Shown piece by piece: positions 1-64,000 of a stretch of DNA of 64,000 nucleotides. Position numbers and translations under genes: made by a program. Origin of the DNA: Bacteroidia bacterium (GTDB lineage: Bacteria > Bacteroidota > Ignavibacteria > SZUA-365). The stretch covers positions 1,723,131-1,787,130 of the forward strand of contig JAOSJT010000001.1 of NCBI GenBank assembly GCA_027493955.1, written 5' to 3'. Below the pieces are notes generated by a model. That model did not search any database. It was not told the DNA's origin and was given only the letters and a program-made list of their open reading frames with translations. Each line of letters begins with the position of its first letter. Position 1 is the stretch's first letter.

Positions 1-22
1 TTGGAGAAAACGGAAATCGAAA

Positions 23-331
23 ATGGCTACGCGTACCCCAGGCCGCAAACGCGTCTCTTCGGGCGAGGCCCTCGGCAAGAAGCTGCTCCCATCCGTGCGC
101 GAAATGAAGGCCTCGCAGGCCGCACGTGTCACGAACATCGAGTCCAATGGCGTTGTGCAGGCACGCCATAATACCGGCTTGTCTTAAGCGCAATTTGCGA
201 TGGCACTGAGCATTTCCATGCGTACGCTCCGGGAGTGGGAACAAGGTCGCCGCACCCCTTCCGGCCCCGCCCGGGCGCCTATCCGTATCCCAAATCGGCA
301 TCCCGAAGTCGTGCGTGCGGTACCGGTTTGA
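23..331 (+). pseudogene. XRE-type helix-turn-helix antitoxin-like gene, interrupted by a nonsense codon
   Basis: From ATG at 23 the frame reads MATRTPGRKRV, then a segment typical of short XRE/HigA-NadS type antitoxin regulators (SVREMKASQAARV, ARHNTGLS) and meets TAA at 185-187. Reading straight on in the same frame gives AQFAMALSISMRTLREWEQG and then RRTPSGPARAPIRIPNRHPEVVRAV before TGA at 329-331. The continuation is the rest of the HTH domain; family members read LSQ-AQFA at the join, so a single CAA to TAA change explains the break. A small toxin gene usually lies directly upstream of such antitoxins; only 22 bases are visible before it. Either the antitoxin is dead, or there is a sequencing error. 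The reading of the family is from memory. Confidence 0.75.
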
Positions 332-1106
332 CACAGTGCGACGCTGCCGGTCCACACCGGTGCGGGAAGGCCGCGCTTGCAGCGGGATACTGTGGAGCGA
401 TACTTCCGGAGACGGGCAGCGTATTAACCTACCTCTACTTCTCCACGGTTCCTGTGCGAGGTTTCGGCTTCGCGGCCCCTGAGCGTAGTCGAAGGGCAAC
501 CACCGTCGAAGGGGCGCCTTTGCGTTGACTCCCCCTCCCCTGTGTCTTTCCGATGAAAATATATTTTGTTCACCTCTTGACTATTAGCGATCATTCTCCG
601 ATTTTTGTGGAATACTAGGAAGCGCGGCGCAAGCCGGACCACAAAACAGTGGGAGGAAACCGAGAGAATCGCTACGATCCGTATTCCATCATTCTCATGA
701 CATCCCCCGCACGCCTCGCGATCATGCAAGCGTCTATGATCGCCGTGCGATGCGCCACCGCGACCTGAGCAGTGTTACCCTATGATCTCAACTCCACATC
801 CGCACCGGCCATCACATGGGACCGAATTGGCGGAGCTTGGGCGGGGGGGCGGAAGTCGCACTCCTTGATACTTGGAAACACGGGGGGCCTCGTCGATTTC
901 AAGTGTTAGCGAGAGTAAACCGTCTTGCTCCATATAACACGAAAGATCGAGCGCTGCTGAGATTGCTTGAGTCTGGAGAATAATCACGAGATGAAGCATT
1001 GTGAAAGCCATTTTCAGTGCAGGATAACCGGCGGTCAGATAGTAATCGATACTCCGGATTATCGGGACAACCATTCAATGACGGTCGACAAAAAAGGAGC
1101 ATAGGC
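332..1106. other. 775-bp stretch without a convincing gene
   Basis: Several short frames exist on both strands but none resembles a protein family or has a good ribosome site. The word CCTGAGCGTAGTCGAAGGG at 478-496 belongs to a dispersed family: its 13-base core recurs in inverse orientation at 45555-45567. The stretch may hold decayed genes of the island. Confidence 0.5.
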
Positions 1107-1391
1107 ATGCGTATTTGTGACGCTATCAAGAACATGCAGACGCTGAGTTTCACTTACAATGGGTATAGACGTGTCGTTGAGCCGCATACGTATGGCACAG
1201 ACACAAAAGGCCACGAAGCATTGCGCGCGTATCAGACAAGCGGTAGCAGCGAGTCTGGAGAACTTGGCTGGAAGCTCTTCCATGTCGGAGATATCCGCGG
1301 CTTATCCGTGCTGGAAGCCACCTTCCCGAAGCCTCGTCCCGGATACAAACGCGGAGATAAAGGCTTCTCCTCTATCCGCTGCCAGCTCTAA
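1107..1391 (+). CDS. Small WYL-like conserved protein
   Basis: A 94-residue protein starting at ATG 1107 behind AAAAAGGAGC (1091-1100). It begins MRICDAIKNMQTLSFTYNG, followed by RVVEPHTYG, ALRAYQTSG, GWKLFHVGDI and ends with PRPGYKRGDKG; this matches the general pattern of small stand-alone WYL-like proteins (a beta-barrel that can bind nucleotides or nucleic acid and often controls defence genes). There is no HTH or other domain. It lies between the broken antitoxin gene and the CHAT gene, so a regulatory or sensor role for the island is an inference. The longer in-frame start at 1017 was rejected because its 30 extra residues are low in family-like character and lack a ribosome site. Confidence 0.7.
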   Translation: MRICDAIKNMQTLSFTYNGYRRVVEPHTYGTDTKGHEALRAYQTSGSSESGELGWKLFHVGDIRGLSVLEATFPKPRPGYKRGDKGFSSIRCQL

Positions 1392-1664
1392 CCGAACAGC
1401 ATCCGCATAGTTTCGCTGGCGTTCAAGCTGATAGTTCAAAGCATTGGTAGACACTCTAGATTATTAAATTTTGTGAGCGGTTTGCAAATATTGAAGAATC
1501 AGCTTGACCAAATGAGCACGAAAAGTGAAACCATGGATATCGAAGCCGACGAAAAAGAAGCAATGGATTGCGGTAACTCAGGGAGCACGGGGTGTGGGGT
1601 GCTACTCGGACAGTATCCACCTGGGCTTTGTATGATAAGGAAACTAATAATTCATGTGTAATCT

Positions 1665-2324
1665 ATGAAAAACGGAACCCCACACACAAAGCCAGAAGTT
1701 TTCATTCTGGAGTCATTAACACTCGATGACGAAGGCAAAGACCAGAAAGATGGGTTGATGCTATCACAGGCACTGCACCTTTATAACAAAAAGCCGAAGT
1801 ATTTTTACTTTCGGACTGAGCGCGAGCTGATCAATCTGATCGCCTTATTCAAGGAATCCAACTATCGATACCTCCATCTTTCCTGCCACGGCTCTGCAGC
1901 ATCGCTCAGCACTACTTTCGACGAACTTGACTATGGTAGCGTCGGACGAATACTAGGCGGCACACTCAACAACAAGAGATTATTCGTATCCGCCTGCGAG
2001 GCAGGCAACGACCTCTTCTCAGCAGCAATTTGCGGCAGCAACCCCGGCGTATACTCGGTCCTCGCGCCATCAACTGCCATCCACTTCAATCGAAGCGCGG
2101 CTTTTTGGTCCGCTTTCTATTTCCTCATGTTCGACTTCGACAGTACGTCCATGAAACGGAAGACACTGCGCAATCGCCTTTTAGCCACGGTAACACTTTT
2201 CGATGTTCAGCTTCATTTCACTTGGAATAGCGCACATGAGGGGAGATTTAAAAGTGAGTTGCTCGTGCCTGACATCACTAAATGGCCTGTGAGTGACAAC
2301 GCTATGACAAAAACGTGCGTTTAG
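1665..2324 (+). CDS. CHAT-type caspase-like protease, stand-alone
   Basis: A 219-residue protein. Residues 67-77 (YRYLHLSCHGS) and 105-113 (RLFVSACEA) give the His75/Cys111 pair in the spacing and context of CHAT/caspase-fold peptidases: His-Gly after a hydrophobic strand, then Ser-Ala-Cys after the next. There are no TPR repeats, signal peptide or membrane segments, so this is a compact protease-only form. CHAT proteases act in type III-E CRISPR and several abortive defence systems, where they are switched on by a sensor and cleave a partner. The neighbours on the same strand (coiled coil, DUF4041/GIY-YIG, two membrane proteins) could supply sensor and effector, but that is inference. The ribosome site is weak. 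Base composition is visibly less G+C-rich than in the core genes. Confidence 0.72.
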   Translation: MKNGTPHTKPEVFILESLTLDDEGKDQKDGLMLSQALHLYNKKPKYFYFRTERELINLIALFKESNYRYLHLSCHGSAASLSTTFDELDYGSVGRILGGTLNNKRLFVSACEAGNDLFSAAICGSNPGVYSVLAPSTAIHFNRSAAFWSAFYFLMFDFDSTSMKRKTLRNRLLATVTLFDVQLHFTWNSAHEGRFKSELLVPDITKWPVSDNAMTKTCV

Positions 2325-2447
2325 ATAACGCATTTGAAAACACAAAGCGAAATCCGCACTTGGCTCACACACAGGACGTCCGGTTAGCGAAAGAGCCAGT
2401 GACTAATACATAAGTTTCATGCGAAAAAAACGAACTAGGAGTTAAGA

Positions 2448-3680
2448 ATGGCAAAAGGTCGAAGTTTCCTCGCTGCAATGCAGCGACAAGCAGCAGCGAG
2501 CGCACGAGAGCACGCTCGCAATGTACGCGAAGCTGAACGAGCACAGAAGGCTCGAGAACGCTTGGCTGCACAGATGGCCCGGGCCAGCGCTGCGGATCAA
2601 AAACGGCTTGAAAAGGAAGCACGGGAGGAACACATTGCTGAAATGGAGGAAGAAGCTGAAATACGGAACTCGGAATTGGCAGAAGTATATGAGGCGATTG
2701 ACTCGATGCTGAAGTCGACCTTGACTGTTGATCACGTTGTTGACATTCTCGCACTTCGCTCTAGTGCTGAACACCCAATGTTTGACCGGACTGATCTCGA
2801 GACACCGATTCCGTCACCAAAACCAATCCCTGACCCTTTGGAACCGATATTCACCCCGCCTGCACCGCCGTCGGGCTTGCTTAAAATGTTTGGCAAAAAA
2901 AAACATGAAACGGCGGTATCGGCGGCTGAAGTTGCTCATCAACAGGCGGTCATTCAATGGCGGCAAGACCTGATTCAGGCCGAAGCTTCAAGAAAGGCCG
3001 CAGAGGCGCGACACGCTGGACAGGAAGCAGCGCGCATCGAAGCACTTGGGGTAGAACGGGCCCGATACGAAGCAGAGTGCGCAGCGCGGGAACAAGCCGC
3101 GATCGATAGGAACAACGCACTCGAGACACTGCATGCAAATCTTGCGTATGGCACCAAAGATGCTGTCGAGGAATATCTTTCCATCGTATTTTCCAACACA
3201 TTGTATCCCGAATACTTTCCTGTCGAGCACGATTTTGAATTTGACGGGACATCAGCGGAGCTGCGACTGCGAGTACTTGTACCGGGTCCGGACAAAGTGC
3301 CAACGACGAATGCGTACAAGTATATGAAGTCCTCAGACGAAATTACATCTACAACACTTTCACAGAAGGCTTGCAAAGACCGCTATGCTGGAGCTGTCCA
3401 TCAGGTTGCTCTTCGATCATTATATGAAGTGTTTACAGCCGATCGTCGTGGTCTTATCAAAACAATTTCGTTGGAGGTAGGGACGGAAGCTATCGAACCG
3501 GCCACTGGTCTTGAAGCCTATATTCCGTTCGTAGCGGCAGGAGCGGAGAGAAGTGCATTTCTAGCTTTGGATCTCGCGAATGTCGTCCCCTCTGCGACTC
3601 TCAGTCACTTGGGCGCAGCCGTATCGAAGAACCCGTACGAACTCGTTGCTGCAGTTGTTTCAGGAGTCAGGCGCACATGA
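2448..3680 (+). CDS. Coiled-coil protein paired with a DUF4041/GIY-YIG protein
   Basis: A 410-residue soluble protein, ATG 2448 behind AGGAG. Residues 1-90 are Ala/Arg/Glu-rich and predicted coiled coil; residues 110-145 form a proline-rich linker (PIPSPKPIPDPLEPIF) ending in a GLLKMFGKKK segment; a second coiled coil covers about 155-225; the C-terminal 180 residues are a globular domain with LRLRVLVPGPDKVPTTNAYK and QKACKDRYAGAVHQVALRSL. I recall this domain order from actinobacterial proteins linked to restriction-type genes, sometimes next to Mrr nucleases; no Mrr domain is present here. Its stop overlaps the next start by four bases, so the two products are probably made in equal amounts and may form a complex. 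Function is unknown. Confidence 0.65.
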   Translation: MAKGRSFLAAMQRQAAASAREHARNVREAERAQKARERLAAQMARASAADQKRLEKEAREEHIAEMEEEAEIRNSELAEVYEAIDSMLKSTLTVDHVVDILALRSSAEHPMFDRTDLETPIPSPKPIPDPLEPIFTPPAPPSGLLKMFGKKKHETAVSAAEVAHQQAVIQWRQDLIQAEASRKAAEARHAGQEAARIEALGVERARYEAECAAREQAAIDRNNALETLHANLAYGTKDAVEEYLSIVFSNTLYPEYFPVEHDFEFDGTSAELRLRVLVPGPDKVPTTNAYKYMKSSDEITSTTLSQKACKDRYAGAVHQVALRSLYEVFTADRRGLIKTISLEVGTEAIEPATGLEAYIPFVAAGAERSAFLALDLANVVPSATLSHLGAAVSKNPYELVAAVVSGVRRT

Positions 3681-5020
3681 CAGACGGCAATCCTATCTTC
3701 AACCCGCCACCCGGTTGGCCGAAACCACCTGATGGTTGGGTGCCGCCAAAGGGATGGAGCCCCGATCCTGCGTGGCCTGATCCACCTGAGGGATGGCAAT
3801 TATGGCTGACCACAACCGTAAATTCCGAAGCTGATAGCCAGCATGATAACAGAAATCCTGCCGAAGTAGGACCGTCGTCGTCCGAAAATCCAGAAATCGA
3901 CATTGACGAAAGGATCGCGCGACTAGAGGAGGAAAATCGCGGACTGCGAGCCCAGCTTGAGGCTTCAGCGACAACAATCGGCACTGTGGTATTGAATGAC
4001 GAACAGATTCTGCAGGAAGCTGGAATCTACCGCTACCACCATCCTCTTGAAAACGCGACAGCCTATACCGCCCGCCTCGACGCTTTGGCCATTCGTGTCG
4101 CAGACCTTGTCCGTTCTGGTGGAGCGATAGTAATGTCAAACACATTCACGTTCGATAATTCGCTGGCAAAAGGTCAAAAGATGTCCAGCGATCTCGCGAA
4201 GCTGATGCTTCGTGCATACAATGCCGAGGTCGACAATAGTGTGCGTGCATTACGCTCCGGGAACGTAGTCACAGCCAAAAAGCGGGTAGATTCTTCGCGA
4301 GATGCGATCAAGAAGCTTGGCAGCATGATGCAGATGCATATTAGCGATGCGTTTCACGCTTTACGTATTGAAGAAATCGAGTTGACTTCTGACTATCTGA
4401 TGAAGAAGCAGGAAGAACGTGAGGCTGCAATAGAAGAGCGCGCGCGTTTGCGTGAGGAGCGCAAGGTTGCTGCCGAATTAGAAGAGGAACGAGAAAAGCT
4501 CAACAAGGAGCGCAGTCACCTGTTGAACGCTCTCGCAGCTCTTCGGGCTAGTGGTACATCAGACGCGGACCTGGAACGGAAGCTCGAAGAAGTTGATGAG
4601 GCAATTCTCCAGAATGATTTCCGCGCTGCCAACATTAGAGCAGGATATGTCTATGTGATTTCGAATCGCGGTGCTTTCGGTCACGATGTGGTGAAGATCG
4701 GTCTTACTCGCAGGCTCGAGCCACTCGACCGAGTGAATGAACTTGGTGGGGCATCTGTTCCTTTTCGTTTCGATGTGCACTGCCTCTTCTTCTCCGAAGA
4801 TGCCGTCACCCTCGAATCCGAACTGCACCGTCACTTTGCTGATAGGCGACTTAACTATGCGAACGACCGTAAGGAATTCTTCTTCGCCAGTCCTGCCGAA
4901 GTTCGCGACGTACTCGTCTCCAAGCTAGGCAATCTCCTCGAGTTTACGGAGAATCCCGAATCCACGGAGTATCTGCAAAGCGTAGGCTATTGGCCAGACA
5001 TACATAAAGTGGCAGGTTGA
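3677..5020 (+). CDS. DUF4041 domain protein with C-terminal T5orf172 (GIY-YIG) nuclease domain
   Basis: A 447-residue protein starting inside the previous stop (ATGA). Residues 1-45 contain a repeated Pro/Trp motif (PPPGWPKPP, PPKGWSPDP, PPEGWQLW). Residues 75-320 are DUF4041-like and largely coiled coil. Residues 328-430 form a T5orf172 GIY-YIG domain: GYVYVISN, VVKIGLTRR, then the ELHRHFADRR segment with the acidic residue, and a late Asn/Lys/Phe segment. GIY-YIG domains cut DNA; T5orf172 forms are common in phages and in defence islands. Together with the preceding coiled-coil protein it looks like a two-part DNA-acting module. The Pro/Trp-rich N-terminus is more usual in actinobacteria, a hint of long-range transfer (inference). 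Confidence 0.72.
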   Translation: MTDGNPIFNPPPGWPKPPDGWVPPKGWSPDPAWPDPPEGWQLWLTTTVNSEADSQHDNRNPAEVGPSSSENPEIDIDERIARLEEENRGLRAQLEASATTIGTVVLNDEQILQEAGIYRYHHPLENATAYTARLDALAIRVADLVRSGGAIVMSNTFTFDNSLAKGQKMSSDLAKLMLRAYNAEVDNSVRALRSGNVVTAKKRVDSSRDAIKKLGSMMQMHISDAFHALRIEEIELTSDYLMKKQEEREAAIEERARLREERKVAAELEEEREKLNKERSHLLNALAALRASGTSDADLERKLEEVDEAILQNDFRAANIRAGYVYVISNRGAFGHDVVKIGLTRRLEPLDRVNELGGASVPFRFDVHCLFFSEDAVTLESELHRHFADRRLNYANDRKEFFFASPAEVRDVLVSKLGNLLEFTENPESTEYLQSVGYWPDIHKVAG

Positions 5021-5162
5021 TGGAGAGCTTAGTGCTCGCCGTTTGTGAGTGGCACGCAGGGCCTTTGTTTAAAAAACGGATGGATCAAAGCTACGATTAT
5101 AATCTCATAGTTCTGTCTGCGCGTGGGTTCGCGTAGGACGTTACATATTACAAGATAGGAAG

Positions 5163-6134
5163 ATGAAAAAACCGCCTCCCCTTACCGAAGCGCAGAAACG
5201 CCGCCTTGGTCTGCTTGAGCCGCAGCTGCGCAACGCAGCGCGCACCGGCAATTTTACTGATGCCAAGATTCTTGCAGCGGAACTACAAAGCATACTACGG
5301 CCTACTGGTCATCACATGCGGCTTTTCCAGAGCAAGAACTGGCTTTTCGAGGCTGCTCTCGAAGCTGGAGAAGTGGTATTTGCTAGGCAGGGTTTCGAGG
5401 GAATCCGAAGCTCCGTACAACCAAAAACTCGTCTTTATCTTGAGGCAACTGCATTACTTGCCGTTTGCTATCTTAGAAGCGGTAACATCGAAGAAGCTAA
5501 ACCTTTCATGGCCGAAGTTCTAGTAAATACCAATGTCATACAGTCTGATGTTCAACGGCGGGTTTTCAAACGTCGATTAATCGACCGATTCGATGAAGAG
5601 GCCGTCTTGGCATCTCTTCGAGACTGTGGAACTGAAGACCTCAGTCCAGAGGATCTAGAAGAGGAGGCAGGAAAAATTATTCAGACAAGAACAGAAGATG
5701 AGATGTTCCTAATGCTGGGGGAACGGACACCCGAGCATTCGGTTGATATCCTCCTCCGTATCAATGAGTTCGCGTTGAAACAACTACCAAAAGCAGACCT
5801 CAAGTTTCTGCCTGGGCCGAAAGAACGAACAGAACGTAGAGAGGTCGGAAAAATCGTTTTTGCTTCGTTTAAAAGAATTCTGTGGCGTTCTCTTTGCGAT
5901 CCGGAGAGCGAAATATATCAAGCCTGGTTTAATCAAGGTATGTCTTTAGTCCTAAACAAAAAGTACATTGGCGGTGCGGTTGTTGCCACGTTCTCAGGTC
6001 TAGGGATTGGCCTCACTGCTCTTGCAGTCCCTGCTGTTGCACTTCTGATCAAGTTCGGTTTGGAGGTCTTCTGCGATGTTTACCACCCTGAGCCTTTGAT
6101 GGAAGCGCGGACCGTGCGTAAGAACAAAAATTAA
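5163..6134 (+). CDS. Unknown protein with helical-repeat N-terminus and C-terminal membrane segment
   Basis: A 323-residue protein, ATG 5163 behind ATAGGAAG. Residues 1-150 have the rhythm of TPR-like helical repeats (ALEAGEVVFARQG, TALLAVCYLRSGNIEEAKPF). Residues 150-260 are charged. About residues 262-305 are hydrophobic and Gly/Ala/Val-rich (GGAVVATFSGLGIGLTALAV) followed by AVALLIKFGLEVF, long enough for one or two membrane passes. No family was recognised. The 142-bp gap before it contains a perfect TATAAT (5098-5103) but no clear -35 box, so a separate promoter is possible. In a defence operon a membrane protein with a repeat domain could be the toxic end effector or the protease target; this is a guess. 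Confidence 0.55.
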   Translation: MKKPPPLTEAQKRRLGLLEPQLRNAARTGNFTDAKILAAELQSILRPTGHHMRLFQSKNWLFEAALEAGEVVFARQGFEGIRSSVQPKTRLYLEATALLAVCYLRSGNIEEAKPFMAEVLVNTNVIQSDVQRRVFKRRLIDRFDEEAVLASLRDCGTEDLSPEDLEEEAGKIIQTRTEDEMFLMLGERTPEHSVDILLRINEFALKQLPKADLKFLPGPKERTERREVGKIVFASFKRILWRSLCDPESEIYQAWFNQGMSLVLNKKYIGGAVVATFSGLGIGLTALAVPAVALLIKFGLEVFCDVYHPEPLMEARTVRKNKN

Positions 6135-6206
6135 GCTGAGAGGTACTGCGCTTGGATAAATGAAATGGATAATAAACAACAATTTTGACAGCAGTGGTAC
6201 TTATCT

Positions 6207-7157
6207 ATGCTAACCGATAACCAGATATTATTGATTTTTGCTGCCATCGGTGCTCTTTCAGCAATCATTTCCATTATTAGGGCTTGCATAAAGATAGTAC
6301 GATGGTTGTCGACGAATCGTGGCAACACTTCTATTTCCATAGAATATTGGCGATTATTTGGACCATCTGTTGTTAGAATCATGGAATTCTTTGAGCACGA
6401 ACCAGAAATTATCGAACATTCTAATCCACACCTTAAAATAAGAATAAATAGCGAGGATGAGACAATCGAGCAAGACGTCTGGAAATCATATTGCTATTTG
6501 TCGCGAAAAAGAAAAGTTGTTGTGTGTGGAAGACTGCTTTGGCCGAAATATTCAGCAAATAGAAAAAAGGTACAGCGCTTAGATTATCTGGCGAAGCCTG
6601 AGGGCGATAGGGAGATTGTTAGATGGATAAACAATAACTACATTGATCCTGGTTTGGATATCGATATACCAGACCTCGGATTTGAGATATATACAAAACC
6701 TGATGATTACTCAAATGAAATCGGATTTTTATTCTTATGTCTAAAAAACGAAGGAAAGAGGAATCTTTTCAATTACTCTGTAACCTTCAAAGTGGCACGA
6801 CTAGAGGCGAACGTACCTACTTTTGATGACCCTGGATGGCGACCATTCGAGAAACTACGTGAGATATTCAAGCAAAAAGGTTCCCCGGGAGATTATTTGA
6901 CGACCGGCCAGATAGAATATGGCGAAACCGAAGAGTTCATAATTCCGACATGGGAACCTGGAGTCAGTTTCCTATTTCTGTTGTCAGTATACCGATCCGA
7001 TCATGAAGGTTCTGAAAATGGCTACTTGGATGACGTCTATATACTCAATACAATCACAAGAAAGACATTTCTTGGAACTTCTTCAATTACAGTCAGACAG
7101 CCTTCAAGAGAAAGGGCTCTTCGCGAGAAAGTTCCATATGGATGGTTCCGGCAATAA
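6207..7157 (+). CDS. Membrane-anchored protein of unknown function
   Basis: A 316-residue protein with one N-terminal membrane segment (about residues 7-30, ILLIFAAIGALSAIISIIRA) and a 280-residue cytoplasmic or extracytoplasmic domain of mixed alpha/beta character. The gene is clearly A+T-richer than the core genome, with many AAT, AAA and ATA codons. No family or catalytic motif was recognised. It follows the preceding membrane gene after 72 bases without a good ribosome site. It is the last gene of the putative five-gene cluster (1665-7157). Confidence 0.5.
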   Translation: MLTDNQILLIFAAIGALSAIISIIRACIKIVRWLSTNRGNTSISIEYWRLFGPSVVRIMEFFEHEPEIIEHSNPHLKIRINSEDETIEQDVWKSYCYLSRKRKVVVCGRLLWPKYSANRKKVQRLDYLAKPEGDREIVRWINNNYIDPGLDIDIPDLGFEIYTKPDDYSNEIGFLFLCLKNEGKRNLFNYSVTFKVARLEANVPTFDDPGWRPFEKLREIFKQKGSPGDYLTTGQIEYGETEEFIIPTWEPGVSFLFLLSVYRSDHEGSENGYLDDVYILNTITRKTFLGTSSITVRQPSRERALREKVPYGWFRQ

Positions 7158-7753
7158 TTATGGCCTAACGTGCGCATTGAGATCATGCGACTAAATGCAG
7201 TGAAGCGCCTTTCAGACTTCGCAACCAATTCACAGACCGTTAGCTTTACCATTGGGCCATAGCCTCCGAGTTACCAAATCAAATCACCTTTGACCACTTT
7301 AGGTGCTTCGGCTCATGGCGCTGGCTGGGGAATCACCGAATGTTCCGGCCTCGACATATAGAAAAATACTGGCTGACGAAGCATGTTCAATCGGCGCGGG
7401 AACCGATAAGCCTTCATTGTAGGCGCAACGACTCTGGTGTGCCACGACCTTTGCTGAGCATTCGCCCAGGATCAGGATGCTGCGCCCCGAATCTCCCTAC
7501 CTTCCGAAATCTTCGGGACACACTCTCATTAGGTCCTCACCGTCCCTCACCTCCCAATTCTGTCTTCGGCTCAAAAAGCGACCAAACAGCAACCTGTACC
7601 CCAACTCCTCCCATCTTTCTTCTCCATTCCCCATCCCTCCGTATATTGCATGCATGGCTGGCTCGCACCCCGCCTCACCACAGGAAGACGCACGTGACCC
7701 CAGCCCCCATCCCACAAATCCAAATCACAGCAACCTAAAATCTACCCCTCCCC
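7158..7753. other. Intergenic, pyrimidine-rich on the plus strand
   Basis: No convincing gene. Positions about 7470-7753 are strongly C/T-rich (for example CCCAACTCCTCCC and TTCTTCTCCATTCCCC), which produces meaningless proline/serine-rich frames. No Shine-Dalgarno sequence precedes the methylase start at 7754; the leader immediately before it is CTACCCCTCCCC. Confidence 0.5.
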
Positions 7754-8407
7754 ATGAACTCCGTCAAGTCAAAACAGCGTGTGGCCGATCATGGCGAGGT
7801 GTTTACGCCGGCGTGGATGGTGGAGGCGATGCTGGATCTGGTGAAGGATGAGACGGAACGCATCGATTCGCGCTTTCTGGAGCCGGCGTGCGGGAGCGGA
7901 AACTTTTTGGTGCAAATTTTGCGACGCAAGCTGGCGGCGGTGGAACTGCGCTACGGAAAGTCGGACTTCGAGAAGCGGCAGTACGCACTGCTTGCGTTGA
8001 TGTGCATCTACGGCATCGAGCTGCTGGAGGACAATATCGCGGAGTGCAGGGAAAATATGCTGGAAATCCTTGCGGAGTACCTGAATCTGGATGAAGCGGA
8101 CGATGTCTATCGCGCCGCCTCTTTCGTGCTGTCGCAAAACCTCGTGCATGGCGATGCGCTGAAGATGTGCATGCACGACGGCGCGCCCATCGCATTTGCC
8201 GAGTGGGGCTATCTGGGCAAAGGAAAGTTCCAGCGACGGGACTTCCGCTTCTCGACGCTCACGCAATCGGCGGCGTTCAGCGCGGAGGATTCGCTCTTCG
8301 CGCATCTGGACAAGAGCGAGATTTTTGCACCGATACGAAGTTACCCGCCGATGACGGTGAGCGATCTGGCCGCGGCGCTCGGTGACTCTCCGAAGGAGGC
8401 CGTATGA
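7754..8407 (+). CDS. N6-adenine DNA methylase-like subunit (motif I only), complete copy
   Basis: A 217-residue protein. EVFTPAWMVEAML and RFLEPACGSGNFLVQIL (about residues 40-56) are the target-recognition start and AdoMet-binding motif I of gamma-class adenine methylases. The catalytic (N/D)PP(Y/F) motif IV is missing; the protein ends with AEWGYLGKGKFQRRDFRF and SDLAAALGD. As I recall, this length is normal for the family, which sits directly upstream of an Eco57I-type methylase and a helicase, as it does at 10150 and 11750. It may serve as a partner or decoy subunit of that methylase. The ATG at 7754 has no visible ribosome site. The stop overlaps an ATG at 8404 (see next entry). Its 3' 350 bp recur at 9823-10172. 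Confidence 0.8.
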   Translation: MNSVKSKQRVADHGEVFTPAWMVEAMLDLVKDETERIDSRFLEPACGSGNFLVQILRRKLAAVELRYGKSDFEKRQYALLALMCIYGIELLEDNIAECRENMLEILAEYLNLDEADDVYRAASFVLSQNLVHGDALKMCMHDGAPIAFAEWGYLGKGKFQRRDFRFSTLTQSAAFSAEDSLFAHLDKSEIFAPIRSYPPMTVSDLAAALGDSPKEAV

Positions 8408-8426
8408 GCACGAAAGCCGCCTTTTT
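8077..8426 (+). repeat. Left copy of a 350-bp imperfect direct repeat (methylase 3' end)
   Basis: Matches 9823-10172 at a constant offset of 1746 bases (582 codons). The stretch from about 8195 to 8390 is nearly identical; the segment around 8168-8190 differs (protein MCMHDGAPI versus MRTDGGDPI). The repeat runs through the stop and into the first codons of the downstream methylase gene. Confidence 0.9.
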
Positions 8427-8600
8427 CCGCATCCACTGTTCCGGCAACTCCGGCAGTCTGCGGTCGACTCTGCAAGGCTTTCGACCGGCAGGGCAGGCAG
8501 AGCAGCGACATGATGGCGTACGCTGCACTGCCAACGAACGGGTCCACAATAAGACCGACCTGGATCGCGTCTCCTCTCTCGTTATCTCGCTGGAGAGGCC
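8404..8600 (+). pseudogene. Truncated start of the Eco57I-type methylase gene plus unassigned sequence
   Basis: The ATG at 8404 overlaps the stop of the methylase subunit exactly as the real downstream gene start (10150) does. It reads MSTKAAF, matching MSKQAAF of the intact gene, then loses all similarity after about eight codons. The frame continues to 8604 but the protein is unrelated to any family I know. It is therefore a remnant of the original junction, cut off when the YhcG gene was inserted. Confidence 0.7.
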
Positions 8601-9734
8601 ATGAGCAAACGTTCTGATGTTTTCGACCGGATCGTCACCATCCTGGAACTCGCTCGTTCAGGAATTTCGCGAACCGTCAATACGACGCAGGTTGTTAGCA
8701 ATTGGCTCGTGGGTCGGGAGCTTGTGGAGGAGGAACAACGCGGAAGGAAAAAGGCCGGTTATGGAGATGCCTTGCTCCGCTCCATTGCCGAACGGCTTCA
8801 GGCAGCGTTTGGAGGTGGCTACAGTCACACCAACCTCAAATTGTTCAGGCAGTTTTACCAAACCTATCCCAATCTGCTGGATGGCCCAATTGGTCACACA
8901 CTGCGGGACCAATTTGATGCCGGAGCATCACATTCCGTCATTGGTGCCGCTACGCTTCCGCGGGAGGCTTCTGGAATTGGTCACACAGCGTGTGACCAAT
9001 CGTGGATGCCGGGATTGCTTCACCAGAATCTTGCCTGGTCAGTTTACCGGCACCTTATCAAGATAGATTCCCAACACGCCCGCGCCTTTTACGAAATTGA
9101 GGCAATCAATAATTCCTGGACCGCCCGGGAGGTGGAACGCCAGATAAACAGTCTGCTTTTTGAGCGACTCGCGAAAAGCAAAGACAAGGCCGGTCTCATG
9201 AAACTCGCCACGAAGGGTCAGGAAATCGCCACCGCAGCCGACGTTTTCAAAGAACCGGTTGTTATCGAGTTCCTTGGGTTGCCGGAATCGCATCGGCTTG
9301 TGGAATCGGACCTGGAGCAAGCACTCATCAACAACCTGCAAGACTTCCTGCTGGAACTCGGCAAAGGCTTCGCATTCGTGTCACGACAGGAACGAATCAC
9401 GTTGGATGGAGATCATTTCTACATCGACCTCGTTTTTTACCACACCATTCTGAAGTGCTTCGTTTTGATTGATCTCAAGGTGGGCAAGCTCACCCACGGT
9501 GATCTTGGTCAAATGCAGCTCTACGTTAATTATTTCAATCACGAACGCCGCACGGAAGGTGACAACACGACACTCGGGCTCATCCTTTGCACAGATAAAA
9601 ACGAGGCTGTCGTGAAATATCTCCTCGGCCCGGGCCAACCGCAAAAGATCTTCACCAGTCGTTACAAGCTCCACCTCCCCACCGAGGCCGAACTGACTGC
9701 GGAACTACAACGCGAACTTAAAGAACTCCTCTAA
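8601..9734 (+). CDS. YhcG/DUF1016 family PD-(D/E)XK nuclease
   Basis: A 377-residue protein. The N-terminal DUF1016_N part (residues 1-90) has STRAIGHT helical segments typical of the family: VVSNWLVGRELVEEEQ, GYGDALLRSIAERL and YSHTNLKLFRQFYQ. The C-terminal nuclease part begins near residue 140 (FYEIEAINNSWTAREVERQI) and contains FYIDLVFYH, CFVLIDLKVGKLTHGDLGQM and KNEAVVKYLL, i.e. the Asp...(Asp)-Leu-Lys core of the PD-(D/E)XK fold. Members are found in restriction and defence islands and bind DNA or RNA. Residues about 95-135 are an unusual linker containing the peptide IGHTxxDQ twice (see 8889-9000). The gene separates two copies of the methylase 3' end, so it is a later arrival in this locus. 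Its stop overlaps the next ATG (TAATG). Confidence 0.85.
   Translation: MSKRSDVFDRIVTILELARSGISRTVNTTQVVSNWLVGRELVEEEQRGRKKAGYGDALLRSIAERLQAAFGGGYSHTNLKLFRQFYQTYPNLLDGPIGHTLRDQFDAGASHSVIGAATLPREASGIGHTACDQSWMPGLLHQNLAWSVYRHLIKIDSQHARAFYEIEAINNSWTAREVERQINSLLFERLAKSKDKAGLMKLATKGQEIATAADVFKEPVVIEFLGLPESHRLVESDLEQALINNLQDFLLELGKGFAFVSRQERITLDGDHFYIDLVFYHTILKCFVLIDLKVGKLTHGDLGQMQLYVNYFNHERRTEGDNTTLGLILCTDKNEAVVKYLLGPGQPQKIFTSRYKLHLPTEAELTAELQRELKELL
8889..9000 (+). repeat. Two 25-base palindrome-like repeats inside the YhcG gene
   Basis: 8976-9000 is a perfect inverted repeat: ATTGGTCACAC, spacer AGC, GTGTGACCAAT. 8889-8913 starts and ends alike (ATTGGTCACAC ... GACCAAT) but has lost perfect symmetry. 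The two lie 87 bases (29 codons) apart, in frame, and encode IGHTLRDQ and IGHTACDQ. Confidence 0.85.
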
Positions 9735-10149
9735 TGGCCACTCCCGAGCTTCGCAGCACGATTCCCGACACACTGATGCGGTTTCAGTCCTTGAGGGCCG
9801 TCGCCCATCATCTCCTCCCCGGGTACCTGAATCTGATCGAGGCGGATAATCTGTATCGCGCCGCCTCTTTCGTGCTGTCGCAAAACCTCGTGCATGGCGA
9901 TGCGCTGAAGATGCGCACCGATGGCGGCGATCCGATTGCCTTTGCCGAGTGGGGCTATCTGGGCAAAGGAAAGTTCCAGCGACGGGACTTCCGCTTCTCG
10001 ACGCTCACGCAATCGGCGGCGTTCAGCGCGGAGGATTCGCTCTTCGCGCATCTGGACAAGAGCGAGATTTTTGCACCGATACGAAGTTATCCGCCGATGA
10101 CGGTGAGCGATCTGGCCGCGGCGCTCGGTGACACGCAGGAGGAGGCTGT

Positions 10150-10153
<4 letters not shown>
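9734..10153 (+). pseudogene. Truncated second copy of the methylase subunit
   Basis: An open frame of 139 residues. Residues 1-30 (MATPELRSTIPDTLMRFQSL and on) are unrelated to the methylase; from YLNLIEADNLYRAASF onwards it matches the C-terminal half of the protein encoded at 7754-8407. Motif I (EPACGSG) is absent, so it cannot bind AdoMet. It ends in ATGA with the Eco57I-type gene, the ancestral junction. It may still be translated for coupling to the next gene; a functional role is doubtful. Confidence 0.75.

Positions 10154-10172
<19 letters not shown>
9823..10172 (+). repeat. Right copy of the 350-bp imperfect direct repeat
   Basis: Counterpart of 8077-8426 at offset 1746. It includes the stop of the truncated methylase copy and the first codons of the intact downstream methylase. 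Confidence 0.9.
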
Positions 10173-11749
<1,577 letters not shown>

Positions 11750-11757
<8 letters not shown>

Positions 11758-14290
11758 ACCCACCATCGAGGATATACTCGCTCCCAAACCGAAAGCCAAG
11801 CCGCGCATCTACGCGTATTCCATCGCTGATGCGGCGCACGAGGGTCTCCTTAAGGTGGGGCAGACTACGCGCGACGTGAAGCAGCGCGTCAAGGAGCAGC
11901 TCAAGACGGCCGCGATCAAGAACTACCGGATCGAGGTCGACGAGCCGGCGGAGCGCGACGATGGCACGATATTCAGCGATCACGAGGTGCGTGCGGCTCT
12001 GATGGATAAGGGCTTCGACCACGCGGAACTGGAGTGGATGCGCTGCACGGTCGAGGATGTTCGCACCGTGCTCACCGAATTGCGCACGGGCAAGCGCTTT
12101 AGCGGTACGCATCATCAGACCTTCGTAATGCGTCGCGAGCAGGTCGAGGCGGTGAACAAGACGCACGCGTATTTTCACTCCATCTGGAGCGAGGATATGC
12201 ACGCCGTGCCGCGCTTTCTCTGGAATGCGAAAATGCGCTTCGGCAAAACCTTCACCACGTATCAACTCGCAAAAAAGCTCGGCGCCCGGCGCGTGCTGGT
12301 GGTCACCTTCAAACCCGCCGTGGAAGACGCGTGGCAGACCGACCTCGAAACCCATGTCGATTTCGATGGCTGGCAGTATCTCTCACGCAACTCCGCGAGC
12401 GATCCGACAAAAATTTCCGCCCGTAAACCGCTGGTGTATTTCGGCTCCTTCCAGGACTTGCTCGGCCGCGACGCGGCGGGGAATATCAAAGCCCGGCACG
12501 AGTGGCTCCGTACGGTGCGATGGGATCTCGTGGTTTTCGACGAGTATCATTTCGGTGCCTGGCGCGAGACGGCAAGGGAACTGTTCGAGGGCGAAGAGGA
12601 AGCAGTCGCGAAAAAGGAAACGAAGCTGGAATACGCTTCCGAACTCGACAACGTGAACGTGGATCTCGGCGTCCTCTCGGAAAAGGAGACCGACTTTCTC
12701 CCTATTACCACGAAGGCCTACTTGTATCTTTCCGGTACGCCGTTCCGTGCGCTGGCCACGGGCGAGTTCATCGAAGAACAGATATTCAACTGGACGTACA
12801 CCGACGAGCAACGCGCGAAAGAGGAGTTCACGGCGAAGCATCCGGGCGACTGGAATCCTTACGCGGCACTGCCGCAAATGCGCCTGCTGACCTATCAGAT
12901 GCCGGATGAACTGCTGGCCATCGCATCGGCAGGAGAATTCGACGAATTCGACCTCAATGCGTTTTTCGAAGCCTCGGGTACGGGAGCGCAGGCACGCTTC
13001 AAGCACAAACGCGACGTGCAGAAATGGCTGGACATCATTCGCGGCGGCTATACACCCACAACCGTCGATTTCCTGAAAACCGGCTCGCGGCCGCCCTTCC
13101 CCTACTCCGATGTTCGCCTGTTGCCCTATTTGCAGCATGCATTCTGGTTCCTGCCCAACGTCGCCGCCTGCCATGCGATGTACAATTTGCTACAGGAAAA
13201 GCATAATACTTTCTGGCGCGGCTACAATGTTGTCGTCGCGGCCGGGGCCGCCGCCGGGATCGGGCTCGACGCGTTGCCACCCGTGCGTAAAGCCATCGGT
13301 AGCGGCTTTGATACCAGCACCATCACGCTCTCCTGCGGTAAGCTTACCACAGGCGTCACCGTGCCGCAATGGTCGTCCATACTCATGCTGCGTAATCTCA
13401 CATCACCCGAAACCTATTTTCAGGCCGCGTTCCGCGTGCAATCGCCATGGTCCATCAAGAATCCCGACGGCGATAATCCGAATGAAGAAGAGGTCCTGAA
13501 GCCGGGCTGCTTCGTCTTCGATTTTGCCCCCACGCGCGCGCTGCGTCAGTTATCGGAGTACGGCATCGGACTCGCTCCCCACGAACCAAACCCGGAAAAC
13601 GCCGTCAGAGACCTTGTATCCTTCCTCCCCGTACTGGCCTACGACGGCGCGAACATGACGCAAATCGACGCGGGCGGCATTCTCGACATCGCGATGGCCG
13701 GCACCTCGGCGACGTTGCTCGCCCGCAAGTGGGAAAGCGCCCTGCTCGTGAACGTGGACAACGACACCCTGCGCAGAGTGCTCGAACATCCGGAGGCCAT
13801 GGCCGCGATCGGGCGCATAGAGGGTTGGCGTTCCTTGGGCGACAACATCATCGAGACCATCATCAACAAGAGCGACAAAGTCAAGGAACTGAAAAACAAA
13901 GCCAAGAAACGGGCACTCACGGCGAAACAGCAGAAAGAGCTGACGGATGAGGAAAAAGAATACAAGACCAAGCGCAAGCTCGTACAGGAAAAGCTGATCA
14001 AATTCGCAACGCGGATACCCGCGTTCATGTACCTGACCGACTTCCGCGAAAACACCCTGCAGGACGTGATCACCAAGATCGAACCCGAACTATTTCTGAC
14101 TGTTACAGGACTCACGGTGCAGGATTTTCATTTGCTCGTACAGTTGCGCGTATTCAACACCGAGCAAATGAATCAGGCCGTGTTCGCCTTCCGTCGCTAC
14201 GAAGACGCTTCCCTGCGTTACACCGGCATCGAAAGCCATCCGGGCCTGACCCATTACGGACTGTACGACACCGTGGTTGCGAGGGAGTGA
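11750..14290 (+). CDS. Superfamily 2 helicase with N-terminal GIY-YIG domain, restriction subunit
   Basis: An 846-residue protein. ATG 11750 was chosen because it overlaps the methylase stop and gives MNKPTIEDILAPKPKAKPRI before the first domain. Residues 20-115 form a T5orf172-like GIY-YIG domain (IYAYSIADAAHEGLLKVGQT, RDVKQRVKEQL). From about residue 125 follows an SF2 helicase: WNAKMRFGKTFTTYQLAKKL (Walker A), LVVFDEYHFGAW (motif II, DEYH) and, further on, TYLYLSGTPFRAL-like motif III (YLYLSGTPFRAL). The C-terminal part carries PETYFQAAFRVQSPW, the motif VI region with Gln and Arg. This is the likely DNA translocation and cleavage subunit of the locus, with the GIY-YIG domain as candidate nuclease. 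Confidence 0.85.
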
Positions 14291-14367
14291 AGGGTGGCGG
14301 TGTAAGAGTGTGGTGAACACCAATTTTCGCCGGGATCCTCGCGAGCACGAAGATTAGACATACAGCT

Positions 14368-15096
14368 ATGCCCACAAAATCCTCCATAGAATGGACCGAG
14401 TCCACCTGGAATCCGGTGACAGGCTGCAGCAAGATCAGTACGGGCTGCAAGCATTGCTACGCCGAGCGTATGGCGAAACGGCTTCATGCGATGGGGCAGG
14501 CGAATTACAGGAACGGCTTCGAGGTAACGCTGCATCGCCATGCTCTGGAATTGCCGCTGCGCCTGCGCAAGCCGCAGGTCATTTTCGTCAACTCCATGAG
14601 CGACTTGTTTCATGAGGATGTTCCGCCGGACTTCATTCTGGACGTGTTCGACGTCATGGCCAGAGCTTCGCAGCATACGTTTCAGGTATTGACGAAGCGT
14701 GCGGATCGTTTACGCGACATCTGTGATGTTCTGCCATGGCCCGAGAATGTCTGGATGGGGGTTTCGGTGGAGACGGCGCTCTACAAAAATCGTATCGATG
14801 CGCTGCGCAATGTCCCGGCGGCAGTTCGTTTTATCTCGCTGGAGCCACTGTTGGGTGATCTCGGCTCGCTCGATTTGCATCGAATCGATTGGGTTATCGT
14901 CGGTGGAGAGTCCGGCCCCGGCGCACGACCGATGAATGAAGAATGGGTACTGAACATCAAGGCGCAATGCGAAGCGCAGCAGGTGCCATTCTTCTTCAAG
15001 CAATGGGGCGGCGTGCGCAAGAAGCTACGCGGGCGGATGCTGCAGGGCCGGACCTGGGATGAAATGCCGGCACAACCTTTCAGAGTTGCAGTGTAG
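14368..15096 (+). CDS. DUF5131 (phage Gp37/Gp68) family radical-SAM-like protein
   Basis: A 242-residue protein. [19 protein letters not shown] is followed by [12 protein letters not shown]: Cys20, Cys27 and Cys30 form the family's cysteine cluster that can hold an iron-sulfur centre. [43 protein letters not shown] and [13 protein letters not shown] follow in the usual order. These proteins are related to radical SAM enzymes and often accompany the three-Cys-motif protein TcmP in phages and defence islands; no TcmP is present here. The gene lies 77 bases after the helicase on the same strand and is followed by a strong terminator, so it is probably the last gene of the same transcript. Substrate unknown. 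Confidence 0.82.
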
Positions 15097-15116
15097 CAGA
15101 AAGAACTCCCAGTATT

Positions 15117-15149
15117 TAAAAACGCGCATCACCGATGCGCGTTTTTTGT
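15117..15149. terminator. Bidirectional rho-independent terminator
   Basis: Perfect stem ACGCGCATC (15122-15130), loop ACC, GATGCGCGT (15134-15142), preceded by an A run and followed by a T run, so it can work in both directions between the converging DUF5131 gene and glnA. Confidence 0.9.
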
Positions 15150-15202
15150 TTTCTGTCATTCTATCCGGCAAAGACCGGAAAATCCGGTTTGTGCGAGTGC
15201 TG

Positions 15203-16573
15203 TCACCGATGAAAATACATCTTGTACTCGAACGGATGCGGCATGGTGGCGATGGCGTGGACCTCTTCGCGCTTGGTCTTGATCCATTGGCGGATGAGGG
15301 ATTCGGGGAAGACGCCGCCGCGAAGGAGGAAGTCGCAGTCCTTTTCGAGGGCGTCGAGGGCCTCGGCAAGACTGCGCGGGAGGTAGTTCAGGCCGTCCTT
15401 CTCGAAGACGTTGCCGTCAATGGGACCAAAACCTTCGGCGCGGGGATCGATTTTGTTGACGATGCCGTCTATGCCCGCCATGAGCATGGCCGCGAGCATG
15501 AGATAAGGATTGGCCGTGGCGTCGGGCGGACGGTACTCGAGTCGGGTTTCCCTGGGATCGTACACATAGCGCGGGATGCGCACGCAGCTTGACCTGTTGG
15601 CCTGGCTGAAGGTGAGCGCTACCGGAGCCTCGAAACCGGGGACGAGCCGTTTGTATGAGTTCGTGGAAGGATTCGTAAAGGCGGCCAGGGCGTCCGCGTG
15701 CTTGAGCAGTCCGCCGATATAGTACAGACCGGTCTCGTTGAAATTCGCGTATTCACCCTGCTTGTAGAAGATATTTTCGCCGTTTTTCGTCAGGAACTGA
15801 TGCACGTGCAAGCCGCTGCCCGCCTGCTGATACATGGGCTTGGGCATGAAGGTGACCTCGAGTCCCTGCTCGGCCGCCTGACTGAAGAGTATGTACTTGG
15901 CGAGGGTGATGTTGTCGGCGGATTTGAGCAGCGGTTCGAAGAGGAATTCGATTTCCTGCTGTCCGCGCTCACCCACTTCGTGGTGATGGTATTTGACGGG
16001 AATGCCGGCCTGTTCGAGCAGGCGGCAGGACTCGTCGCGGTAGTCGTCGTAAAGGTCGAAAGGATTGCAGGCGTGATAGGCGTTCTGGAAAAATTCCTCG
16101 TCGTGATTCACTTTGTAAAAGGACGAAGACGTACGGGTGTCGAATTCCACGCTGGAAAAAATGTAGTACTCGAGTTCGGGTCCCCAATGCGTCAGATCGG
16201 CGATGTCGAGGGATTGCAGCAGTGCTTCGGCCTGACGGGCGACCCAGCGCACGTCCTCGGGAAAGCGCGAGCGCTCCGCGTCGGTGAGGAAGACGTTCGT
16301 GAAACAGGTGAGCGTGGGGCGGTCGCGGAAGAGATCGATTTGCACGGTGGAGAGATCGGGCTTCTGCACCATATCGCTGCTCTCGACTTTGGCGAAGCCG
16401 AAGCTCGAACCGTCGAAACCCACGCCCTGCTCGCAGAGCAAATCGAGGGTGTTGTCGCGGACGGGCAGCGTGATGTGATGCAGTCGTCCGACGAGATCAA
16501 TCGTTTTGAGGTCGATGAATTCGATGCTGTGTTCCCTGATCATCTGCTTGACGCGTTCGAGGTCGGCGGCCAT
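15203..16573 (-). CDS. glnA: Glutamine synthetase, type I
   Basis: A 456-residue enzyme that makes glutamine from glutamate, ammonia and ATP. Type I hallmarks: GVGFDGSSFGFAKVESSDM, FMPKPMYQQAGSGLHVHQFL (metal and glutamate site), FTNPSTNSYKRLVPGFEAPV, YSQANRSS-like FSQANRSSCVRIP (ATP-binding region) and LEYRPPDATANPYLMLAAML. The adenylylation Tyr motif of proteobacterial GSI-beta enzymes is not visible, so this looks like the GSI-alpha type, usually regulated by feedback. ATG 16573 follows AGGAGA. It converges on the defence island across a bidirectional terminator; its 5' side faces the large palindromic array. Confidence 0.95.
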   Translation of the reverse strand: MAADLERVKQMIREHSIEFIDLKTIDLVGRLHHITLPVRDNTLDLLCEQGVGFDGSSFGFAKVESSDMVQKPDLSTVQIDLFRDRPTLTCFTNVFLTDAERSRFPEDVRWVARQAEALLQSLDIADLTHWGPELEYYIFSSVEFDTRTSSSFYKVNHDEEFFQNAYHACNPFDLYDDYRDESCRLLEQAGIPVKYHHHEVGERGQQEIEFLFEPLLKSADNITLAKYILFSQAAEQGLEVTFMPKPMYQQAGSGLHVHQFLTKNGENIFYKQGEYANFNETGLYYIGGLLKHADALAAFTNPSTNSYKRLVPGFEAPVALTFSQANRSSCVRIPRYVYDPRETRLEYRPPDATANPYLMLAAMLMAGIDGIVNKIDPRAEGFGPIDGNVFEKDGLNYLPRSLAEALDALEKDCDFLLRGGVFPESLIRQWIKTKREEVHAIATMPHPFEYKMYFHR

Positions 16574-16682
16574 AGGTTCTCCTGGCGATGTTGCGGTGCG
16601 TGTTCTCTCCCCGAAGACGAAAGTCCTCTAGGGACATTAAGCTACGAAACAGCGGAACAAAACTCAACTTGTGATTTTGGCG

Positions 16683-19600
16683 CGCCGCGGGAATCGGTGC
16701 GCGGATTGCGCGGATCGGGACGGATTCTCGCGGAAGCTTTTTTCGAGGTCATATTCGAAAGGATTTCGGTACGGAAGTCGAAAAATTTCCTCCGCGGAAA
16801 TCCGTGTTCCATCCGTGAAATCCGTGTACCGATCGATTCGCGGCAGGGATCGGTGCGCGGATTGCGCGGATCGGGACGGATTCTCGCGGAAGCTTTTTTC
16901 GAGGTCATATTCGAAAGGATTTCGGTACGGAAGTCGAAAAATTTCCTCCGCGGAAATCCGTGTTCCATCCGTGAAATCCGTGTACCGATCGATTCGCGGC
17001 AGGGATCGGTGCGCGGATGACGCGGATCGGGGCGGATTCTCGCGGGAGCTTTTTCGATGTCGTACCCGAAAGGATTTCGGTGCGGGAGTCGAAAAATTTC
17101 CTCCGCGGAAATCCGTGTTCCATCCGTGAAATCCGTGTACTGATCTGTTCGCGGCAGGAATCGGTGCGCGGATTGCGCGGATCGGGACGGATTCTCGCGG
17201 AAGCTTTTTTCGAGGTCATATTCGAAAGGCTTTCGGTGCGGAAGTCGAAAAATTTCCTCCGCGGAAATCCGTGTTCGAGCCTTGAAATCCGTGTACTGAT
17301 CTATTCGTGGCAGGAATCGCTACGCGGATGACGCGTATCGGGGCGGATTCTCGCGGGAGCTTTTTCGATGTCGTACCCGAAAGGTTTTCAGTGCGGGAGT
17401 CGAAAAATTTCCTCCGCGGAAATCCGTGTTCGAGCCTTGAAATCCGTGTACGGATCTGTTCGTGGCAGGAATCGGTGCGCGGATGACGCGTATCGGGGCG
17501 GATTCTCGCGGGAGCTTTTTCGATGTCGTACCCGAAAGGTTTTCGGTGCGGGAGTCGAAAAATTTCCTCCGCGGAAATCCGTGTTCCATCCGTGAAATCC
17601 GTGTACCGATCGATTCGCGGCAGGGATCGGTGCGCGGATGACGCGGATCGGGGCGGATTCTCGCGGGAGATTTTTTCGATGTCGTACCCGAAAGGTTTTC
17701 GGTGCGGGAGTCGAAAAATTTCCTCCGCGGAAATCCGTGTTCGAGCCTTGAAATCCGTGTACTGATCTATTCGTGGCAGGAATCGCTACGCGGATGACGC
17801 GTATCGGGGCGGATTCTCGCGGAAGCTTTTTTCGAGGTCATATTCGAAAGGCTTTCGGTGCGGAAGTCGAAAAATTTCCTCCGCGGAAATCCGTGTTCGA
17901 GCCTTGAAATCCGTGTACTGATCTATTCGTGGCAGGAATCGCTACGCGGATGACGCGTATCGGGGCGGATTCTCGCGGGAGCTTTTTCGATGTCGTACCC
18001 GAAAGGTTTTCAGTGCGGGAGTCGAAAAATTTCCTCCGCGGAAATCCGTGTTCCATCCGTGAAATCCGTGTACCGATCGATTCGCGGCAGGGATCGGTGC
18101 GCGGATGACGCGGATCGGGGCGGATTCTCGCGGGAGCTTTTTCGATGTCGTACCCGAAAGGATTTCGGTGCGGGAGTCGAAAAATTTCCTCCGCGGAAAT
18201 CCGTGTTCCATCCGTGAAATCCGTGTACTGATCTGTTCGCGGCAGGAATCGGTGCGCGGATTGCGCGGATCGGGACGGATTCTCGCGGAAGCTTTTTTCG
18301 AGGTCATATTCGAAAGGATTTCGGTACGGAAGTCGAAAAATTTCCTCCGCGGAAATCCGTGTTCCATCCGTGAAATCCGTGTACTGATCTGTTCGTGGCA
18401 GGAATCGCTGCGCGGATGGCGCGGATCGGGGCGGATTCTCGCGGAAGCTTTTTTCGATGTCGTACCCGAAAGGTTTTCGGTGCGGGAGTCGAAAAATTTC
18501 CTCCGCGGAAATCCGTGTTCCATCCGTGAAATCCGTGTACTGATCTGTTCGCGGCAGGAATCGGTGCGCGGATGGCGCGTATCGGGGCGGATTCTCGCGG
18601 GAGATTTTTTCGATGTCGTACCCGAAAGGTTTTCGGTACGGAAGTCGAAAAATTTCCTCCGCGGAAATCCGTGTTCCATCCGTGAAATCCGTGTACGGAT
18701 CTGTTCGTGGCTGGAATCGCTGCGCGGATGACGCGTATCGGGGCGGATTCTCGCGGAAGCTTTTTCGATGTCGTACCCGAAAGGTTTTCGGTACGGAGTC
18801 GAAAAATTTCCTCCGCGGAAATCCGTGTTCCATCCGTGAAATCCGTGTACGGATCTGTTCGTGGCAGGAATCGGGGCGCGGATGGCGCGGATCGGGGCGG
18901 ATTCTCGCGGGAGCTTTTTCGATGTCGTACCCGAAAGGTTTTCGGTGCGGGAGTCGAAAAATTTCCTCCGCGGAAATCCGTGTTCCATCCGTGAAATCCG
19001 TGTACTGATCTGTTCGTGGCAGGAATCGGTGCGCGGATGGCGCGGATCGGGGCGGATTCTCGCGGCAGCCTTTTTCGATGTCGTACCCGAAAGGTTTTCG
19101 GTGCGGGAGTCGAAAAATTTCCTCCGCGGAAATCCGTGTTCGAGCCTTGAAATCCGTGTACTGATCTATTCGTGGCAGGAATCGCTGCGCGGATGACGCG
19201 TATCGGGGCGGATTCTCGCGGGAGCTTTTTCGATGTCGTACCCGAAAGGTTTTCGGTGCGGGAGTCGAAAAATTTCCTCCGCGGAAATCCGTGTTCCATC
19301 CGTGAAATCCGTGTACTGATCTGTTCGTGGCAGGAATCGGTGCGCGGATGACGCGTATCGGGGCGGATTCTCGCGGGAGATTTTTTCGATGTCGTACCCG
19401 AAAGGATTTCGGTGCGGGAGTCGAAAAATTTCCTCCGCGGAAATCCGTGTTCCATCCGTGAAATCCGTGTACTGATCTGTTCGTGGCAGGAATCGGTGCG
19501 CGGATGGCGCGGATCGGGGCGGATTCTCGCGGCAGCCTTTTTCGATGTCGTACCCGAAAGGTTTTCGGTGCGGGAGTCGAAAAATTTCCTCCGCGGAAAT

Positions 19601-19795
19601 CCGTGTTCGAGCCTTGAAATCCGTGTACTGATCTATTCGTGGCTGGAATCGCTGCGCGGATGACGCGTACCGGGGCGGATTCTCGCGGAAGCTTTTTTCG
19701 ATGTCGTACCCGAAAGGTTTTCGGTGCGGGAGTCGAAAAATTTCCTCCGCGGAAATCCGTGTTCGAGCCTTGAAATCCGTGTACGGATTCACAGG
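16683..19795. repeat. Tandem array of about 20 imperfectly palindromic units, period 155-156 bp
   Basis: The marker CCGCGGAAATCCGTGTT recurs 20 times with its CGGAAA at 16795, 16951, 17106, 17262, 17417, 17572, 17728, 17884, 18039, 18194, 18350, 18506, 18662, 18816, 18971, 19127, 19282, 19438, 19594 and 19750. In each unit the left arm (GCGGAT-x-x-CGCGGATCGGG, CGGATTCTCGCGG) is an imperfect reverse complement of the right arm (CCGCGGAAATCCGTGTT, CCGTGAAATCCGTGTAC), so a unit can fold into a long hairpin. Subtypes are mixed: TTCCATCCGTG versus TTCGAGCCTTG; GGTCATATTC versus TGTCGTACCC. No gene: the open frames on both strands are by-products of a period close to a multiple of three. It fills the space between the divergent genes glnA and the small membrane protein at 19875. 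Confidence 0.97.
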
Positions 19796-19874
19796 TTTCG
19801 TTTTTTGACTTGCGGATGATATTTTAATCCTGATTGGCATCACTGGCACACGTACCTCCAAACAGAAAGAGTTT

Positions 19875-20219
19875 ATGCGCTCTTCCCCTCTTCGACATTT
19901 TGTTGTCGTCCTGGCCGCGAGCGTCGGGCTGTTCAGCGCGCTCATCGGCGTGGTGTTTCTCATCGCCGGAGCGCAGGCCTACATCGGTCCGGATTTTACG
20001 GACACGCCGCCTTTCGCGCAGTTGCTGTATGCCATCGGTTTTATCGGATTGCCTACCGGCACTTTGCTGATGCTCAAGGCCCGGCACAGTTTCAAGCTGG
20101 GTTTCGAGAAATACGGTCTCCCAGATCCTCCTATCCGATCCTTTTTCATGAGCGCACTCGGCGTGGTATGTCTGGTAGCGGCCATTTCCGCTTTCGTCAT
20201 CGTGTGGCTGCTGTTCTGA
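19875..20219 (+). CDS. Small membrane protein of unknown function
   Basis: A 114-residue protein with three hydrophobic segments: residues about 8-31 (FVVVLAASVGLFSALIGVVF), 47-66 (FAQLLYAIGFIGLPTGTLLM) and 90-113 (FFMSALGVVCLVAAISAFVI). No family recognised. The start ATG at 19875 follows CAGAAAGAGTTT, a weak ribosome site. It is followed by lipA after 165 bases on the same strand. Confidence 0.6.
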   Translation: MRSSPLRHFVVVLAASVGLFSALIGVVFLIAGAQAYIGPDFTDTPPFAQLLYAIGFIGLPTGTLLMLKARHSFKLGFEKYGLPDPPIRSFFMSALGVVCLVAAISAFVIVWLLF

Positions 20220-20384
20220 TAAGCCGCCAGCCGTCCTCCCCGCCCTCCTCTTCCCGTTCGCACATCGCAACACGGCGGAACCGCCACCGCGGGGTGCCCA
20301 TCATGGTCACCGTACACGGCATGGATTCGTAAACGGCATAACTGTATTTTATGTGTTGAGCGTTTTTTTTCGATTGGATCAGAA

Positions 20385-21320
20385 ATGGAAACAATAGAGA
20401 TACAGCAAGCAGACGGTACAAAAGAACGCGTCCGGCGTCCGGACTGGCTGAAAGTGAAAGTGCCTCTGGGCACGAAATTTTCGGAGATCCGCCATCTCGT
20501 GGATGCACAGCGGCTCAACACGGTTTGCGAAGACGCGCGCTGCCCGAACATGGCCGAGTGCTGGAATCGCGGCACGGCTACGTTCATGATTCTGGGCGAC
20601 GTCTGCACGCGCTCCTGCGGCTTCTGTTCGGTGAAAACCGGGCGTCCCTACGACCTCGACCTCGATGAGCCCCGCCGCGTGGCCGTAGCGGTGGCCGAGA
20701 TGAAGCTTCGCCATGCAGTGATCACGTCCGTGAATCGCGACGAGTTGCCTGACGGCGGCGCCGGCATTTTCGCAGCCACCATTCGCGCTATTCGCAATCG
20801 CGTACCGGGCTGCAACATCGAAGTGCTGACGCCCGATTTCCAGGGCAAGGCTGCGGCGATACAGACGGTGATTGACGCGCGGCCCGACGTGTTCAATCAC
20901 AACACCGAAACCGTACCGCGTCTGTACCGCCGTGTGCGTCCCCAAGCCAAATACCAGCGCTCGCTGGAGCTGTTGCGCATGTGCAAGGAGCAGGGACTGC
21001 GCACGAAAACCGGCATCATGCTGGGTCTCGGCGAGACCGACGATGAGATTCTGCAGGTCATGAAGGATCTCCGCACCGTACGCGTGGACATCATGACGCT
21101 CGGGCAATATTTGCAGCCGACGAAGGAACATCTGCCTGTAGAGCGCTATGTCACGCCGGCAGAGTTCGCCCGCTGGAAAAGCACAGGCCTGGAACTCGGC
21201 TTCGCGCATGTCGAGTCGGGTCCCCTGGTGCGGTCGAGTTACCATGCGGATGAACAAACCAATGACGATTGCCTGCCCGCCGAAGCATCACAGGATAATG
21301 GCACAATCGTCGGTACATGA
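20385..21320 (+). CDS. lipA: Lipoyl synthase
   Basis: A 311-residue radical SAM enzyme that inserts two sulfur atoms into protein-bound octanoyl groups to make lipoyl cofactors for 2-oxoacid dehydrogenases and the glycine cleavage system. Both iron-sulfur sites are present: Cys48, Cys53 and Cys59 (auxiliary cluster, [12 protein letters not shown]) and Cys74, Cys78 and Cys81 (CTRSCGFC, radical SAM cluster). The C-terminal [12 protein letters not shown] carries the RSSY motif that ligates the auxiliary cluster. Length is normal. No lipB partner in the window. The gene is bracketed by two palindromic arrays, the second starting 20 bases after its stop. Confidence 0.96.
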
Positions 21321-21340
21321 GAGCGCAGGCGGGACGAGTG

Positions 21341-22412
21341 AGCTACGCGGATTGCGCGGATGAATACGGATTTACGCGGATAAGAATTTTTTCGGCTCCG
21401 GTACCGAAAATTTTTCGATTACGACCTCGGGAAAATTCCCCGCGATAATCCGCATCAATCCGTGTCAACCTCGTACCAATTCCAAGCGGAAACTCGTTCG
21501 TACGCGGATTGCGCGGATGAATACGGATTTGCGCGGATAAGAATTTTTTCGGCTCCGGTACCGAAAATTTTTCGATTACGACCTCGGGAAAATTCCCCGC
21601 GATAATCCGCATCAATCCGTGTCATCCTCGTACCAATTCCAAGCGGAAACTCGTTCGTACGCGGATTGCGCGGATGAATACGGATTTACGCGGATAAGAA
21701 TTTTTTCGGCTCCGGTACCGAAAATTTTTCGATTACGACCTCGGGAAAATTCCCCGCGATAATCCGCATCAATCCGTGTCATCCGCGTACCAATTCCAAG
21801 CGGAAACTCGTTCGTACGCGGATTGCGCGGATGAATACGGATTTACGCGGATAAGAATTTTTCGGCTCCGGTACCGAAAATTTTTCGATTACGACCTCGG
21901 GAAAATTCCCCGCGATAATCCGCATCAATCCGTGTCATCCTCGTACCAATTCCAAGCGGAAACTCGTTCGTACGCGGATTGCGCGGATGAATACGGATTT
22001 GCGCGGATAAGAATTATTTCGGCTCCGGTACCGAAAATTTTTCGATTACGACCTCGGGAAAATTCCCCGCGATAATCCGCATCAATCCGTGTCATCCGCG
22101 TACCAATTCCAAGCGGAGCTCGTTCGTACGCGGATTGCGCGGATGAATACGGATTTACGCGGATAAGAATTTTTTCTGCTCCGGTACCGAAAATTTTTCG
22201 ATTACGACCTCGGGAAAATTCCCCGCGATAATCCGCATCAATCCATGTCATCCGCGTACCAATTCCAAGCGGAAACTCGTTCGTACGCGGATTGCGCGGA
22301 TGAATACGGATTTACGCGGATAAGAATTTTTTCGGCACCGGTACCGAAATTTTTTGGATTACGCCATCGGAAAAATTCCCCGCGATAATCCGCATCAATC
22401 CGTGCTATCCGC
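21341..22412. repeat. Tandem array of seven imperfectly palindromic units, period 156-157 bp
   Basis: Unit starts TACGCGGATTGCGCGGATGA fall at 21344, 21501, 21658, 21815, 21971, 22127 and 22284. Left arm TACGCGGATTGCGCGG, AATACGGATTTGCGCGG; right arm CCGCGATAATCCGCATC, AATCCGTGTCATCCGCGTA, an imperfect reverse complement of the left arm. The centre (TTTTCGGCTCCGGTACCG, AAAATTTTTCGATTACG) is again partly symmetric. Units differ by few substitutions (for example CCTCGTAC versus CCGCGTAC). It shares the GCGGATT words and the size with the array at 16683 but not its detailed sequence. Confidence 0.95.
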
Positions 22413-22535
22413 AGACCAATTCACCAGGGAAGCCTCCGCGATAATCCGCATCAATCCGTGCTATCCGCAGACCAATTCACCAGGGAAGCCTCCGCGATAA
22501 TCAGCATCAATCCGTGGCATCTGCGGACCACCCCC
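22377..22535. repeat. Shorter 56-bp tandem repeat at the edge of the array
   Basis: CGCGATAATCCGCATCAATC, CGTGCTATCCGCAGACC, AATTCACCAGGGAAGCCTC recurs with period 56 (two near-identical copies and a degenerate third). It is made from the right arm of the 157-bp unit only. Confidence 0.8.
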
Positions 22536-22626
22536 CCATAAGAAACTCCCCGCGAAAATCCGTCGCGATTCGCGCTATCCATGCCCTGATCCAATCTTCG
22601 AAAACCTCCTCACGACTCCGCGTTAA

Positions 22627-22655
22627 TTGAATTATCTGAGAATCTGCTTTATATT
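22627..22655 (+). promoter_or_regulatory. Sigma70-like promoter of the NlpC/P60 gene
   Basis: TTGAAT (22627-22632), 17 bases, TATATT (22650-22655), 27 bases upstream of the start codon at 22682. It lies just beyond the repeat array. Confidence 0.6.
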
Positions 22656-22681
22656 AACGTCGTAACGTATTATGTGACAAC

Positions 22682-23176
22682 ATGCTGTATCGGTTGCGAC
22701 TGCTTTTCTTGCCTCTGGGATTCTCTTTGCTGCTGCTGGCATGCAGCGGCGGCGGAGAGGTAACGCGCGAGCTTCCGACGAGCGGCAGCGGGGTCAAGAT
22801 CAGCAAGGCGCGTCAGTTATTGCTGGACGAGGCGCGGCGCTGGCTGGGTGTGCCCTACTCCTATGGCGGGACGACTAAGAGCGGTGTGGACTGTTCGGGA
22901 CTGGTGTTCAATGTGTACGGCAAGTTCGGGGTGGAGTTGCCGCGCACGTCGAGGGATATGTTCGGCGAAGGCCGTGCGGTGAATCGCGGCAGCATGCTGC
23001 CGGGCGACCTGGTGTTTTTCACCAACGCCGCAGGGAAAGGCATTACACATGTCGGGATTTTCGTGGGCGGCGAGGATTTCATACACTCCTCCACCCAACG
23101 CGGCGTCATCACCTCATCGCTGCAGGACGTGTACTACCGCAAGTACTACGTCGGGGCAAGGAAGATCATCAAATAG
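22682..23176 (+). CDS. NlpC/P60 family cell-wall hydrolase, lipoprotein
   Basis: A 164-residue protein. Signal peptide with lipobox (LLLLAC, Cys about residue 20), then a Gly/Ser-rich linker and an NlpC/P60 papain-like domain from about residue 40: GVPYSYGGTTKSGVDCSGLV contains the catalytic Cys, GITHVGIFVGG the catalytic His, and FIHSSTQRGV follows. Such enzymes cut gamma-D-glutamyl-diaminopimelate bonds in peptidoglycan. The lipobox places it on the periplasmic side of a membrane. Single gene with its own promoter. Confidence 0.9.
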   Translation: MLYRLRLLFLPLGFSLLLLACSGGGEVTRELPTSGSGVKISKARQLLLDEARRWLGVPYSYGGTTKSGVDCSGLVFNVYGKFGVELPRTSRDMFGEGRAVNRGSMLPGDLVFFTNAAGKGITHVGIFVGGEDFIHSSTQRGVITSSLQDVYYRKYYVGARKIIK

Positions 23177-23838
23177 ATCGCCGCGAAAGATCAACTGCGT
23201 TCCGAAGGCTGTACGGCTCATCCATAGTCACACCTTATCAATTCTTTCGGACAAATCACGACGCAATGGGCGGATTCTTCTCTTTCTTCTCTTGAAGGAG
23301 TTGGTCCCGAATCGTTCGCCATGACAGGCACCGAGCTTGCCGGTGTCTGGGCGCAGGGTGACACACGAAAGTCATTCTGCGCGGAGCGAAGCGGTCCCCG
23401 GTCACCCTGCGCGAAGCGAAGCGAGTCGCAGGGTGACGGCGAATTCGCGCTGACCAACGTTTTTGCCTTCCAGCTCAGGACAGAGCGCAGCGCTCCGCTG
23501 TTTATGACATCTGGAGGACCCAACCTACATACACCCAGAAATCCGAACGCCGCACTTCTCCGCCAGAGGCGGACGCACCGCGTGGACCTTGTTCTTCGAT
23601 CCCAAATTTTGCTGCGGTGCTTCGCTCAGTGTGACGGTACTTGTGAATGCACGAAGAAGCTGATGTCGGCCCACGAAATAGGCCGATGTATCCGCCTGAG
23701 GCGGACTGGTGGGCACACTCAGGGTGACGATGCTTCTTTTACATCGCCTCAAATGTCACACTCGATATTAACCGTCTCGCACCGCTGTTTACCGGACTCA
23801 GGGTGCCCGTAGTTGTACCGGATGCCTGCCGCCGATAT
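23177..23838. repeat. Intergenic region with REP-like inverted words, no gene
   Basis: Several copies of a word family based on CAGGGTGAC and its reverse: GCGCAGGGTGACAC near 23350, GGTCACCCTGCGCGAAGCG near 23399, GTCGCAGGGTGACGGCG near 23427, CTCAGTGTGACGG near 23624, CTCAGGGTGACGATG near 23717 and ACTCAGGGTGCC near 23799. The segment 23399-23442 folds into a hairpin. An open frame at 23321-23812 crosses these words and is considered spurious. Confidence 0.65.
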
Positions 23839-25404
23839 CTACGGCATTCTCTCCACGCTCCGCACCATGTCGATGACGGTGCCGTCCACCCATTTGATGG
23901 CGGCGATGAATTGATCGGTGAAGGCGGGTTTGTCGGGAGCGCCACCACAGAGGGACTCGACTTCGGCCTTGATCTCTTCGATACGACGGATCGGCAAACC
24001 GGCGTTGCGCGTGGCGTCGATCAGGTCCCGGCGCAGCGGATTGATGGCGATACCACGCTCGGTGACAATCACGTCTATGAGCTCGCCTGGTCCGCAAAGC
24101 GTGGTCACCTGGTCCACGATCACCGGGATGCGGTCGCGGAAGCTCGGAATAGGTAGTATAGTGCATTTCGAGAACAGGCAATTCTGCCAGCCACCGATGC
24201 CGTGCAGCAGTCGCCCGTCGCTGTGCGATACCACATTGGCGTTGAACTGCACATCTACTTCCGTGGCGCCGAGCACGACAACATCCACCATCGACGCGAC
24301 GTTGCCCTTGCCGTGATAATTGTAGCTCACGAAGGGATTGGTGTGAATGTGACGGGGATTGTCGCGCATGGACTGCACGCCCGCGAGATCGAAGGTCTGC
24401 CCGTCGAGAATGTAATCGGTCAGTCCTTCCTCGAGCATGTCCACGAGGTAGCGTGTGCTGCCGCCGCGGACGAAGCGCGCCTTGATCCGCCGTTCGCGCA
24501 TCATGTCCCGCAGGAAAAGTGCGAAGGAAAGTGCGGTCCCCCCCGCCCCGGCCTGGAAGGAAAATCCGTCCTTCAGTATTCCGGCGGCGTCCACGAAGCG
24601 CGCGGTGAGTTCGGCGATGAGCAGGCGGTCGGGACTTTTGGTGATGTTGGTGGTGCCGCTGACGATTTTTTCCGGTTCACCGATTTTGTCCATCACCACG
24701 ACGTAATCCACCAGATTGCCGTGGATCTGCCAGGGCACACAGGGGAAAGGGACGAGATTATCCGTTACGACGATGACCTTGTCCGCGTACTGCGCATCGG
24801 CGAGCGCGAAGCCGAGGCCGCCGCAGGCGGAGGGTCCCTGCACGCCGTTGCAATTGCCGAAGGGATCGGAGGTCGGCGCGGCGATCACGGCGATATCCAC
24901 ATGCACTTCCCCGTCCTGAATCGCCTGATAGCGTCCACCATGCGAGCGCAGCACTCCGAGACCGCGCATTCTGCCCGAGGAGGCGTAATCGCCGAGCGGA
25001 CCGTTCAGCGAGCCCTCGATGTGATGAATGACACCGCTTTCAAGATGCCGTATTATGGGTTCGTGACAGGGGAAGGCGGCGGAGGGCACCCAGCGCAAAT
25101 CCCTGGCGCCAAGGTCGGCGGCGGCGTCGAAGACCTGATTGGCCACGAGATCGCCGTTGCGGAAATGATGATGGCTGGAGATGGTCATGCCGTCGCGCAG
25201 GCCCGCGCGTTCCAGCGCTTCGCGCAGACTGCCGACGATTTTATTGCCGTCGGCGGGATAATCGGCACAGCTGGCGATGGGTGGCGCGTACTTGCGTCCC
25301 GCGGGATGATGCTTACCCACTCCGGCGTAGGGCGCGGATTCCACGCCGTTGATGTTGGTGAGGACTTCGCGTCCCGCGGCGTTTATAACGGTGTTACTGC
25401 TCAT
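23839..25404 (-). CDS. citF: Citrate lyase alpha subunit (citrate:acetyl-ACP transferase)
   Basis: A 521-residue protein matching CitF over its length: YAGVGKHHPAGRKYAPPI, ISSHHHFRNGDLVANQV, VIAAPTSDPFGNCNGVQG, SACGGLGFALADAQYADKV, FQAGAGGTALSFALFLRD and GATEVDVQFNANVVSHSDG. It swaps acetyl for citrate on the acyl carrier, giving citryl-ACP for CitE. The gene overlaps the upstream citD-citE fusion by 11 bases, so the two are one operon. The accessory genes for the prosthetic group (citC, citX, citG) are not in the window. Confidence 0.93.
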   Translation of the reverse strand: MSSNTVINAAGREVLTNINGVESAPYAGVGKHHPAGRKYAPPIASCADYPADGNKIVGSLREALERAGLRDGMTISSHHHFRNGDLVANQVFDAAADLGARDLRWVPSAAFPCHEPIIRHLESGVIHHIEGSLNGPLGDYASSGRMRGLGVLRSHGGRYQAIQDGEVHVDIAVIAAPTSDPFGNCNGVQGPSACGGLGFALADAQYADKVIVVTDNLVPFPCVPWQIHGNLVDYVVVMDKIGEPEKIVSGTTNITKSPDRLLIAELTARFVDAAGILKDGFSFQAGAGGTALSFALFLRDMMRERRIKARFVRGGSTRYLVDMLEEGLTDYILDGQTFDLAGVQSMRDNPRHIHTNPFVSYNYHGKGNVASMVDVVVLGATEVDVQFNANVVSHSDGRLLHGIGGWQNCLFSKCTILPIPSFRDRIPVIVDQVTTLCGPGELIDVIVTERGIAINPLRRDLIDATRNAGLPIRRIEEIKAEVESLCGGAPDKPAFTDQFIAAIKWVDGTVIDMVRSVERMP

Positions 25405-26614
25405 TGTTTTCCTCCTTCCAGTGTTCCGACAGCAGACCGGCTTTCACGGCGAGTTCTATGTTGCGCAGAGCGCGTTTGACGACGGGCGGATCTATCATTT
25501 TCGATCCCAGCGCGACGACACCCAGGCCCCGGCGTTGTGCGTCGTCGAAAGCGAGGACGATGTTCATTGCCTTGTCGAGATCTTTTTTCTCGGGTGCGAA
25601 GCCCTGATGCACCACGGGGATTTGCCGCGGATGGATGCATCCCTTGCCATCGAAGCCGAGGGACTTTGCCTCGCGTACGCTCGCGAGCAGTCCGTCCATA
25701 TCGGACACATCGGAAAACACTGTGTCAATGGCCTGAATGCCGGCGGCGCGGGCGGCGTTGAGCACTGCCCCGCGCATCCAGAAACTTTCGCGTCCTTCGA
25801 GCGTGCGTTCGGCGCCGATGTCGGCGGTGTAATCCTCGAGCCCGATGGCCAGCGCGACGACGGATGGTGCGGCCGTCGCGATGTCGTAGGCGAACACCGC
25901 GCCCTTCGCGCTCTCGATAATGGGCATGAGAAACACCTCGTCGGCTATCGCATGTGCCGCACGCAGTTCCTCGATGCGGGCATGGACGATACGCAGATGC
26001 TGCGCGTCTTCCACCTTCGGAACGAGGATGAGATTGGGGCGCTGCGGGATGATCATGTTCAGGTCCGCCAGTCCGGCGTCGCCCTGATTGATGCGCACCA
26101 TGCGCTCGGCACCCATGAAGTCTATTTCGCGCAGCGTATTGCGCACGAGTATGCGCGCGGCGTCTTTTTCGGCGGGAGCGACGGAATCCTCGAGATCGAG
26201 GATGACGCCGTCCGCGCCGTGAATACCCGCGTTGACGGCGAGTTTGGGATCGTTGCCTGGGAGATAGAGACGCGAGCGCCGGAAGCGGTCGCGCTGCGAG
26301 GGTACGATGATGCCTTCCCGATACGGGAGGAGATACTCCGCTGTCATGGCGGGATCGAGTCGTCGGATGGCGGTTTCGATGCGGGCGGCGAGAGTGTAGG
26401 GCAAGGCGCCGCTGTCGTCAATGGCCAGATGGGCGTCCGACAGGCCGTAGGAGGTCAGCATCTCGCCCGCCAGCGCGCGGATCGAGCGACCGTACAGCGC
26501 GGCAACTTTGCTTTTCAGCACGATGTCGCCCGGGCCGTCGTGCCGTTCAATAATCACAAGGCAATCCGAACGCACGTTCTTCCCGCTGCGTCCGGCTTCT
26601 GCTCTGCTGTTCAT
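25394..26614 (-). CDS. citE: Fused citrate lyase acyl carrier (CitD) and beta subunit (CitE)
   Basis: A 406-residue fusion. Residues 1-90 are CitD-like: AGRSGKNVRSDCLVIIE (Ser16 is the likely attachment site of the phosphoribosyl-dephospho-CoA arm), DIVLKSKVAALYGRSIRAL and AIDDSGALPYTLAARIETAI. After a linker (residues 91-112) CitE begins: RRSRLYLPGNDPKLAVNAGI, HGADGVILDLEDSVAPAEKD, RMVRINQGDAGLADL, LILVPKVEDA, ALAIGLEDYTADIGAERT and DGKGCIHPRQIPVVHQGF. CitE cleaves citryl-ACP to oxaloacetate and acetyl-ACP. Fusing the carrier to the lyase fixes a 1:1 ratio. It is first in the operon with citF. Confidence 0.92.
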   Translation of the reverse strand: MNSRAEAGRSGKNVRSDCLVIIERHDGPGDIVLKSKVAALYGRSIRALAGEMLTSYGLSDAHLAIDDSGALPYTLAARIETAIRRLDPAMTAEYLLPYREGIIVPSQRDRFRRSRLYLPGNDPKLAVNAGIHGADGVILDLEDSVAPAEKDAARILVRNTLREIDFMGAERMVRINQGDAGLADLNMIIPQRPNLILVPKVEDAQHLRIVHARIEELRAAHAIADEVFLMPIIESAKGAVFAYDIATAAPSVVALAIGLEDYTADIGAERTLEGRESFWMRGAVLNAARAAGIQAIDTVFSDVSDMDGLLASVREAKSLGFDGKGCIHPRQIPVVHQGFAPEKKDLDKAMNIVLAFDDAQRRGLGVVALGSKMIDPPVVKRALRNIELAVKAGLLSEHWKEENNEQ

Positions 26615-26702
26615 GATGAAATCCGGTTTCGGTGATGGTTGGTCGAAATGTCGCGCACCGTGCTGGTGGCAACATCTGTAAATATAGCGAGTTTTCGCGG
26701 GA

Positions 26703-26729
26703 GTAGAGACGTTGCAGCAACGTCTCTAC
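26703..26729. repeat. Perfect 13-bp inverted repeat with one-base centre
   Basis: GTAGAGACGTTGC, A, GCAACGTCTCTAC. A direct half copy (TCTCTACGTGGTGG) follows. It lies between the divergent genes citDE and the glycosidase. This type of palindrome (GTAGAGACGTTGC...) recurs in many bacterial genomes. Confidence 0.9.
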
Positions 26730-26914
26730 GTGGTGGTTCTCTACGTGGTGGGGGTGGGTGTGACGATATTTGACTGATTTTTCATCCCAATTCCAGGTCA
26801 CGCTCGAAATACACCGTAGCGGGATGTCATCGACGAATCGGACCTGCGCTACACAGCCGATTGACATTCCCCGCCATCCTTTGCACATTACAGCAGAACA
26901 CATGGGTGAGAAAG

Positions 26915-29851
26915 ATGATGCGTCGGATTCTGTACTTCGCGCTGTTGCCATTCCTTTCAATCGCGGAGTTGCATGCGCAGCTTCCATCGGCCACGGTAGC
27001 GGCGGGGAGCGATGCGCTGTTTACCTTCAGCAATGGTTACGGGGCTTTTTACTGCGGCCCGGTGAGCGGGGATAATGGCAACGGCTTTCATGGCGTCACG
27101 CAGAACAAGCGCAAGCTCTTCGAGCAGTACTGGATACTGCTGGGCGACATGGTGCTCGATCGCCGCACGGCGGAGTGCACGGTGTCGCCGGCGGGCATTC
27201 AGCGACGCTATCCGCTGTACAATACGGTGGAGGAGGTATTTTTCACGGATTCGCTGACCATGCTCGTCGTGGGTATCAGCACGGAATGGCGCGGCGAGGT
27301 GAAAATCTATCCGTCGCTGGCTCCGGACTTCGGCATCAGTGCCGGGGGTATCAGCGGCGGGACCTTCGTGATCGAATCTCACGCGCGGCTGACCATGCAT
27401 GTGGACGGATTGACCGGAAGCTGGGGTCGGGCGCGTCCGCGTGACGTGGAGCGCCTCTCTTCTCCCCCGCCGGCAAATATCCCCGCCATGTACTGGGGTG
27501 AATGCACGGGCGAATTCGGCTTCACCTTCGAGTGGCTGCCGTTGGAGACCACCGCGCAGGTGAGAACTCCCGAGCAGTTGCACGGGCTGCTGCAGCGCAA
27601 GTCCTCACGAATCGAAGCACTGTTGGCCGAGGCGGCGATTTCCACCGGCGACGAACTGCTTGACGAAACCTTCGCCTGGCTTCTGGCCACGACGGACGCT
27701 CTGCTCGTGCGCGAAGCTCAGGCCGGCATCTGGGCGGGTCTGCCGTGGTTCGATGATTTCTGGGGCCGCGACACATTCATTTCCCTGCCCGGCGCGCTGC
27801 TTTCGACGGGACGTTTCGAAGACGCGCTGCGTGTAATCGAATCCTTCGCCGCCCGGATGGATACGGTGCGCGGCAGTCCCACCTACGGCCGTATACCCAA
27901 TCGCGTGCAGCCGGGAGAGGTCATCTACAATACGGTGGACGGAACGCCGTGGATGCTGTACGCGCTGTGGCGGTATTACGAGCACAGCGGCGATGCCGAC
28001 GCACTGAAGCGCCTCTTCCCCTTCGTGGTTGCCGCCGTGGAAGGCGCGCTGACGCGATGCGACGAACACGGCTTGCTGCGGCACGCGGACGCCGAGACGT
28101 GGATGGATGCCGTGGGCGGCCGCGGGCCCTGGTCGCCACGCGGAGATCGTGCGATCGAGATACAGATACTCTGGCTCGCGCAACTGCGCGCGTCGGCCCG
28201 TATTGCGCGCATCGCCGGACGCGATGATCTCGCCGATGCGTGGGAAGGCGTGCAGGCCATCCGTGTACAGCGCGCGTTGACGGAGCATTTTATTGATCCC
28301 GACAACAACGTACTCATCGACCACCTCAACAGCGATGGTTCGCCAGACAGACAAATACGTCCGAATTCGTTGTTCGCATTCACTCTCGGCCGCGAGGCGG
28401 GAACAGCGTTCTCAGAGGAAGCGGATGATTCCACTCTCCTGCGGATTTTCTCCGAGTGCGTGTATCCCTGGGGCGTTGCGTCGCTGTCCCTGCAGGATGA
28501 GAATTTCCATCCCTTTCACGAGGCACCGAAGCAATATCCGAAAGACGCGGCATATCACAACGGTACGATATGGACCTGGCTGAGTGGGCCTGCTATCGAG
28601 ATTCTCTGCGCGCGTGGTTTGGCGGACAGCGCCTGGGTTCTGACACAAACCTTGCACCGTTTGGCGATGCACAGCGGAGCTATTGGTACGATTCCCGAAT
28701 GTACGGACGCCTTTCCCCGCGACGGACAGCCCACACCGCGCTGGTCCGGAACGTTTTCTCAGGCCTGGAGCAATGCGGAATACCTGCGGACCATGCGCGA
28801 ATGCTACCTGGGCGCGAGGGTACGCTACGACGGGCAGGCGGTCATCGAATTCCACCCCGCACTGCCGCGGGCACTGGAGCGGCTTTCCGCGTCGGTGCGC
28901 ACCGCGGCAGGCGCTGTGCGCATTGCCGTGGAGCGCATGCAAAACGGCCGACTGCGCGCGTCTTTCGAATCCGGCGCGTCCGAGCCTGTACTCATTCGAC
29001 CTCCCTCGCAAAAGCACAGTGGCAAGGCGAGATTCGCACAACAACTACTCCCCGCCGGGGGAAGCATCACGCTGGAGTTGCCGCCGATACAACCCGACGC
29101 CGCTTTTGCCCAAGCGTTCCGTTTCGCCCGGTCGGGAGATGCATCCGCATACGCCGTGATGAAAGTACCCGACCATCCGCTGCTGCGTGAAGCGGAGGTG
29201 ACACGGCGCAACCACGACGCGGGATCGCTGTGTTCGGCGAAGGACCCCCTGCGCGACGACACCGGACCGACCGGCGGTTACCTCTACCCCGCCAACGCGC
29301 ATTTCCGGCCCGGCATACTCGATATTGCCGGCATGGAGGTTGCAGCGGATAACGAACGCGTGTATTTCACGATTCGCATGCGTGCGCTTTCTCAGCCCGG
29401 CTGGCATCCCGAGTACGGTTTCCAGCTCACCATGCTCGCGATAGCGATAGACAGGAGACGCGACAGCGTTTCCGCGGCCGCGACGGAAATCGGGCACAAC
29501 AGCGGCTACGTGCTGGGTGATGGTTCCGGATATACGCATCTCGTACTTGTGGGCGGCGGTATCGAGGTTCGCGGCGCCGACGGTGGTGTGCTCGCGGCGT
29601 ACATCCCGGAAAGCAGCGCCGGGGCATTTGGCGATACCGCCAGCGGCGAGATTCGATTCGCGCTCCCCCTCACGCTCTTCGGCCCCGCCGACGCACCATG
29701 GCGCTTCACGTTGATCGCCGGTGCGCAGGATGATCACGGAGGCGGCGGCATCGGTGAGTTCCGGGCTGTGCTCCCAGACCGCACGGAGTGGAACGGCGGC
29801 GGAAGCACCCAAGCCGGCGTCAACTGGTACGACGAATTACGCTGCCCCTGA
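26915..29851 (+). CDS. Secreted glycogen-debranching-type glycosidase with glucodextranase-like C-terminal module
   Basis: A 978-residue protein. ATG 26915 was chosen (GGGTGAG upstream) because it gives a clean signal peptide: RRILYFALLPFLSIAELHA before QLPS. Residues about 240-640 resemble the amylo-alpha-1,6-glucosidase / GDE C-terminal (alpha/alpha)6 domain: WAGLPWFDDFWGRDTFISLP, FEDALRVIESFA, GRIPNRVQPGEVIYNTVDGT, ETWMDAVGGRGPWSPRGDRA, AYHNGTIWTWLSGPAIEIL and FSQAWSNAEYLRTM. Residues about 715-978 resemble the glucodextranase C-terminal membrane-binding module (FRPGILDIAGMEV, VYFTIRMRALSQPGW, NGGGSTQAGVNWYDEL). It likely trims alpha-glucans in the periplasm or outside the cell. Confidence 0.83.
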   Translation: MMRRILYFALLPFLSIAELHAQLPSATVAAGSDALFTFSNGYGAFYCGPVSGDNGNGFHGVTQNKRKLFEQYWILLGDMVLDRRTAECTVSPAGIQRRYPLYNTVEEVFFTDSLTMLVVGISTEWRGEVKIYPSLAPDFGISAGGISGGTFVIESHARLTMHVDGLTGSWGRARPRDVERLSSPPPANIPAMYWGECTGEFGFTFEWLPLETTAQVRTPEQLHGLLQRKSSRIEALLAEAAISTGDELLDETFAWLLATTDALLVREAQAGIWAGLPWFDDFWGRDTFISLPGALLSTGRFEDALRVIESFAARMDTVRGSPTYGRIPNRVQPGEVIYNTVDGTPWMLYALWRYYEHSGDADALKRLFPFVVAAVEGALTRCDEHGLLRHADAETWMDAVGGRGPWSPRGDRAIEIQILWLAQLRASARIARIAGRDDLADAWEGVQAIRVQRALTEHFIDPDNNVLIDHLNSDGSPDRQIRPNSLFAFTLGREAGTAFSEEADDSTLLRIFSECVYPWGVASLSLQDENFHPFHEAPKQYPKDAAYHNGTIWTWLSGPAIEILCARGLADSAWVLTQTLHRLAMHSGAIGTIPECTDAFPRDGQPTPRWSGTFSQAWSNAEYLRTMRECYLGARVRYDGQAVIEFHPALPRALERLSASVRTAAGAVRIAVERMQNGRLRASFESGASEPVLIRPPSQKHSGKARFAQQLLPAGGSITLELPPIQPDAAFAQAFRFARSGDASAYAVMKVPDHPLLREAEVTRRNHDAGSLCSAKDPLRDDTGPTGGYLYPANAHFRPGILDIAGMEVAADNERVYFTIRMRALSQPGWHPEYGFQLTMLAIAIDRRRDSVSAAATEIGHNSGYVLGDGSGYTHLVLVGGGIEVRGADGGVLAAYIPESSAGAFGDTASGEIRFALPLTLFGPADAPWRFTLIAGAQDDHGGGGIGEFRAVLPDRTEWNGGGSTQAGVNWYDELRCP

Positions 29852-29909
29852 CATCTGGGTTGGCGTCAACGATAGACTGTATCATCATCTCTGGAAGGAG
29901 GTCGTCATC

Positions 29910-30374
29910 ATGTTGAGCATCAACCGCATTCTCGTCCCCATTGATTTCTCCGAGTACTCGAAGAAGGCGTTCCGCTACGCCGTCGAATTCGCGAGAACGT
30001 TTTCTGCCGAGATCGTGCTCGTATACGTCGTCGAGCCGGTCATCTATCCCGCGGATTTCAGCTTCGGACAGGTCGCACTTCCCTCCGTGGAAGTCGAGCT
30101 GCAGGCACGCGGCGAACAGCAGCTAACGCTGCTCATCGAGAAAGAGGTCCCGGACGACGTGCGCGCCCGCGCGGCGGTACGTTCGGGCAAACCCTTCGTG
30201 GAGATCATCCATGCCGCGAAGGAAGAGCAAGCCGACCTGATCATCATCGCGACACATGGACACAGCGGCATCGAGCATGTGTTGTTCGGGAGTACAGCGG
30301 AGAAAGTGGTTCGCAAATCCCCGTGTCCCGTGCTGTCCATACGCAGCGCCGACAGCGAATTCGTCATGCCCTAG
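29910..30374 (+). CDS. uspA: Universal stress protein
   Basis: A 154-residue UspA-family protein. ATG 29910 follows a strong AAGGAGG. Hallmarks: INRILVPIDFSEYSKKAF (first strand and ATP loop), EIVLVYVVEPVIY, ADLIIIATHGHSGIEHVLFG and STAEKVVRKSPCPVLSIR. The G-2x-G-9x-G(S/T) nucleotide-binding motif is intact, so it is of the ATP-binding class. Single gene; a 9-base gap separates it from the convergent DUF6249-like gene. Confidence 0.93.
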   Translation: MLSINRILVPIDFSEYSKKAFRYAVEFARTFSAEIVLVYVVEPVIYPADFSFGQVALPSVEVELQARGEQQLTLLIEKEVPDDVRARAAVRSGKPFVEIIHAAKEEQADLIIIATHGHSGIEHVLFGSTAEKVVRKSPCPVLSIRSADSEFVMP

Positions 30375-30383
30375 GGGCAAGGG

Positions 30384-30746
30384 TCAACCGCCGTTCCGTT
30401 CCAGGCGGCTGACGATGAAGTAGTACAGAAGGAAGCCGACACCGCCGCCTGCGCAGATCAGTCCGATGATGATTTCCGGGCGATGTTCACGGCCCCAGGA
30501 CGTGTCCTGCATCGGTATCGCGAGCAGCAGGCCGATGCCGATGAGAAATACGGCGAGACCGTACTTCAGTGCGCCGTAGCGGTTCGGTTTGCTCACCCCC
30601 CGGGTGTAGAGATATTTCAGGTCTTCGGTGACCATGCCGCGGTCGATGATGGCCATGCGTTCCTTGTGTTTCGTATCGAAAAACTTCCAGAGGATGAATG
30701 CGGCGCTGCCGAACATGATGATTGGTACAATAATGTCTTCGTCCAT
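30384..30746 (-). CDS. DUF6249-like small membrane protein
   Basis: A 120-residue protein with an N-terminal membrane segment (residues 5-23, IIVPIIMFGSAAFILWKFF), a cytoplasmic loop with KHKERMAIIDRGM, and two more segments (about 63-80 and 93-112). The loop signature HKERMAIIDRGM before a short helix is typical of membrane proteins encoded beside ECF sigma/anti-sigma pairs in this phylum. ATG 30746 follows GGAGTGTATC. It is divergent from the sigma factor gene. Confidence 0.75.
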   Translation of the reverse strand: MDEDIIVPIIMFGSAAFILWKFFDTKHKERMAIIDRGMVTEDLKYLYTRGVSKPNRYGALKYGLAVFLIGIGLLLAIPMQDTSWGREHRPEIIIGLICAGGGVGFLLYYFIVSRLERNGG

Positions 30747-30795
30747 GATACACTCCGTTTTCGTGGTACTGCTCTTTTGACCACGATTTCCCGCA

Positions 30796-30818
30796 CAGGG
30801 TTTCAGACTGAAACCCTG
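30796..30818. promoter_or_regulatory. Perfect 11-bp inverted repeat in the divergent DUF6249/sigma intergenic region
   Basis: CAGGGTTTCAG, A, CTGAAACCCTG. It lies 25 bases upstream of the sigma factor start and could be an operator or a dispersed palindrome such as the one at 26703. Confidence 0.6.
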
Positions 30819-30842
30819 CGGAACGGAATGGAGTCCAAACAC

Positions 30843-31439
30843 ATGATGAGCAGAGCGCGACCGACCGATACCGATGACGCCATACTTGACCGTATCGCCG
30901 GCGGCGACCACGGTGCGTACGCCGTCTTGCTGCATCGGTATCGTGATCGCGTCATGAATCTCTGCTACCGCATGCTCGCGCAACGCGAAGATGCGGAAGA
31001 GGCGGCCTCCGACGCGTTCCTTCGCGCCTTCCGGGCGCTCCCGCGTTTCGAGAACCGCGCGCGTTTTTCCACCTGGCTGTACCGCATCACCCACAATGTG
31101 TGTCTCAGTCGTCTCGCGAAACGGAAGCGAGAACCGGCTTTCCTGCAGCTCGATGATGAGGCGGATGTCGTTCACGCTGATGATGATGCAGCCGGATCAC
31201 TGGAGAATGCGGAGTTGACAGTGCGCATCGATGCGGCGCTGTCGTCCATGCGCCCGGAATACGCCGAGATACTGACGCTGTTTTACAGAGAAGATCAGGG
31301 CTACGATGAAATCGCCCTGATCACGAACCTTCCTCTGGGCACCGTCAAAAACCGTTTGCACCGTGCACGGCGCGAGCTTCAACGACGTATATTCGAAGAC
31401 CGGTCATTTCAGAAATCTTCCAAAGCGGAACACGCATGA
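30843..31439 (+). CDS. ECF RNA polymerase sigma factor
   Basis: A 198-residue sigma70-family protein. Region 2: YRDRVMNLCYRMLAQREDAE, ASDAFLRAFRALPRFENRA, RFSTWLYRITHNVCLSRL. Region 4: LSSMRPEYAEILTLFYREDQ, GYDEIALITNLPLGTVKNRL, HRARRELQRRI. The start at 30843 (GGAG nine bases upstream) was taken; 30828 is the alternative. The stop overlaps the anti-sigma start (ATGA), so the pair is co-translated. The cysteine-bearing anti-sigma suggests control by redox, metal or envelope state. Confidence 0.94.
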   Translation: MMSRARPTDTDDAILDRIAGGDHGAYAVLLHRYRDRVMNLCYRMLAQREDAEEAASDAFLRAFRALPRFENRARFSTWLYRITHNVCLSRLAKRKREPAFLQLDDEADVVHADDDAAGSLENAELTVRIDAALSSMRPEYAEILTLFYREDQGYDEIALITNLPLGTVKNRLHRARRELQRRIFEDRSFQKSSKAEHA

Positions 31440-32014
31440 CACACCCCGACTATGCCGTTCTTTTGCAGTACACCGACGGTGCGCTTGACGGTGATGCGCT
31501 CACGGAACTGCGCGCGCATCTCGCGTCCTGCACGCGCTGTGCCGCTGTGGTCCGCAGGGAACAGCACATTCAGAACGCGCTGATGACGATGGAGCGCAGC
31601 GCACCCCGGGACGATTTCGAACAGCGCGTGATGGCGCGTATCAATGCATCCCGCAACGCGACGCTGCAGGAACACGGCTGGCGCAAACGCTTCGTGCTGT
31701 CCGCCGTCGCCGTATGCACGACCGTCGGCATTGTGCTGATCGCTGCGGGACGAGGTGACAGCGCGCAAAGCGCACCGTCCGTGTTTGAAAAGATTTTCCA
31801 TCGGCTGTCGGTGATAATCGGCGACAGCAATCCCCTGCGCGCCGATTGGGGGCAGATTCTTTCTTTCCTGCGGGACGATACCTTCGCCGTGCTCGCGGTG
31901 GTGATCTGCGTGTTCTTCCTTCTCGCGGGTGTGGACCGCTTCGTCCTGCAGCCGCTGATGCGGGAGCGTCTGAAATCCCGCGGCCATGTTGCGACGGGTA
32001 CTCGGGATCAATAG
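31436..32014 (+). CDS. Anti-sigma factor with zinc-finger-like (zf-HC2) domain and two membrane segments
   Basis: A 192-residue protein. The N-terminus carries LRAHLASCTRCAAVVRR, the His-x3-Cys-x2-Cys motif of anti-sigma domains that bind ECF sigma factors. Membrane segments at about residues 84-104 (RFVLSAVAVCTTVGIVLIAA) and 150-172 (VLAVVICVFFLLAGVDRFVL). It overlaps the sigma gene by four bases and converges on pbpC, with which its last seven bases overlap. Confidence 0.88.
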   Translation: MTHPDYAVLLQYTDGALDGDALTELRAHLASCTRCAAVVRREQHIQNALMTMERSAPRDDFEQRVMARINASRNATLQEHGWRKRFVLSAVAVCTTVGIVLIAAGRGDSAQSAPSVFEKIFHRLSVIIGDSNPLRADWGQILSFLRDDTFAVLAVVICVFFLLAGVDRFVLQPLMRERLKSRGHVATGTRDQ

Positions 32015-34326
32015 TACTTCACGCGTATGGTGACTGCGCTACGTACCCCCATGTCATCGAGACAGATGATCCGATGGGTAGCGGCGATCGGCGTGAAGAA
32101 CAGCTTCGCGCCGGGCGCGGTGTTGCCGAGCATATCCCCATCCACATACCAGTACAGCGTACGCACGCCGGGCGGTGCGGCCGCCTGCAGGCTGATCTGC
32201 TGTCCGCTCCCTTTTTCCACCAGATACTCGTAATCCGCCGAGGGCGAAAGAATCACCGGTCCTTCGCTCTGTCGGCTGGCGCTGCACTCGGGGTTATGGG
32301 GCGGTGGTACGGGAACGTGCACACGATTCTCCCGGAACCACAATGCCAGCGCCGGCTCGTACTCCGCATACCATGCCCGCACCGTATTCTCGCGCGGCTG
32401 GCATTGCGGACAGTAGTGCATGCTCCCTTCGGCGTTAATGCGATTCTCTTTCATGAGCGCGCAGCGTTCCTGTGTCGATACTCCTTTTATGGCGTAATCC
32501 CGTACGGTTGCGTCACAACGTTCGGAGGGGAGGAGACCGGTTTTCCCGCACACGTCACGCGAAAGCACCGAAGCGGGTCTCTTCAGCCACGGACGGCCGG
32601 AATCGTAGTCCACGGCATTGAAAAGATCCACCAGCAGCGGAACGGCGAGTTCCGCGCCGGACAGCGCGGGTGCCCCGCGGCCGTCGAAATTCCCCATCCA
32701 GACACCGATGGTATAGTGCGCGTTCCATCCCACCGCCCACGCATCGCGTTTCCCGTACGAGGTGCCGGTTTTCCAGGCGATTTTCGGCAGACGGGACGAG
32801 GTCAGTAATTCCTCGGGCAGATCGGGACGCTTCGCATCGGACAGAATATCCGACACCAGCCATGCTGCCGCCTCCGACATCACGGTTTGCGACTGCGCCT
32901 CATCGTCATCAGCGGCGTACCGTAGTGCCGCGATCTGTCCTCGCCGCGCGAAGGCACTTGCTGCGCGCACCAGCTCCTCCAGCGTTACGCCGCAGCCACC
33001 GAGAATCAGAGACAGCCCCAGTCTCTCGCGCTGCTTGTCCAACGAACGAAAACCCAGCGACGAAAGATAGTTCAGCAGCGACGGCACGCCTTGTGCGGCG
33101 AGCAGTCGCACGGCGGGGATGTTGAGCGACTGCAGAAGGGCTTCGCGAGCGGTGATCTGCCCCTTGTACGTCAGGTCGAAATTCTCCGGCATGTAGCCCC
33201 CGAAATCGGTGGGGATGTCCGCGAGTTGCAGCATCGGGGTAAGTGCGCCCTCATCGAACGCCATCGCGTACAGAAAGGGTTTCAGCGCGCTTCCCGGTGA
33301 ACGCAGGGCGCGCACACCGTCCACCTGTCCCTGATGCGCGGCATCGGTAAAATCCGCCGAACCGCAATAGGCGGCGACACGCAGATCGTCATTGCGCACA
33401 ATGAGCACCGCACCGTTGCCGACGCCGTCGGGCAGCACGCGGCGGACATGATTTCGGAGCATGGTTTCCGCTATGTCCTGAATCCCGCCGTCGATACTGC
33501 TGTACAGAATATCCGCAGTTCCCCGCTTTCGCAGAAACTGACACAGATGCGGCGCATTGGTGGGCATGGCATAGCGGAAGCCACCGAGAGCTTCGTCGCG
33601 CGCGCTTTCCAGCATGTCGGACGGGAACACGTCGTGAGCACCGAACCGCCGCACCCAACGATTTTTCTCGGCGGTCAGCGCCGCCGACGCACGATCCGGA
33701 CGGAGGCGGTTCGGATCATTGGCCACCAGCGCGAGGGCGATACTCTGCGCAGGACTGAGTTTGTCGGGCGGCCGGTCGAAGTACACATACGACGCACTCG
33801 CGACACCTTCGACATTGCCACCCATGGGGAGCATACTGAGGTAGAATTCTAGAATGTCGCGCTTGGAGTACCGCGCCTCCAATTGCAGCGCACGCAGCGC
33901 CTCGCGCAGCTTTGCGGTGTAGCTGCGCTCCGCCGGCTCCAGCAGACGCGCAAGCTGCATGGTGATGGTGGACGCACCCGACACGCGTCTGCCCTGCACC
34001 AGATTGGTGTACAATGCCCGCAGCATCGCGACGGGATTGACGCCGGGATGGAAGAGGAAATATTTGTCTTCTTTCGTGATCACCGCCCGGATGAGTTCCG
34101 GTGTCACCCGGTCAAGCTCCGTCCGCAAACGCCACTTGTCGTCTCCGGTCAGGTAGGCGGTGAGCAACGAACCCCGCGCATCGAAAATCTGCGTGGAATA
34201 TACCGGCAGTGGCGGTGGCGGCCAACTGCGATCGGCCAGCGCGAGCAATGCGAGCGCCGAAAGCGTAAGCAACAGCGGTGCGCGTCCGCGCAGGACGGCG
34301 CGGATACGGGCAGCGGGACCGGTCAT
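32008..34326 (-). CDS. pbpC: Penicillin-binding protein 1C
   Basis: A 772-residue bifunctional peptidoglycan synthase. One N-terminal membrane helix (PLLLTLSALALLALADRSW); GT51 glycosyltransferase with AVITKEDKYFLFHPGVNPVA and GASTITMQLARLL; transpeptidase with the SxxK motif in RSPGSALKPFLYAMAF and WKTGTSYGKRDAW (KTGT); a C-terminal BiPBP_C domain (from NPECSASRQSEGPVILSPSA). Four Cys in CGKTGLLPSERC and HYCPQCQP. It starts seven bases after the stop of the alpha-2-macroglobulin gene, the classic yfhM-pbpC pairing of trap and repair synthase. Its 3' end overlaps the convergent anti-sigma gene. Confidence 0.94.
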   Translation of the reverse strand: MTGPAARIRAVLRGRAPLLLTLSALALLALADRSWPPPPLPVYSTQIFDARGSLLTAYLTGDDKWRLRTELDRVTPELIRAVITKEDKYFLFHPGVNPVAMLRALYTNLVQGRRVSGASTITMQLARLLEPAERSYTAKLREALRALQLEARYSKRDILEFYLSMLPMGGNVEGVASASYVYFDRPPDKLSPAQSIALALVANDPNRLRPDRASAALTAEKNRWVRRFGAHDVFPSDMLESARDEALGGFRYAMPTNAPHLCQFLRKRGTADILYSSIDGGIQDIAETMLRNHVRRVLPDGVGNGAVLIVRNDDLRVAAYCGSADFTDAAHQGQVDGVRALRSPGSALKPFLYAMAFDEGALTPMLQLADIPTDFGGYMPENFDLTYKGQITAREALLQSLNIPAVRLLAAQGVPSLLNYLSSLGFRSLDKQRERLGLSLILGGCGVTLEELVRAASAFARRGQIAALRYAADDDEAQSQTVMSEAAAWLVSDILSDAKRPDLPEELLTSSRLPKIAWKTGTSYGKRDAWAVGWNAHYTIGVWMGNFDGRGAPALSGAELAVPLLVDLFNAVDYDSGRPWLKRPASVLSRDVCGKTGLLPSERCDATVRDYAIKGVSTQERCALMKENRINAEGSMHYCPQCQPRENTVRAWYAEYEPALALWFRENRVHVPVPPPHNPECSASRQSEGPVILSPSADYEYLVEKGSGQQISLQAAAPPGVRTLYWYVDGDMLGNTAPGAKLFFTPIAATHRIICLDDMGVRSAVTIRVKYY

Positions 34327-34333
34327 TGCGGCA

Positions 34334-37300
34334 TCACTGTTCGTAGCGCATCGGAGCCACCGCCGTCGTGACGGCGCCATGCGTGGAGTGATACGACGGA
34401 TCATACATCGCTTCCGCCGAAACCGCCGGCAGCACGAAACTGCCCTGATTGACGACGCGGAGCAGGTAGATGAACTCCCGCGTGCCGCCGCCATCGAGCG
34501 ATGTGAAAAGGATCATGCGGTCGTCGCGCACATCCATGGACTGCACCTGCATGGGATTCGGGACTTCCCAACCCAGGGCTGTAGACGGTTTGAGACGCGG
34601 ATTTTCTATTTCACAGCCGGCGGGGACCATATCGGTGATCACGATGTTCTCGATCGACCGACCGCTTCCGCTGAGGCTGAGGCGGCAGACGACGAGCTGT
34701 CCCTGCCGCAGGGCCGCGAAGTCCAGCGGCTGTTTGCTGCGATAATCGAAGTAGCTGCGGCGGACGGCCATGTTCGCGTCCTGCTCCACGGCACCGCCGC
34801 TGCTGCGGACGCCTTCGGAGGTCCAGCTGTAATACACCGTCCCTTTGCCCTCGGCTTTGAGCGTAATGCGTCCGCCGCCGAGTTCCTTGTCCGTAATGCG
34901 GAGGTCTTTGTCCTTGTACTCGGCCTTTTTCTTGCCGTCCACATACACGCCCACGGTGAGCGAGGACGCTGCGGCCCGGCGCGCGGCTTTGCCGAGCGCC
35001 AGCATGGTGAACGCGGTTTCCTGCGTCGAGTACATCTGATCCATGCGGTCCGCCAGATAACGGATAATGATCGGGATTTGCTTGTTGGACGGATCATTGT
35101 CGAGCAGTATGCTGAGCATGAGGGCATTGGCGCGAATTTCGCTGTCGAAGCTGCCTCCGCTTTCACGCACCGGTTTGCTGCCGCTGAAACCCGAAGGCAG
35201 CAACTGATGCCAGGCGCTCCACTTGCCGGATTGCGCGAACGCGCCCGCGAGGAGATAACGCGAATCCGTCGTCAGCAGATGATTGCGGCCGCGGTAGTAA
35301 TTCATGGTGGAAATGTCGCCGCGACCGGCGAGGGACAGCACGTACAGACCGTAGAGAATTTCCTTTCGTGCCTTCACTTCCGACGTACGGCCTCCACCGG
35401 AGTAATACGCGTAATTGAAGGTTTCCTTCTGCCGGGATTTGGTTGCTACGTAGCGCAGCAGACGCTGCAGTGCCTGATCCGACACGCGGTATTTCGCTTT
35501 GCGGGCTTCGAGAAGGAAGTGTGCGCTGTACACCGATCCCCACCAGTTGCCATCACCGCTGCCGGGCCAGTAACTGATCGAGCCGTCATAGATCTGCATG
35601 GATTCGATTTTCCGAATCGCCTCCTGTACATAGTACGAAGGCGCGCGCGTCTGGAAATGCTCCGGAGCAGCGAGCTTGAGTACCGACTCGAGGTACAGCT
35701 GCGGGAAGGCCTTGGATACGGTCTGCTCCAGACAGCCGTGCGGATAGCCGACCAATTGCCGCAGTTGTTTCGCGAAGCGTATCGCCGGGAAGCTGCTGAT
35801 CAGCAGCTGCATGCTGCCGGTTCCTTTGAGAAATCCCTTCATCGCAGGCAGTTCCACCGCGCCAGCTTTGCTTAACACGCCGCTGCGACTCTCCACGGAG
35901 AACGGCGCGGCGGGTCGCACCGCGAGTTCATAACTGTCGCGCACCTGCGCGATACCCGAAGTGGTAAACTTCATCCTTGCGGCACCGGGAATGTCGCCCG
36001 CGCGCACGCGGAATTCCGCCTGCGCGGTTCCGTTTGCCGGCACCCGCACCTGCACCGACCCTTTGGACCGCAAGCGGAGCGCACCGGAGGTTTCGAGCTT
36101 CACCGTCGCGTTCCCGCTTTTCGATGTCGTGTTGATCACTGTTACGGGAATGACGAGTGAGTCGCCCGTCGAAAGCAGGCGCGGTATCTGAGGTTCCAGA
36201 ATGAGATCGTCCGCGACTTTCATGGCCTTGCTGCCCGCGCCGAAGCGCTCGTTGCTGTAGGCCACGGCCATGAGCCGTACTTCGCCATTGAATTGCGGAA
36301 TGGGCAGCGACACCTTCACCGTGCCGCTTCCGTCTGATTTCCGAATGCCACTCCAGTACGACAGCAGGGTGAAACGATTGACGCTGATGGGGTTGACGCG
36401 CTTTTTCAAGCCCTCCTCGAAGCCGCCGTCGCCGCCGGTCAGGGACGACGAACGCACAATTTCGGGCAAAAGGAACTTGTAGAGATCGTAGGGCTGCACC
36501 TGCAGCGCGCGCTTGGCGTACATGGTGTTGTACGGATCGGGGGTTACATAATCCTTGATCTGCAGAATGCCTTCGTCCACCGCCGCCAGAGTAACGTAAA
36601 TATCGCGCTCAGGCGCTGTTTTGATGGTGATGGTTTGTGTCGTATTGGGTTTCACGCGCGCGGGAGCGTTGATGGTGACTGCAAGCCTGTTCTCGCGCTT
36701 TTGCGCGGCCATGGATGCAAAGCCGTGTCCGACAAGGAACGGGACATCGTTGGACGGCTGATGCTTGCGGAACAGCGTCGCGGTGATGTACACGTTCGGC
36801 ATGTGTTCAGACTTCACCGGAAGGCGGTACTCGACAGAGCGGTTTTTCACATCGAGGTAATCATGCTGCATGACCCCGTTGCGCTCGACGGTCACAAGCA
36901 GCTTGCCATCGAAGGGACAGAGGAAGAGCACTTTCGCTGTTTCGCCCGGTCGGTACTGCTCCTTGTCGAATACGATATCCACCCTGCCCTCCTTGTCCAC
37001 CTGGAACGACGACGCGGTAGACGTCCCCCAGCCATAGGCATAGAACTCGCTGTACACATACTCATCCTCTCCGGAACGCGAGACGCGCAGCTGATATTTG
37101 CCCGAGCGGCGCACACTGATCTGCACGGAGGTTGCGGCGTTCAGCGTCATGGAACGCTCCCATTCCAGGACTTCGCGTTGCTCAGAAGCGTAGAAATACC
37201 GGCCTGAATAGTCCTTTTTCAGCACCGTCTGCCATTCCATGCGCACGAGACGAACGTCGGTCCGGAATCCGCTCCGCGGCTTGTCGTTGCGATCCACGGC

Positions 37301-39733
37301 GACGAGACGGAAGGTCCCGGGCTTGTTTACCGACAGATACGTCCCGGGCGATTTTATGCCGAGGTACTCATTGTTCGGAAAAATGGTGACTTGGGCGGAG
37401 CGGTTGACGGTTCGTCCCGTCAGATCGAATACGCTGACATACATGGCGCCGTCCACAACCCCGGCACCCCGGAGATCCACCGGCACCGGATAGCTCATGC
37501 GCGTTTTTCCGTTCTCATCGAGCACACCATCCAGCATCGTGTTGTCTACGGGTGTGCTGCGCGCCGATGTGGAGGAGAAATCAAAGTCCCCGAAAGCTTT
37601 GCTCCGGAACGCCCGGTGGCGGAATTGCACATCGGCTTCATAGCGCAGATTGGCCGCGCGCGCGCCGAACAGGTACTCGGCATCAACGTCCACAGCGAAG
37701 ACATCACCCGGCGAGAGTTGCTCCGCGGGAGTTTTAAGAGTGAGACGAATCTTGTCCGGAACCACATCCTCGACGCTGAATGTGTACGCACCCAGAAATT
37801 GCTCGCCGCCGGTGCTTAACTCGGCTCGGTACTCTCCGGTCTGCGCGTAGCTCGGGAGTTCAAACGCCTGCTCGAAGGAGCCCTGCCGGTTGAGGGTGAG
37901 CTTGAATTCGGTGAACGTCCTGCCCCGCGGCGTCAGGACCTTGAGCAGCACCGGTACGTCGGTGACAGGGAGCAGATCGTCGGTCCGGACGATGCCGGAA
38001 ATGACGGCGCGCTCGCCCGGGCGATAGAGATCGCGGTCGCCGTAGAGGAAAGCGATATACGACTGCGAATACTGCCGCAGACCGCCGACATCGTAACGCG
38101 AGGTCTCAACCAGGGCGTCCCGGAGATCGAGAAAATTAAAATCGGCTTCCGTCACCGCCGTGACCATGCGGGGAGTGAAGTCCTCGATACTTCGGGCGAC
38201 GTCGCGGAACACCACCGCGCCGCTGCCGTCGGTGACGCCGGAAAACAGCGTCTGGTTATTTGTCGACACGACGTTGATCTCCACACCCGACAAGGGTTGC
38301 GCGTCGTGGATGGAATTCGCGAAAACCATGATCTGGTCGCTGGAGACTCTGGCGACGAGTGCGATATCGCTCATGGCCACGATCTTCGAATCGGAAATCC
38401 ATCGGTCCTCCGCCGAGCTGACGCGGACGACATAGATTCCTTTATGCTTCGATTTCAGCGCCCTGTCCAGATTGAAAACATGTTTCCCCAGCCAGTTGCG
38501 GTTGCTGTTCATGACAGCGGATTCCTTGTATAATTCCGTCCCCAACTCACCCACATAGTAGTCGGGATTGTACTCATACTCGGGATCCCACCAGCTGTTC
38601 TGCGATATGAAATGCAGCACATTATTCCGGAACACCTCATGCACTTCGATTTCCAGTTCATCAACGTTCACCGCGTGTATTTCGAGATTGCGGAGCCCGC
38701 TGCGCATGAGATAGCGCCCGCTGCGGTCGGCGAAATTGACTCCGGGCTGAATGTCCACAAAGGAAACCTGCTGGCTGTACTCATCCTGCAGGACGCCGCC
38801 GAACAATCCGGGGAGGCCTTTTCGCAGAGTCAGAGTTACGGACTGCTCATTTTCGAAAGCGCCTTCGATGCGGAGAATGTTATCGCTCGTGAAGAAGCGC
38901 AATGCCTGTTTCGGCTCGACGCTGATGAATTCCGCAGCCCGTTCCTCGTCTACGCTCTGCGTGGTCGCAACTTCAATCCAGCCCGTCGCACCGTCGTATC
39001 CCGCCACGACGCCGGTGACGGCGAGCTCGGTAATCGGCGGAAGATCGATCGTGAACTCGCGCGTGTCCGAGAGGGGCGAGCGACCGAGCGTGCTGACGAG
39101 ACCTTCCCTGATGCGCAAGGTCACACGCTGCATTTTATCCTTCTGCTTCACGTCACCGATGGAGACGGCGATCACTTCGGACGCCTGCTCGGAGATGACG
39201 GTGGCATTGTTCACCGGTTCCCCGTCGCGCAGCACCTCGAGATGCGCACGGAGCCTGGCCGGCTCGACAGGATAGGTGAAATGGAGATTGGCCTGCATGC
39301 TCACGGTGTAGTATTGCCGCGGGATATGCGTCCAGAACAGATCCGCCTTGGTCACATCGAAGTCGGGAGTCCGGAACACCTTCTCTTCGAAATCACCGGA
39401 CAGTTCCTTTGCGAAGAGTACGTTGTCCGTTACCTTCGCGGAGTATTCCTGCATCGGCTGCAGCGGCGCCTCCGGAGAGAAAATCAGCTTGCGCGACGAC
39501 ATCCACTTGAAGCGCCCCGGGATGGCCGGTTCGAACTGCACAAAATCATCGTCCAGCCACATCTGTTGCTTATCCGGCGGTGCGAGATCGTGTGAAAATT
39601 CGATCTCGATGGTGGTCAGCAGTGCGGCTTCCCCTTCGGGAGTGAAAGAAACGATCTCGACGGTGTTCGAATCGCAGCCGAATAGCAGGACCGCGAACAG
39701 ACTGAGCGCACATGCGAAGCGAAGCTGCTTCAT
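34334..39733 (-). CDS. yfhM: Alpha-2-macroglobulin family lipoprotein (thioester type)
   Basis: A 1799-residue periplasmic protease trap. Signal peptide and lipobox LLFGC (Cys20). Macroglobulin beta domains fill residues about 30-1150 (for example YGDRDLYRPGERAVISGIVR and the tail domain RPGETAKVLFLCPFDGKLLV). The thioester motif GCLEQ is intact (Cys1334), followed by the alpha/alpha toroid that surrounds it. Bacterial homologues react with incoming proteases through Cys and Gln; they guard the cell when the envelope is breached and work with PBP1C, whose gene follows after seven bases. One of the largest genes in the window. Confidence 0.94.
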   Translation of the reverse strand: MKQLRFACALSLFAVLLFGCDSNTVEIVSFTPEGEAALLTTIEIEFSHDLAPPDKQQMWLDDDFVQFEPAIPGRFKWMSSRKLIFSPEAPLQPMQEYSAKVTDNVLFAKELSGDFEEKVFRTPDFDVTKADLFWTHIPRQYYTVSMQANLHFTYPVEPARLRAHLEVLRDGEPVNNATVISEQASEVIAVSIGDVKQKDKMQRVTLRIREGLVSTLGRSPLSDTREFTIDLPPITELAVTGVVAGYDGATGWIEVATTQSVDEERAAEFISVEPKQALRFFTSDNILRIEGAFENEQSVTLTLRKGLPGLFGGVLQDEYSQQVSFVDIQPGVNFADRSGRYLMRSGLRNLEIHAVNVDELEIEVHEVFRNNVLHFISQNSWWDPEYEYNPDYYVGELGTELYKESAVMNSNRNWLGKHVFNLDRALKSKHKGIYVVRVSSAEDRWISDSKIVAMSDIALVARVSSDQIMVFANSIHDAQPLSGVEINVVSTNNQTLFSGVTDGSGAVVFRDVARSIEDFTPRMVTAVTEADFNFLDLRDALVETSRYDVGGLRQYSQSYIAFLYGDRDLYRPGERAVISGIVRTDDLLPVTDVPVLLKVLTPRGRTFTEFKLTLNRQGSFEQAFELPSYAQTGEYRAELSTGGEQFLGAYTFSVEDVVPDKIRLTLKTPAEQLSPGDVFAVDVDAEYLFGARAANLRYEADVQFRHRAFRSKAFGDFDFSSTSARSTPVDNTMLDGVLDENGKTRMSYPVPVDLRGAGVVDGAMYVSVFDLTGRTVNRSAQVTIFPNNEYLGIKSPGTYLSVNKPGTFRLVAVDRNDKPRSGFRTDVRLVRMEWQTVLKKDYSGRYFYASEQREVLEWERSMTLNAATSVQISVRRSGKYQLRVSRSGEDEYVYSEFYAYGWGTSTASSFQVDKEGRVDIVFDKEQYRPGETAKVLFLCPFDGKLLVTVERNGVMQHDYLDVKNRSVEYRLPVKSEHMPNVYITATLFRKHQPSNDVPFLVGHGFASMAAQKRENRLAVTINAPARVKPNTTQTITIKTAPERDIYVTLAAVDEGILQIKDYVTPDPYNTMYAKRALQVQPYDLYKFLLPEIVRSSSLTGGDGGFEEGLKKRVNPISVNRFTLLSYWSGIRKSDGSGTVKVSLPIPQFNGEVRLMAVAYSNERFGAGSKAMKVADDLILEPQIPRLLSTGDSLVIPVTVINTTSKSGNATVKLETSGALRLRSKGSVQVRVPANGTAQAEFRVRAGDIPGAARMKFTTSGIAQVRDSYELAVRPAAPFSVESRSGVLSKAGAVELPAMKGFLKGTGSMQLLISSFPAIRFAKQLRQLVGYPHGCLEQTVSKAFPQLYLESVLKLAAPEHFQTRAPSYYVQEAIRKIESMQIYDGSISYWPGSGDGNWWGSVYSAHFLLEARKAKYRVSDQALQRLLRYVATKSRQKETFNYAYYSGGGRTSEVKARKEILYGLYVLSLAGRGDISTMNYYRGRNHLLTTDSRYLLAGAFAQSGKWSAWHQLLPSGFSGSKPVRESGGSFDSEIRANALMLSILLDNDPSNKQIPIIIRYLADRMDQMYSTQETAFTMLALGKAARRAAASSLTVGVYVDGKKKAEYKDKDLRITDKELGGGRITLKAEGKGTVYYSWTSEGVRSSGGAVEQDANMAVRRSYFDYRSKQPLDFAALRQGQLVVCRLSLSGSGRSIENIVITDMVPAGCEIENPRLKPSTALGWEVPNPMQVQSMDVRDDRMILFTSLDGGGTREFIYLLRVVNQGSFVLPAVSAEAMYDPSYHSTHGAVTTAVAPMRYEQ

Positions 39734-40064
39734 GGTTCATCTCCGGGGTGGGTGTGCGGATGGAATTCTCTCCGAGGAAAATACGGATTTTCCGTGAGAC
39801 GCCCAGTTCCCGAAGCGCGTGTTGCGGAAGGACACCCTTGCCCGAAGGGAGAACCCCGCCGCACCGGTAATCCCCCGCAAGCGCTGAACGAGGTCACTGC
39901 TGAAGGAAGCGAAATGCACACAGTAGAAAGCCGCACAGTGTGCTGTGGCTGTGCAGGCGGATGCTCACTCGATTTTTCGCGTTTTTGCCTTGTTCGTGAA
40001 ACTCTTTCTCCCCATCATAGTGTTTTGTTTTTTGTTCCCGTTCCACACAATTGGCCGGATCACT
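39734..40064. other. 331-bp intergenic region between divergent genes
   Basis: No gene seen. It must hold promoters for the macroglobulin/pbpC operon (left) and the cobalamin-sensor pair (right). The right part is T-rich (TTCGCGTTTTTGCCTTG, TGTTTTGTTTTTTG). No consensus box was clear. Confidence 0.5.
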
Positions 40065-40493
40065 ATGGAAGAAGTCATCGAACACGTGTCCTTCAACGGA
40101 ATCGCTCCGGACGATCTGGAGGAATTTCACAGGCAGCAGGACAAGATCCTCGCCGCGGTGCTCGAGCGGCTGGCACGTTCTCAGGAGGCCGCCGCGGTAT
40201 TCAAGGACGGTGAGCGTTTGCGCATTGCTCGCGAGAGCGCGCTTATATTTCTGGAAAACTTCCACGCCACTGCGCGCTATCGCATCCCGGCAGCGATACT
40301 GGAGTATCTGGACTGGTTGCGGGGATTTTTGCTCAGCAGAGGCTTCCCTCCCGCATTCCTGCCGTCCTTGCTGCATGCCTCCAAAATCGCCGCACATGCA
40401 TTCATGGAGCATCACAACAGCGACGGCATTGCATCCGCACTCACCGCTCTGCAACACCGTGAGCAATCCCGCATCATAGGAGTACAAGCGTAA
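40065..40493 (+). CDS. Helical partner protein of a cobalamin sensor
   Basis: A 142-residue, fully helical protein. ATG 40065 was chosen because it follows a T-rich leader and gives a soluble protein; the longer frame from 39945 would add a hydrophobic stretch without a ribosome site. Segments: LEEFHRQQDKILAAVLERLA, LRIARESALIFLENFH and YLDWLRGFLLSRGFPPAFLP. The four-helix pattern resembles the N-terminal helical domains that precede B12-binding domains in sensor proteins (from memory). The stop TAA shares its last base with the next ATG, so the two proteins are likely subunits of one complex. Function unknown. Confidence 0.65.
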   Translation: MEEVIEHVSFNGIAPDDLEEFHRQQDKILAAVLERLARSQEAAAVFKDGERLRIARESALIFLENFHATARYRIPAAILEYLDWLRGFLLSRGFPPAFLPSLLHASKIAAHAFMEHHNSDGIASALTALQHREQSRIIGVQA

Positions 40494-41125
40494 TGAAAGA
40501 CGAGCAACTCTCACTCTTCCTCGACTGCCTGCTTGCGGGTGATCGCCGGCGATGTTTCGCACTCGTCCAGGAATGGGAACAGCAGCACCTCCCCGATACG
40601 CAATTGTACAACGACATCATCATTCCCGCACTCAACAGTATCGGCAGCAACTGGGAGAACAACACCGACACCATCGTTACCGAGCATGTCGCTACGCAAA
40701 TCGTCAAGCAGATCCTGGCGTACAAGGCCTTTGCCACCACGAACACGAAGAAGAACGGGAAGACAGCCATGATCGGCTGCGTACCGAACGAGCATCATGA
40801 TGTGGCCTCCACCATGCTTGCGAATATGCTGGAGCGCGAAGGCTGGCGCGTGCTCAATTATGGAGCCTCTATTCCCAGATATGACCTTATTCAGGGGATA
40901 AATGCAGCCAAGCCGGATCTGCTCTGCCTCACCATGAAGTCCATCACCAGTCTCCCGGAGACCGAAGAATTGCTTCGCGACATACGCAAGGTGCTCCCCT
41001 CCCTCCCCATCATGCTGGGCGGCATTGCCATGCCCGGCGTGCGCGCCGTCCTCGCACCCTACGTCACCATGTTCGCCGGCTCATTGACGGAGGGCCTTGA
41101 ACAGGCAAAAACACTAGGGAACTGA
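40493..41125 (+). CDS. CarH-like cobalamin-binding protein without DNA-binding domain
   Basis: A 210-residue protein with a B12-binding helical cap (residues 1-80) and Rossmann domain (90-205). The cap has Trp54 followed after nine residues by Glu64-His65: the W-x9-EH motif that packs adenosylcobalamin in light sensors of the CarH/LitR family. The Rossmann part carries ExHxxA (Glu100-His102, VPNEHHDVAS) as lower axial ligand, then YGASIPRYDL and LCLTMKSI. There is no MerR-type HTH, and residue 55 is Glu, not the His that caps light-exposed CarH. So it may pass a light or B12 signal to a partner, perhaps the 142-residue protein just upstream, or be a corrinoid carrier. Function is an inference. 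Confidence 0.8.
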   Translation: MKDEQLSLFLDCLLAGDRRRCFALVQEWEQQHLPDTQLYNDIIIPALNSIGSNWENNTDTIVTEHVATQIVKQILAYKAFATTNTKKNGKTAMIGCVPNEHHDVASTMLANMLEREGWRVLNYGASIPRYDLIQGINAAKPDLLCLTMKSITSLPETEELLRDIRKVLPSLPIMLGGIAMPGVRAVLAPYVTMFAGSLTEGLEQAKTLGN

Positions 41126-41400
41126 CGACTGACGATTTACGACGTACGATTTACGATTTTCGATTTGGCGGATTAAGCTTACTCCGTGCGGTCAATCGGA
41201 CGCTCGGAAAAAGTCGACGACTCGTCATGGCAGGGAAAAAAATGTGAGATGTACGACCTACGATTTACGACTTACGATATACGACTTACGATTTTCGATG
41301 TACGACGTGCGATGTGAGCAGTTTCCGACGGAACGATGTGGGGATCTGCATCTCGCAGTATGTATATCATACCGCCGGATCGTTTAACATTTAACCTTTA
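41126..41400. repeat. Intergenic low-complexity run of ACGA/TACGATTT words
   Basis: From 41126 to 41162 and from 41254 to 41312 the sequence is built of degenerate words such as CGATTTACGA, CGTACGATTT and ACTTACGAT. A second word type, ATTTAACCTTTAACG, closes the run at 41388-41412. No gene. Confidence 0.75.
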
Positions 41401-41425
41401 ACGATTAACGATCCCCGAATTTCGC

Positions 41426-41740
41426 CTACGTATGGAAGAAGCGAAACGGGACATGATACACGAGGGCGGGGATGACGGAAAGAAGCATGGTCCAGAGGCA
41501 CTCCTTCCATTTCATCTCGCCACGATGTCTCATCACGCTCACCAGTACCCAGGACATGCTTAACGAGTAAGGTACTATCGCCATGTTCAGCGTGGCATCC
41601 AGCGGCGGTCCCTGCACGAGAAAGTATGCGAGCAGCATCCCGGCGAAGCTCCCGAAAAACGCTGACATCGTTAAACACGTAGCATAAATCATCCGCTCGA
41701 AGTTCACGAAGGATGAGAGATCCTTGTCCGCAGCATCCAT
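41426..41740 (-). CDS. Small membrane protein of unknown function
   Basis: A 104-residue protein. ATG 41740 follows a perfect AGGAGG (41747-41752 region). Three hydrophobic segments: about residues 18-41 (IYATCLTMSAFFGSFAGMLL), 50-68 (LNMAIVPYSLSMSWVLVSVM) and 82-99 (CLWTMLLSVIPALVYHVPF). No family recognised. It stands alone between the repeat run and isocitrate dehydrogenase. Confidence 0.65.
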   Translation of the reverse strand: MDAADKDLSSFVNFERMIYATCLTMSAFFGSFAGMLLAYFLVQGPPLDATLNMAIVPYSLSMSWVLVSVMRHRGEMKWKECLWTMLLSVIPALVYHVPFRFFHT

Positions 41741-41971
41741 ATAACCTCCTGAAATGGCATCGATGATTGTCCTGCCTTTTAATGACAAGGAGCATTGAAC
41801 GCCGGACGCGCATGTCGTCTCCGCATGCCTGTCGTGCATGGCGAAGCGTCTGCCTCAACATGCCAGGGGATTCGGGAGCGTCTTCTGATCCAACACCAGT
41901 CGCACCCGATTTTCAATGCTCCTTGCTTGTTTATCGTCTATGGTCTATGACCGCGGGTAGGCACCGAGAGA

Positions 41972-43156
41972 TCAACCGAGACGCGCGATGATGGCGTCGG
42001 TCATCTGTTGTGTGGTGGCCGCACCTTTGCTGAAGACGTCCGGGCCGCCCGCAAGCTTGAGCATATCATAGGTGCGAACCTTGCCATCGGAAATCACCCC
42101 GGCTACGGCGGATCTGATACGCGCCGCCTTGTCCGTCTCTCCGATGTGATCCAGCATCATGCAGGCGCTGAGCACCATGGCGATGGGATTGACGATGGAG
42201 GGATCGAGTTTTTCGTACTTGGGCGCGGAGCCGTGCGTGGGTTCGAACACCGCCACTTCGCGGCCGATGTTTGCGCTGCACGCAAAGCCGAGCCCGCCCA
42301 CCAGACCGGCGAAACCGTCGGATACAATGTCGCCGAACATATTCCCGGCCACGATGACGCCGTAGTCTTCGGGATTCTTTGTCAGCCACATCATCTGCGC
42401 GTCAATGTTGGTGGACCACAGTTGAATGTCCGGGTACTGCTTCGCGATGATGGCGGCTTCGTTTTCCATCATGCCCGAGGTTTCGCGTATGACATTGGGC
42501 TTTTCGCAAATGGTGACGGATTTGTAGCCATAGGTTTTCGCGTACTCGAACGCGGCGGTGACGATGCGTCGGCAGGCGTTGCGCGTGAAAATGCGCGTAG
42601 AGACGGCGAGGTCCTCTCCGGGCACGTCCGCGAAGGCCTTGAAGCGCGGGTGGGTGTTGAGCGCGTCCCACACCTGCTGCGGCGGATCGGTCCACTCCAC
42701 GCCGGCGTAAAGCCCTTCGGTGTTCTGCCGAAATATCACGACGTCCACGTCCGGTTCTTCGAAACCACCATCCGCCGCCTTGCGGATGAAGTTGAGGGGG
42801 TTGTTCGGGAAGGCCTTGCAGGGACGGATACAGATATCGAGATCGAAGTGTTGGCGCATGGTGACGATCGGGCTGTAGTACACGAAACCCTTGTCCCGGA
42901 GCTCCGGCGCGAGTTCCGCGGCGGCCTTGTTCTTGGGCTTGGAGGTGATGGCGCCGAAGAGACCGACCTTATGTTCCTCGAGCAGATCAATCGTGCGCTG
43001 AGGCAGCGGATTGCCTTCGCTGCACCAGAAATCCCATCCGATATCGCCGTTGACATACTCGGCGTCGAAGCCGACGGCGTCGAGCACGCGAATGGTTTCC
43101 GGAAGCACAACCTTACCGATTCCGTCACCGGGCATTGCGACAATGGTGCGTTTCAT
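41972..43156 (-). CDS. icd: Isocitrate dehydrogenase (isocitrate/isopropylmalate dehydrogenase family)
   Basis: A 394-residue enzyme. ATG 43156 follows AAGGA; the longer frame (to 43216) was rejected. Hallmarks: IVAMPGDGIGKVVLPETIRV at the N-terminus, VDVVIFRQNTEGLYAGVEW (substrate loop), VTICEKPNVIRETSGMM, DAQMMWLTKNPEDYGVIVAG and NMFGDIVSDGFAGLVGGLGF (the family signature), VFEPTHGSAPKYEKLDPSI. The length and the absence of leucine biosynthesis genes nearby favour isocitrate over isopropylmalate, but the sequence alone does not decide; NAD or NADP use is also open. Single gene. Confidence 0.82.
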   Translation of the reverse strand: MKRTIVAMPGDGIGKVVLPETIRVLDAVGFDAEYVNGDIGWDFWCSEGNPLPQRTIDLLEEHKVGLFGAITSKPKNKAAAELAPELRDKGFVYYSPIVTMRQHFDLDICIRPCKAFPNNPLNFIRKAADGGFEEPDVDVVIFRQNTEGLYAGVEWTDPPQQVWDALNTHPRFKAFADVPGEDLAVSTRIFTRNACRRIVTAAFEYAKTYGYKSVTICEKPNVIRETSGMMENEAAIIAKQYPDIQLWSTNIDAQMMWLTKNPEDYGVIVAGNMFGDIVSDGFAGLVGGLGFACSANIGREVAVFEPTHGSAPKYEKLDPSIVNPIAMVLSACMMLDHIGETDKAARIRSAVAGVISDGKVRTYDMLKLAGGPDVFSKGAATTQQMTDAIIARLG

Positions 43157-43446
43157 ACAGAGGTCCTTGCAGAGTGAGCGTAGTTGGTCTGAAACTCCTT
43201 TCGGAGTGTCCTGCAAGATACGAAGCAGCGAGGGAAGAGCATAGAAAGCGCAAGGCGGGAAATCACTCCCGCCTGCGTCGTCCGCACTTGCGGATACCCG
43301 GATTCGTCACGGAACGTTCGCTCTGGGTCATCACGAAGTTTTTTGCGACCATCCCCGCGACACCGGTCCGGCGTTCCCCGATTACATGATGATGAACGCA
43401 CTGTGCGACACGCACACCCTGGCACGACGGATACGAGGTTGAGCAG

Positions 43447-44154
43447 TCAGGAAGTCGCGTGCGCCGGTTCCGCGTGCTGTATCGCCGAAGCCGTGCGGCA
43501 GCCGACAATGGCGGGCGCTTCGTGTATGAGGGTGTCGTCCTCCAGCGCGTGCACCATGAACAGCGCGAAGTCGATGCGGCGCGTGCGATTGCTGGCGAGC
43601 ACGGGATCGCCGACATGCCGGCTCCACACCGGAAGACCTTCGCTGCCGCCCTCCTCGAGATCGCTGCCGCGCACGACGGTCCAGCGCCTGTCGCTCGCGA
43701 AGATGCGACGGCACGCTTCCACCTGATCGTCTATTTCGGCGAAGCGGAGGACACGCGCAAGCATGGTGAAGAATTTCAGAAACGCTTTGAAGGAGCCCGA
43801 ATAGCGGTCTTTCCCGTCCCGGGTGATATGCCAGCCGCAGGAGAATACGAGTCGTGCATCCTTTTCAGCGTAATCCAGCACCGCCTGTGCGGTGCCGGAC
43901 GAGTACTGCCGCACGCCCCAGGGCACGAGCACGGTGAGCACCCCGTCACAACCCGCTACCGCGCGACGGATGACCTCGCGGTCGTCGGTCGCTCCCGGGA
44001 TGATCTGCATTCTGTCGCTGAACTCCGCGAGCTTCGGCACGCTCTTCGCCCGGCATACGCCGACCACCTCGTAGCCGCGTTCGAGCGCGTGGCGTACCAT
44101 GTATTTCCCCAGTTTCCCTGAAGCTCCGACGATGCAAATACGTTTTCCGTTCAT
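43447..44154 (-). CDS. NmrA-like NAD(P)-binding protein (atypical SDR)
   Basis: A 235-residue protein. RICIVGASGKLGKYMVRHAL is the Rossmann GxxGxxG motif of NmrA-like and atypical short-chain dehydrogenases; IIPGATDDREVIRRAVAGCD and VLTVLVPW follow. The catalytic Tyr-x3-Lys motif is not obvious, so it may be a sensor or isomerase. The second ATG (44154) was preferred because it lies five bases after GGAG; the first ATG is only two bases away. No partner gene. Confidence 0.8.
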   Translation of the reverse strand: MNGKRICIVGASGKLGKYMVRHALERGYEVVGVCRAKSVPKLAEFSDRMQIIPGATDDREVIRRAVAGCDGVLTVLVPWGVRQYSSGTAQAVLDYAEKDARLVFSCGWHITRDGKDRYSGSFKAFLKFFTMLARVLRFAEIDDQVEACRRIFASDRRWTVVRGSDLEEGGSEGLPVWSRHVGDPVLASNRTRRIDFALFMVHALEDDTLIHEAPAIVGCRTASAIQHAEPAHATS

Positions 44155-44362
44155 CATATCTCCTTGTGTTTCATGCGCGGCATCCTTGTCGTCTCATCAA
44201 TGGGAAACACGAACGCCATGTGGTTGTACTCTCGGTGTACGGACAAAGGGCAATCTTGTTTCCCTGATTCCTGCGGTGTTGCATCCGCATAGAAGATTAT
44301 TCAGTTTGAATGTTTCCTCCCGGCAGCGATTTCAACAAAGGGTAACGGTTTCTCCGGAAACG

Positions 44363-44411
44363 CGCGATCCCTGACGCGACACCGTACGGGGTGCCGCATC
44401 AGGGATGCGCG
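44363..44411. terminator. Hairpin downstream of the OsmC gene
   Basis: CGCGATCCCTGA (44363-44374) pairs with TCAGGGATGCGCG (44399-44411) with one bulge; the interior has a smaller stem CACC...GGTG. It follows the OsmC stop by 18 bases on the minus strand, but no U run is present, so it may be a REP-like element rather than a true terminator. Confidence 0.5.
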
Positions 44412-44429
44412 GTCCGAAGATAGCGGTTA

Positions 44430-45017
44430 TCAGCCCTGCATGATCATCATCGGTTCGCCGTTGCTTTCCATCATGACGGTGACCGGGACTTTGTTGGTGA
44501 AAATGTCGAACACCGGCGAGAAGGTGGGACCGAGCTTGAGCACTTCCATCAGTTCCTCCTCCGGCATGTCGCCTTTCACTTTGAAGGTCATGCGGACGCT
44601 TTCGTAGCCGCGGCGGATGTTCTCGTCCATGCCGAGCAGTCCATGAATGTCGAGATCACCCTCGAGAGTGGATTCCACGGATTCGAGCTTGATACCACGC
44701 GCGGCGGCGTGATACACCATGGCGGTGGTGACGCAGGATGCGAGAGCGGTGAGCGCGTACTCGACGGGATTGGCACCTTCGTCCGTGCTCAGGAGCACCG
44801 CCGGCTCGTCGGCCTTGAAGACGAAGGTGGTCTTATGTTTCTGCGGCTCACAGGCACCGTAGAAATCGCTGATGGTGGTCTGGTTCAAACCGCCCTGCAC
44901 CCATTCGTTCTTGGCACGGAACTGGAAGCTGGCGATGGCGGGATTCTCGCGGATGACGTCCATGGTCATGGACAGATCGTCTACATTCACGCCGTTGATG
45001 ATGGTTGGGTTCTGCAT
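44430..45017 (-). CDS. OsmC family protein
   Basis: A 195-residue protein. ATG 45017 follows AAGGAGTGTATC. Pattern of the OsmC/Ohr superfamily: FRAKNEWVQGGLNQTTI, PAVLLSTDEGANPVEYALTA, LASCVTTAMVYHAAARGI, LESVESTLEGDLDIHGLLG, GYESVRMTFKVKGDMPEEEL. The first redox cysteine lies in ASCVTT; the second family cysteine is not present, so classical peroxide reduction by a Cys pair is unlikely. YhfA-like OsmC proteins show the same. Confidence 0.85.
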   Translation of the reverse strand: MQNPTIINGVNVDDLSMTMDVIRENPAIASFQFRAKNEWVQGGLNQTTISDFYGACEPQKHKTTFVFKADEPAVLLSTDEGANPVEYALTALASCVTTAMVYHAAARGIKLESVESTLEGDLDIHGLLGMDENIRRGYESVRMTFKVKGDMPEEELMEVLKLGPTFSPVFDIFTNKVPVTVMMESNGEPMMIMQG

Positions 45018-45380
45018 GATACACTCCTTGTGTATGTTGTGAGTAAAAATGGTTGTTGGGTGATATTCGATTTTCTCTACCCGACACAAAGAGCTACATG
45101 TACCGTGCCAAACTTGTCCTGGCCGGTTAACTCTTTTAACGACAATACTTTAGCGCCAGCTTACGCCGGAGGAGCAGACACGAAATTTCGTTATTCACGA
45201 AATGTCGTACGCGGGGATGACGAAATCTCGCAAGGTGCATTGTGTTCGACTGAATAATTTGCCGCGAGAGATCGGATCGCGATATCGAGTGTCTATTTTT
45301 TTGTGAATGGGAGCTTTTCGATGATATTCCCTTGCCGCACGGGCATCGAAGTCCATCGAACGCCCAAGTAAAATTCAGGG
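45018..45380. other. Intergenic region with palindromic words
   Basis: No gene. It holds ACGAAATTTCGT (45180-45191) and the inverse-repeated CACGAAATGTCGTACGCG, GGGATGACGAAATCTCG, members of a GTCATCCCCGCG-type REP family. Confidence 0.45.
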
Positions 45381-45522
45381 TGCGTATTCCGACGAAAGCG
45401 ACCAGCCATTCCGATCAATGGCAAAATCTGGTCCGATAACTTCGGAACCAGTGGTCACTTTCGATCGGAATCGGTGGTCGCTTTCAATCGGAATCAGTGG
45501 TCGCTTTGGACCGGAATACACA
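45381..45522. mobile_element. 142-bp non-autonomous element with IS21-type ends and 7-bp target duplication
   Basis: It starts TGCGTATTCCGACG, AAAGCGACCA and ends with the inverse of TGTGTATTCCGGTCC, AAAGCGACCA, so both ends have TG...CA and a 24-25-bp imperfect inverted repeat. Further inner copies of the GCGACCA.TGATTCCGAT word lie at both ends, three at the right, as in the multiple terminal repeats of IS21-family elements. It is flanked by the direct repeat TTCAGGG on both sides (45374-45380 and 45523-45529). There is no transposase, so it is a MITE-like derivative that must have been moved by an element elsewhere. Confidence 0.8.
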
Positions 45523-45644
45523 TTCAGGGAGGGGAATGAACGCAAAAACGCCTATTCGACTACGCTCGGTAGGCGCAAAGACTCTGAGAAAGAGTGACGC
45601 TGCCCACGATCCTGCTTTTTGCACCAGACAAGCAGTCCTGGTAA

Positions 45645-45755
45645 CGCCCACTTTTGCAGCACATGTGGGTGGTTCATGAAACGCCCACTTTTGCAGCACA
45701 TGTGGGAGCTTCATGGAACGCCCACTTTTGCAGCATATGTGGGAGCTTCATGGAG
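45645..45755. repeat. Three tandem copies of a 37-bp repeat
   Basis: Copies begin at 45645, 45682 and 45719 with CGCCCACTTTTGCAGCAC, ATGTGGGAGCTTCATGGAA as consensus. CCCAC and GTGGG within each copy can pair, and CACATGTG is itself palindromic. Not a CRISPR: the copies abut with no spacers. Confidence 0.85.
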
Positions 45756-45902
45756 ACGCCATTCCCTTCTCAGTGAGGGATCGCGGTGGTGAAGGCCGTG
45801 ATAACGGGTACGGCAATGCGGACCGGACGGGCGCCCCTGCTCGCAAGGGGTCTGGGGTGTTGGCGGGAGATCGTGACTGCGGATAATAGCAGGTGGAGAG
45901 GG

Positions 45903-47849
45903 TCACTCCCTGCGTTTCGGCGGACGAATCCCGAGAGCCTTGACGCGTGAGGCGAGCGTGGTGGACGGGACGCCCAGCAGCGCGGCCGCACCGTCGTGTC
46001 CGGCGATTTTCCCGCCGGCATGTTCGAGCGCACGGAGGATGTTTTCCTTCTCGATCTGCTTGAGCTCGGCATAGTTGAGTATCACGGGATTCGCTGTCGC
46101 GGACTCGGTGTGCTCCGACGTGCTTCCCAGTCCGTTCGCCTCCGGAAATATGCGGGCGAAATTGAGGCGTCCCTCACGTGAAGTGATAACGGCGCGTTCG
46201 ATGATATTCTGCAACTCGCGGATATTTCCGGGCCAATCATAGCTCCTGAGCAGTGCGACATCCTCGGGCGCGATGTCATCCACCGGGATTCCCATGCTCT
46301 GACTCGCTTTGCGTACGAAATGACCCGCGAGCATCGCTATATCGTCGCGTCTCTCACGCAGAGAGGGTACACGGATAGGAAACACGTTGAGCCGATAAAA
46401 GAGATCTTCGCGAAATCTTCCCTGGGCGACCTCATCGCGCAAGTCGCGGTTCGTGGCCGCGATGACTCTCACGTTCACATGCACGGTGTGCGCGCTGCCG
46501 ACGGCTTCGACCTCTCCTTCCTGCAGAACGCGGAGCAGTTTGGCCTGCAGTTCGAGAGGCAACTCACCGATTTCATCGAGAAAAATGCTTCCCCCGTCTG
46601 CGAGCACAAAGCGTCCGTCGCGTTTCGCCGTGGCGCCGGTGAACGCGCCCTTCTCATGTCCGAACAGTTCGCTTTCGATCAGTGCGGCGGGGATGGCTGC
46701 GCAATTCAGTTTGATCAGGGGTCCGTCCTTCCGCTTGCTCGCGTTGTGAATGCCGCGTGCGATGAGTTCCTTCCCCGTGCCGGTTTCACCGAGCACGAGG
46801 ACGGTAGCATCGGTTGCCGCGACCTGCCGCATTTGATGCAGCACCCGAAGCAGAGCCGGCGTCTCACCGATTATCTCGTCGAAGTTCTGCATCGCGCGCA
46901 GCTCCCCGCGCAGATACTCCGTTTCGGCGGTGAGCGCGTTGATACGTTTCTCCGCGTCGAGACGGTCCCGAATGTTTCTGAGGATCAGCACATGCAGCAC
47001 GTGCTGCTTGCGCAGATGCCTCGAGAGTGTCGCTTCGGCCTGGCAGGAATTTCCATCCGCGAGCAGCAGTGTCAATCCTCCGGGGATCCAGAGCGACTGG
47101 CGACCATCGCGGGAGGTAGCGAAGGAGGTCATGAGCGCGTCGAGTTTCTCGCGGCTCTCATCGGAAAGAAGTGGTCGGATCGCGCGGCCGTGGAGGCCGC
47201 GATGCGCTGTCTGAAAGAGATGTTCGGCGGCGGGATTGGCCTGTGTTATGTTGCAGCGCCCGTCTATCTCGATGATCGCATCCATCGCCGCATCCAGCAG
47301 ACTGTTGAGTTGCTGCTCCCGCTCGCGCAGTTGCGCTTCGGCGCGCAATCGTCGCAATTCGGCCGCCGCGCGCGCCGCGAAGATACGGAAGAGATCCGCA
47401 TCATACTGCCGTTCGGGCATGGGTTTGTCGTTGAGGATGGCGAGGTGACCGAGAACGCTTCCGTCCACATCGAGCAAGGGAGCCCCCCGATAACTCACCG
47501 CGTGGAGTGGCGGCAGATCGGGATCGTCCGGAAAGAGCTCGATGACGCGATCCGGTACATGAAACACGTCGCGCTGCCGGATGACCGGTTCACAGGGCGT
47601 GCCGGCAACTTCGTACTCATAGTGCGGGACGAAGGAGCCGTCATGCCAGAAGGCCAGCGCGCGCAGCCGACGCGCTTCATCGAGATATTCCGTGACCCAT
47701 GCGCCGCTGGTTCCGAGCGCCATTGCGAGGTTCCGTACAAGAACACGGAAAAAGTCCTCCCCCGTCTCTGCGGCGGTACCATGCACAAGCGCACGAAGAA
47801 CGGCTTCGTCGCCATCGTGTCTCTGGTGAGTCTCATCCATACCGTTCAT
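45903..47849 (-). CDS. Sigma54-dependent transcriptional activator with GAF and PAS domains
   Basis: A 648-residue regulator; ATG 47849 follows GGAGGTG. Residues about 30-175 are GAF-like ([20 protein letters not shown]), 180-300 PAS-like ([20 protein letters not shown]), then an AAA+ domain with [18 protein letters not shown] (Walker A, about 353), the sigma54-contact loop GAFTGA (about 400) and [20 protein letters not shown] (Walker B), followed by a Fis-type HTH ([20 protein letters not shown]). There is no receiver domain, so ligands or light/redox bound by GAF or PAS are the likely signal. Target genes cannot be named; no clear -24/-12 promoter was seen near it. Confidence 0.93.
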
Positions 47850-48352
47850 TTCTGCACACCTCCGGCATGTTTCCTTCGAAAGGGATATACGCCACCTGCA
47901 CAGAGCAGGGATGCGCAATGCCACCCGGTCATGAAGTTACAGCAATCCGCTTCCGGCGGGCAGAGAATATCCCGACCGTCCGGCTGGGCCGATAGCATAT
48001 ACTCGTGGATTCGTGCTAAGATAAAAAAAACGGGTGCCACGCACAATCGAACGATGACAAGCGATCAGGCGAACATGAAAGAGTTGCATTGTCGTACGAT
48101 ACATCCCCGCATCGGGAGGTCGCCCTTCGGTGCCGCGAGACAGCGAGACACATGCATGCGGGCAAAGGCCAGTACGTTTTCACCGCACATCGTATTGTCG
48201 GATTTTGTACAATTCTCTGAATGCGGGGCACGTATCCCGGTACACCGTTCTTCCATATACGGATGCGACTTCAATCACCTGGTCGGCGGGAGACCATTGC
48301 AGGTGATTTCCGATCAGTTCCCGCGGTGTGACCATAGGTGGATCACCCGTGT
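47850..48352. other. Intergenic region without a gene
   Basis: About 500 bases upstream of the sigma54 activator. Short inverted repeats occur (GGTGATT, ACCTGG near 48280-48310). Nothing else could be supported. Confidence 0.4.
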
Positions 48353-48580
48353 TCAGAACACGAAACAGTGTGACGTGTCAGATGTCTTCATCCAGCGCAC
48401 GTCGTTCTTGTACGCACGCGCAAGCGTCCGCCACACCCGAGCGTCGCTCACAAATAGAGATACCCATTCGTAAGGATCAAGAAGGAGGCGTGCCGCAGTT
48501 TCGGCAATCACCTCCTCATTGACTCCTTCCAGCGGATTGGGGCCGCGCAGGTTCGGGGTCAGAGACACGAGCCAGCGCAC
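48353..48580 (-). CDS. Possible small protein or remnant
   Basis: A 75-codon frame with a GTG start. The residues (NEEVIAETAARLLLDPYEWV, SDARVWRTLARAYKNDVRWM) have normal amphipathic protein character, unlike the antisense frames around it, and the frame can be read further upstream (SRAGIAIVRWLVSLTPNLRG) without a start. No family or ribosome site was recognised. It may be the tail of a decayed gene. Confidence 0.3.
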   Translation of the reverse strand: MRWLVSLTPNLRGPNPLEGVNEEVIAETAARLLLDPYEWVSLFVSDARVWRTLARAYKNDVRWMKTSDTSHCFVF

Positions 48581-48746
48581 AATAGCGATTCCCGCGCGAG
48601 ATGTCCGACACGATACGGGATTCTTTGTTGATAGTCATAGCAGCACCCCGCGCATAGTTGGGAGCTCCGGAACGATCGAAGTGTGCTGACGTTGCGTAAG
48701 CACCTTGCACGGGATGGACAAACTCTGCGGTTATCCGCCGGAAGCG

Positions 48747-49400
48747 CTATCTCAGAACCGTGAGTCGCCGGATTTCGGTCGCATCGGATGCGGTCAGCAC
48801 ATACAGATACACCCCGGCGGATAATCGAGCCGTTGGCAATTCGGCACTGTAGGATCCGGGAGAGTGATGCCTGTCGGCCAATACAGCGACAGTGCGACCG
48901 AACAGATCCAGCACGCGCACCGCCAGGTGACCCGCGCTGCCTGTGGTGTAATTGATGCGCACCGTGGCGCCCCGCGGTACCGGATTCGGGTAGCTCTGTT
49001 CGAGGACGATCGACGGGATTGGAAGTCCGGGTTCGTCCGCGGAGACAAGGCTCGGCCTGTGAAAGCCTGCGGCAGTCATGTCGAGATCCCCTGCCGAAGC
49101 CACCATGGTACCTGCGACTACAAGCAGGGAATCTATTAACGCCACACCGGATACATCCGCATGGCCAATCCCACGAGCGGGAAGAGTAAACTCGCGCCAC
49201 ACCGTTCCATCGGTGTCATAGGCGATGATGTGTATATTCGCTCGTCCGTCCGCGTCAACGCTGCTTCCCGCCAGGTACACGTATCCGTTTTCGTCCGAGG
49301 TCACGGAGAAGGGTATATCCAGCCCTTGCGCGTGCACGGTGCATACCGACATGAGCGCCAGGAACACGACGATTATAGGGAAATGATGTCTGTACGTCAT
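48747..49400 (-). CDS. Secreted protein with T9SS type A sorting domain
   Basis: A 217-residue protein. Signal peptide MTYRHHFPIIVVFLALMSVC, cut after VHA. Residues 25-75 resemble one SBBP-like beta-propeller repeat (VTSDENGYVYLAGSSVDADG). The last 80 residues are a T9SS C-terminal sorting domain: LEQSYPNPVPRGATVRINYT, VRVLDLFGRTVAVLADRHHS and SAGVYLYVLTASDATEIRRL. Proteins with this domain are exported by the type IX system and anchored to the surface. It lies 55 bases downstream of the large SBBP/Gly-rich gene on the same strand and probably shares its transcript. Confidence 0.88.
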   Translation of the reverse strand: MTYRHHFPIIVVFLALMSVCTVHAQGLDIPFSVTSDENGYVYLAGSSVDADGRANIHIIAYDTDGTVWREFTLPARGIGHADVSGVALIDSLLVVAGTMVASAGDLDMTAAGFHRPSLVSADEPGLPIPSIVLEQSYPNPVPRGATVRINYTTGSAGHLAVRVLDLFGRTVAVLADRHHSPGSYSAELPTARLSAGVYLYVLTASDATEIRRLTVLR

Positions 49401-49455
49401 TGCTGATCTCCTGAAATTTCGTCTCTGAACCGATTGTGTGATTGTAGCACGTGCG

Positions 49456-52400
49456 TCACGGATCGATGAACCAACCGGCCATCCACCAGTGATTGAAACG
49501 GATGGGAACCGTCGTACGGACTACGACCTGATGATACACAGTCCCCTGAGGCGCCTGCAATGCGACACTCGCCACAGGCGGACTTGATGGACCGACCTGG
49601 ACGACGGTCTGTCCGATCACCAGGCCCTGGGCATCGAGACCATGAATGGCAACCTGTCCGCTCTGCGACGGATTCATGAGCATGAACTGCAGTTGCAAAC
49701 CGCCGCTCCACCAGGTGGCGCCGGGAAATTGCGGGTGATCCGTCCCCGCGGGGTTGATTTTCAATCCACCGCTGACGATAATCACATCGTCGTTCTGTTT
49801 TTGGTACATAACGTCATTTCCGCCATTCTCATCGTATGTCAGGAATGAGACTTCCGCTTCCGCTTCCTGAGAATTCACATCCTGCGTCGGGCAGGCCTTG
49901 AGTTTCATGGGGATGCCGGGTGTGATAAAACCATCGGGGAGCGTGCTGAAGTAGATGAACCAGAAATGGATGTTGAAGCAAAAGACCCCTCCGTTTGCTG
50001 GAGTACCATCCGCTTCGGTTCCCGCCGTTCCGACACCTGTTCCGTCGCCAACGCCTCCCGCTGCACCCGGGCCTTTCCCGTCGCCTCCGGCGCCGGCGCT
50101 TCCTCCTTGCGCGGTATAAGTGCCCGGGACGCCGGGATTCTTTCCTTTTGTTCCAGGGTCGCCTCCTGTTGCGGTCGCGGATTTTCCGCTCCCACCGTCT
50201 CCACCGGGTACCGGCGGCGTACAACAGTTTGCTCCTTTGCCACCCTTACCTCCCGTAGCTTCGGCGTCGCCACCATCACCCGCCTTGTGCGAGCCGGCAG
50301 CGATCGGCCAGATATTGCCGGTTGCGCCGTTGCCTCCCTTGCCTCCTGTTGCGGTGGCGGTTCCACCATCGCCGCCTTTTCCTCCGGGACATGTGGGACA
50401 ATCCGTACCGTTCGATGCGGTTGCCGTGGCCTTACCACCTTTGCCGCCGTTGCCGCCACCTTCGGTCGGGGCGCCAACGATGCCGGCACCGGGAAGTGTG
50501 AGAACGTAGCCGATACCTCCCATCTCACCGCCGGGGCCCGAAGTCGCGGTCGCATCGCAGCCGTTCGCGCATGGTCCCGGCGCCGCGTCGGCGGTGGCCG
50601 TTGCGTCGCCGCCCATGCCGCCATTGCCTCTGTTCAGGACAACACCGGCACCAAACACGACCGAGTTGCCTCCGACGAGTATGGATCCGCCCCTACCGCC
50701 CTTACTGGCCGATGCATCCGCGACGGCGGGGCACCCTGTCGCAACGACCGACGCTCCCTTGCCTCCATCCCCGGCGCTCAGCACAGTGCCGGCGGCAAAG
50801 GTAAGAGTACCATTCCGTGACGCGAAACTCAACGTACCGCCATTGCCGCCGACAACGGTTCCACCACCCGCGTCGGCGCCATTTGCGGCGTTCATATTGA
50901 CGTTCACATCAATGTCGCCATCCCTTGCGACGCTGGTTGTCCCGCCCCGTCTTGCCTGAGCGGGACGATTGACACCGGCCCGTCCCGCGCGCGCGACCTG
51001 AGCCGAAGCGGCGTGCGCAGTCTCTGCTGTGACTCCGCCGGATCGAATTTCCTCAAGGGAAATCGGCGTCAGATCCGCGTCTTCGGTGAAGGTATCGGTG
51101 ATCATGATATCGCCGTCGGAAATGATCGCCGGATCCGGTGAAGGAGATGAACCGATCTTCAATTCTCCGTCCGCCACGATACGGATATCCGGTGGATCGG
51201 CAGCGGGCGGTGTGCAAACGTTCGACATGCTTCCGTCCAGGGTGAACGATTCCGTCGTACGAAGCTCGATCACGGCACAGAGGCCGAGCACAACCCCGTC
51301 GATCCGGACCGCATCCACCGCGTGAATCACAACATTGCCGGAGAGAGTGAGAGTGGCCGATGACGCTACCGTGACCGTGGAATACCAGTACTCACCTCCG
51401 GGGAGCGTCAAATCCGCCTGCACATCGAGCGCGGGCGGTGTCACCGAAACGAGGTCGAGCTGTGCATCCGCTGAGTCCCCCGAAGCATCATGTACCCGCA
51501 CCACAAGCGGCGATGTGCCGTCGTCAAGCGGAGTGCCGCTGATGCTGCCGTCTTCGGCAAAGGAAACACCGGGAGGAAGCGCGCCGCTCATCAACGACCA
51601 GCGATACGGGGGCGTTCCCCCCTCGGCTGTCAGTACTGTTGAATACGCCGTTCCCGGCGTGGCATCCGGTAAAGAACTTGTCACGACTCTGAGCGGCGGC
51701 AAATCGAGGTGTACGCTCGATTCGCGCGCATTCAAGTCCTCGTTCATCGAGAAATCAACCGCACGGACAACCACATAGTATGTTTCACCGGGAAGCAAGC
51801 CTCCTATCACGGCCTTGGTAGCGCCATGAATCACCGTTGTCGGCGTGGAAAAATTCTGTCCGCCTGAGCTTGTCGCGACATAGACATTGTAGCTCAGTTC
51901 ATCGCGCATGGCGAGGTTATCCTGCGCGCTATGCCACACGACGGTGAGCTGCCCATCACCGGAAGCGAACGCCGTACTCGCACCGCGAAAAGACGGCGCG
52001 CTCTGATCACCCGCCGCACCTCCTGAAGGAGCGTGGATGCGTTGCCAGGCATCCGGTCCGCGCCGGTTGAGATACATGTTGAAGTCCCCACCGCCCGCGT
52101 CTATACGGGCGGCCAACAGCGGATTGTCATGCATGTCTGCGTTCACTGCTGTTGCCCTGTGTCGGCCGTCCGTTCCGGGCGTGTAAGCCTCGGAGTCGGT
52201 CATCGTTCCGGCGGCATTGTATTGCACGAACAGTACCTCCGACGACGCAGTGCCGGTTTCTGTCCAGCCTGCGCACAGTATTGTCCCCTGCGAATCGAAC
52301 GCGACTTGTGAGAACACTTCGCTGTGCCCCGAACCGCCGTCGTAGATATTTGCCCAAGCCCGGGTACCGTCAGCGTTAAAACGGATGACGAACGCGTCGC

Positions 52401-53037
52401 CGTCACTTCCCCCGCCTGTACTCCCCGCCACCGCGGCATGCGAGCCTCCGGCGATGCTCATGGGCCAGGCGTTCCCATTTCCCGCGTAGGTATCCGACCA
52501 CAGTTGGTCGGCGTCGTCGTCGAACGCCGTCACCACCGACACAACCGAAGCATCCGGCATGGTGGAAGCCGAGGCGACAAGGATGCTGCCGTTGGAGAGC
52601 ACCGCCAGATCCACCGGAATATCGCTGGAGGTGGCCGAGGAGGTAAATACTTTCGACCATTGCAGCACACCCATTGGATCGTACTTGAGCAGTATGGCAT
52701 GCCATCGCATATCGCTTTCAAAGACCGAGCCGAGCACATAGGTATTGCCGTTTCCATCCACGGCGATGGACGCCGCCTTTTCATCGCCCCCGGTGCCGTA
52801 TTCTTCTTCCCAGATGGTAGCACCGGTGCGGTCGAGACACAGCGTGACAATATTCCAATCTCCCGCCGCGCCAAAAGTTGCGCCGGTGAGATACACGCGC
52901 TCATTCGCCGTCACCATGCGCGCGCATTCATCCGGCACGCCGGCAGCGCTGCCGTAACGCGCGGTCCATTCCTGGGCCGCAGCGAAACGAGTGCAGGTGA
53001 CAAGCGACAGAATCATGAGTAGTAATCGAGTGTTCAT
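49456..53037 (-). CDS. Large secreted SBBP / FN3 / Ig-like protein with a PGRS-like glycine-rich region
   Basis: A 1193-residue protein; ATG 53037 follows AGGAGG and gives a signal peptide ending AAAQ. Residues 25-330: SBBP-like beta-propeller repeats (YGTGGDEKAASIAVDGNGNT, VYLTGATFGAAGDWNIV). Residues 330-450: fibronectin III-like (YNVYVATSSGGQNF, PGETYYVVVRAVDFSMNEDL). Residues 455-545: putative He_PIG/Ig domain (TPGTAYSTVLTAEGGTPPYR, SLMSGALPPGV). Residues 700-1035 are extremely Gly/Ala-rich with GGxGG repeats and Cys pairs, PGRS-like. The last 150 residues are a beta-rich domain ending GWFIDP. No T9SS sorting signal is seen at its C-terminus; the next gene (48747) carries one and could be its anchor partner. 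Function: likely surface adhesin or matrix protein. Confidence 0.8.
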   Translation of the reverse strand: MNTRLLLMILSLVTCTRFAAAQEWTARYGSAAGVPDECARMVTANERVYLTGATFGAAGDWNIVTLCLDRTGATIWEEEYGTGGDEKAASIAVDGNGNTYVLGSVFESDMRWHAILLKYDPMGVLQWSKVFTSSATSSDIPVDLAVLSNGSILVASASTMPDASVVSVVTAFDDDADQLWSDTYAGNGNAWPMSIAGGSHAAVAGSTGGGSDGDAFVIRFNADGTRAWANIYDGGSGHSEVFSQVAFDSQGTILCAGWTETGTASSEVLFVQYNAAGTMTDSEAYTPGTDGRHRATAVNADMHDNPLLAARIDAGGGDFNMYLNRRGPDAWQRIHAPSGGAAGDQSAPSFRGASTAFASGDGQLTVVWHSAQDNLAMRDELSYNVYVATSSGGQNFSTPTTVIHGATKAVIGGLLPGETYYVVVRAVDFSMNEDLNARESSVHLDLPPLRVVTSSLPDATPGTAYSTVLTAEGGTPPYRWSLMSGALPPGVSFAEDGSISGTPLDDGTSPLVVRVHDASGDSADAQLDLVSVTPPALDVQADLTLPGGEYWYSTVTVASSATLTLSGNVVIHAVDAVRIDGVVLGLCAVIELRTTESFTLDGSMSNVCTPPAADPPDIRIVADGELKIGSSPSPDPAIISDGDIMITDTFTEDADLTPISLEEIRSGGVTAETAHAASAQVARAGRAGVNRPAQARRGGTTSVARDGDIDVNVNMNAANGADAGGGTVVGGNGGTLSFASRNGTLTFAAGTVLSAGDGGKGASVVATGCPAVADASASKGGRGGSILVGGNSVVFGAGVVLNRGNGGMGGDATATADAAPGPCANGCDATATSGPGGEMGGIGYVLTLPGAGIVGAPTEGGGNGGKGGKATATASNGTDCPTCPGGKGGDGGTATATGGKGGNGATGNIWPIAAGSHKAGDGGDAEATGGKGGKGANCCTPPVPGGDGGSGKSATATGGDPGTKGKNPGVPGTYTAQGGSAGAGGDGKGPGAAGGVGDGTGVGTAGTEADGTPANGGVFCFNIHFWFIYFSTLPDGFITPGIPMKLKACPTQDVNSQEAEAEVSFLTYDENGGNDVMYQKQNDDVIIVSGGLKINPAGTDHPQFPGATWWSGGLQLQFMLMNPSQSGQVAIHGLDAQGLVIGQTVVQVGPSSPPVASVALQAPQGTVYHQVVVRTTVPIRFNHWWMAGWFIDP

Positions 53038-53261
53038 ACGACCTCCTGTCAATACGGGACATGACCGATGCGCCGCCATTGGTCAGTGACGACCGTACGA
53101 CGATCGGGTGTTGTTGTAGTGCAAAAAGGAGCGTGTATAGGGAGGTGCGTCTGGCGATCCGTACATTCACACGGCGACGACTATCGACGAAAGATTATTT
53201 ATCTCCTCGGAGAGGTTTTCCGTCGCGGGTGCTTCTTATCTGGTTGCGGGTATTTCGGCGC

Positions 53262-53290
53262 AAGCTACAAAACTCTTGCGTGTATGTCAA
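53262..53290 (-). promoter_or_regulatory. Sigma70-like promoter of the secreted-protein operon
   Basis: On the minus strand TTGACA (53290-53285), 17 bases, TAGCTT (53267-53262). A leader of about 220 bases precedes the start at 53037. No other box in the 355-bp gap matched as well. Confidence 0.45.
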
Positions 53291-53392
53291 GTTTGTACAC
53301 ATTTTTTTCGTGTGCGGAATAATTCCCTTTCGAAGGGATGCGCACTCCCTCTCATCCGCTCGTCCCCTCAGAACCGGACCGCCCGCCTATGC

Positions 53393-54157
53393 TCACTTGG
53401 GATTCCCCTGCTCATCCCACTCCCGCGCCTTCCCCTGCCGCTGACCGTTGCTGTAGCGGATCTCGGATTTCTTTTTCCCGTTTTCATACCAGTCGATGCG
53501 CGTTCCGTGCACACGACCGTTGCTGTGCGGAATTTCCGTCTGTATCTGCCCGGAAGCGAACCAGCGGCGTGCGGTGCCGTGGATCACGCCATCCTTGAAC
53601 GGTATTTCGGATTTCTTGTTGCCATTCTGATACCATTCCACCTGCGAGCCGTGCTCCTTGCCGTTGCGGTACAACGCTTCACTCCGCTTCTTCCCGTCGG
53701 GATACCATATCGTTTCCTTGCCGTGCGGGAGCCCGTTTGTATGCGGTGTCTCGAATTCCCTGGCGCCGGATTCGTACCAGCCGCGGGACGTGCCTTCAAT
53801 CCTGCCCTTTTTGTACGTGACTTCGCTCATTTTCCCGCCGCCGCGAAAGTACGTCGTTGCAACGCCGTCCACTGTTCCGTTCACAAAGGTCAGCACGGAG
53901 TAAAACGCGGCCGAGTCCGGATGCGCGACGGGCTTCATGTCTTTGTCGAACAACAGCGTCCACCGTCCCTGCTGCCTCCCTTTCTCGTCGAGTTTGTTCG
54001 GGGATTGGGGAAATTGCGCGAAGGCAGCACCGTGCGGAACCAGAGTGATGAACAGCAGCATTACGATGACGACGAACACGGGAGCGACTCCGCGAAGCGA
54101 GTGAATGCCACAATGCGGGATCGTACAGAGGAGAGATTCAGCGGAAGGACAGATCAT
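53393..54157 (-). CDS. Secreted MORN-repeat (MORN_2) protein
   Basis: A 254-residue protein. ATG 54157 was preferred over the GTG at 54187. An N-terminal membrane or signal segment (about residues 25-45, VAPVFVVIVMLLFITLVPHG) is followed by about seven MORN_2 repeats, each with a YxxGxxxxE pattern: YFRGGGKMSEVTYKKGRIEG, WYESGAREFETPHTNGLPHG, WYPDGKKRSEALYRNGKEHG, WYQNGNKKSEIPFKDGVIHG, WYENGKKKSEIRYSNGQRQG. YwqK-type antitoxin annotations in databases rest on these repeats only; no toxin gene is near. Its stop lies 355 bases before the secreted-protein operon. Confidence 0.82.
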   Translation of the reverse strand: MICPSAESLLCTIPHCGIHSLRGVAPVFVVIVMLLFITLVPHGAAFAQFPQSPNKLDEKGRQQGRWTLLFDKDMKPVAHPDSAAFYSVLTFVNGTVDGVATTYFRGGGKMSEVTYKKGRIEGTSRGWYESGAREFETPHTNGLPHGKETIWYPDGKKRSEALYRNGKEHGSQVEWYQNGNKKSEIPFKDGVIHGTARRWFASGQIQTEIPHSNGRVHGTRIDWYENGKKKSEIRYSNGQRQGKAREWDEQGNPK

Positions 54158-54220
54158 GGTGTAACACCCTTTCGTTGCGCCAGACACACATACCGAAAGA
54201 TAACGGGAATCGGGAATTCC

Positions 54221-54787
54221 TCACTCCTTGTAACTCATCAATTTGTGCGTGCCGTTCAACTGCACGATAGAGCCCGCGTACGCGAGCTCAACGGACTTTC
54301 CCCGCTCGTCCAGCACGTCCACGCGCGTACCGCTCCACACCTCGAAGGATGCGTATTTCTCCACTCCTTCGACGAAGCGTAAGCGTGTGATCGAGTATCT
54401 GCGCCCGCCGAGGTCACGCAACATGCGCCTGAGTCCCTTGTCGCTTTTGATTGCGAGATTCCTCCAGGCAAAGCCTTCGGGGACGTTCATCGCCGGATCG
54501 CTCATGGGAAATTCCGGCCATAGCCAATGCTGAAATTCCTCTTCCGTCACCAACAGCGAAGCCAATGTCGCAGTGTCGCGCTCGGCGATGGCGCTGATAT
54601 AGATGGAGAACAGCGAATCAACCGTCGGAAATACAGGCGAGAACTTCCTGGCGCGAACGGAGTCCGGCAGTTCGCCCTCGGACTTCTGATCGACCGTTGC
54701 GTCGTCCGCCGCGGCGTGCGTATTCTTTTCGCGCTGGCCGCAACTCGCCAGGAGAAGCACGGTGAGGAGAAGAAGAATGCGTTTCAT
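54221..54787 (-). CDS. Lipoprotein of unknown function
   Basis: A 188-residue protein with a lipoprotein signal (MKRILLLLTVLLLASC, Cys16) and a 170-residue alpha/beta domain (TVDSLFSIYISAIAERDTAT, TLASLLVTEEEF, EGFAWRNLAIKSDKGL). The domain resembles general lipoproteins that sense or bind a ligand; no family was recognised. It lies 64 bases upstream of the MORN-repeat gene on the same strand, so the two may form an operon. Confidence 0.65.
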   Translation of the reverse strand: MKRILLLLTVLLLASCGQREKNTHAAADDATVDQKSEGELPDSVRARKFSPVFPTVDSLFSIYISAIAERDTATLASLLVTEEEFQHWLWPEFPMSDPAMNVPEGFAWRNLAIKSDKGLRRMLRDLGGRRYSITRLRFVEGVEKYASFEVWSGTRVDVLDERGKSVELAYAGSIVQLNGTHKLMSYKE

Positions 54788-54872
54788 ACGAGCTGAGAAT
54801 AATGTGGCCGTGCGCGTGAGAATGCGGATGCGTCGGCATCAGTACAAAATAGGGAAACAACGGAATAATCGT

Positions 54873-54929
54873 GAGGCCAGAGGCGGGGGCCCGCACCGTG
54901 TCCGGTAACGGTATCCCGCCCCTGGCCTC
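54873..54929. terminator. Strong hairpin downstream of the beta-helix lipoprotein gene
   Basis: GAGGCCAG, AGGCGGG (54873-54887) pairs with CCCGCCC, CTGGCCTC (54915-54929); an inner stem CACCGTGTCCGGTAACGGT is also possible. It follows the stop at 54960 on the minus strand. No long U run. Confidence 0.6.
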
Positions 54930-54959
54930 AGCGCCTGAGATCAGGGGACACGTTCGCGT

Positions 54960-56336
54960 TTAGTTCTTCGCGAAATTCGTCCAGCCACTCAACCAGTTCG
55001 TCGCACCATCGAAGGCGCCGACATACGGGGCGGCGGTAAAGAAGCCCTTGCTCATGGGATCCATTGTCGGATCGGCCGCACCGCTCAATGCAGGGCTACC
55101 CGCCTTCGGACGGGGATCAGGCGTGGTAAACACGATGCTGGTCAGCATGGGATCCGCTTCGCGGGTGTTCCACTCGGCGGGAATGCTCTGCACGGTCGTG
55201 CCGGAGCTGGTACGATGCGCGTAGCCGCCCTTTCCGCCGTGGAAAATCGAGTTCTTGATGTAGGATGCGCCGCTGGTCATGTGACCAATGGAGCCGCTGC
55301 CGTCCACCACGGCCGAGTAATTGCCGAAGTTGGTAACAAGCACGTTGGCAAATCGGGGTTGGCTGTTACGACGAATGTAGAGACCGTCGTTGTTGTCATC
55401 ATTCGCCTTTTCCTTGCCCGTACCGATCACCGTCCAGTTGTAAATGAGCGGGCTGGTCAGCGTCTGTGTGCCGTCGTACGAGAGACCGTCGGCGCCGCTG
55501 GTCGGGGCGGTGGTCATGTTGCTGCTGCCGGAAGCGTCGTTGTCCATTTCGAGGCCGCGGTTCGCAAGATCGGGATCCTGCAGGGCAAGGAGGAATTGCA
55601 GCTTACCGGAGAAACCATAGTCCATGTCGAATGCATCGTCGTCGTTGCCGGAGCTGACAAGCCACTTGCCGTTCACGGTACCACCGAACCATTCGAAACC
55701 GTCATCGGCGATGAAATGTGTCTGCACATGCTCGATGATGGTGCCGGTGCCGACGCCGTTGAGCGTGAGGCCGTTGATTTCATTGTCCGGTGTAATCTTG
55801 GTGCCGCCGTACTCGATGCGCACGTAACGAAGAATACCGCTGTTGTCGTCGGCCTTTGCGCCGCCATAGGCGCCGGTGTTGCCTTCGCCGACGCCGGTGC
55901 CGCCCGGCCAGTTGGTGGGTGCCAGGCCATTGAGCACGATACCGCCCCAGTCGCCACGCTTGCGCTGGCCGGCGGGCTGGCTGGAAGTAAAGATGATCGG
56001 TTTGGACGCGGTGCCGTCGGCAATGATTTTACCGCTTGCCTGATTGCCGCTGCCACGCACGGTGATGAGCGCGCCCTTGGTGGCGAAATCACCTTCAATG
56101 CGCGTCCCGGCGGGAATGGTGAGCACGGCACCGGGCTGCACGAGCACAAAGCCCTTGAGCACGTAGACGCTGTCCGCATTCAGGGTGCGGCTGCCAAGAA
56201 TGTTGCCTGCGAGTTCCGCGCGTGTGTCGGTGGGGTTGGGATTGATCGGGGTGCTGTCGTCGTCGTCGCTGCAACCACCGAAGATCAACGCACCGGCAAG
56301 AGTACCGAGCGCAAGAAAACGGGTGATGGAAGACAT
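54960..56336 (-). CDS. Parallel beta-helix-like lipoprotein, partner of the TonB receptor
   Basis: A 458-residue protein. ATG 56336 gives a lipobox signal (TLAGALIFGGC, Cys22) and an acidic linker SDDDD. The rest is Gly/Asn-rich with repeats typical of right-handed beta-helix proteins: VRIEYGGTKITPDNEINGLT, LNGVGTGTIIEHVQTHFIAD, IYNWTVIGTGKEKAND and SPALSGAADP. Many Asp and Asn lie on the turns, as in surface lipoproteins that bind polymers or metal. It lies 134 bases downstream of the TonB receptor gene on the same strand; lipoprotein/receptor pairs usually take up one substrate together. The substrate is unknown. Confidence 0.75.
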   Translation of the reverse strand: MSSITRFLALGTLAGALIFGGCSDDDDSTPINPNPTDTRAELAGNILGSRTLNADSVYVLKGFVLVQPGAVLTIPAGTRIEGDFATKGALITVRGSGNQASGKIIADGTASKPIIFTSSQPAGQRKRGDWGGIVLNGLAPTNWPGGTGVGEGNTGAYGGAKADDNSGILRYVRIEYGGTKITPDNEINGLTLNGVGTGTIIEHVQTHFIADDGFEWFGGTVNGKWLVSSGNDDDAFDMDYGFSGKLQFLLALQDPDLANRGLEMDNDASGSSNMTTAPTSGADGLSYDGTQTLTSPLIYNWTVIGTGKEKANDDNNDGLYIRRNSQPRFANVLVTNFGNYSAVVDGSGSIGHMTSGASYIKNSIFHGGKGGYAHRTSSGTTVQSIPAEWNTREADPMLTSIVFTTPDPRPKAGSPALSGAADPTMDPMSKGFFTAAPYVGAFDGATNWLSGWTNFAKN

Positions 56337-56470
56337 ACAAAAAACTCCGGTAATGTAATAAATAGTGTGAGTGAACGATGCTGGTCCCGGGTACCGACGT
56401 CGCGGGAGGGGATGGGCATCAGCCCATCCGCACCCCGTACGACATCGTGTCCGAGAAGACAATTCTCATG

Positions 56471-59275
56471 TTACAGGCTGTAGGACAAGCCGAGGGAGAA
56501 CGACCGGCCTATCGAATACCGCGAGGTCTCCAGGTCGCCCATGCGGAAGATGTAATCCTCATTCAGGAGGTTCTTCATGGCGAGCTTGACGCTGACGGTT
56601 TCCAGAACTTTCTGCGCTATGGTGAGATCGAGCTGATTGCGGGCCTGTTCGTACGTATCGTCATACCCGCTGGTGCCGATCTCGCGAATGCGTTCGCCGA
56701 GCAGATTGTAGAACAGCATCACGTTCGTGCCCGTCGGTGCGCTGTACCCGAGCGAAAGATTTACCACATACGGCGACATCCCTTCGAGCGGACGTTCGCT
56801 GTTGGCGAAGCCGGCGGCCGACAGGTAGTCGAGCCCCGGAATGGCGCGCACCGCGAAGTTCTCGTCCTTACGGAATTCGATGCGCGACTGCACCAGCGTG
56901 ACATTCATCCCGACGTTGAAATTCTCGAGCAGGTCGTGAGCGAAGCCGAGATTCTTGCGCACCTCGAATTCGAGGCCGACATTCTCCGCGTCGTTCGCGT
57001 TGATGGGGATGACGAAGTTGTTGTTGGCGCTGGGATACAGCACTTTCTCGATAGGATCGTTGAACTGCTTGTAAAATGCGCTCACGGCGACGATTTCACC
57101 CGGATTGGGATACCATTCCCAGCGGACATCGTAATTCTGAATGTCCGTTTGTTTCAGCGCGGCGTTGCCGAAGGTGCTCGTACGATAATCGTCGAAGCGG
57201 AACGGCGCCAGCTCGCGGAATTCGGGACGGGCAATGGTCTTGCTGAACGCCGCGCGGAGATTCATGTTCGGTGTGACGGTGTAGACCAGATTCACCGCAG
57301 GCAGAATGTTCGCGTCTTTCAGGGAGGCATTCATATTTTCGGGAGACGTCACGCCGAAAGGATCGAAGGACGTGACTTCCGTAGCGATATTCTCGTAGCG
57401 GGCACCGGCGATCATACGGAGCCGGTCGGTCAGGGCGAGGTCAATCATGGCATACCCCGCGAAGGTGGCCTCGTCGGCATCGTAGGAATCATTGGCGGCG
57501 GTGGCATCGAGAAATTCGATATTGCCGGCGGCGACGTTTTCCGGTGTGAACAGTTCTTCGGGCGACAGATATTGCGATGCGCTGTTCACATTGCTGAACA
57601 AAAATCGGCGGGCGCTGAATTCGCGTGTGCGCACATCCGCCAGCGCTCCGACTTTAACGCGGCTGTTCTGACCCAAGGCGTTGACGGGAACAATCCAGTC
57701 CAGCCCGGCGCTGTAGCTCTGATCGTTGAGATCGGAGAAAAAGCGTCCGTTGCCGCTGCCGAAATTGTTGGGCAGGAAATAGCGGCCGGTGCTCTGCTCC
57801 AGCGCGTACACGGTTTCACGGTTGTCCGGTTCGTCGCGCTGTGCCGTGGCTATGGACGCGCGCCATTCCAGACGCGAATCGAGTGTGTTCTTCATCTGAT
57901 GTTCGCCCGACAGCACGGAGGAGAAAATGGTGCGTCCCACGAACTGGAGACGGGACGAGCGATAGAAACCGGAAGATGATCCCTGCGCGCTGTAGCCGTC
58001 AATGAGGCGAGCCTCGTCGTCGGACGAGCGGTTGAAAATGGACTTGACGCTGATTTTATCGTTGTCGGAAAGACGCGTGCTGAGATTGAGCAGAGCGCCC
58101 CAGAGCACGGAGTTCGTTCCCTGGCGCACGGTGTAATCGTCCTTGAGCTGGGCGACACCGGTCGCGGGATCAATTTCCTGCGTCGGATAGCGCTCGCGTT
58201 TCTCGCGGTAGCTGGTTTCGGCGCTGTAGGACAGCGAGGCGAGATACCCCACCGGCAGCGAGCCGAGTGTGAACTGATCACCGATGGAGAAATTCACACC
58301 GAGATTCGGCGCGGCGGTACGGTTTTCCGGCGTCCACTGATTGTTGAACAGTCCCAGCAGTCCCGCGCTCTGTGCGGCGGTGGGACGGTTCGAAGGAGGC
58401 GTGGAGGGCACGGCCGAAGGCAACGAGCGCGTGCCATCGTCAAAGCCGAGGAAATCCGTCGCACCGCCCGTGTATCCGGGAATGGAAGCGGACGAGGTAT
58501 TGGTGTTGAAACCCGTGGAAATACCCGCGTTCATCGTGAACGCCGTGGGAAATTCCCGTGTATTGATTTTTACCAGACCGCCGGAGAAATTTCCGGGTTG
58601 ATCGGGGGTAAAGGTTTTCGCGGTAATAAGATTCTGAATCATATTCGAAGGAAAAAGGTCGAACGGCACCACCTTTTTCTCGGGTTCGGGACTGGGAATA
58701 GACACGTCGTTGAGCTGTGTGTTGCTGTAACGCTCGCCGAGTCCGCGCACGTAGGTGTATTTTCCGCCGACGACGGACACACCGGTGACGCGCTTGACGG
58801 CATCGGCTGCATCGGAGTCGGGAGAGCGTTTGATCTGTTCTTCACTGATGGCGTCGCTCACGCCGGCAGCTTTTTTCTGCAACGCCAGCAGCGCGGCCTC
58901 GGAATTGCGCACGGCTGCAGCTTCCACCACAACCTCTTCCATTTCAAAAGTCTCGGACTCGAGCGAGACGTTGATCGTCGTCGGCTTGCCGGCGACCAAT
59001 TCCACTCCGCGGACCAATTTCTTCGTATAGGAAACGTAGGAAATCTGCAGATCATACTTCCCGGCCGACAGGTCCCGTATCAGGTACACTCCATCGAGAT
59101 CGGTGGTTGCGCCTTTGCTTTTACCGACGAGCAGCACGTTGGCGCCGATGAGGGGCTCTCCCGTCGCGGCATCCACGACCTTACCGGAGACGCTTGCGTT
59201 CTGGGAGAGCGCGAGAGAGGGGAAAAACAGGACCAGAGCGACGAACAGTCGCCGCCATTTGATGAACTTGAGCAT
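56471..59275 (-). CDS. TonB-dependent outer membrane receptor with N-terminal carboxypeptidase-regulatory-like domain
   Basis: A 934-residue protein; ATG 59275 gives a signal peptide (LFVALVLFFPSLALS). Residues 30-115 are the CarboxypepD_reg domain (VSGKVVDAATGEPLIGANVL, GATTDLDGVYLIRDLSAGKY). The plug begins near residue 120 (EEVVVEAAAVRNSEAALLAL, IKRSPDSDAADAVKRVTGVS, YVRGLGERYSNTQLNDVSIP), then a 22-strand barrel ends with the aromatic-type C-terminus SIGRSFSLGLSYSL. The plug matches the family whose genes sit with beta-helix lipoproteins; uptake substrate unknown. The upstream neighbour across a repeat cluster is an alkaline phosphatase, so a phosphate-related function is possible (inference). 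Confidence 0.9.
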   Translation of the reverse strand: MLKFIKWRRLFVALVLFFPSLALSQNASVSGKVVDAATGEPLIGANVLLVGKSKGATTDLDGVYLIRDLSAGKYDLQISYVSYTKKLVRGVELVAGKPTTINVSLESETFEMEEVVVEAAAVRNSEAALLALQKKAAGVSDAISEEQIKRSPDSDAADAVKRVTGVSVVGGKYTYVRGLGERYSNTQLNDVSIPSPEPEKKVVPFDLFPSNMIQNLITAKTFTPDQPGNFSGGLVKINTREFPTAFTMNAGISTGFNTNTSSASIPGYTGGATDFLGFDDGTRSLPSAVPSTPPSNRPTAAQSAGLLGLFNNQWTPENRTAAPNLGVNFSIGDQFTLGSLPVGYLASLSYSAETSYREKRERYPTQEIDPATGVAQLKDDYTVRQGTNSVLWGALLNLSTRLSDNDKISVKSIFNRSSDDEARLIDGYSAQGSSSGFYRSSRLQFVGRTIFSSVLSGEHQMKNTLDSRLEWRASIATAQRDEPDNRETVYALEQSTGRYFLPNNFGSGNGRFFSDLNDQSYSAGLDWIVPVNALGQNSRVKVGALADVRTREFSARRFLFSNVNSASQYLSPEELFTPENVAAGNIEFLDATAANDSYDADEATFAGYAMIDLALTDRLRMIAGARYENIATEVTSFDPFGVTSPENMNASLKDANILPAVNLVYTVTPNMNLRAAFSKTIARPEFRELAPFRFDDYRTSTFGNAALKQTDIQNYDVRWEWYPNPGEIVAVSAFYKQFNDPIEKVLYPSANNNFVIPINANDAENVGLEFEVRKNLGFAHDLLENFNVGMNVTLVQSRIEFRKDENFAVRAIPGLDYLSAAGFANSERPLEGMSPYVVNLSLGYSAPTGTNVMLFYNLLGERIREIGTSGYDDTYEQARNQLDLTIAQKVLETVSVKLAMKNLLNEDYIFRMGDLETSRYSIGRSFSLGLSYSL

Positions 59276-59390
59276 GGTATGTCTTCTCGGACATGAATGA
59301 AACATGCTTCAAATTATCCCCGCCGTGTTAGGGGTTTATTAGCGATGCGTTTGTTTTCGGTGTGAAATGCGGCGGGGAGGGTGAAGGGTG

Positions 59391-59532
59391 AATCGTTAAG
59401 CGTTAAACGTGAAACGTTAATCGTGAAACGTGAAACGTGAAACGTTAATCGTGAAACGTTAATCGTGAAACGTTAATCGTGAAACGTTAATCGTGAAACG
59501 TGAAACGTTAATCGTGAAACGTGACACGAGAC
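59391..59532. repeat. Microsatellite-like run of GTGAAACGTTAATC words
   Basis: The 14-mer CGTGAAACGTTAAT and its shortened form CGTGAAA recur about ten times between 59391 and 59532. No coding meaning. Confidence 0.85.
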
Positions 59533-60440
59533 GCCAAGCCCGAAGGGCGACACCTCCTGTACCCCCCAACGGCAGCTGGGGGCCGCACGCCACTCCTGCC
59601 GATCCCAAGCCCGAAGGGCGACACTTGGAGAGGTAAAGGGTGAAGGGTGAAGAGCCCGAAGGGCGACACTTCCACCAACCCCACACGTGAGTGTGGGGGG
59701 GCACACGCGACAGCAGCCACGACCTCCCAAGCTCAGCCTAGGCTGACGACACCTCCTGTACCCCCCCAACGGCAGTTGGGGACCGCACGGCACTCCTGCC
59801 GATCCCAAGCCCGAAGGGCGACACTTGGAGAGGTAAAGGGTGAAGGGTGAAGGGTGAAGGGTGAAGGGTGAAGAGCCCGAAGGGCGACACTTCCACCAAC
59901 CCCACACGTGAGTGTGGGGGGGCACACGCGACAGCAGCCAAGACCTCCCAAGCTCAGCCTAGGCTGACGACACCTCCTGTACCCCCCCAACGGCAGTTGG
60001 GAGCCGCACGCCACTCCTGCCGATCCCAATCCCGAAGGGCGACACTTGGAGAGGTAAAGGGTGAAGGGTGAAGAGCCCGAAGGGCGACACTTCCACCAAC
60101 CCCACACGTGAGTGTGGGGGGGCACACGCGACAGCAGCCACGACCTCCCAAGCTCAGCCCAGGCTGACGACACTTCCTCTAACCCCCAACGGCAGCTGGG
60201 GGCCGCACGTCACTCCTGCCGATCTCAAACCCGAAGGGCGACACTTGGAGAGGTAAAGGGTGAAGGGTGAAGGGTGAAGAGCCCGAAGGGCGACACTTCC
60301 ACCAACCCCACACGTGAGTGTGGGGGGCACACGCGACAGCAGCCACGACCTCCCAAGCTCAGCCTAGGCTGACGACACCTCCTTTACCCCCCAACGGCAG
60401 CTGGGGGCCGCACGCGACAAGCACCCAACGCGCCAAGCCC
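59526..60440. repeat. Complex tandem repeat of palindromes, period about 200-211 bp, four copies
   Basis: The marker CCCACACGTGAGTGTGGGG is found with its CACACGTG at 59692, 59903, 60103 and 60309. Each unit also contains CCAACGGCAGCTGGGG, TCAGCCTAGGCTGA and several AAGCCCGAAGGGCGACAC. Unit length varies with the number of a 7-base word (AAGGGTG, one to five copies). Frames in all directions give CRPSGL/SPFGLG peptides that are not proteins. Confidence 0.93.
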
Positions 60441-60448
60441 GAACAGCG

Positions 60449-60546
<98 letters not shown>

Positions 60547-60547
60547 C

Positions 60548-61840
60548 TCACTCTTTCCCGAACAGCGTCCGGTACATCAAACGATAGATTTCGGTGTTGT
60601 CCACCGATGCGGGGAGGTGTTCCGCATTCAGGCCATGCGCGCGCGCGACAATGGCGCCCATGACGTCTTCTTCGCACGCCCAGGCGATGCCGAAGCGCAG
60701 GCGTGTGCCGAAAGCATCGGGAGCGGCGGTGAACGGAAGCGTCGCGGTCCCGCCCATGCCATCCAAAGGTGATCCGTTGTCCGTCACTGTCGGAAGTGGC
60801 GCATCAAATTCCTCCGCTGCCCGAACGCTGTACACTTCCATGCCCCCGGCGTCGCTGTCAGCCGCCGTCAGCAGCAGCGTCTCAGGGTGTCGTGCGATGT
60901 ACTCCAAGGCCACCCCGATTGCCTCATTTGCACGCGACAGCGCGGTCAGGGCGCCGATTGCATTGTTGTCGTTGGCGAAGTTGTCGGATCCTTCCTCTTC
61001 GACGACGAGTATAAACTGTTTCCCCATTTTCTGAAATATGTTCAATGTCGCGGCGGTCATTTCCGCGACCGTGGGCGCGTCTGGTTGATACAGCGGGAGT
61101 CCCTTTGCTTTCAACTCCTCCTCGCTCATATCGTTGAAGGTGTGCTTCGCCGCGAACACGCCGAGGAGCTTCTCTACCCCGTCGGGAAGAGCGAGTAATT
61201 CGTCGCGGGTGAAGATCACGGTGTAGCCGGCGGCCCGCGCTTCTTCGATCAGGTTACGGCCATCTTTCCGCACTCCTTCTCCGCCATGACGCCCGCGCTG
61301 TCCGGCGGGAAGAAGCAGATTCTCGCCTCCGCCCATGATGACATCCACGCCACCGGCAAGGAGCTTTGCGGTGATGGTGTCGGTGGAAGCCCTGTCGAAA
61401 GCGCCGGCAACGAACACCGCGGTGCCGGGCTCCGCGAGGTGACCGCTGTTGATCAGTCCCGTAACGATACCGCGTTCTATCGCTTCGGTCATGATGCTCA
61501 CTGTTCTTCCCGTCGGCGTCGTCACAGGTTTCTCCGGAACATGCCCGAAGGTGTCGTAATCCACTTTCACCCCGAAGGCGTGCGTCGTCGCGCCCGCATG
61601 CGAGGTGCTTCCGGCGGAATTGCGCTGATGCCCGCGGTACAAACCCAGACGCTCCATGCGATCCCAGTGCAGCATGCCGTCGGGACCCTGCTCCAGCAGC
61701 CGCAGCGCTCCCCACATGGAAGCGCCGCTGCCGTCCGGATGAATGAATATGACATTGCCGGTGAGCGCCTGCTGGGCGATTCCCTTACCGCCGATGATCG
61801 CGATGAGCGCAAAAAAGCAGAGGACAAAAGATGTTCGCAC
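60548..61840 (-). CDS. phoA: Secreted alkaline phosphatase
   Basis: A 430-residue protein. No ATG opens the signal peptide; GTG 61840 (CGGAAG upstream) gives VRTSFVLCFFALIAIIGGKG and IAQQA. Family segments: GNVIFIHPDGSGASMWGALR (first metal Asp), NSAGSTSHAGATTHAFGVKV (nucleophile region, Ser/Thr), GVDVIMGGGENLLLPAGQRG, LVVEEEGSDNFANDNNAIGA (metal Glu/Asp-His variants) and LLLTAADSDAGGMEVYS. The nucleophile context differs from the E. coli DSAA motif, as in other Bacteroidota phosphatases. It lies upstream of the TonB receptor on the same strand but the 1.2-kb repeat cluster separates them. Confidence 0.85.
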   Translation of the reverse strand: MRTSFVLCFFALIAIIGGKGIAQQALTGNVIFIHPDGSGASMWGALRLLEQGPDGMLHWDRMERLGLYRGHQRNSAGSTSHAGATTHAFGVKVDYDTFGHVPEKPVTTPTGRTVSIMTEAIERGIVTGLINSGHLAEPGTAVFVAGAFDRASTDTITAKLLAGGVDVIMGGGENLLLPAGQRGRHGGEGVRKDGRNLIEEARAAGYTVIFTRDELLALPDGVEKLLGVFAAKHTFNDMSEEELKAKGLPLYQPDAPTVAEMTAATLNIFQKMGKQFILVVEEEGSDNFANDNNAIGALTALSRANEAIGVALEYIARHPETLLLTAADSDAGGMEVYSVRAAEEFDAPLPTVTDNGSPLDGMGGTATLPFTAAPDAFGTRLRFGIAWACEEDVMGAIVARAHGLNAEHLPASVDNTEIYRLMYRTLFGKE

Positions 61841-61940
61841 GAGAGCACTTCCGGCTGGTGATACAGTACATGGAAGATACTGATGTCGCTTCTTCCGCCG
61901 GAAGGTTCGGATGTTAGAATTGTATAAGAAATCCGGAAGG

Positions 61941-62131
61941 AAGCAGAGAGCGAAGAGCAGAGAGCACGGCCGCGGGAGAGTGCTCCCATCGTGCAGACAC
62001 CGCACGTCGGGAGGAAAGTGGAAAGCGTAGAGCAGAGAGCACGGCCGCGGGAGAGTGCTCCCATCGTGCAGACACCGCACGTCGGGAGGAAAGTGGAAAG
62101 CGTAGAGCAGAGAGCACGGCCGCGGGAACCC
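61941..62131. repeat. 75-bp tandem repeat, about 2.5 copies
   Basis: AGCAGAGAGCACGGCCGCGG starts at 61956, 62031 and 62106. Between them GAGAGTGCTCCCATCGTGCA, GACACCGCACGTCGGGAGGA and AAGTGGAAAGCGTAG repeat exactly. Confidence 0.9.
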
Positions 62132-62198
62132 GCGAGTCGTCCAAGCACCTCAGTTCAGCAAGTGCGCGGGTACAGGAGCAAACAAGAGCCAATCACCC

Positions 62199-62253
62199 GA
62201 TGTAGTTCATTGTGCAGACATCCGAAACGCAGCAGCGTGCTCTCCGCTCTCCG
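62199..62253. repeat. Right copy of the 55-bp direct repeat
   Basis: GATGTAGTTCATTGTGCAGA, CATCCGAAACGCAGCAGCGT, GCTCTCCGCTCT; counterpart of 60449-60503. Confidence 0.8.
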
Positions 62254-62269
62254 CACTCACCCGCTCCTT

Positions 62270-64000
62270 TCAGGGAAACAACCCGAGTTGCGTGAGTATG
62301 TCCGTGGCCTTTTGCGCTTCGCGTGAATTGGGTGCGACGCGACGACACTCCGCGAGCATGAGAACGGCTTCGTCCTTTCTGTTCAATTCCTCAAAGAGGA
62401 TCTGCGCCAGCTCGATGTACAGTATCGGGAACGTACGATCGTCCCGCTGCATGGACAGTCGGTAGAATTTCGCCGCATACTCGAATTCCCGCGCCTGATT
62501 GTGCAGACGCGCGGCGGCGAGCAGCAGCGCGGCATCCTGTGTCTGTTCGTCAATGGATTGCCGGGCGGCGGCGGCTACCTCGTGCGGCGGCAGGCCCGGC
62601 GTGCTGAACGTCAACAGAAGGGCTTCTTCCTTCCACTGCGGAATATGAGGACGGTATTTCTCCAAGTACTCCGCCGCCAGTTCGGCCTCTCCAGACTGGA
62701 AGCCATAGAGCAGCGCCTTGGAAGCGTTCTCGCGCAGGATCTGTGCGTCCAGTGCGGCGACGCTGTTGGCGGGGGCCGGTGCGGTATACTCGCGCAGGTA
62801 CTGCCCGAACAGCCAGTGGAAATCCTTGCGCCGCAGCTCCGCATCCGTGTTTTCAACGGCAAGCGTCGAGTATTTCGTGTATGTGGTGATTTTCTGTACG
62901 CCGGTAGCGGCCATCTCTTTCAAAATGTCGCGCTGCCGGTCGCGGTCGCGCACGGAGTGATAAAACTTCCGCAGATTCTCCAGTCCGGTGTAGGTGTTCA
63001 GCGGGAGCAGCATGTCGCGGTCGCGCTGCAGAGCGTCTTCAAGCCGCGCCGCGGACGCCTCCTCGTCGAGATTGACGCGGAACCAGGTGTACACACTGCC
63101 GAAAGACGTGAGCAGCAACGCGGCCAGGAGTACAGGTAGCGAGATGGATTTCAGCGCGTGCGCGTCGAGCAACAGGAGAATGGTGAAAAACAACAGGCCG
63201 AGCAGCGGGATGGTCATCAGATCCCAGTCGCGCAGCAGCCCGAAGGTGGTGTTGCCGAAGAGCAAAAGCGTCAGCGCTGCGGCGGCCGCGGTGGCGCCGA
63301 AAAGCAGCGCGGGCGATTTCCAGCGCTGACTGCGACGGAATACGATACCCATCACCGGAAGCAGCACGACGAGCACTCCACCATTGAGCAACAACAGGTT
63401 CACTATGTCGAGAATATGCGCAAACGAAAACACGGTGTAGCTCTGCGTCCCCTGCACCATGCCGCGTTCAACCAACTCGGAGGGAAGTAACGAGAGCAGG
63501 TAGGGATTGTACCCCGCGATTCCGCCCGCGACATACAGCACGATAACCGCGGCCGGGGCCAGCAGACTCAATATCAGCGCGGCGCGCGTGAGCGGAAGTG
63601 CGCCACCCTCGCCCCGGTAACGCCAATGAAGCAGCAGAAGCCAGGCCGGAATGAACACCGCCGCCGATGCCCCGAACAGTATGGCTGCGAGCAGGAACAG
63701 GCCGGGCATGATCACCGAAGATCTTTTACGCAACGCCCTTATAGACGCGAGGAAGAACAGTACCGTGAAGGAATAACTGAGCGCGTACAGCTCGATGTAA
63801 CCGAAAAACATCAGCGATGCCGCGCTGAGCAGCGCCGTGGAAACCAGCAGCACGGCAACCGACCGACGTTCGTGCATGCTGAACAGAAAGGCGCCGACAA
63901 GCACGATCACCAGGCCACCCAATCCGAGAACCAGGAAAGGCCAGCGCACATTCTCCGGCTGATAGCTGACCGACAACCAGTGGATGAGCTGTCCCGTCAA
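62270..64000 (-). CDS. Multi-pass membrane protein with C-terminal TPR repeats, 5' end outside the window
   Basis: At least 576 residues; the frame runs off the right edge, so the start is unknown. The visible N-terminal half has about ten hydrophobic segments (for example WPFLVLGLGGLVIVLVGAFL, SYSFTVLFFLASIRAL, LFLLAAILFGASAAVFIPAW, LDIVNLLLLNGGVLVVLLPV), as in GT-C type glycosyltransferases. The C-terminal 150 residues are TPR-like (LYGFQSGEAELAAEYLEKYR, LLAAARLHNQAREFEYAAKF, ILYIELAQILFEELNRKDEA). Such fusions occur in protein or lipid glycosylation enzymes of this phylum; the catalytic loop lies outside the window, so the role is open. Confidence 0.7.
   Translation of the reverse strand: MTGQLIHWLSVSYQPENVRWPFLVLGLGGLVIVLVGAFLFSMHERRSVAVLLVSTALLSAASLMFFGYIELYALSYSFTVLFFLASIRALRKRSSVIMPGLFLLAAILFGASAAVFIPAWLLLLHWRYRGEGGALPLTRAALILSLLAPAAVIVLYVAGGIAGYNPYLLSLLPSELVERGMVQGTQSYTVFSFAHILDIVNLLLLNGGVLVVLLPVMGIVFRRSQRWKSPALLFGATAAAAALTLLLFGNTTFGLLRDWDLMTIPLLGLLFFTILLLLDAHALKSISLPVLLAALLLTSFGSVYTWFRVNLDEEASAARLEDALQRDRDMLLPLNTYTGLENLRKFYHSVRDRDRQRDILKEMAATGVQKITTYTKYSTLAVENTDAELRRKDFHWLFGQYLREYTAPAPANSVAALDAQILRENASKALLYGFQSGEAELAAEYLEKYRPHIPQWKEEALLLTFSTPGLPPHEVAAAARQSIDEQTQDAALLLAAARLHNQAREFEYAAKFYRLSMQRDDRTFPILYIELAQILFEELNRKDEAVLMLAECRRVAPNSREAQKATDILTQLGLFP

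Follow-up and report, generated by a model that had tools for sequence, protein, structure and literature searches.

A tandem array of twenty long palindromes upstream of glnA in a Bacteroidota chromosome and its relatives across the phylum

Long palindromes are usually unstable in bacterial chromosomes. What, then, are twenty of them doing head to tail upstream of a glutamine synthetase gene: do they mark a special site of the chromosome, do they serve the genes next to them, or are they a selfish element that was multiplied in place? The window, i.e., the whole stretch of 64,000 nucleotides that was analysed, corresponds to positions 1,723,131-1,787,130 of the single 5,237,942-base contig that forms the complete genome of an Ignavibacteria-like member of the Bacteroidota. 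A sequence-only reading of the window had proposed gyrase or nucleoid-protein binding, a replication or segregation site, attenuation of read-through, and a selfish palindrome family as possible roles. Here, we favor, with a probability of about 0.72, a non-autonomous palindrome resembling MITEs and ERIC elements that inserted upstream of glnA, was amplified in tandem, and is neutral or selfish.

The array itself, described by the sequence-only reading as twenty copies of a 155-bp palindrome between glnA and a membrane gene, was confirmed by TRF (period 156, also 311; 19.9 copies; 93% matches; score ~5100), by parsing on the unit start (20 starts, with spacings of 154, 155, and 156 bp), and by folding. 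Each unit consists of an imperfect palindrome of ~142 bp and a spacer of ~13 bp (Table 1). Since the unit lengths are mixed, the reading frame shifts along the array, and a coding repeat was rejected: open reading frames of up to 383 amino acids cover parts of it, and no frame is open throughout.

Table 1. Coordinates of the features around array 1 (positions in the window)
Feature	Position	Strand	Description and basis
glnA, glutamine synthetase	15203..16573	-	Pfam PF00120/PF03951
TAGYTTAATRTCCCT-like box	16630..16648	-	Conserved 5' of glnA in relatives; compared by eye (L050-L057)
Array 1	16690..19788	+	20 direct head-to-tail units of 154-156 bp; TRF, unit parse, folds, alignment
Unit 3 of array 1	17002..17146	+	Folds among the best; same sequence as unit 10
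Small hydrophobic ORF, 114 aa	19875..20219	+	Divergent from glnA
lipA, lipoyl synthase	20385..21320	+	Pfam LIAS_N / Radical_SAM
Array 2	21344..22422	+	7 units of ~157 bp, same palindrome family; after lipA

As single-stranded DNA, good units of array 1 reach folding energies between -39 and -43 kcal/mol (z between -5.3 and -5.8); for units 2 and 3 (z -5.8 and -5.3) none of 200 shuffles folded as well, while unit 5 is weaker (z -2.75). Among the tandem arrays sampled in stretches of the same chromosome, the doubled consensus unit of array 1 has by far the strongest fold (z ~-20). The claim that each unit can fold on itself holds for most units, with reduced strength in about one third, because in 7 of the 20 (u04, 05, 07, 08, 16, 19, and 20) CGAGCCT replaces CCATCCG and disrupts several pairs of the outer stem. 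The units share a structure of 62 pairs, in which 92.9% of the cells pair and 44 pairs are invariant. In the remaining 18, one side varies or the pair is broken; a compensatory, two-sided change is seen in no pair, as expected of recent local amplification. The inner block (ATATTC or GTACCC) and the block at 121-126 (CCATCCG or CGAGCCT) occur in all four combinations, and distant units can be identical (u03 and u10) or differ at one site (u16 and u19). The units are indeed mosaics of a few variants, which supports repeated unequal crossing-over or conversion. Local amplification explains array 1, given these mosaic units, the missing internal compensation, and the fact that unrelated non-coding units of 138 bp (17 copies) and 37 bp (many copies) were also amplified in tandem in this genome.

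Several other repeats of the chromosome were recorded on the way. The array of 138-bp non-coding units (L129:12365-14759; G000:C1:~4929864-4932258) comprises 17.4 copies with 98% matches and strong hairpins (z -5.8), and is a separate, apparently young palindromic array. Units of 37 bp resembling TTCATGGAACGCCCACTTTTGCAGCACATGTGGGAGC are repeated in tandem at several loci (L135:17866-18780, L140:10190-12200, and window 45643-45760). A 7.3-kb array of ~96 units with period 76 and 70% match (G000:C1:2002521-2009852; L137:2521-9852) has a consensus containing GATTTGAAAGCAAACTACAAC, and its conserved part resembles a CRISPR repeat with spacers. The only Y1 (IS200-like) transposase gene is followed by clustered CCCCACACTTACGTATGGGG hairpins (L130:9639-10954; G000:C1:~4215638-4216953), and similar repeats lie at window 59632-60415.

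Array 1 is not the only representative of its palindrome in this chromosome. The units of array 2 are 71-77% identical to those of array 1, on either strand because the units are palindromes, and a pattern for one arm gave 65 matches in the 5.24-Mb chromosome versus 0 for a reversed control. The family occupies at least 13 further loci. Among these are complete single palindromes at ~1.827, 3.165, 3.207, 4.277, 4.921, 4.927, and 5.190 Mb and a group of three at 5.017 Mb; at 3.435 and 4.369 Mb, one arm occurs in related tandem units. A covariance model (R1), built from ten copies of this chromosome, recovered complete palindromes at ten or so loci besides the arrays. In the alignment of these ten copies, the ends are strongly conserved, roughly ATCGGTGCGCGGATNACRCGGATNNNNRCGGATTNTCGCGGA, and mirrored at the opposite end, while the middle is variable, yet largely self-complementary. 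The arms carry three or four CRCGGAT motifs, 9-11 bp apart and opposite their complements, in the manner of a ladder. Members of the family are ~85-190 bp long and non-coding, with inverted repeats of ~45 bp that extend into a full palindrome. As its relatives are scattered singly between genes, array 1 looks like a multiplied selfish element and not like a special chromosomal site.

Searches with R1 within the Bacteroidota found relatives, at E<=0.01, in at least 34 of 61 genomes, the own genome included (best match outside it 1.7e-18), and in at least 33 of 148 genomes of a phylum sample at E<=1e-5, with 21 candidates per genome scored. At least 31 strand matches were obtained in genome G006 of the same family and at least 45 in G059, numbers that differ from the true copy numbers because each palindrome is usually matched on both strands and the number of scored candidates was capped. 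According to rough ORF calls, the copies are mainly intergenic. Their ends come in species-specific versions (AATAGAACRCGGAT in G059, AATGGGAACACGGAT in G006, GAACCTGGATTACGC in G042), and seven related genomes contain at most pairs of nearby copies. In a combined alignment (A3), pairing reaches 91%, and two-sided change is seen in 157 cells, compared with 73 in shuffles and a maximum of 28 in slid controls; these figures lean towards structure because A3 had been fitted to the fold and every palindrome was counted on both strands. The direction of the result is clear, in that the arms co-vary between genomes. This compensation may reflect selection for the hairpin or copying from arm to arm, as template switching gives the same pattern. 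No similar DNA was found in plasmid and phage collections, nor the exact pattern in viral contigs, and neither the open-access literature nor a literal search of it for the motif yielded a description of the family. Dispersed copies in the genome and the phylum make the selfish palindrome family the best supported of the roles proposed from the sequence alone.

Two observations concern individual genomes. At L241:1021-1171 of G059, the loop of a CGGAT-ladder palindrome harbors a second palindrome of unrelated sequence (CCCCGTGGAATAA...TTATTCCATGGGG). In G006, a cluster alternates palindromes with small ORFs; integron attC sites were rejected as its explanation because inspection by eye did not reveal the attC core, and two of the ORFs read in translation as unrelated ordinary proteins, one glyoxalase-like and one a membrane protein.

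A non-autonomous mobile element would account for the dispersal of single copies between unrelated genes, the species-specific versions, and the absence of coding capacity. Visual inspection of the sequences flanking 43 copies revealed no consistent target-site duplication, and the palindromy often extends into the flanks. As neither a target duplication nor an empty site or a mobilizing gene was identified for the family, we infer its mobility from its dispersal. One copy in G059 directly abuts a truncated Y1 tyrosine-transposase gene, which looks like an insertion into that gene. On the preferred reading, one copy would have entered the region upstream of glnA and another the region downstream of lipA; judging from general knowledge of palindromes, template slippage would have duplicated the hairpin-prone repeat in tandem, and unequal recombination would then have expanded and homogenized it into the present mosaic.

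At glnA, this insertion would have come to lie beyond the conserved box. The sequence upstream of glnA reads GTTTCGTAGCTTAATGTCCCT in the window and TTGCATAGTTTAATATCCCT, AATGTGTAGCTTAATATCCCT, and similar at the corresponding place in relatives, and the box, presumably a promoter-related element, sits intact between glnA and array 1. The statement that the array occupies the divergent promoter region is correct in placing it between divergent genes; it is imprecise in that the conserved glnA box lies outside the array. No tandem array like array 1 was present at the glnA loci of the relatives examined. The closest named glnA matches come from metagenome-assembled 'Bacteroidetes' and 'Ignavibacteria' genomes, the best with 86% identity. 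The 114-aa hydrophobic ORF has no Pfam match, and no Rfam family exceeded its gathering threshold in the window.

Among the functional alternatives, a transcriptional insulator or bidirectional attenuator between glnA and the divergent membrane gene is suggested by the position and by the strong RNA folds of the units (-56 to -83 kcal/mol each). We consider it unlikely, since the terminator scan found one terminator-like site in the region versus 6.5 expected in shuffles, and none in array 1, so that the proposed attenuation of read-through is not supported. Moreover, the glnA box is outside the array, and single copies elsewhere have no clear preference for divergent genes, judged from rough ORF calls that are too crude for orientation bias. 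Slightly less probable still is a functional landmark whose copy number would matter and that gyrase, a nucleoid protein, or a segregation factor would bind. The 20 co-oriented copies and the regular 9-11 bp spacing of CRCGGAT would suit such a landmark, and a precedent is offered by BIMEs, which are described as protein-binding sites (PMC2817692). However, with dnaA at 3.568 Mb, array 1 at 1.740 Mb lies, counted from dnaA, at ~70% of the distance to the antipode and thus near neither the likely origin nor the antipode (GC skew in the sampled stretches is too noisy for placing the terminus). A location at the origin or terminus was therefore rejected, and a replication or segregation site finds no support. 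The other arrays and the single copies are scattered, the relatives examined do without an array upstream of glnA, and stem-breaking variants are tolerated, all of which speaks against a landmark of any of these kinds.

Other readings concern the nature of the repeat. A more far-reaching one, though improbable, is an undescribed, phylum-wide mobile family of CRCGGAT ladders, whose mover would read several motifs per arm and whose copies would in this lineage have become satellite-like tandem arrays with a structural role in the chromosome. It is very doubtful that the palindromes are REPINs whose mobility depends on a tyrosine transposase of the REP-associated or IS200-like type. Dispersed hairpins, the presence of Y1 transposases in 48 of 61 genomes, and the description of terminal-inverted-repeat families adjoining such genes (PMC3733652) speak for it. 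Against it, an R1 copy lies within ~1.5 kb at only 3 of 41 Y1 loci (one weak, one distant, and one against the broken Y1 gene); the single Y1 gene of the own genome is closer to IS200 than to RAYT and adjoins the different hairpin repeat CCCCACACTTACGTATGGGG; and the base of the palindrome lacks a GTAG tag. A RAYT or IS200 link was rejected on these grounds. Least credible of all is an assembly artefact: long repeats are error-prone in assembly, but the genome is complete in a single contig, the units vary in length and at 25 palindrome columns, with the variants following no periodic order, and a second, distinct array is found 1.6 kb away.

The amplified, neutral or selfish palindrome does face further objections. 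Selection for a functional hairpin could lie behind the compensatory changes seen between genomes, and the persistence of 20 largely intact copies, despite the expected instability of palindromes, could hint at selection as well. Positive evidence for a cellular role of array 1 was seen neither among terminators and Rfam families nor in plasmids, phages, or the literature. Remaining site-specific roles are possible, and unsupported; most likely, array 1 is neutral or selfish, and any influence that it has on read-through or local supercoiling would be incidental. Bearing on palindrome tolerance, for which absence of SbcCD was considered as a reason, the own genome encodes a divergent Mre11/SbcD-like phosphoesterase below the curated SbcD cut-off (L315:406-1788; G000:C1:~2.679 Mb), and no other SbcD match was found there.

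A widespread family, unnamed as far as found, is added here to the intergenic palindromes of bacteria, with a testable signature in the motif ladder and the co-variation of its arms. Such an element is also seen here to form a satellite-like array of 20 long palindromes in a bacterial chromosome, and this 20-fold tandem amplification is unusual. The family offers a natural experiment on palindrome spread and cellular tolerance. It probably also breaks short-read assemblies of the group, three copies in G059 being located at contig ends.

Known systems resemble the family in part. Intergenic VNTR arrays of the MIRU type likewise consist of intergenic tandem units, and their copy number is likely variable; long palindromes with dispersed relatives that are palindromic too are not known among MIRU units. 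REPs are 20-40 bp palindromes with a GTAG or CGTC tag, the GTAG type being linked to RAYT (PMC3733652). REPs, REPINs, and BIMEs are similar to the present units in being intergenic hairpins that are sometimes clustered and, in BIMEs, mosaic, whereas the present units are ~142 bp long, have the ends ATCGGTGCGCGGAT..., carry no such tag, and had no RAYT association at the Y1 loci examined. MITEs such as RUP, Correia (NEMIS), and RPE are short inverted-repeat elements of <200 bp, and RUP is known to insert into transposase genes (PMC2229807), as suspected for the G059 copy. The family agrees with MITEs in being short (<~300 bp) and non-coding with terminal inverted repeats and in having multiple dispersed copies per genome; it differs in showing neither a target duplication in the flanks inspected nor a parental IS among the Y1 transposases examined. 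ERIC (also IRU or RU-1) elements are 127-bp non-coding palindromes of enterobacteria, mostly intergenic and without a proven dedicated transposase (PMC2229807). The comparison with them covers the architecture, because the present host is an Ignavibacteria-like member of the Bacteroidota; sequence and phylum differ, and the arms of the present family are motif ladders. ERIC copies are single and are not known to form 20-copy tandem arrays. In both cases a non-coding palindrome of ~130 bp is dispersed mostly between genes with no proven dedicated transposase, and the present family is apparently a new, widespread, MITE/ERIC-like one.
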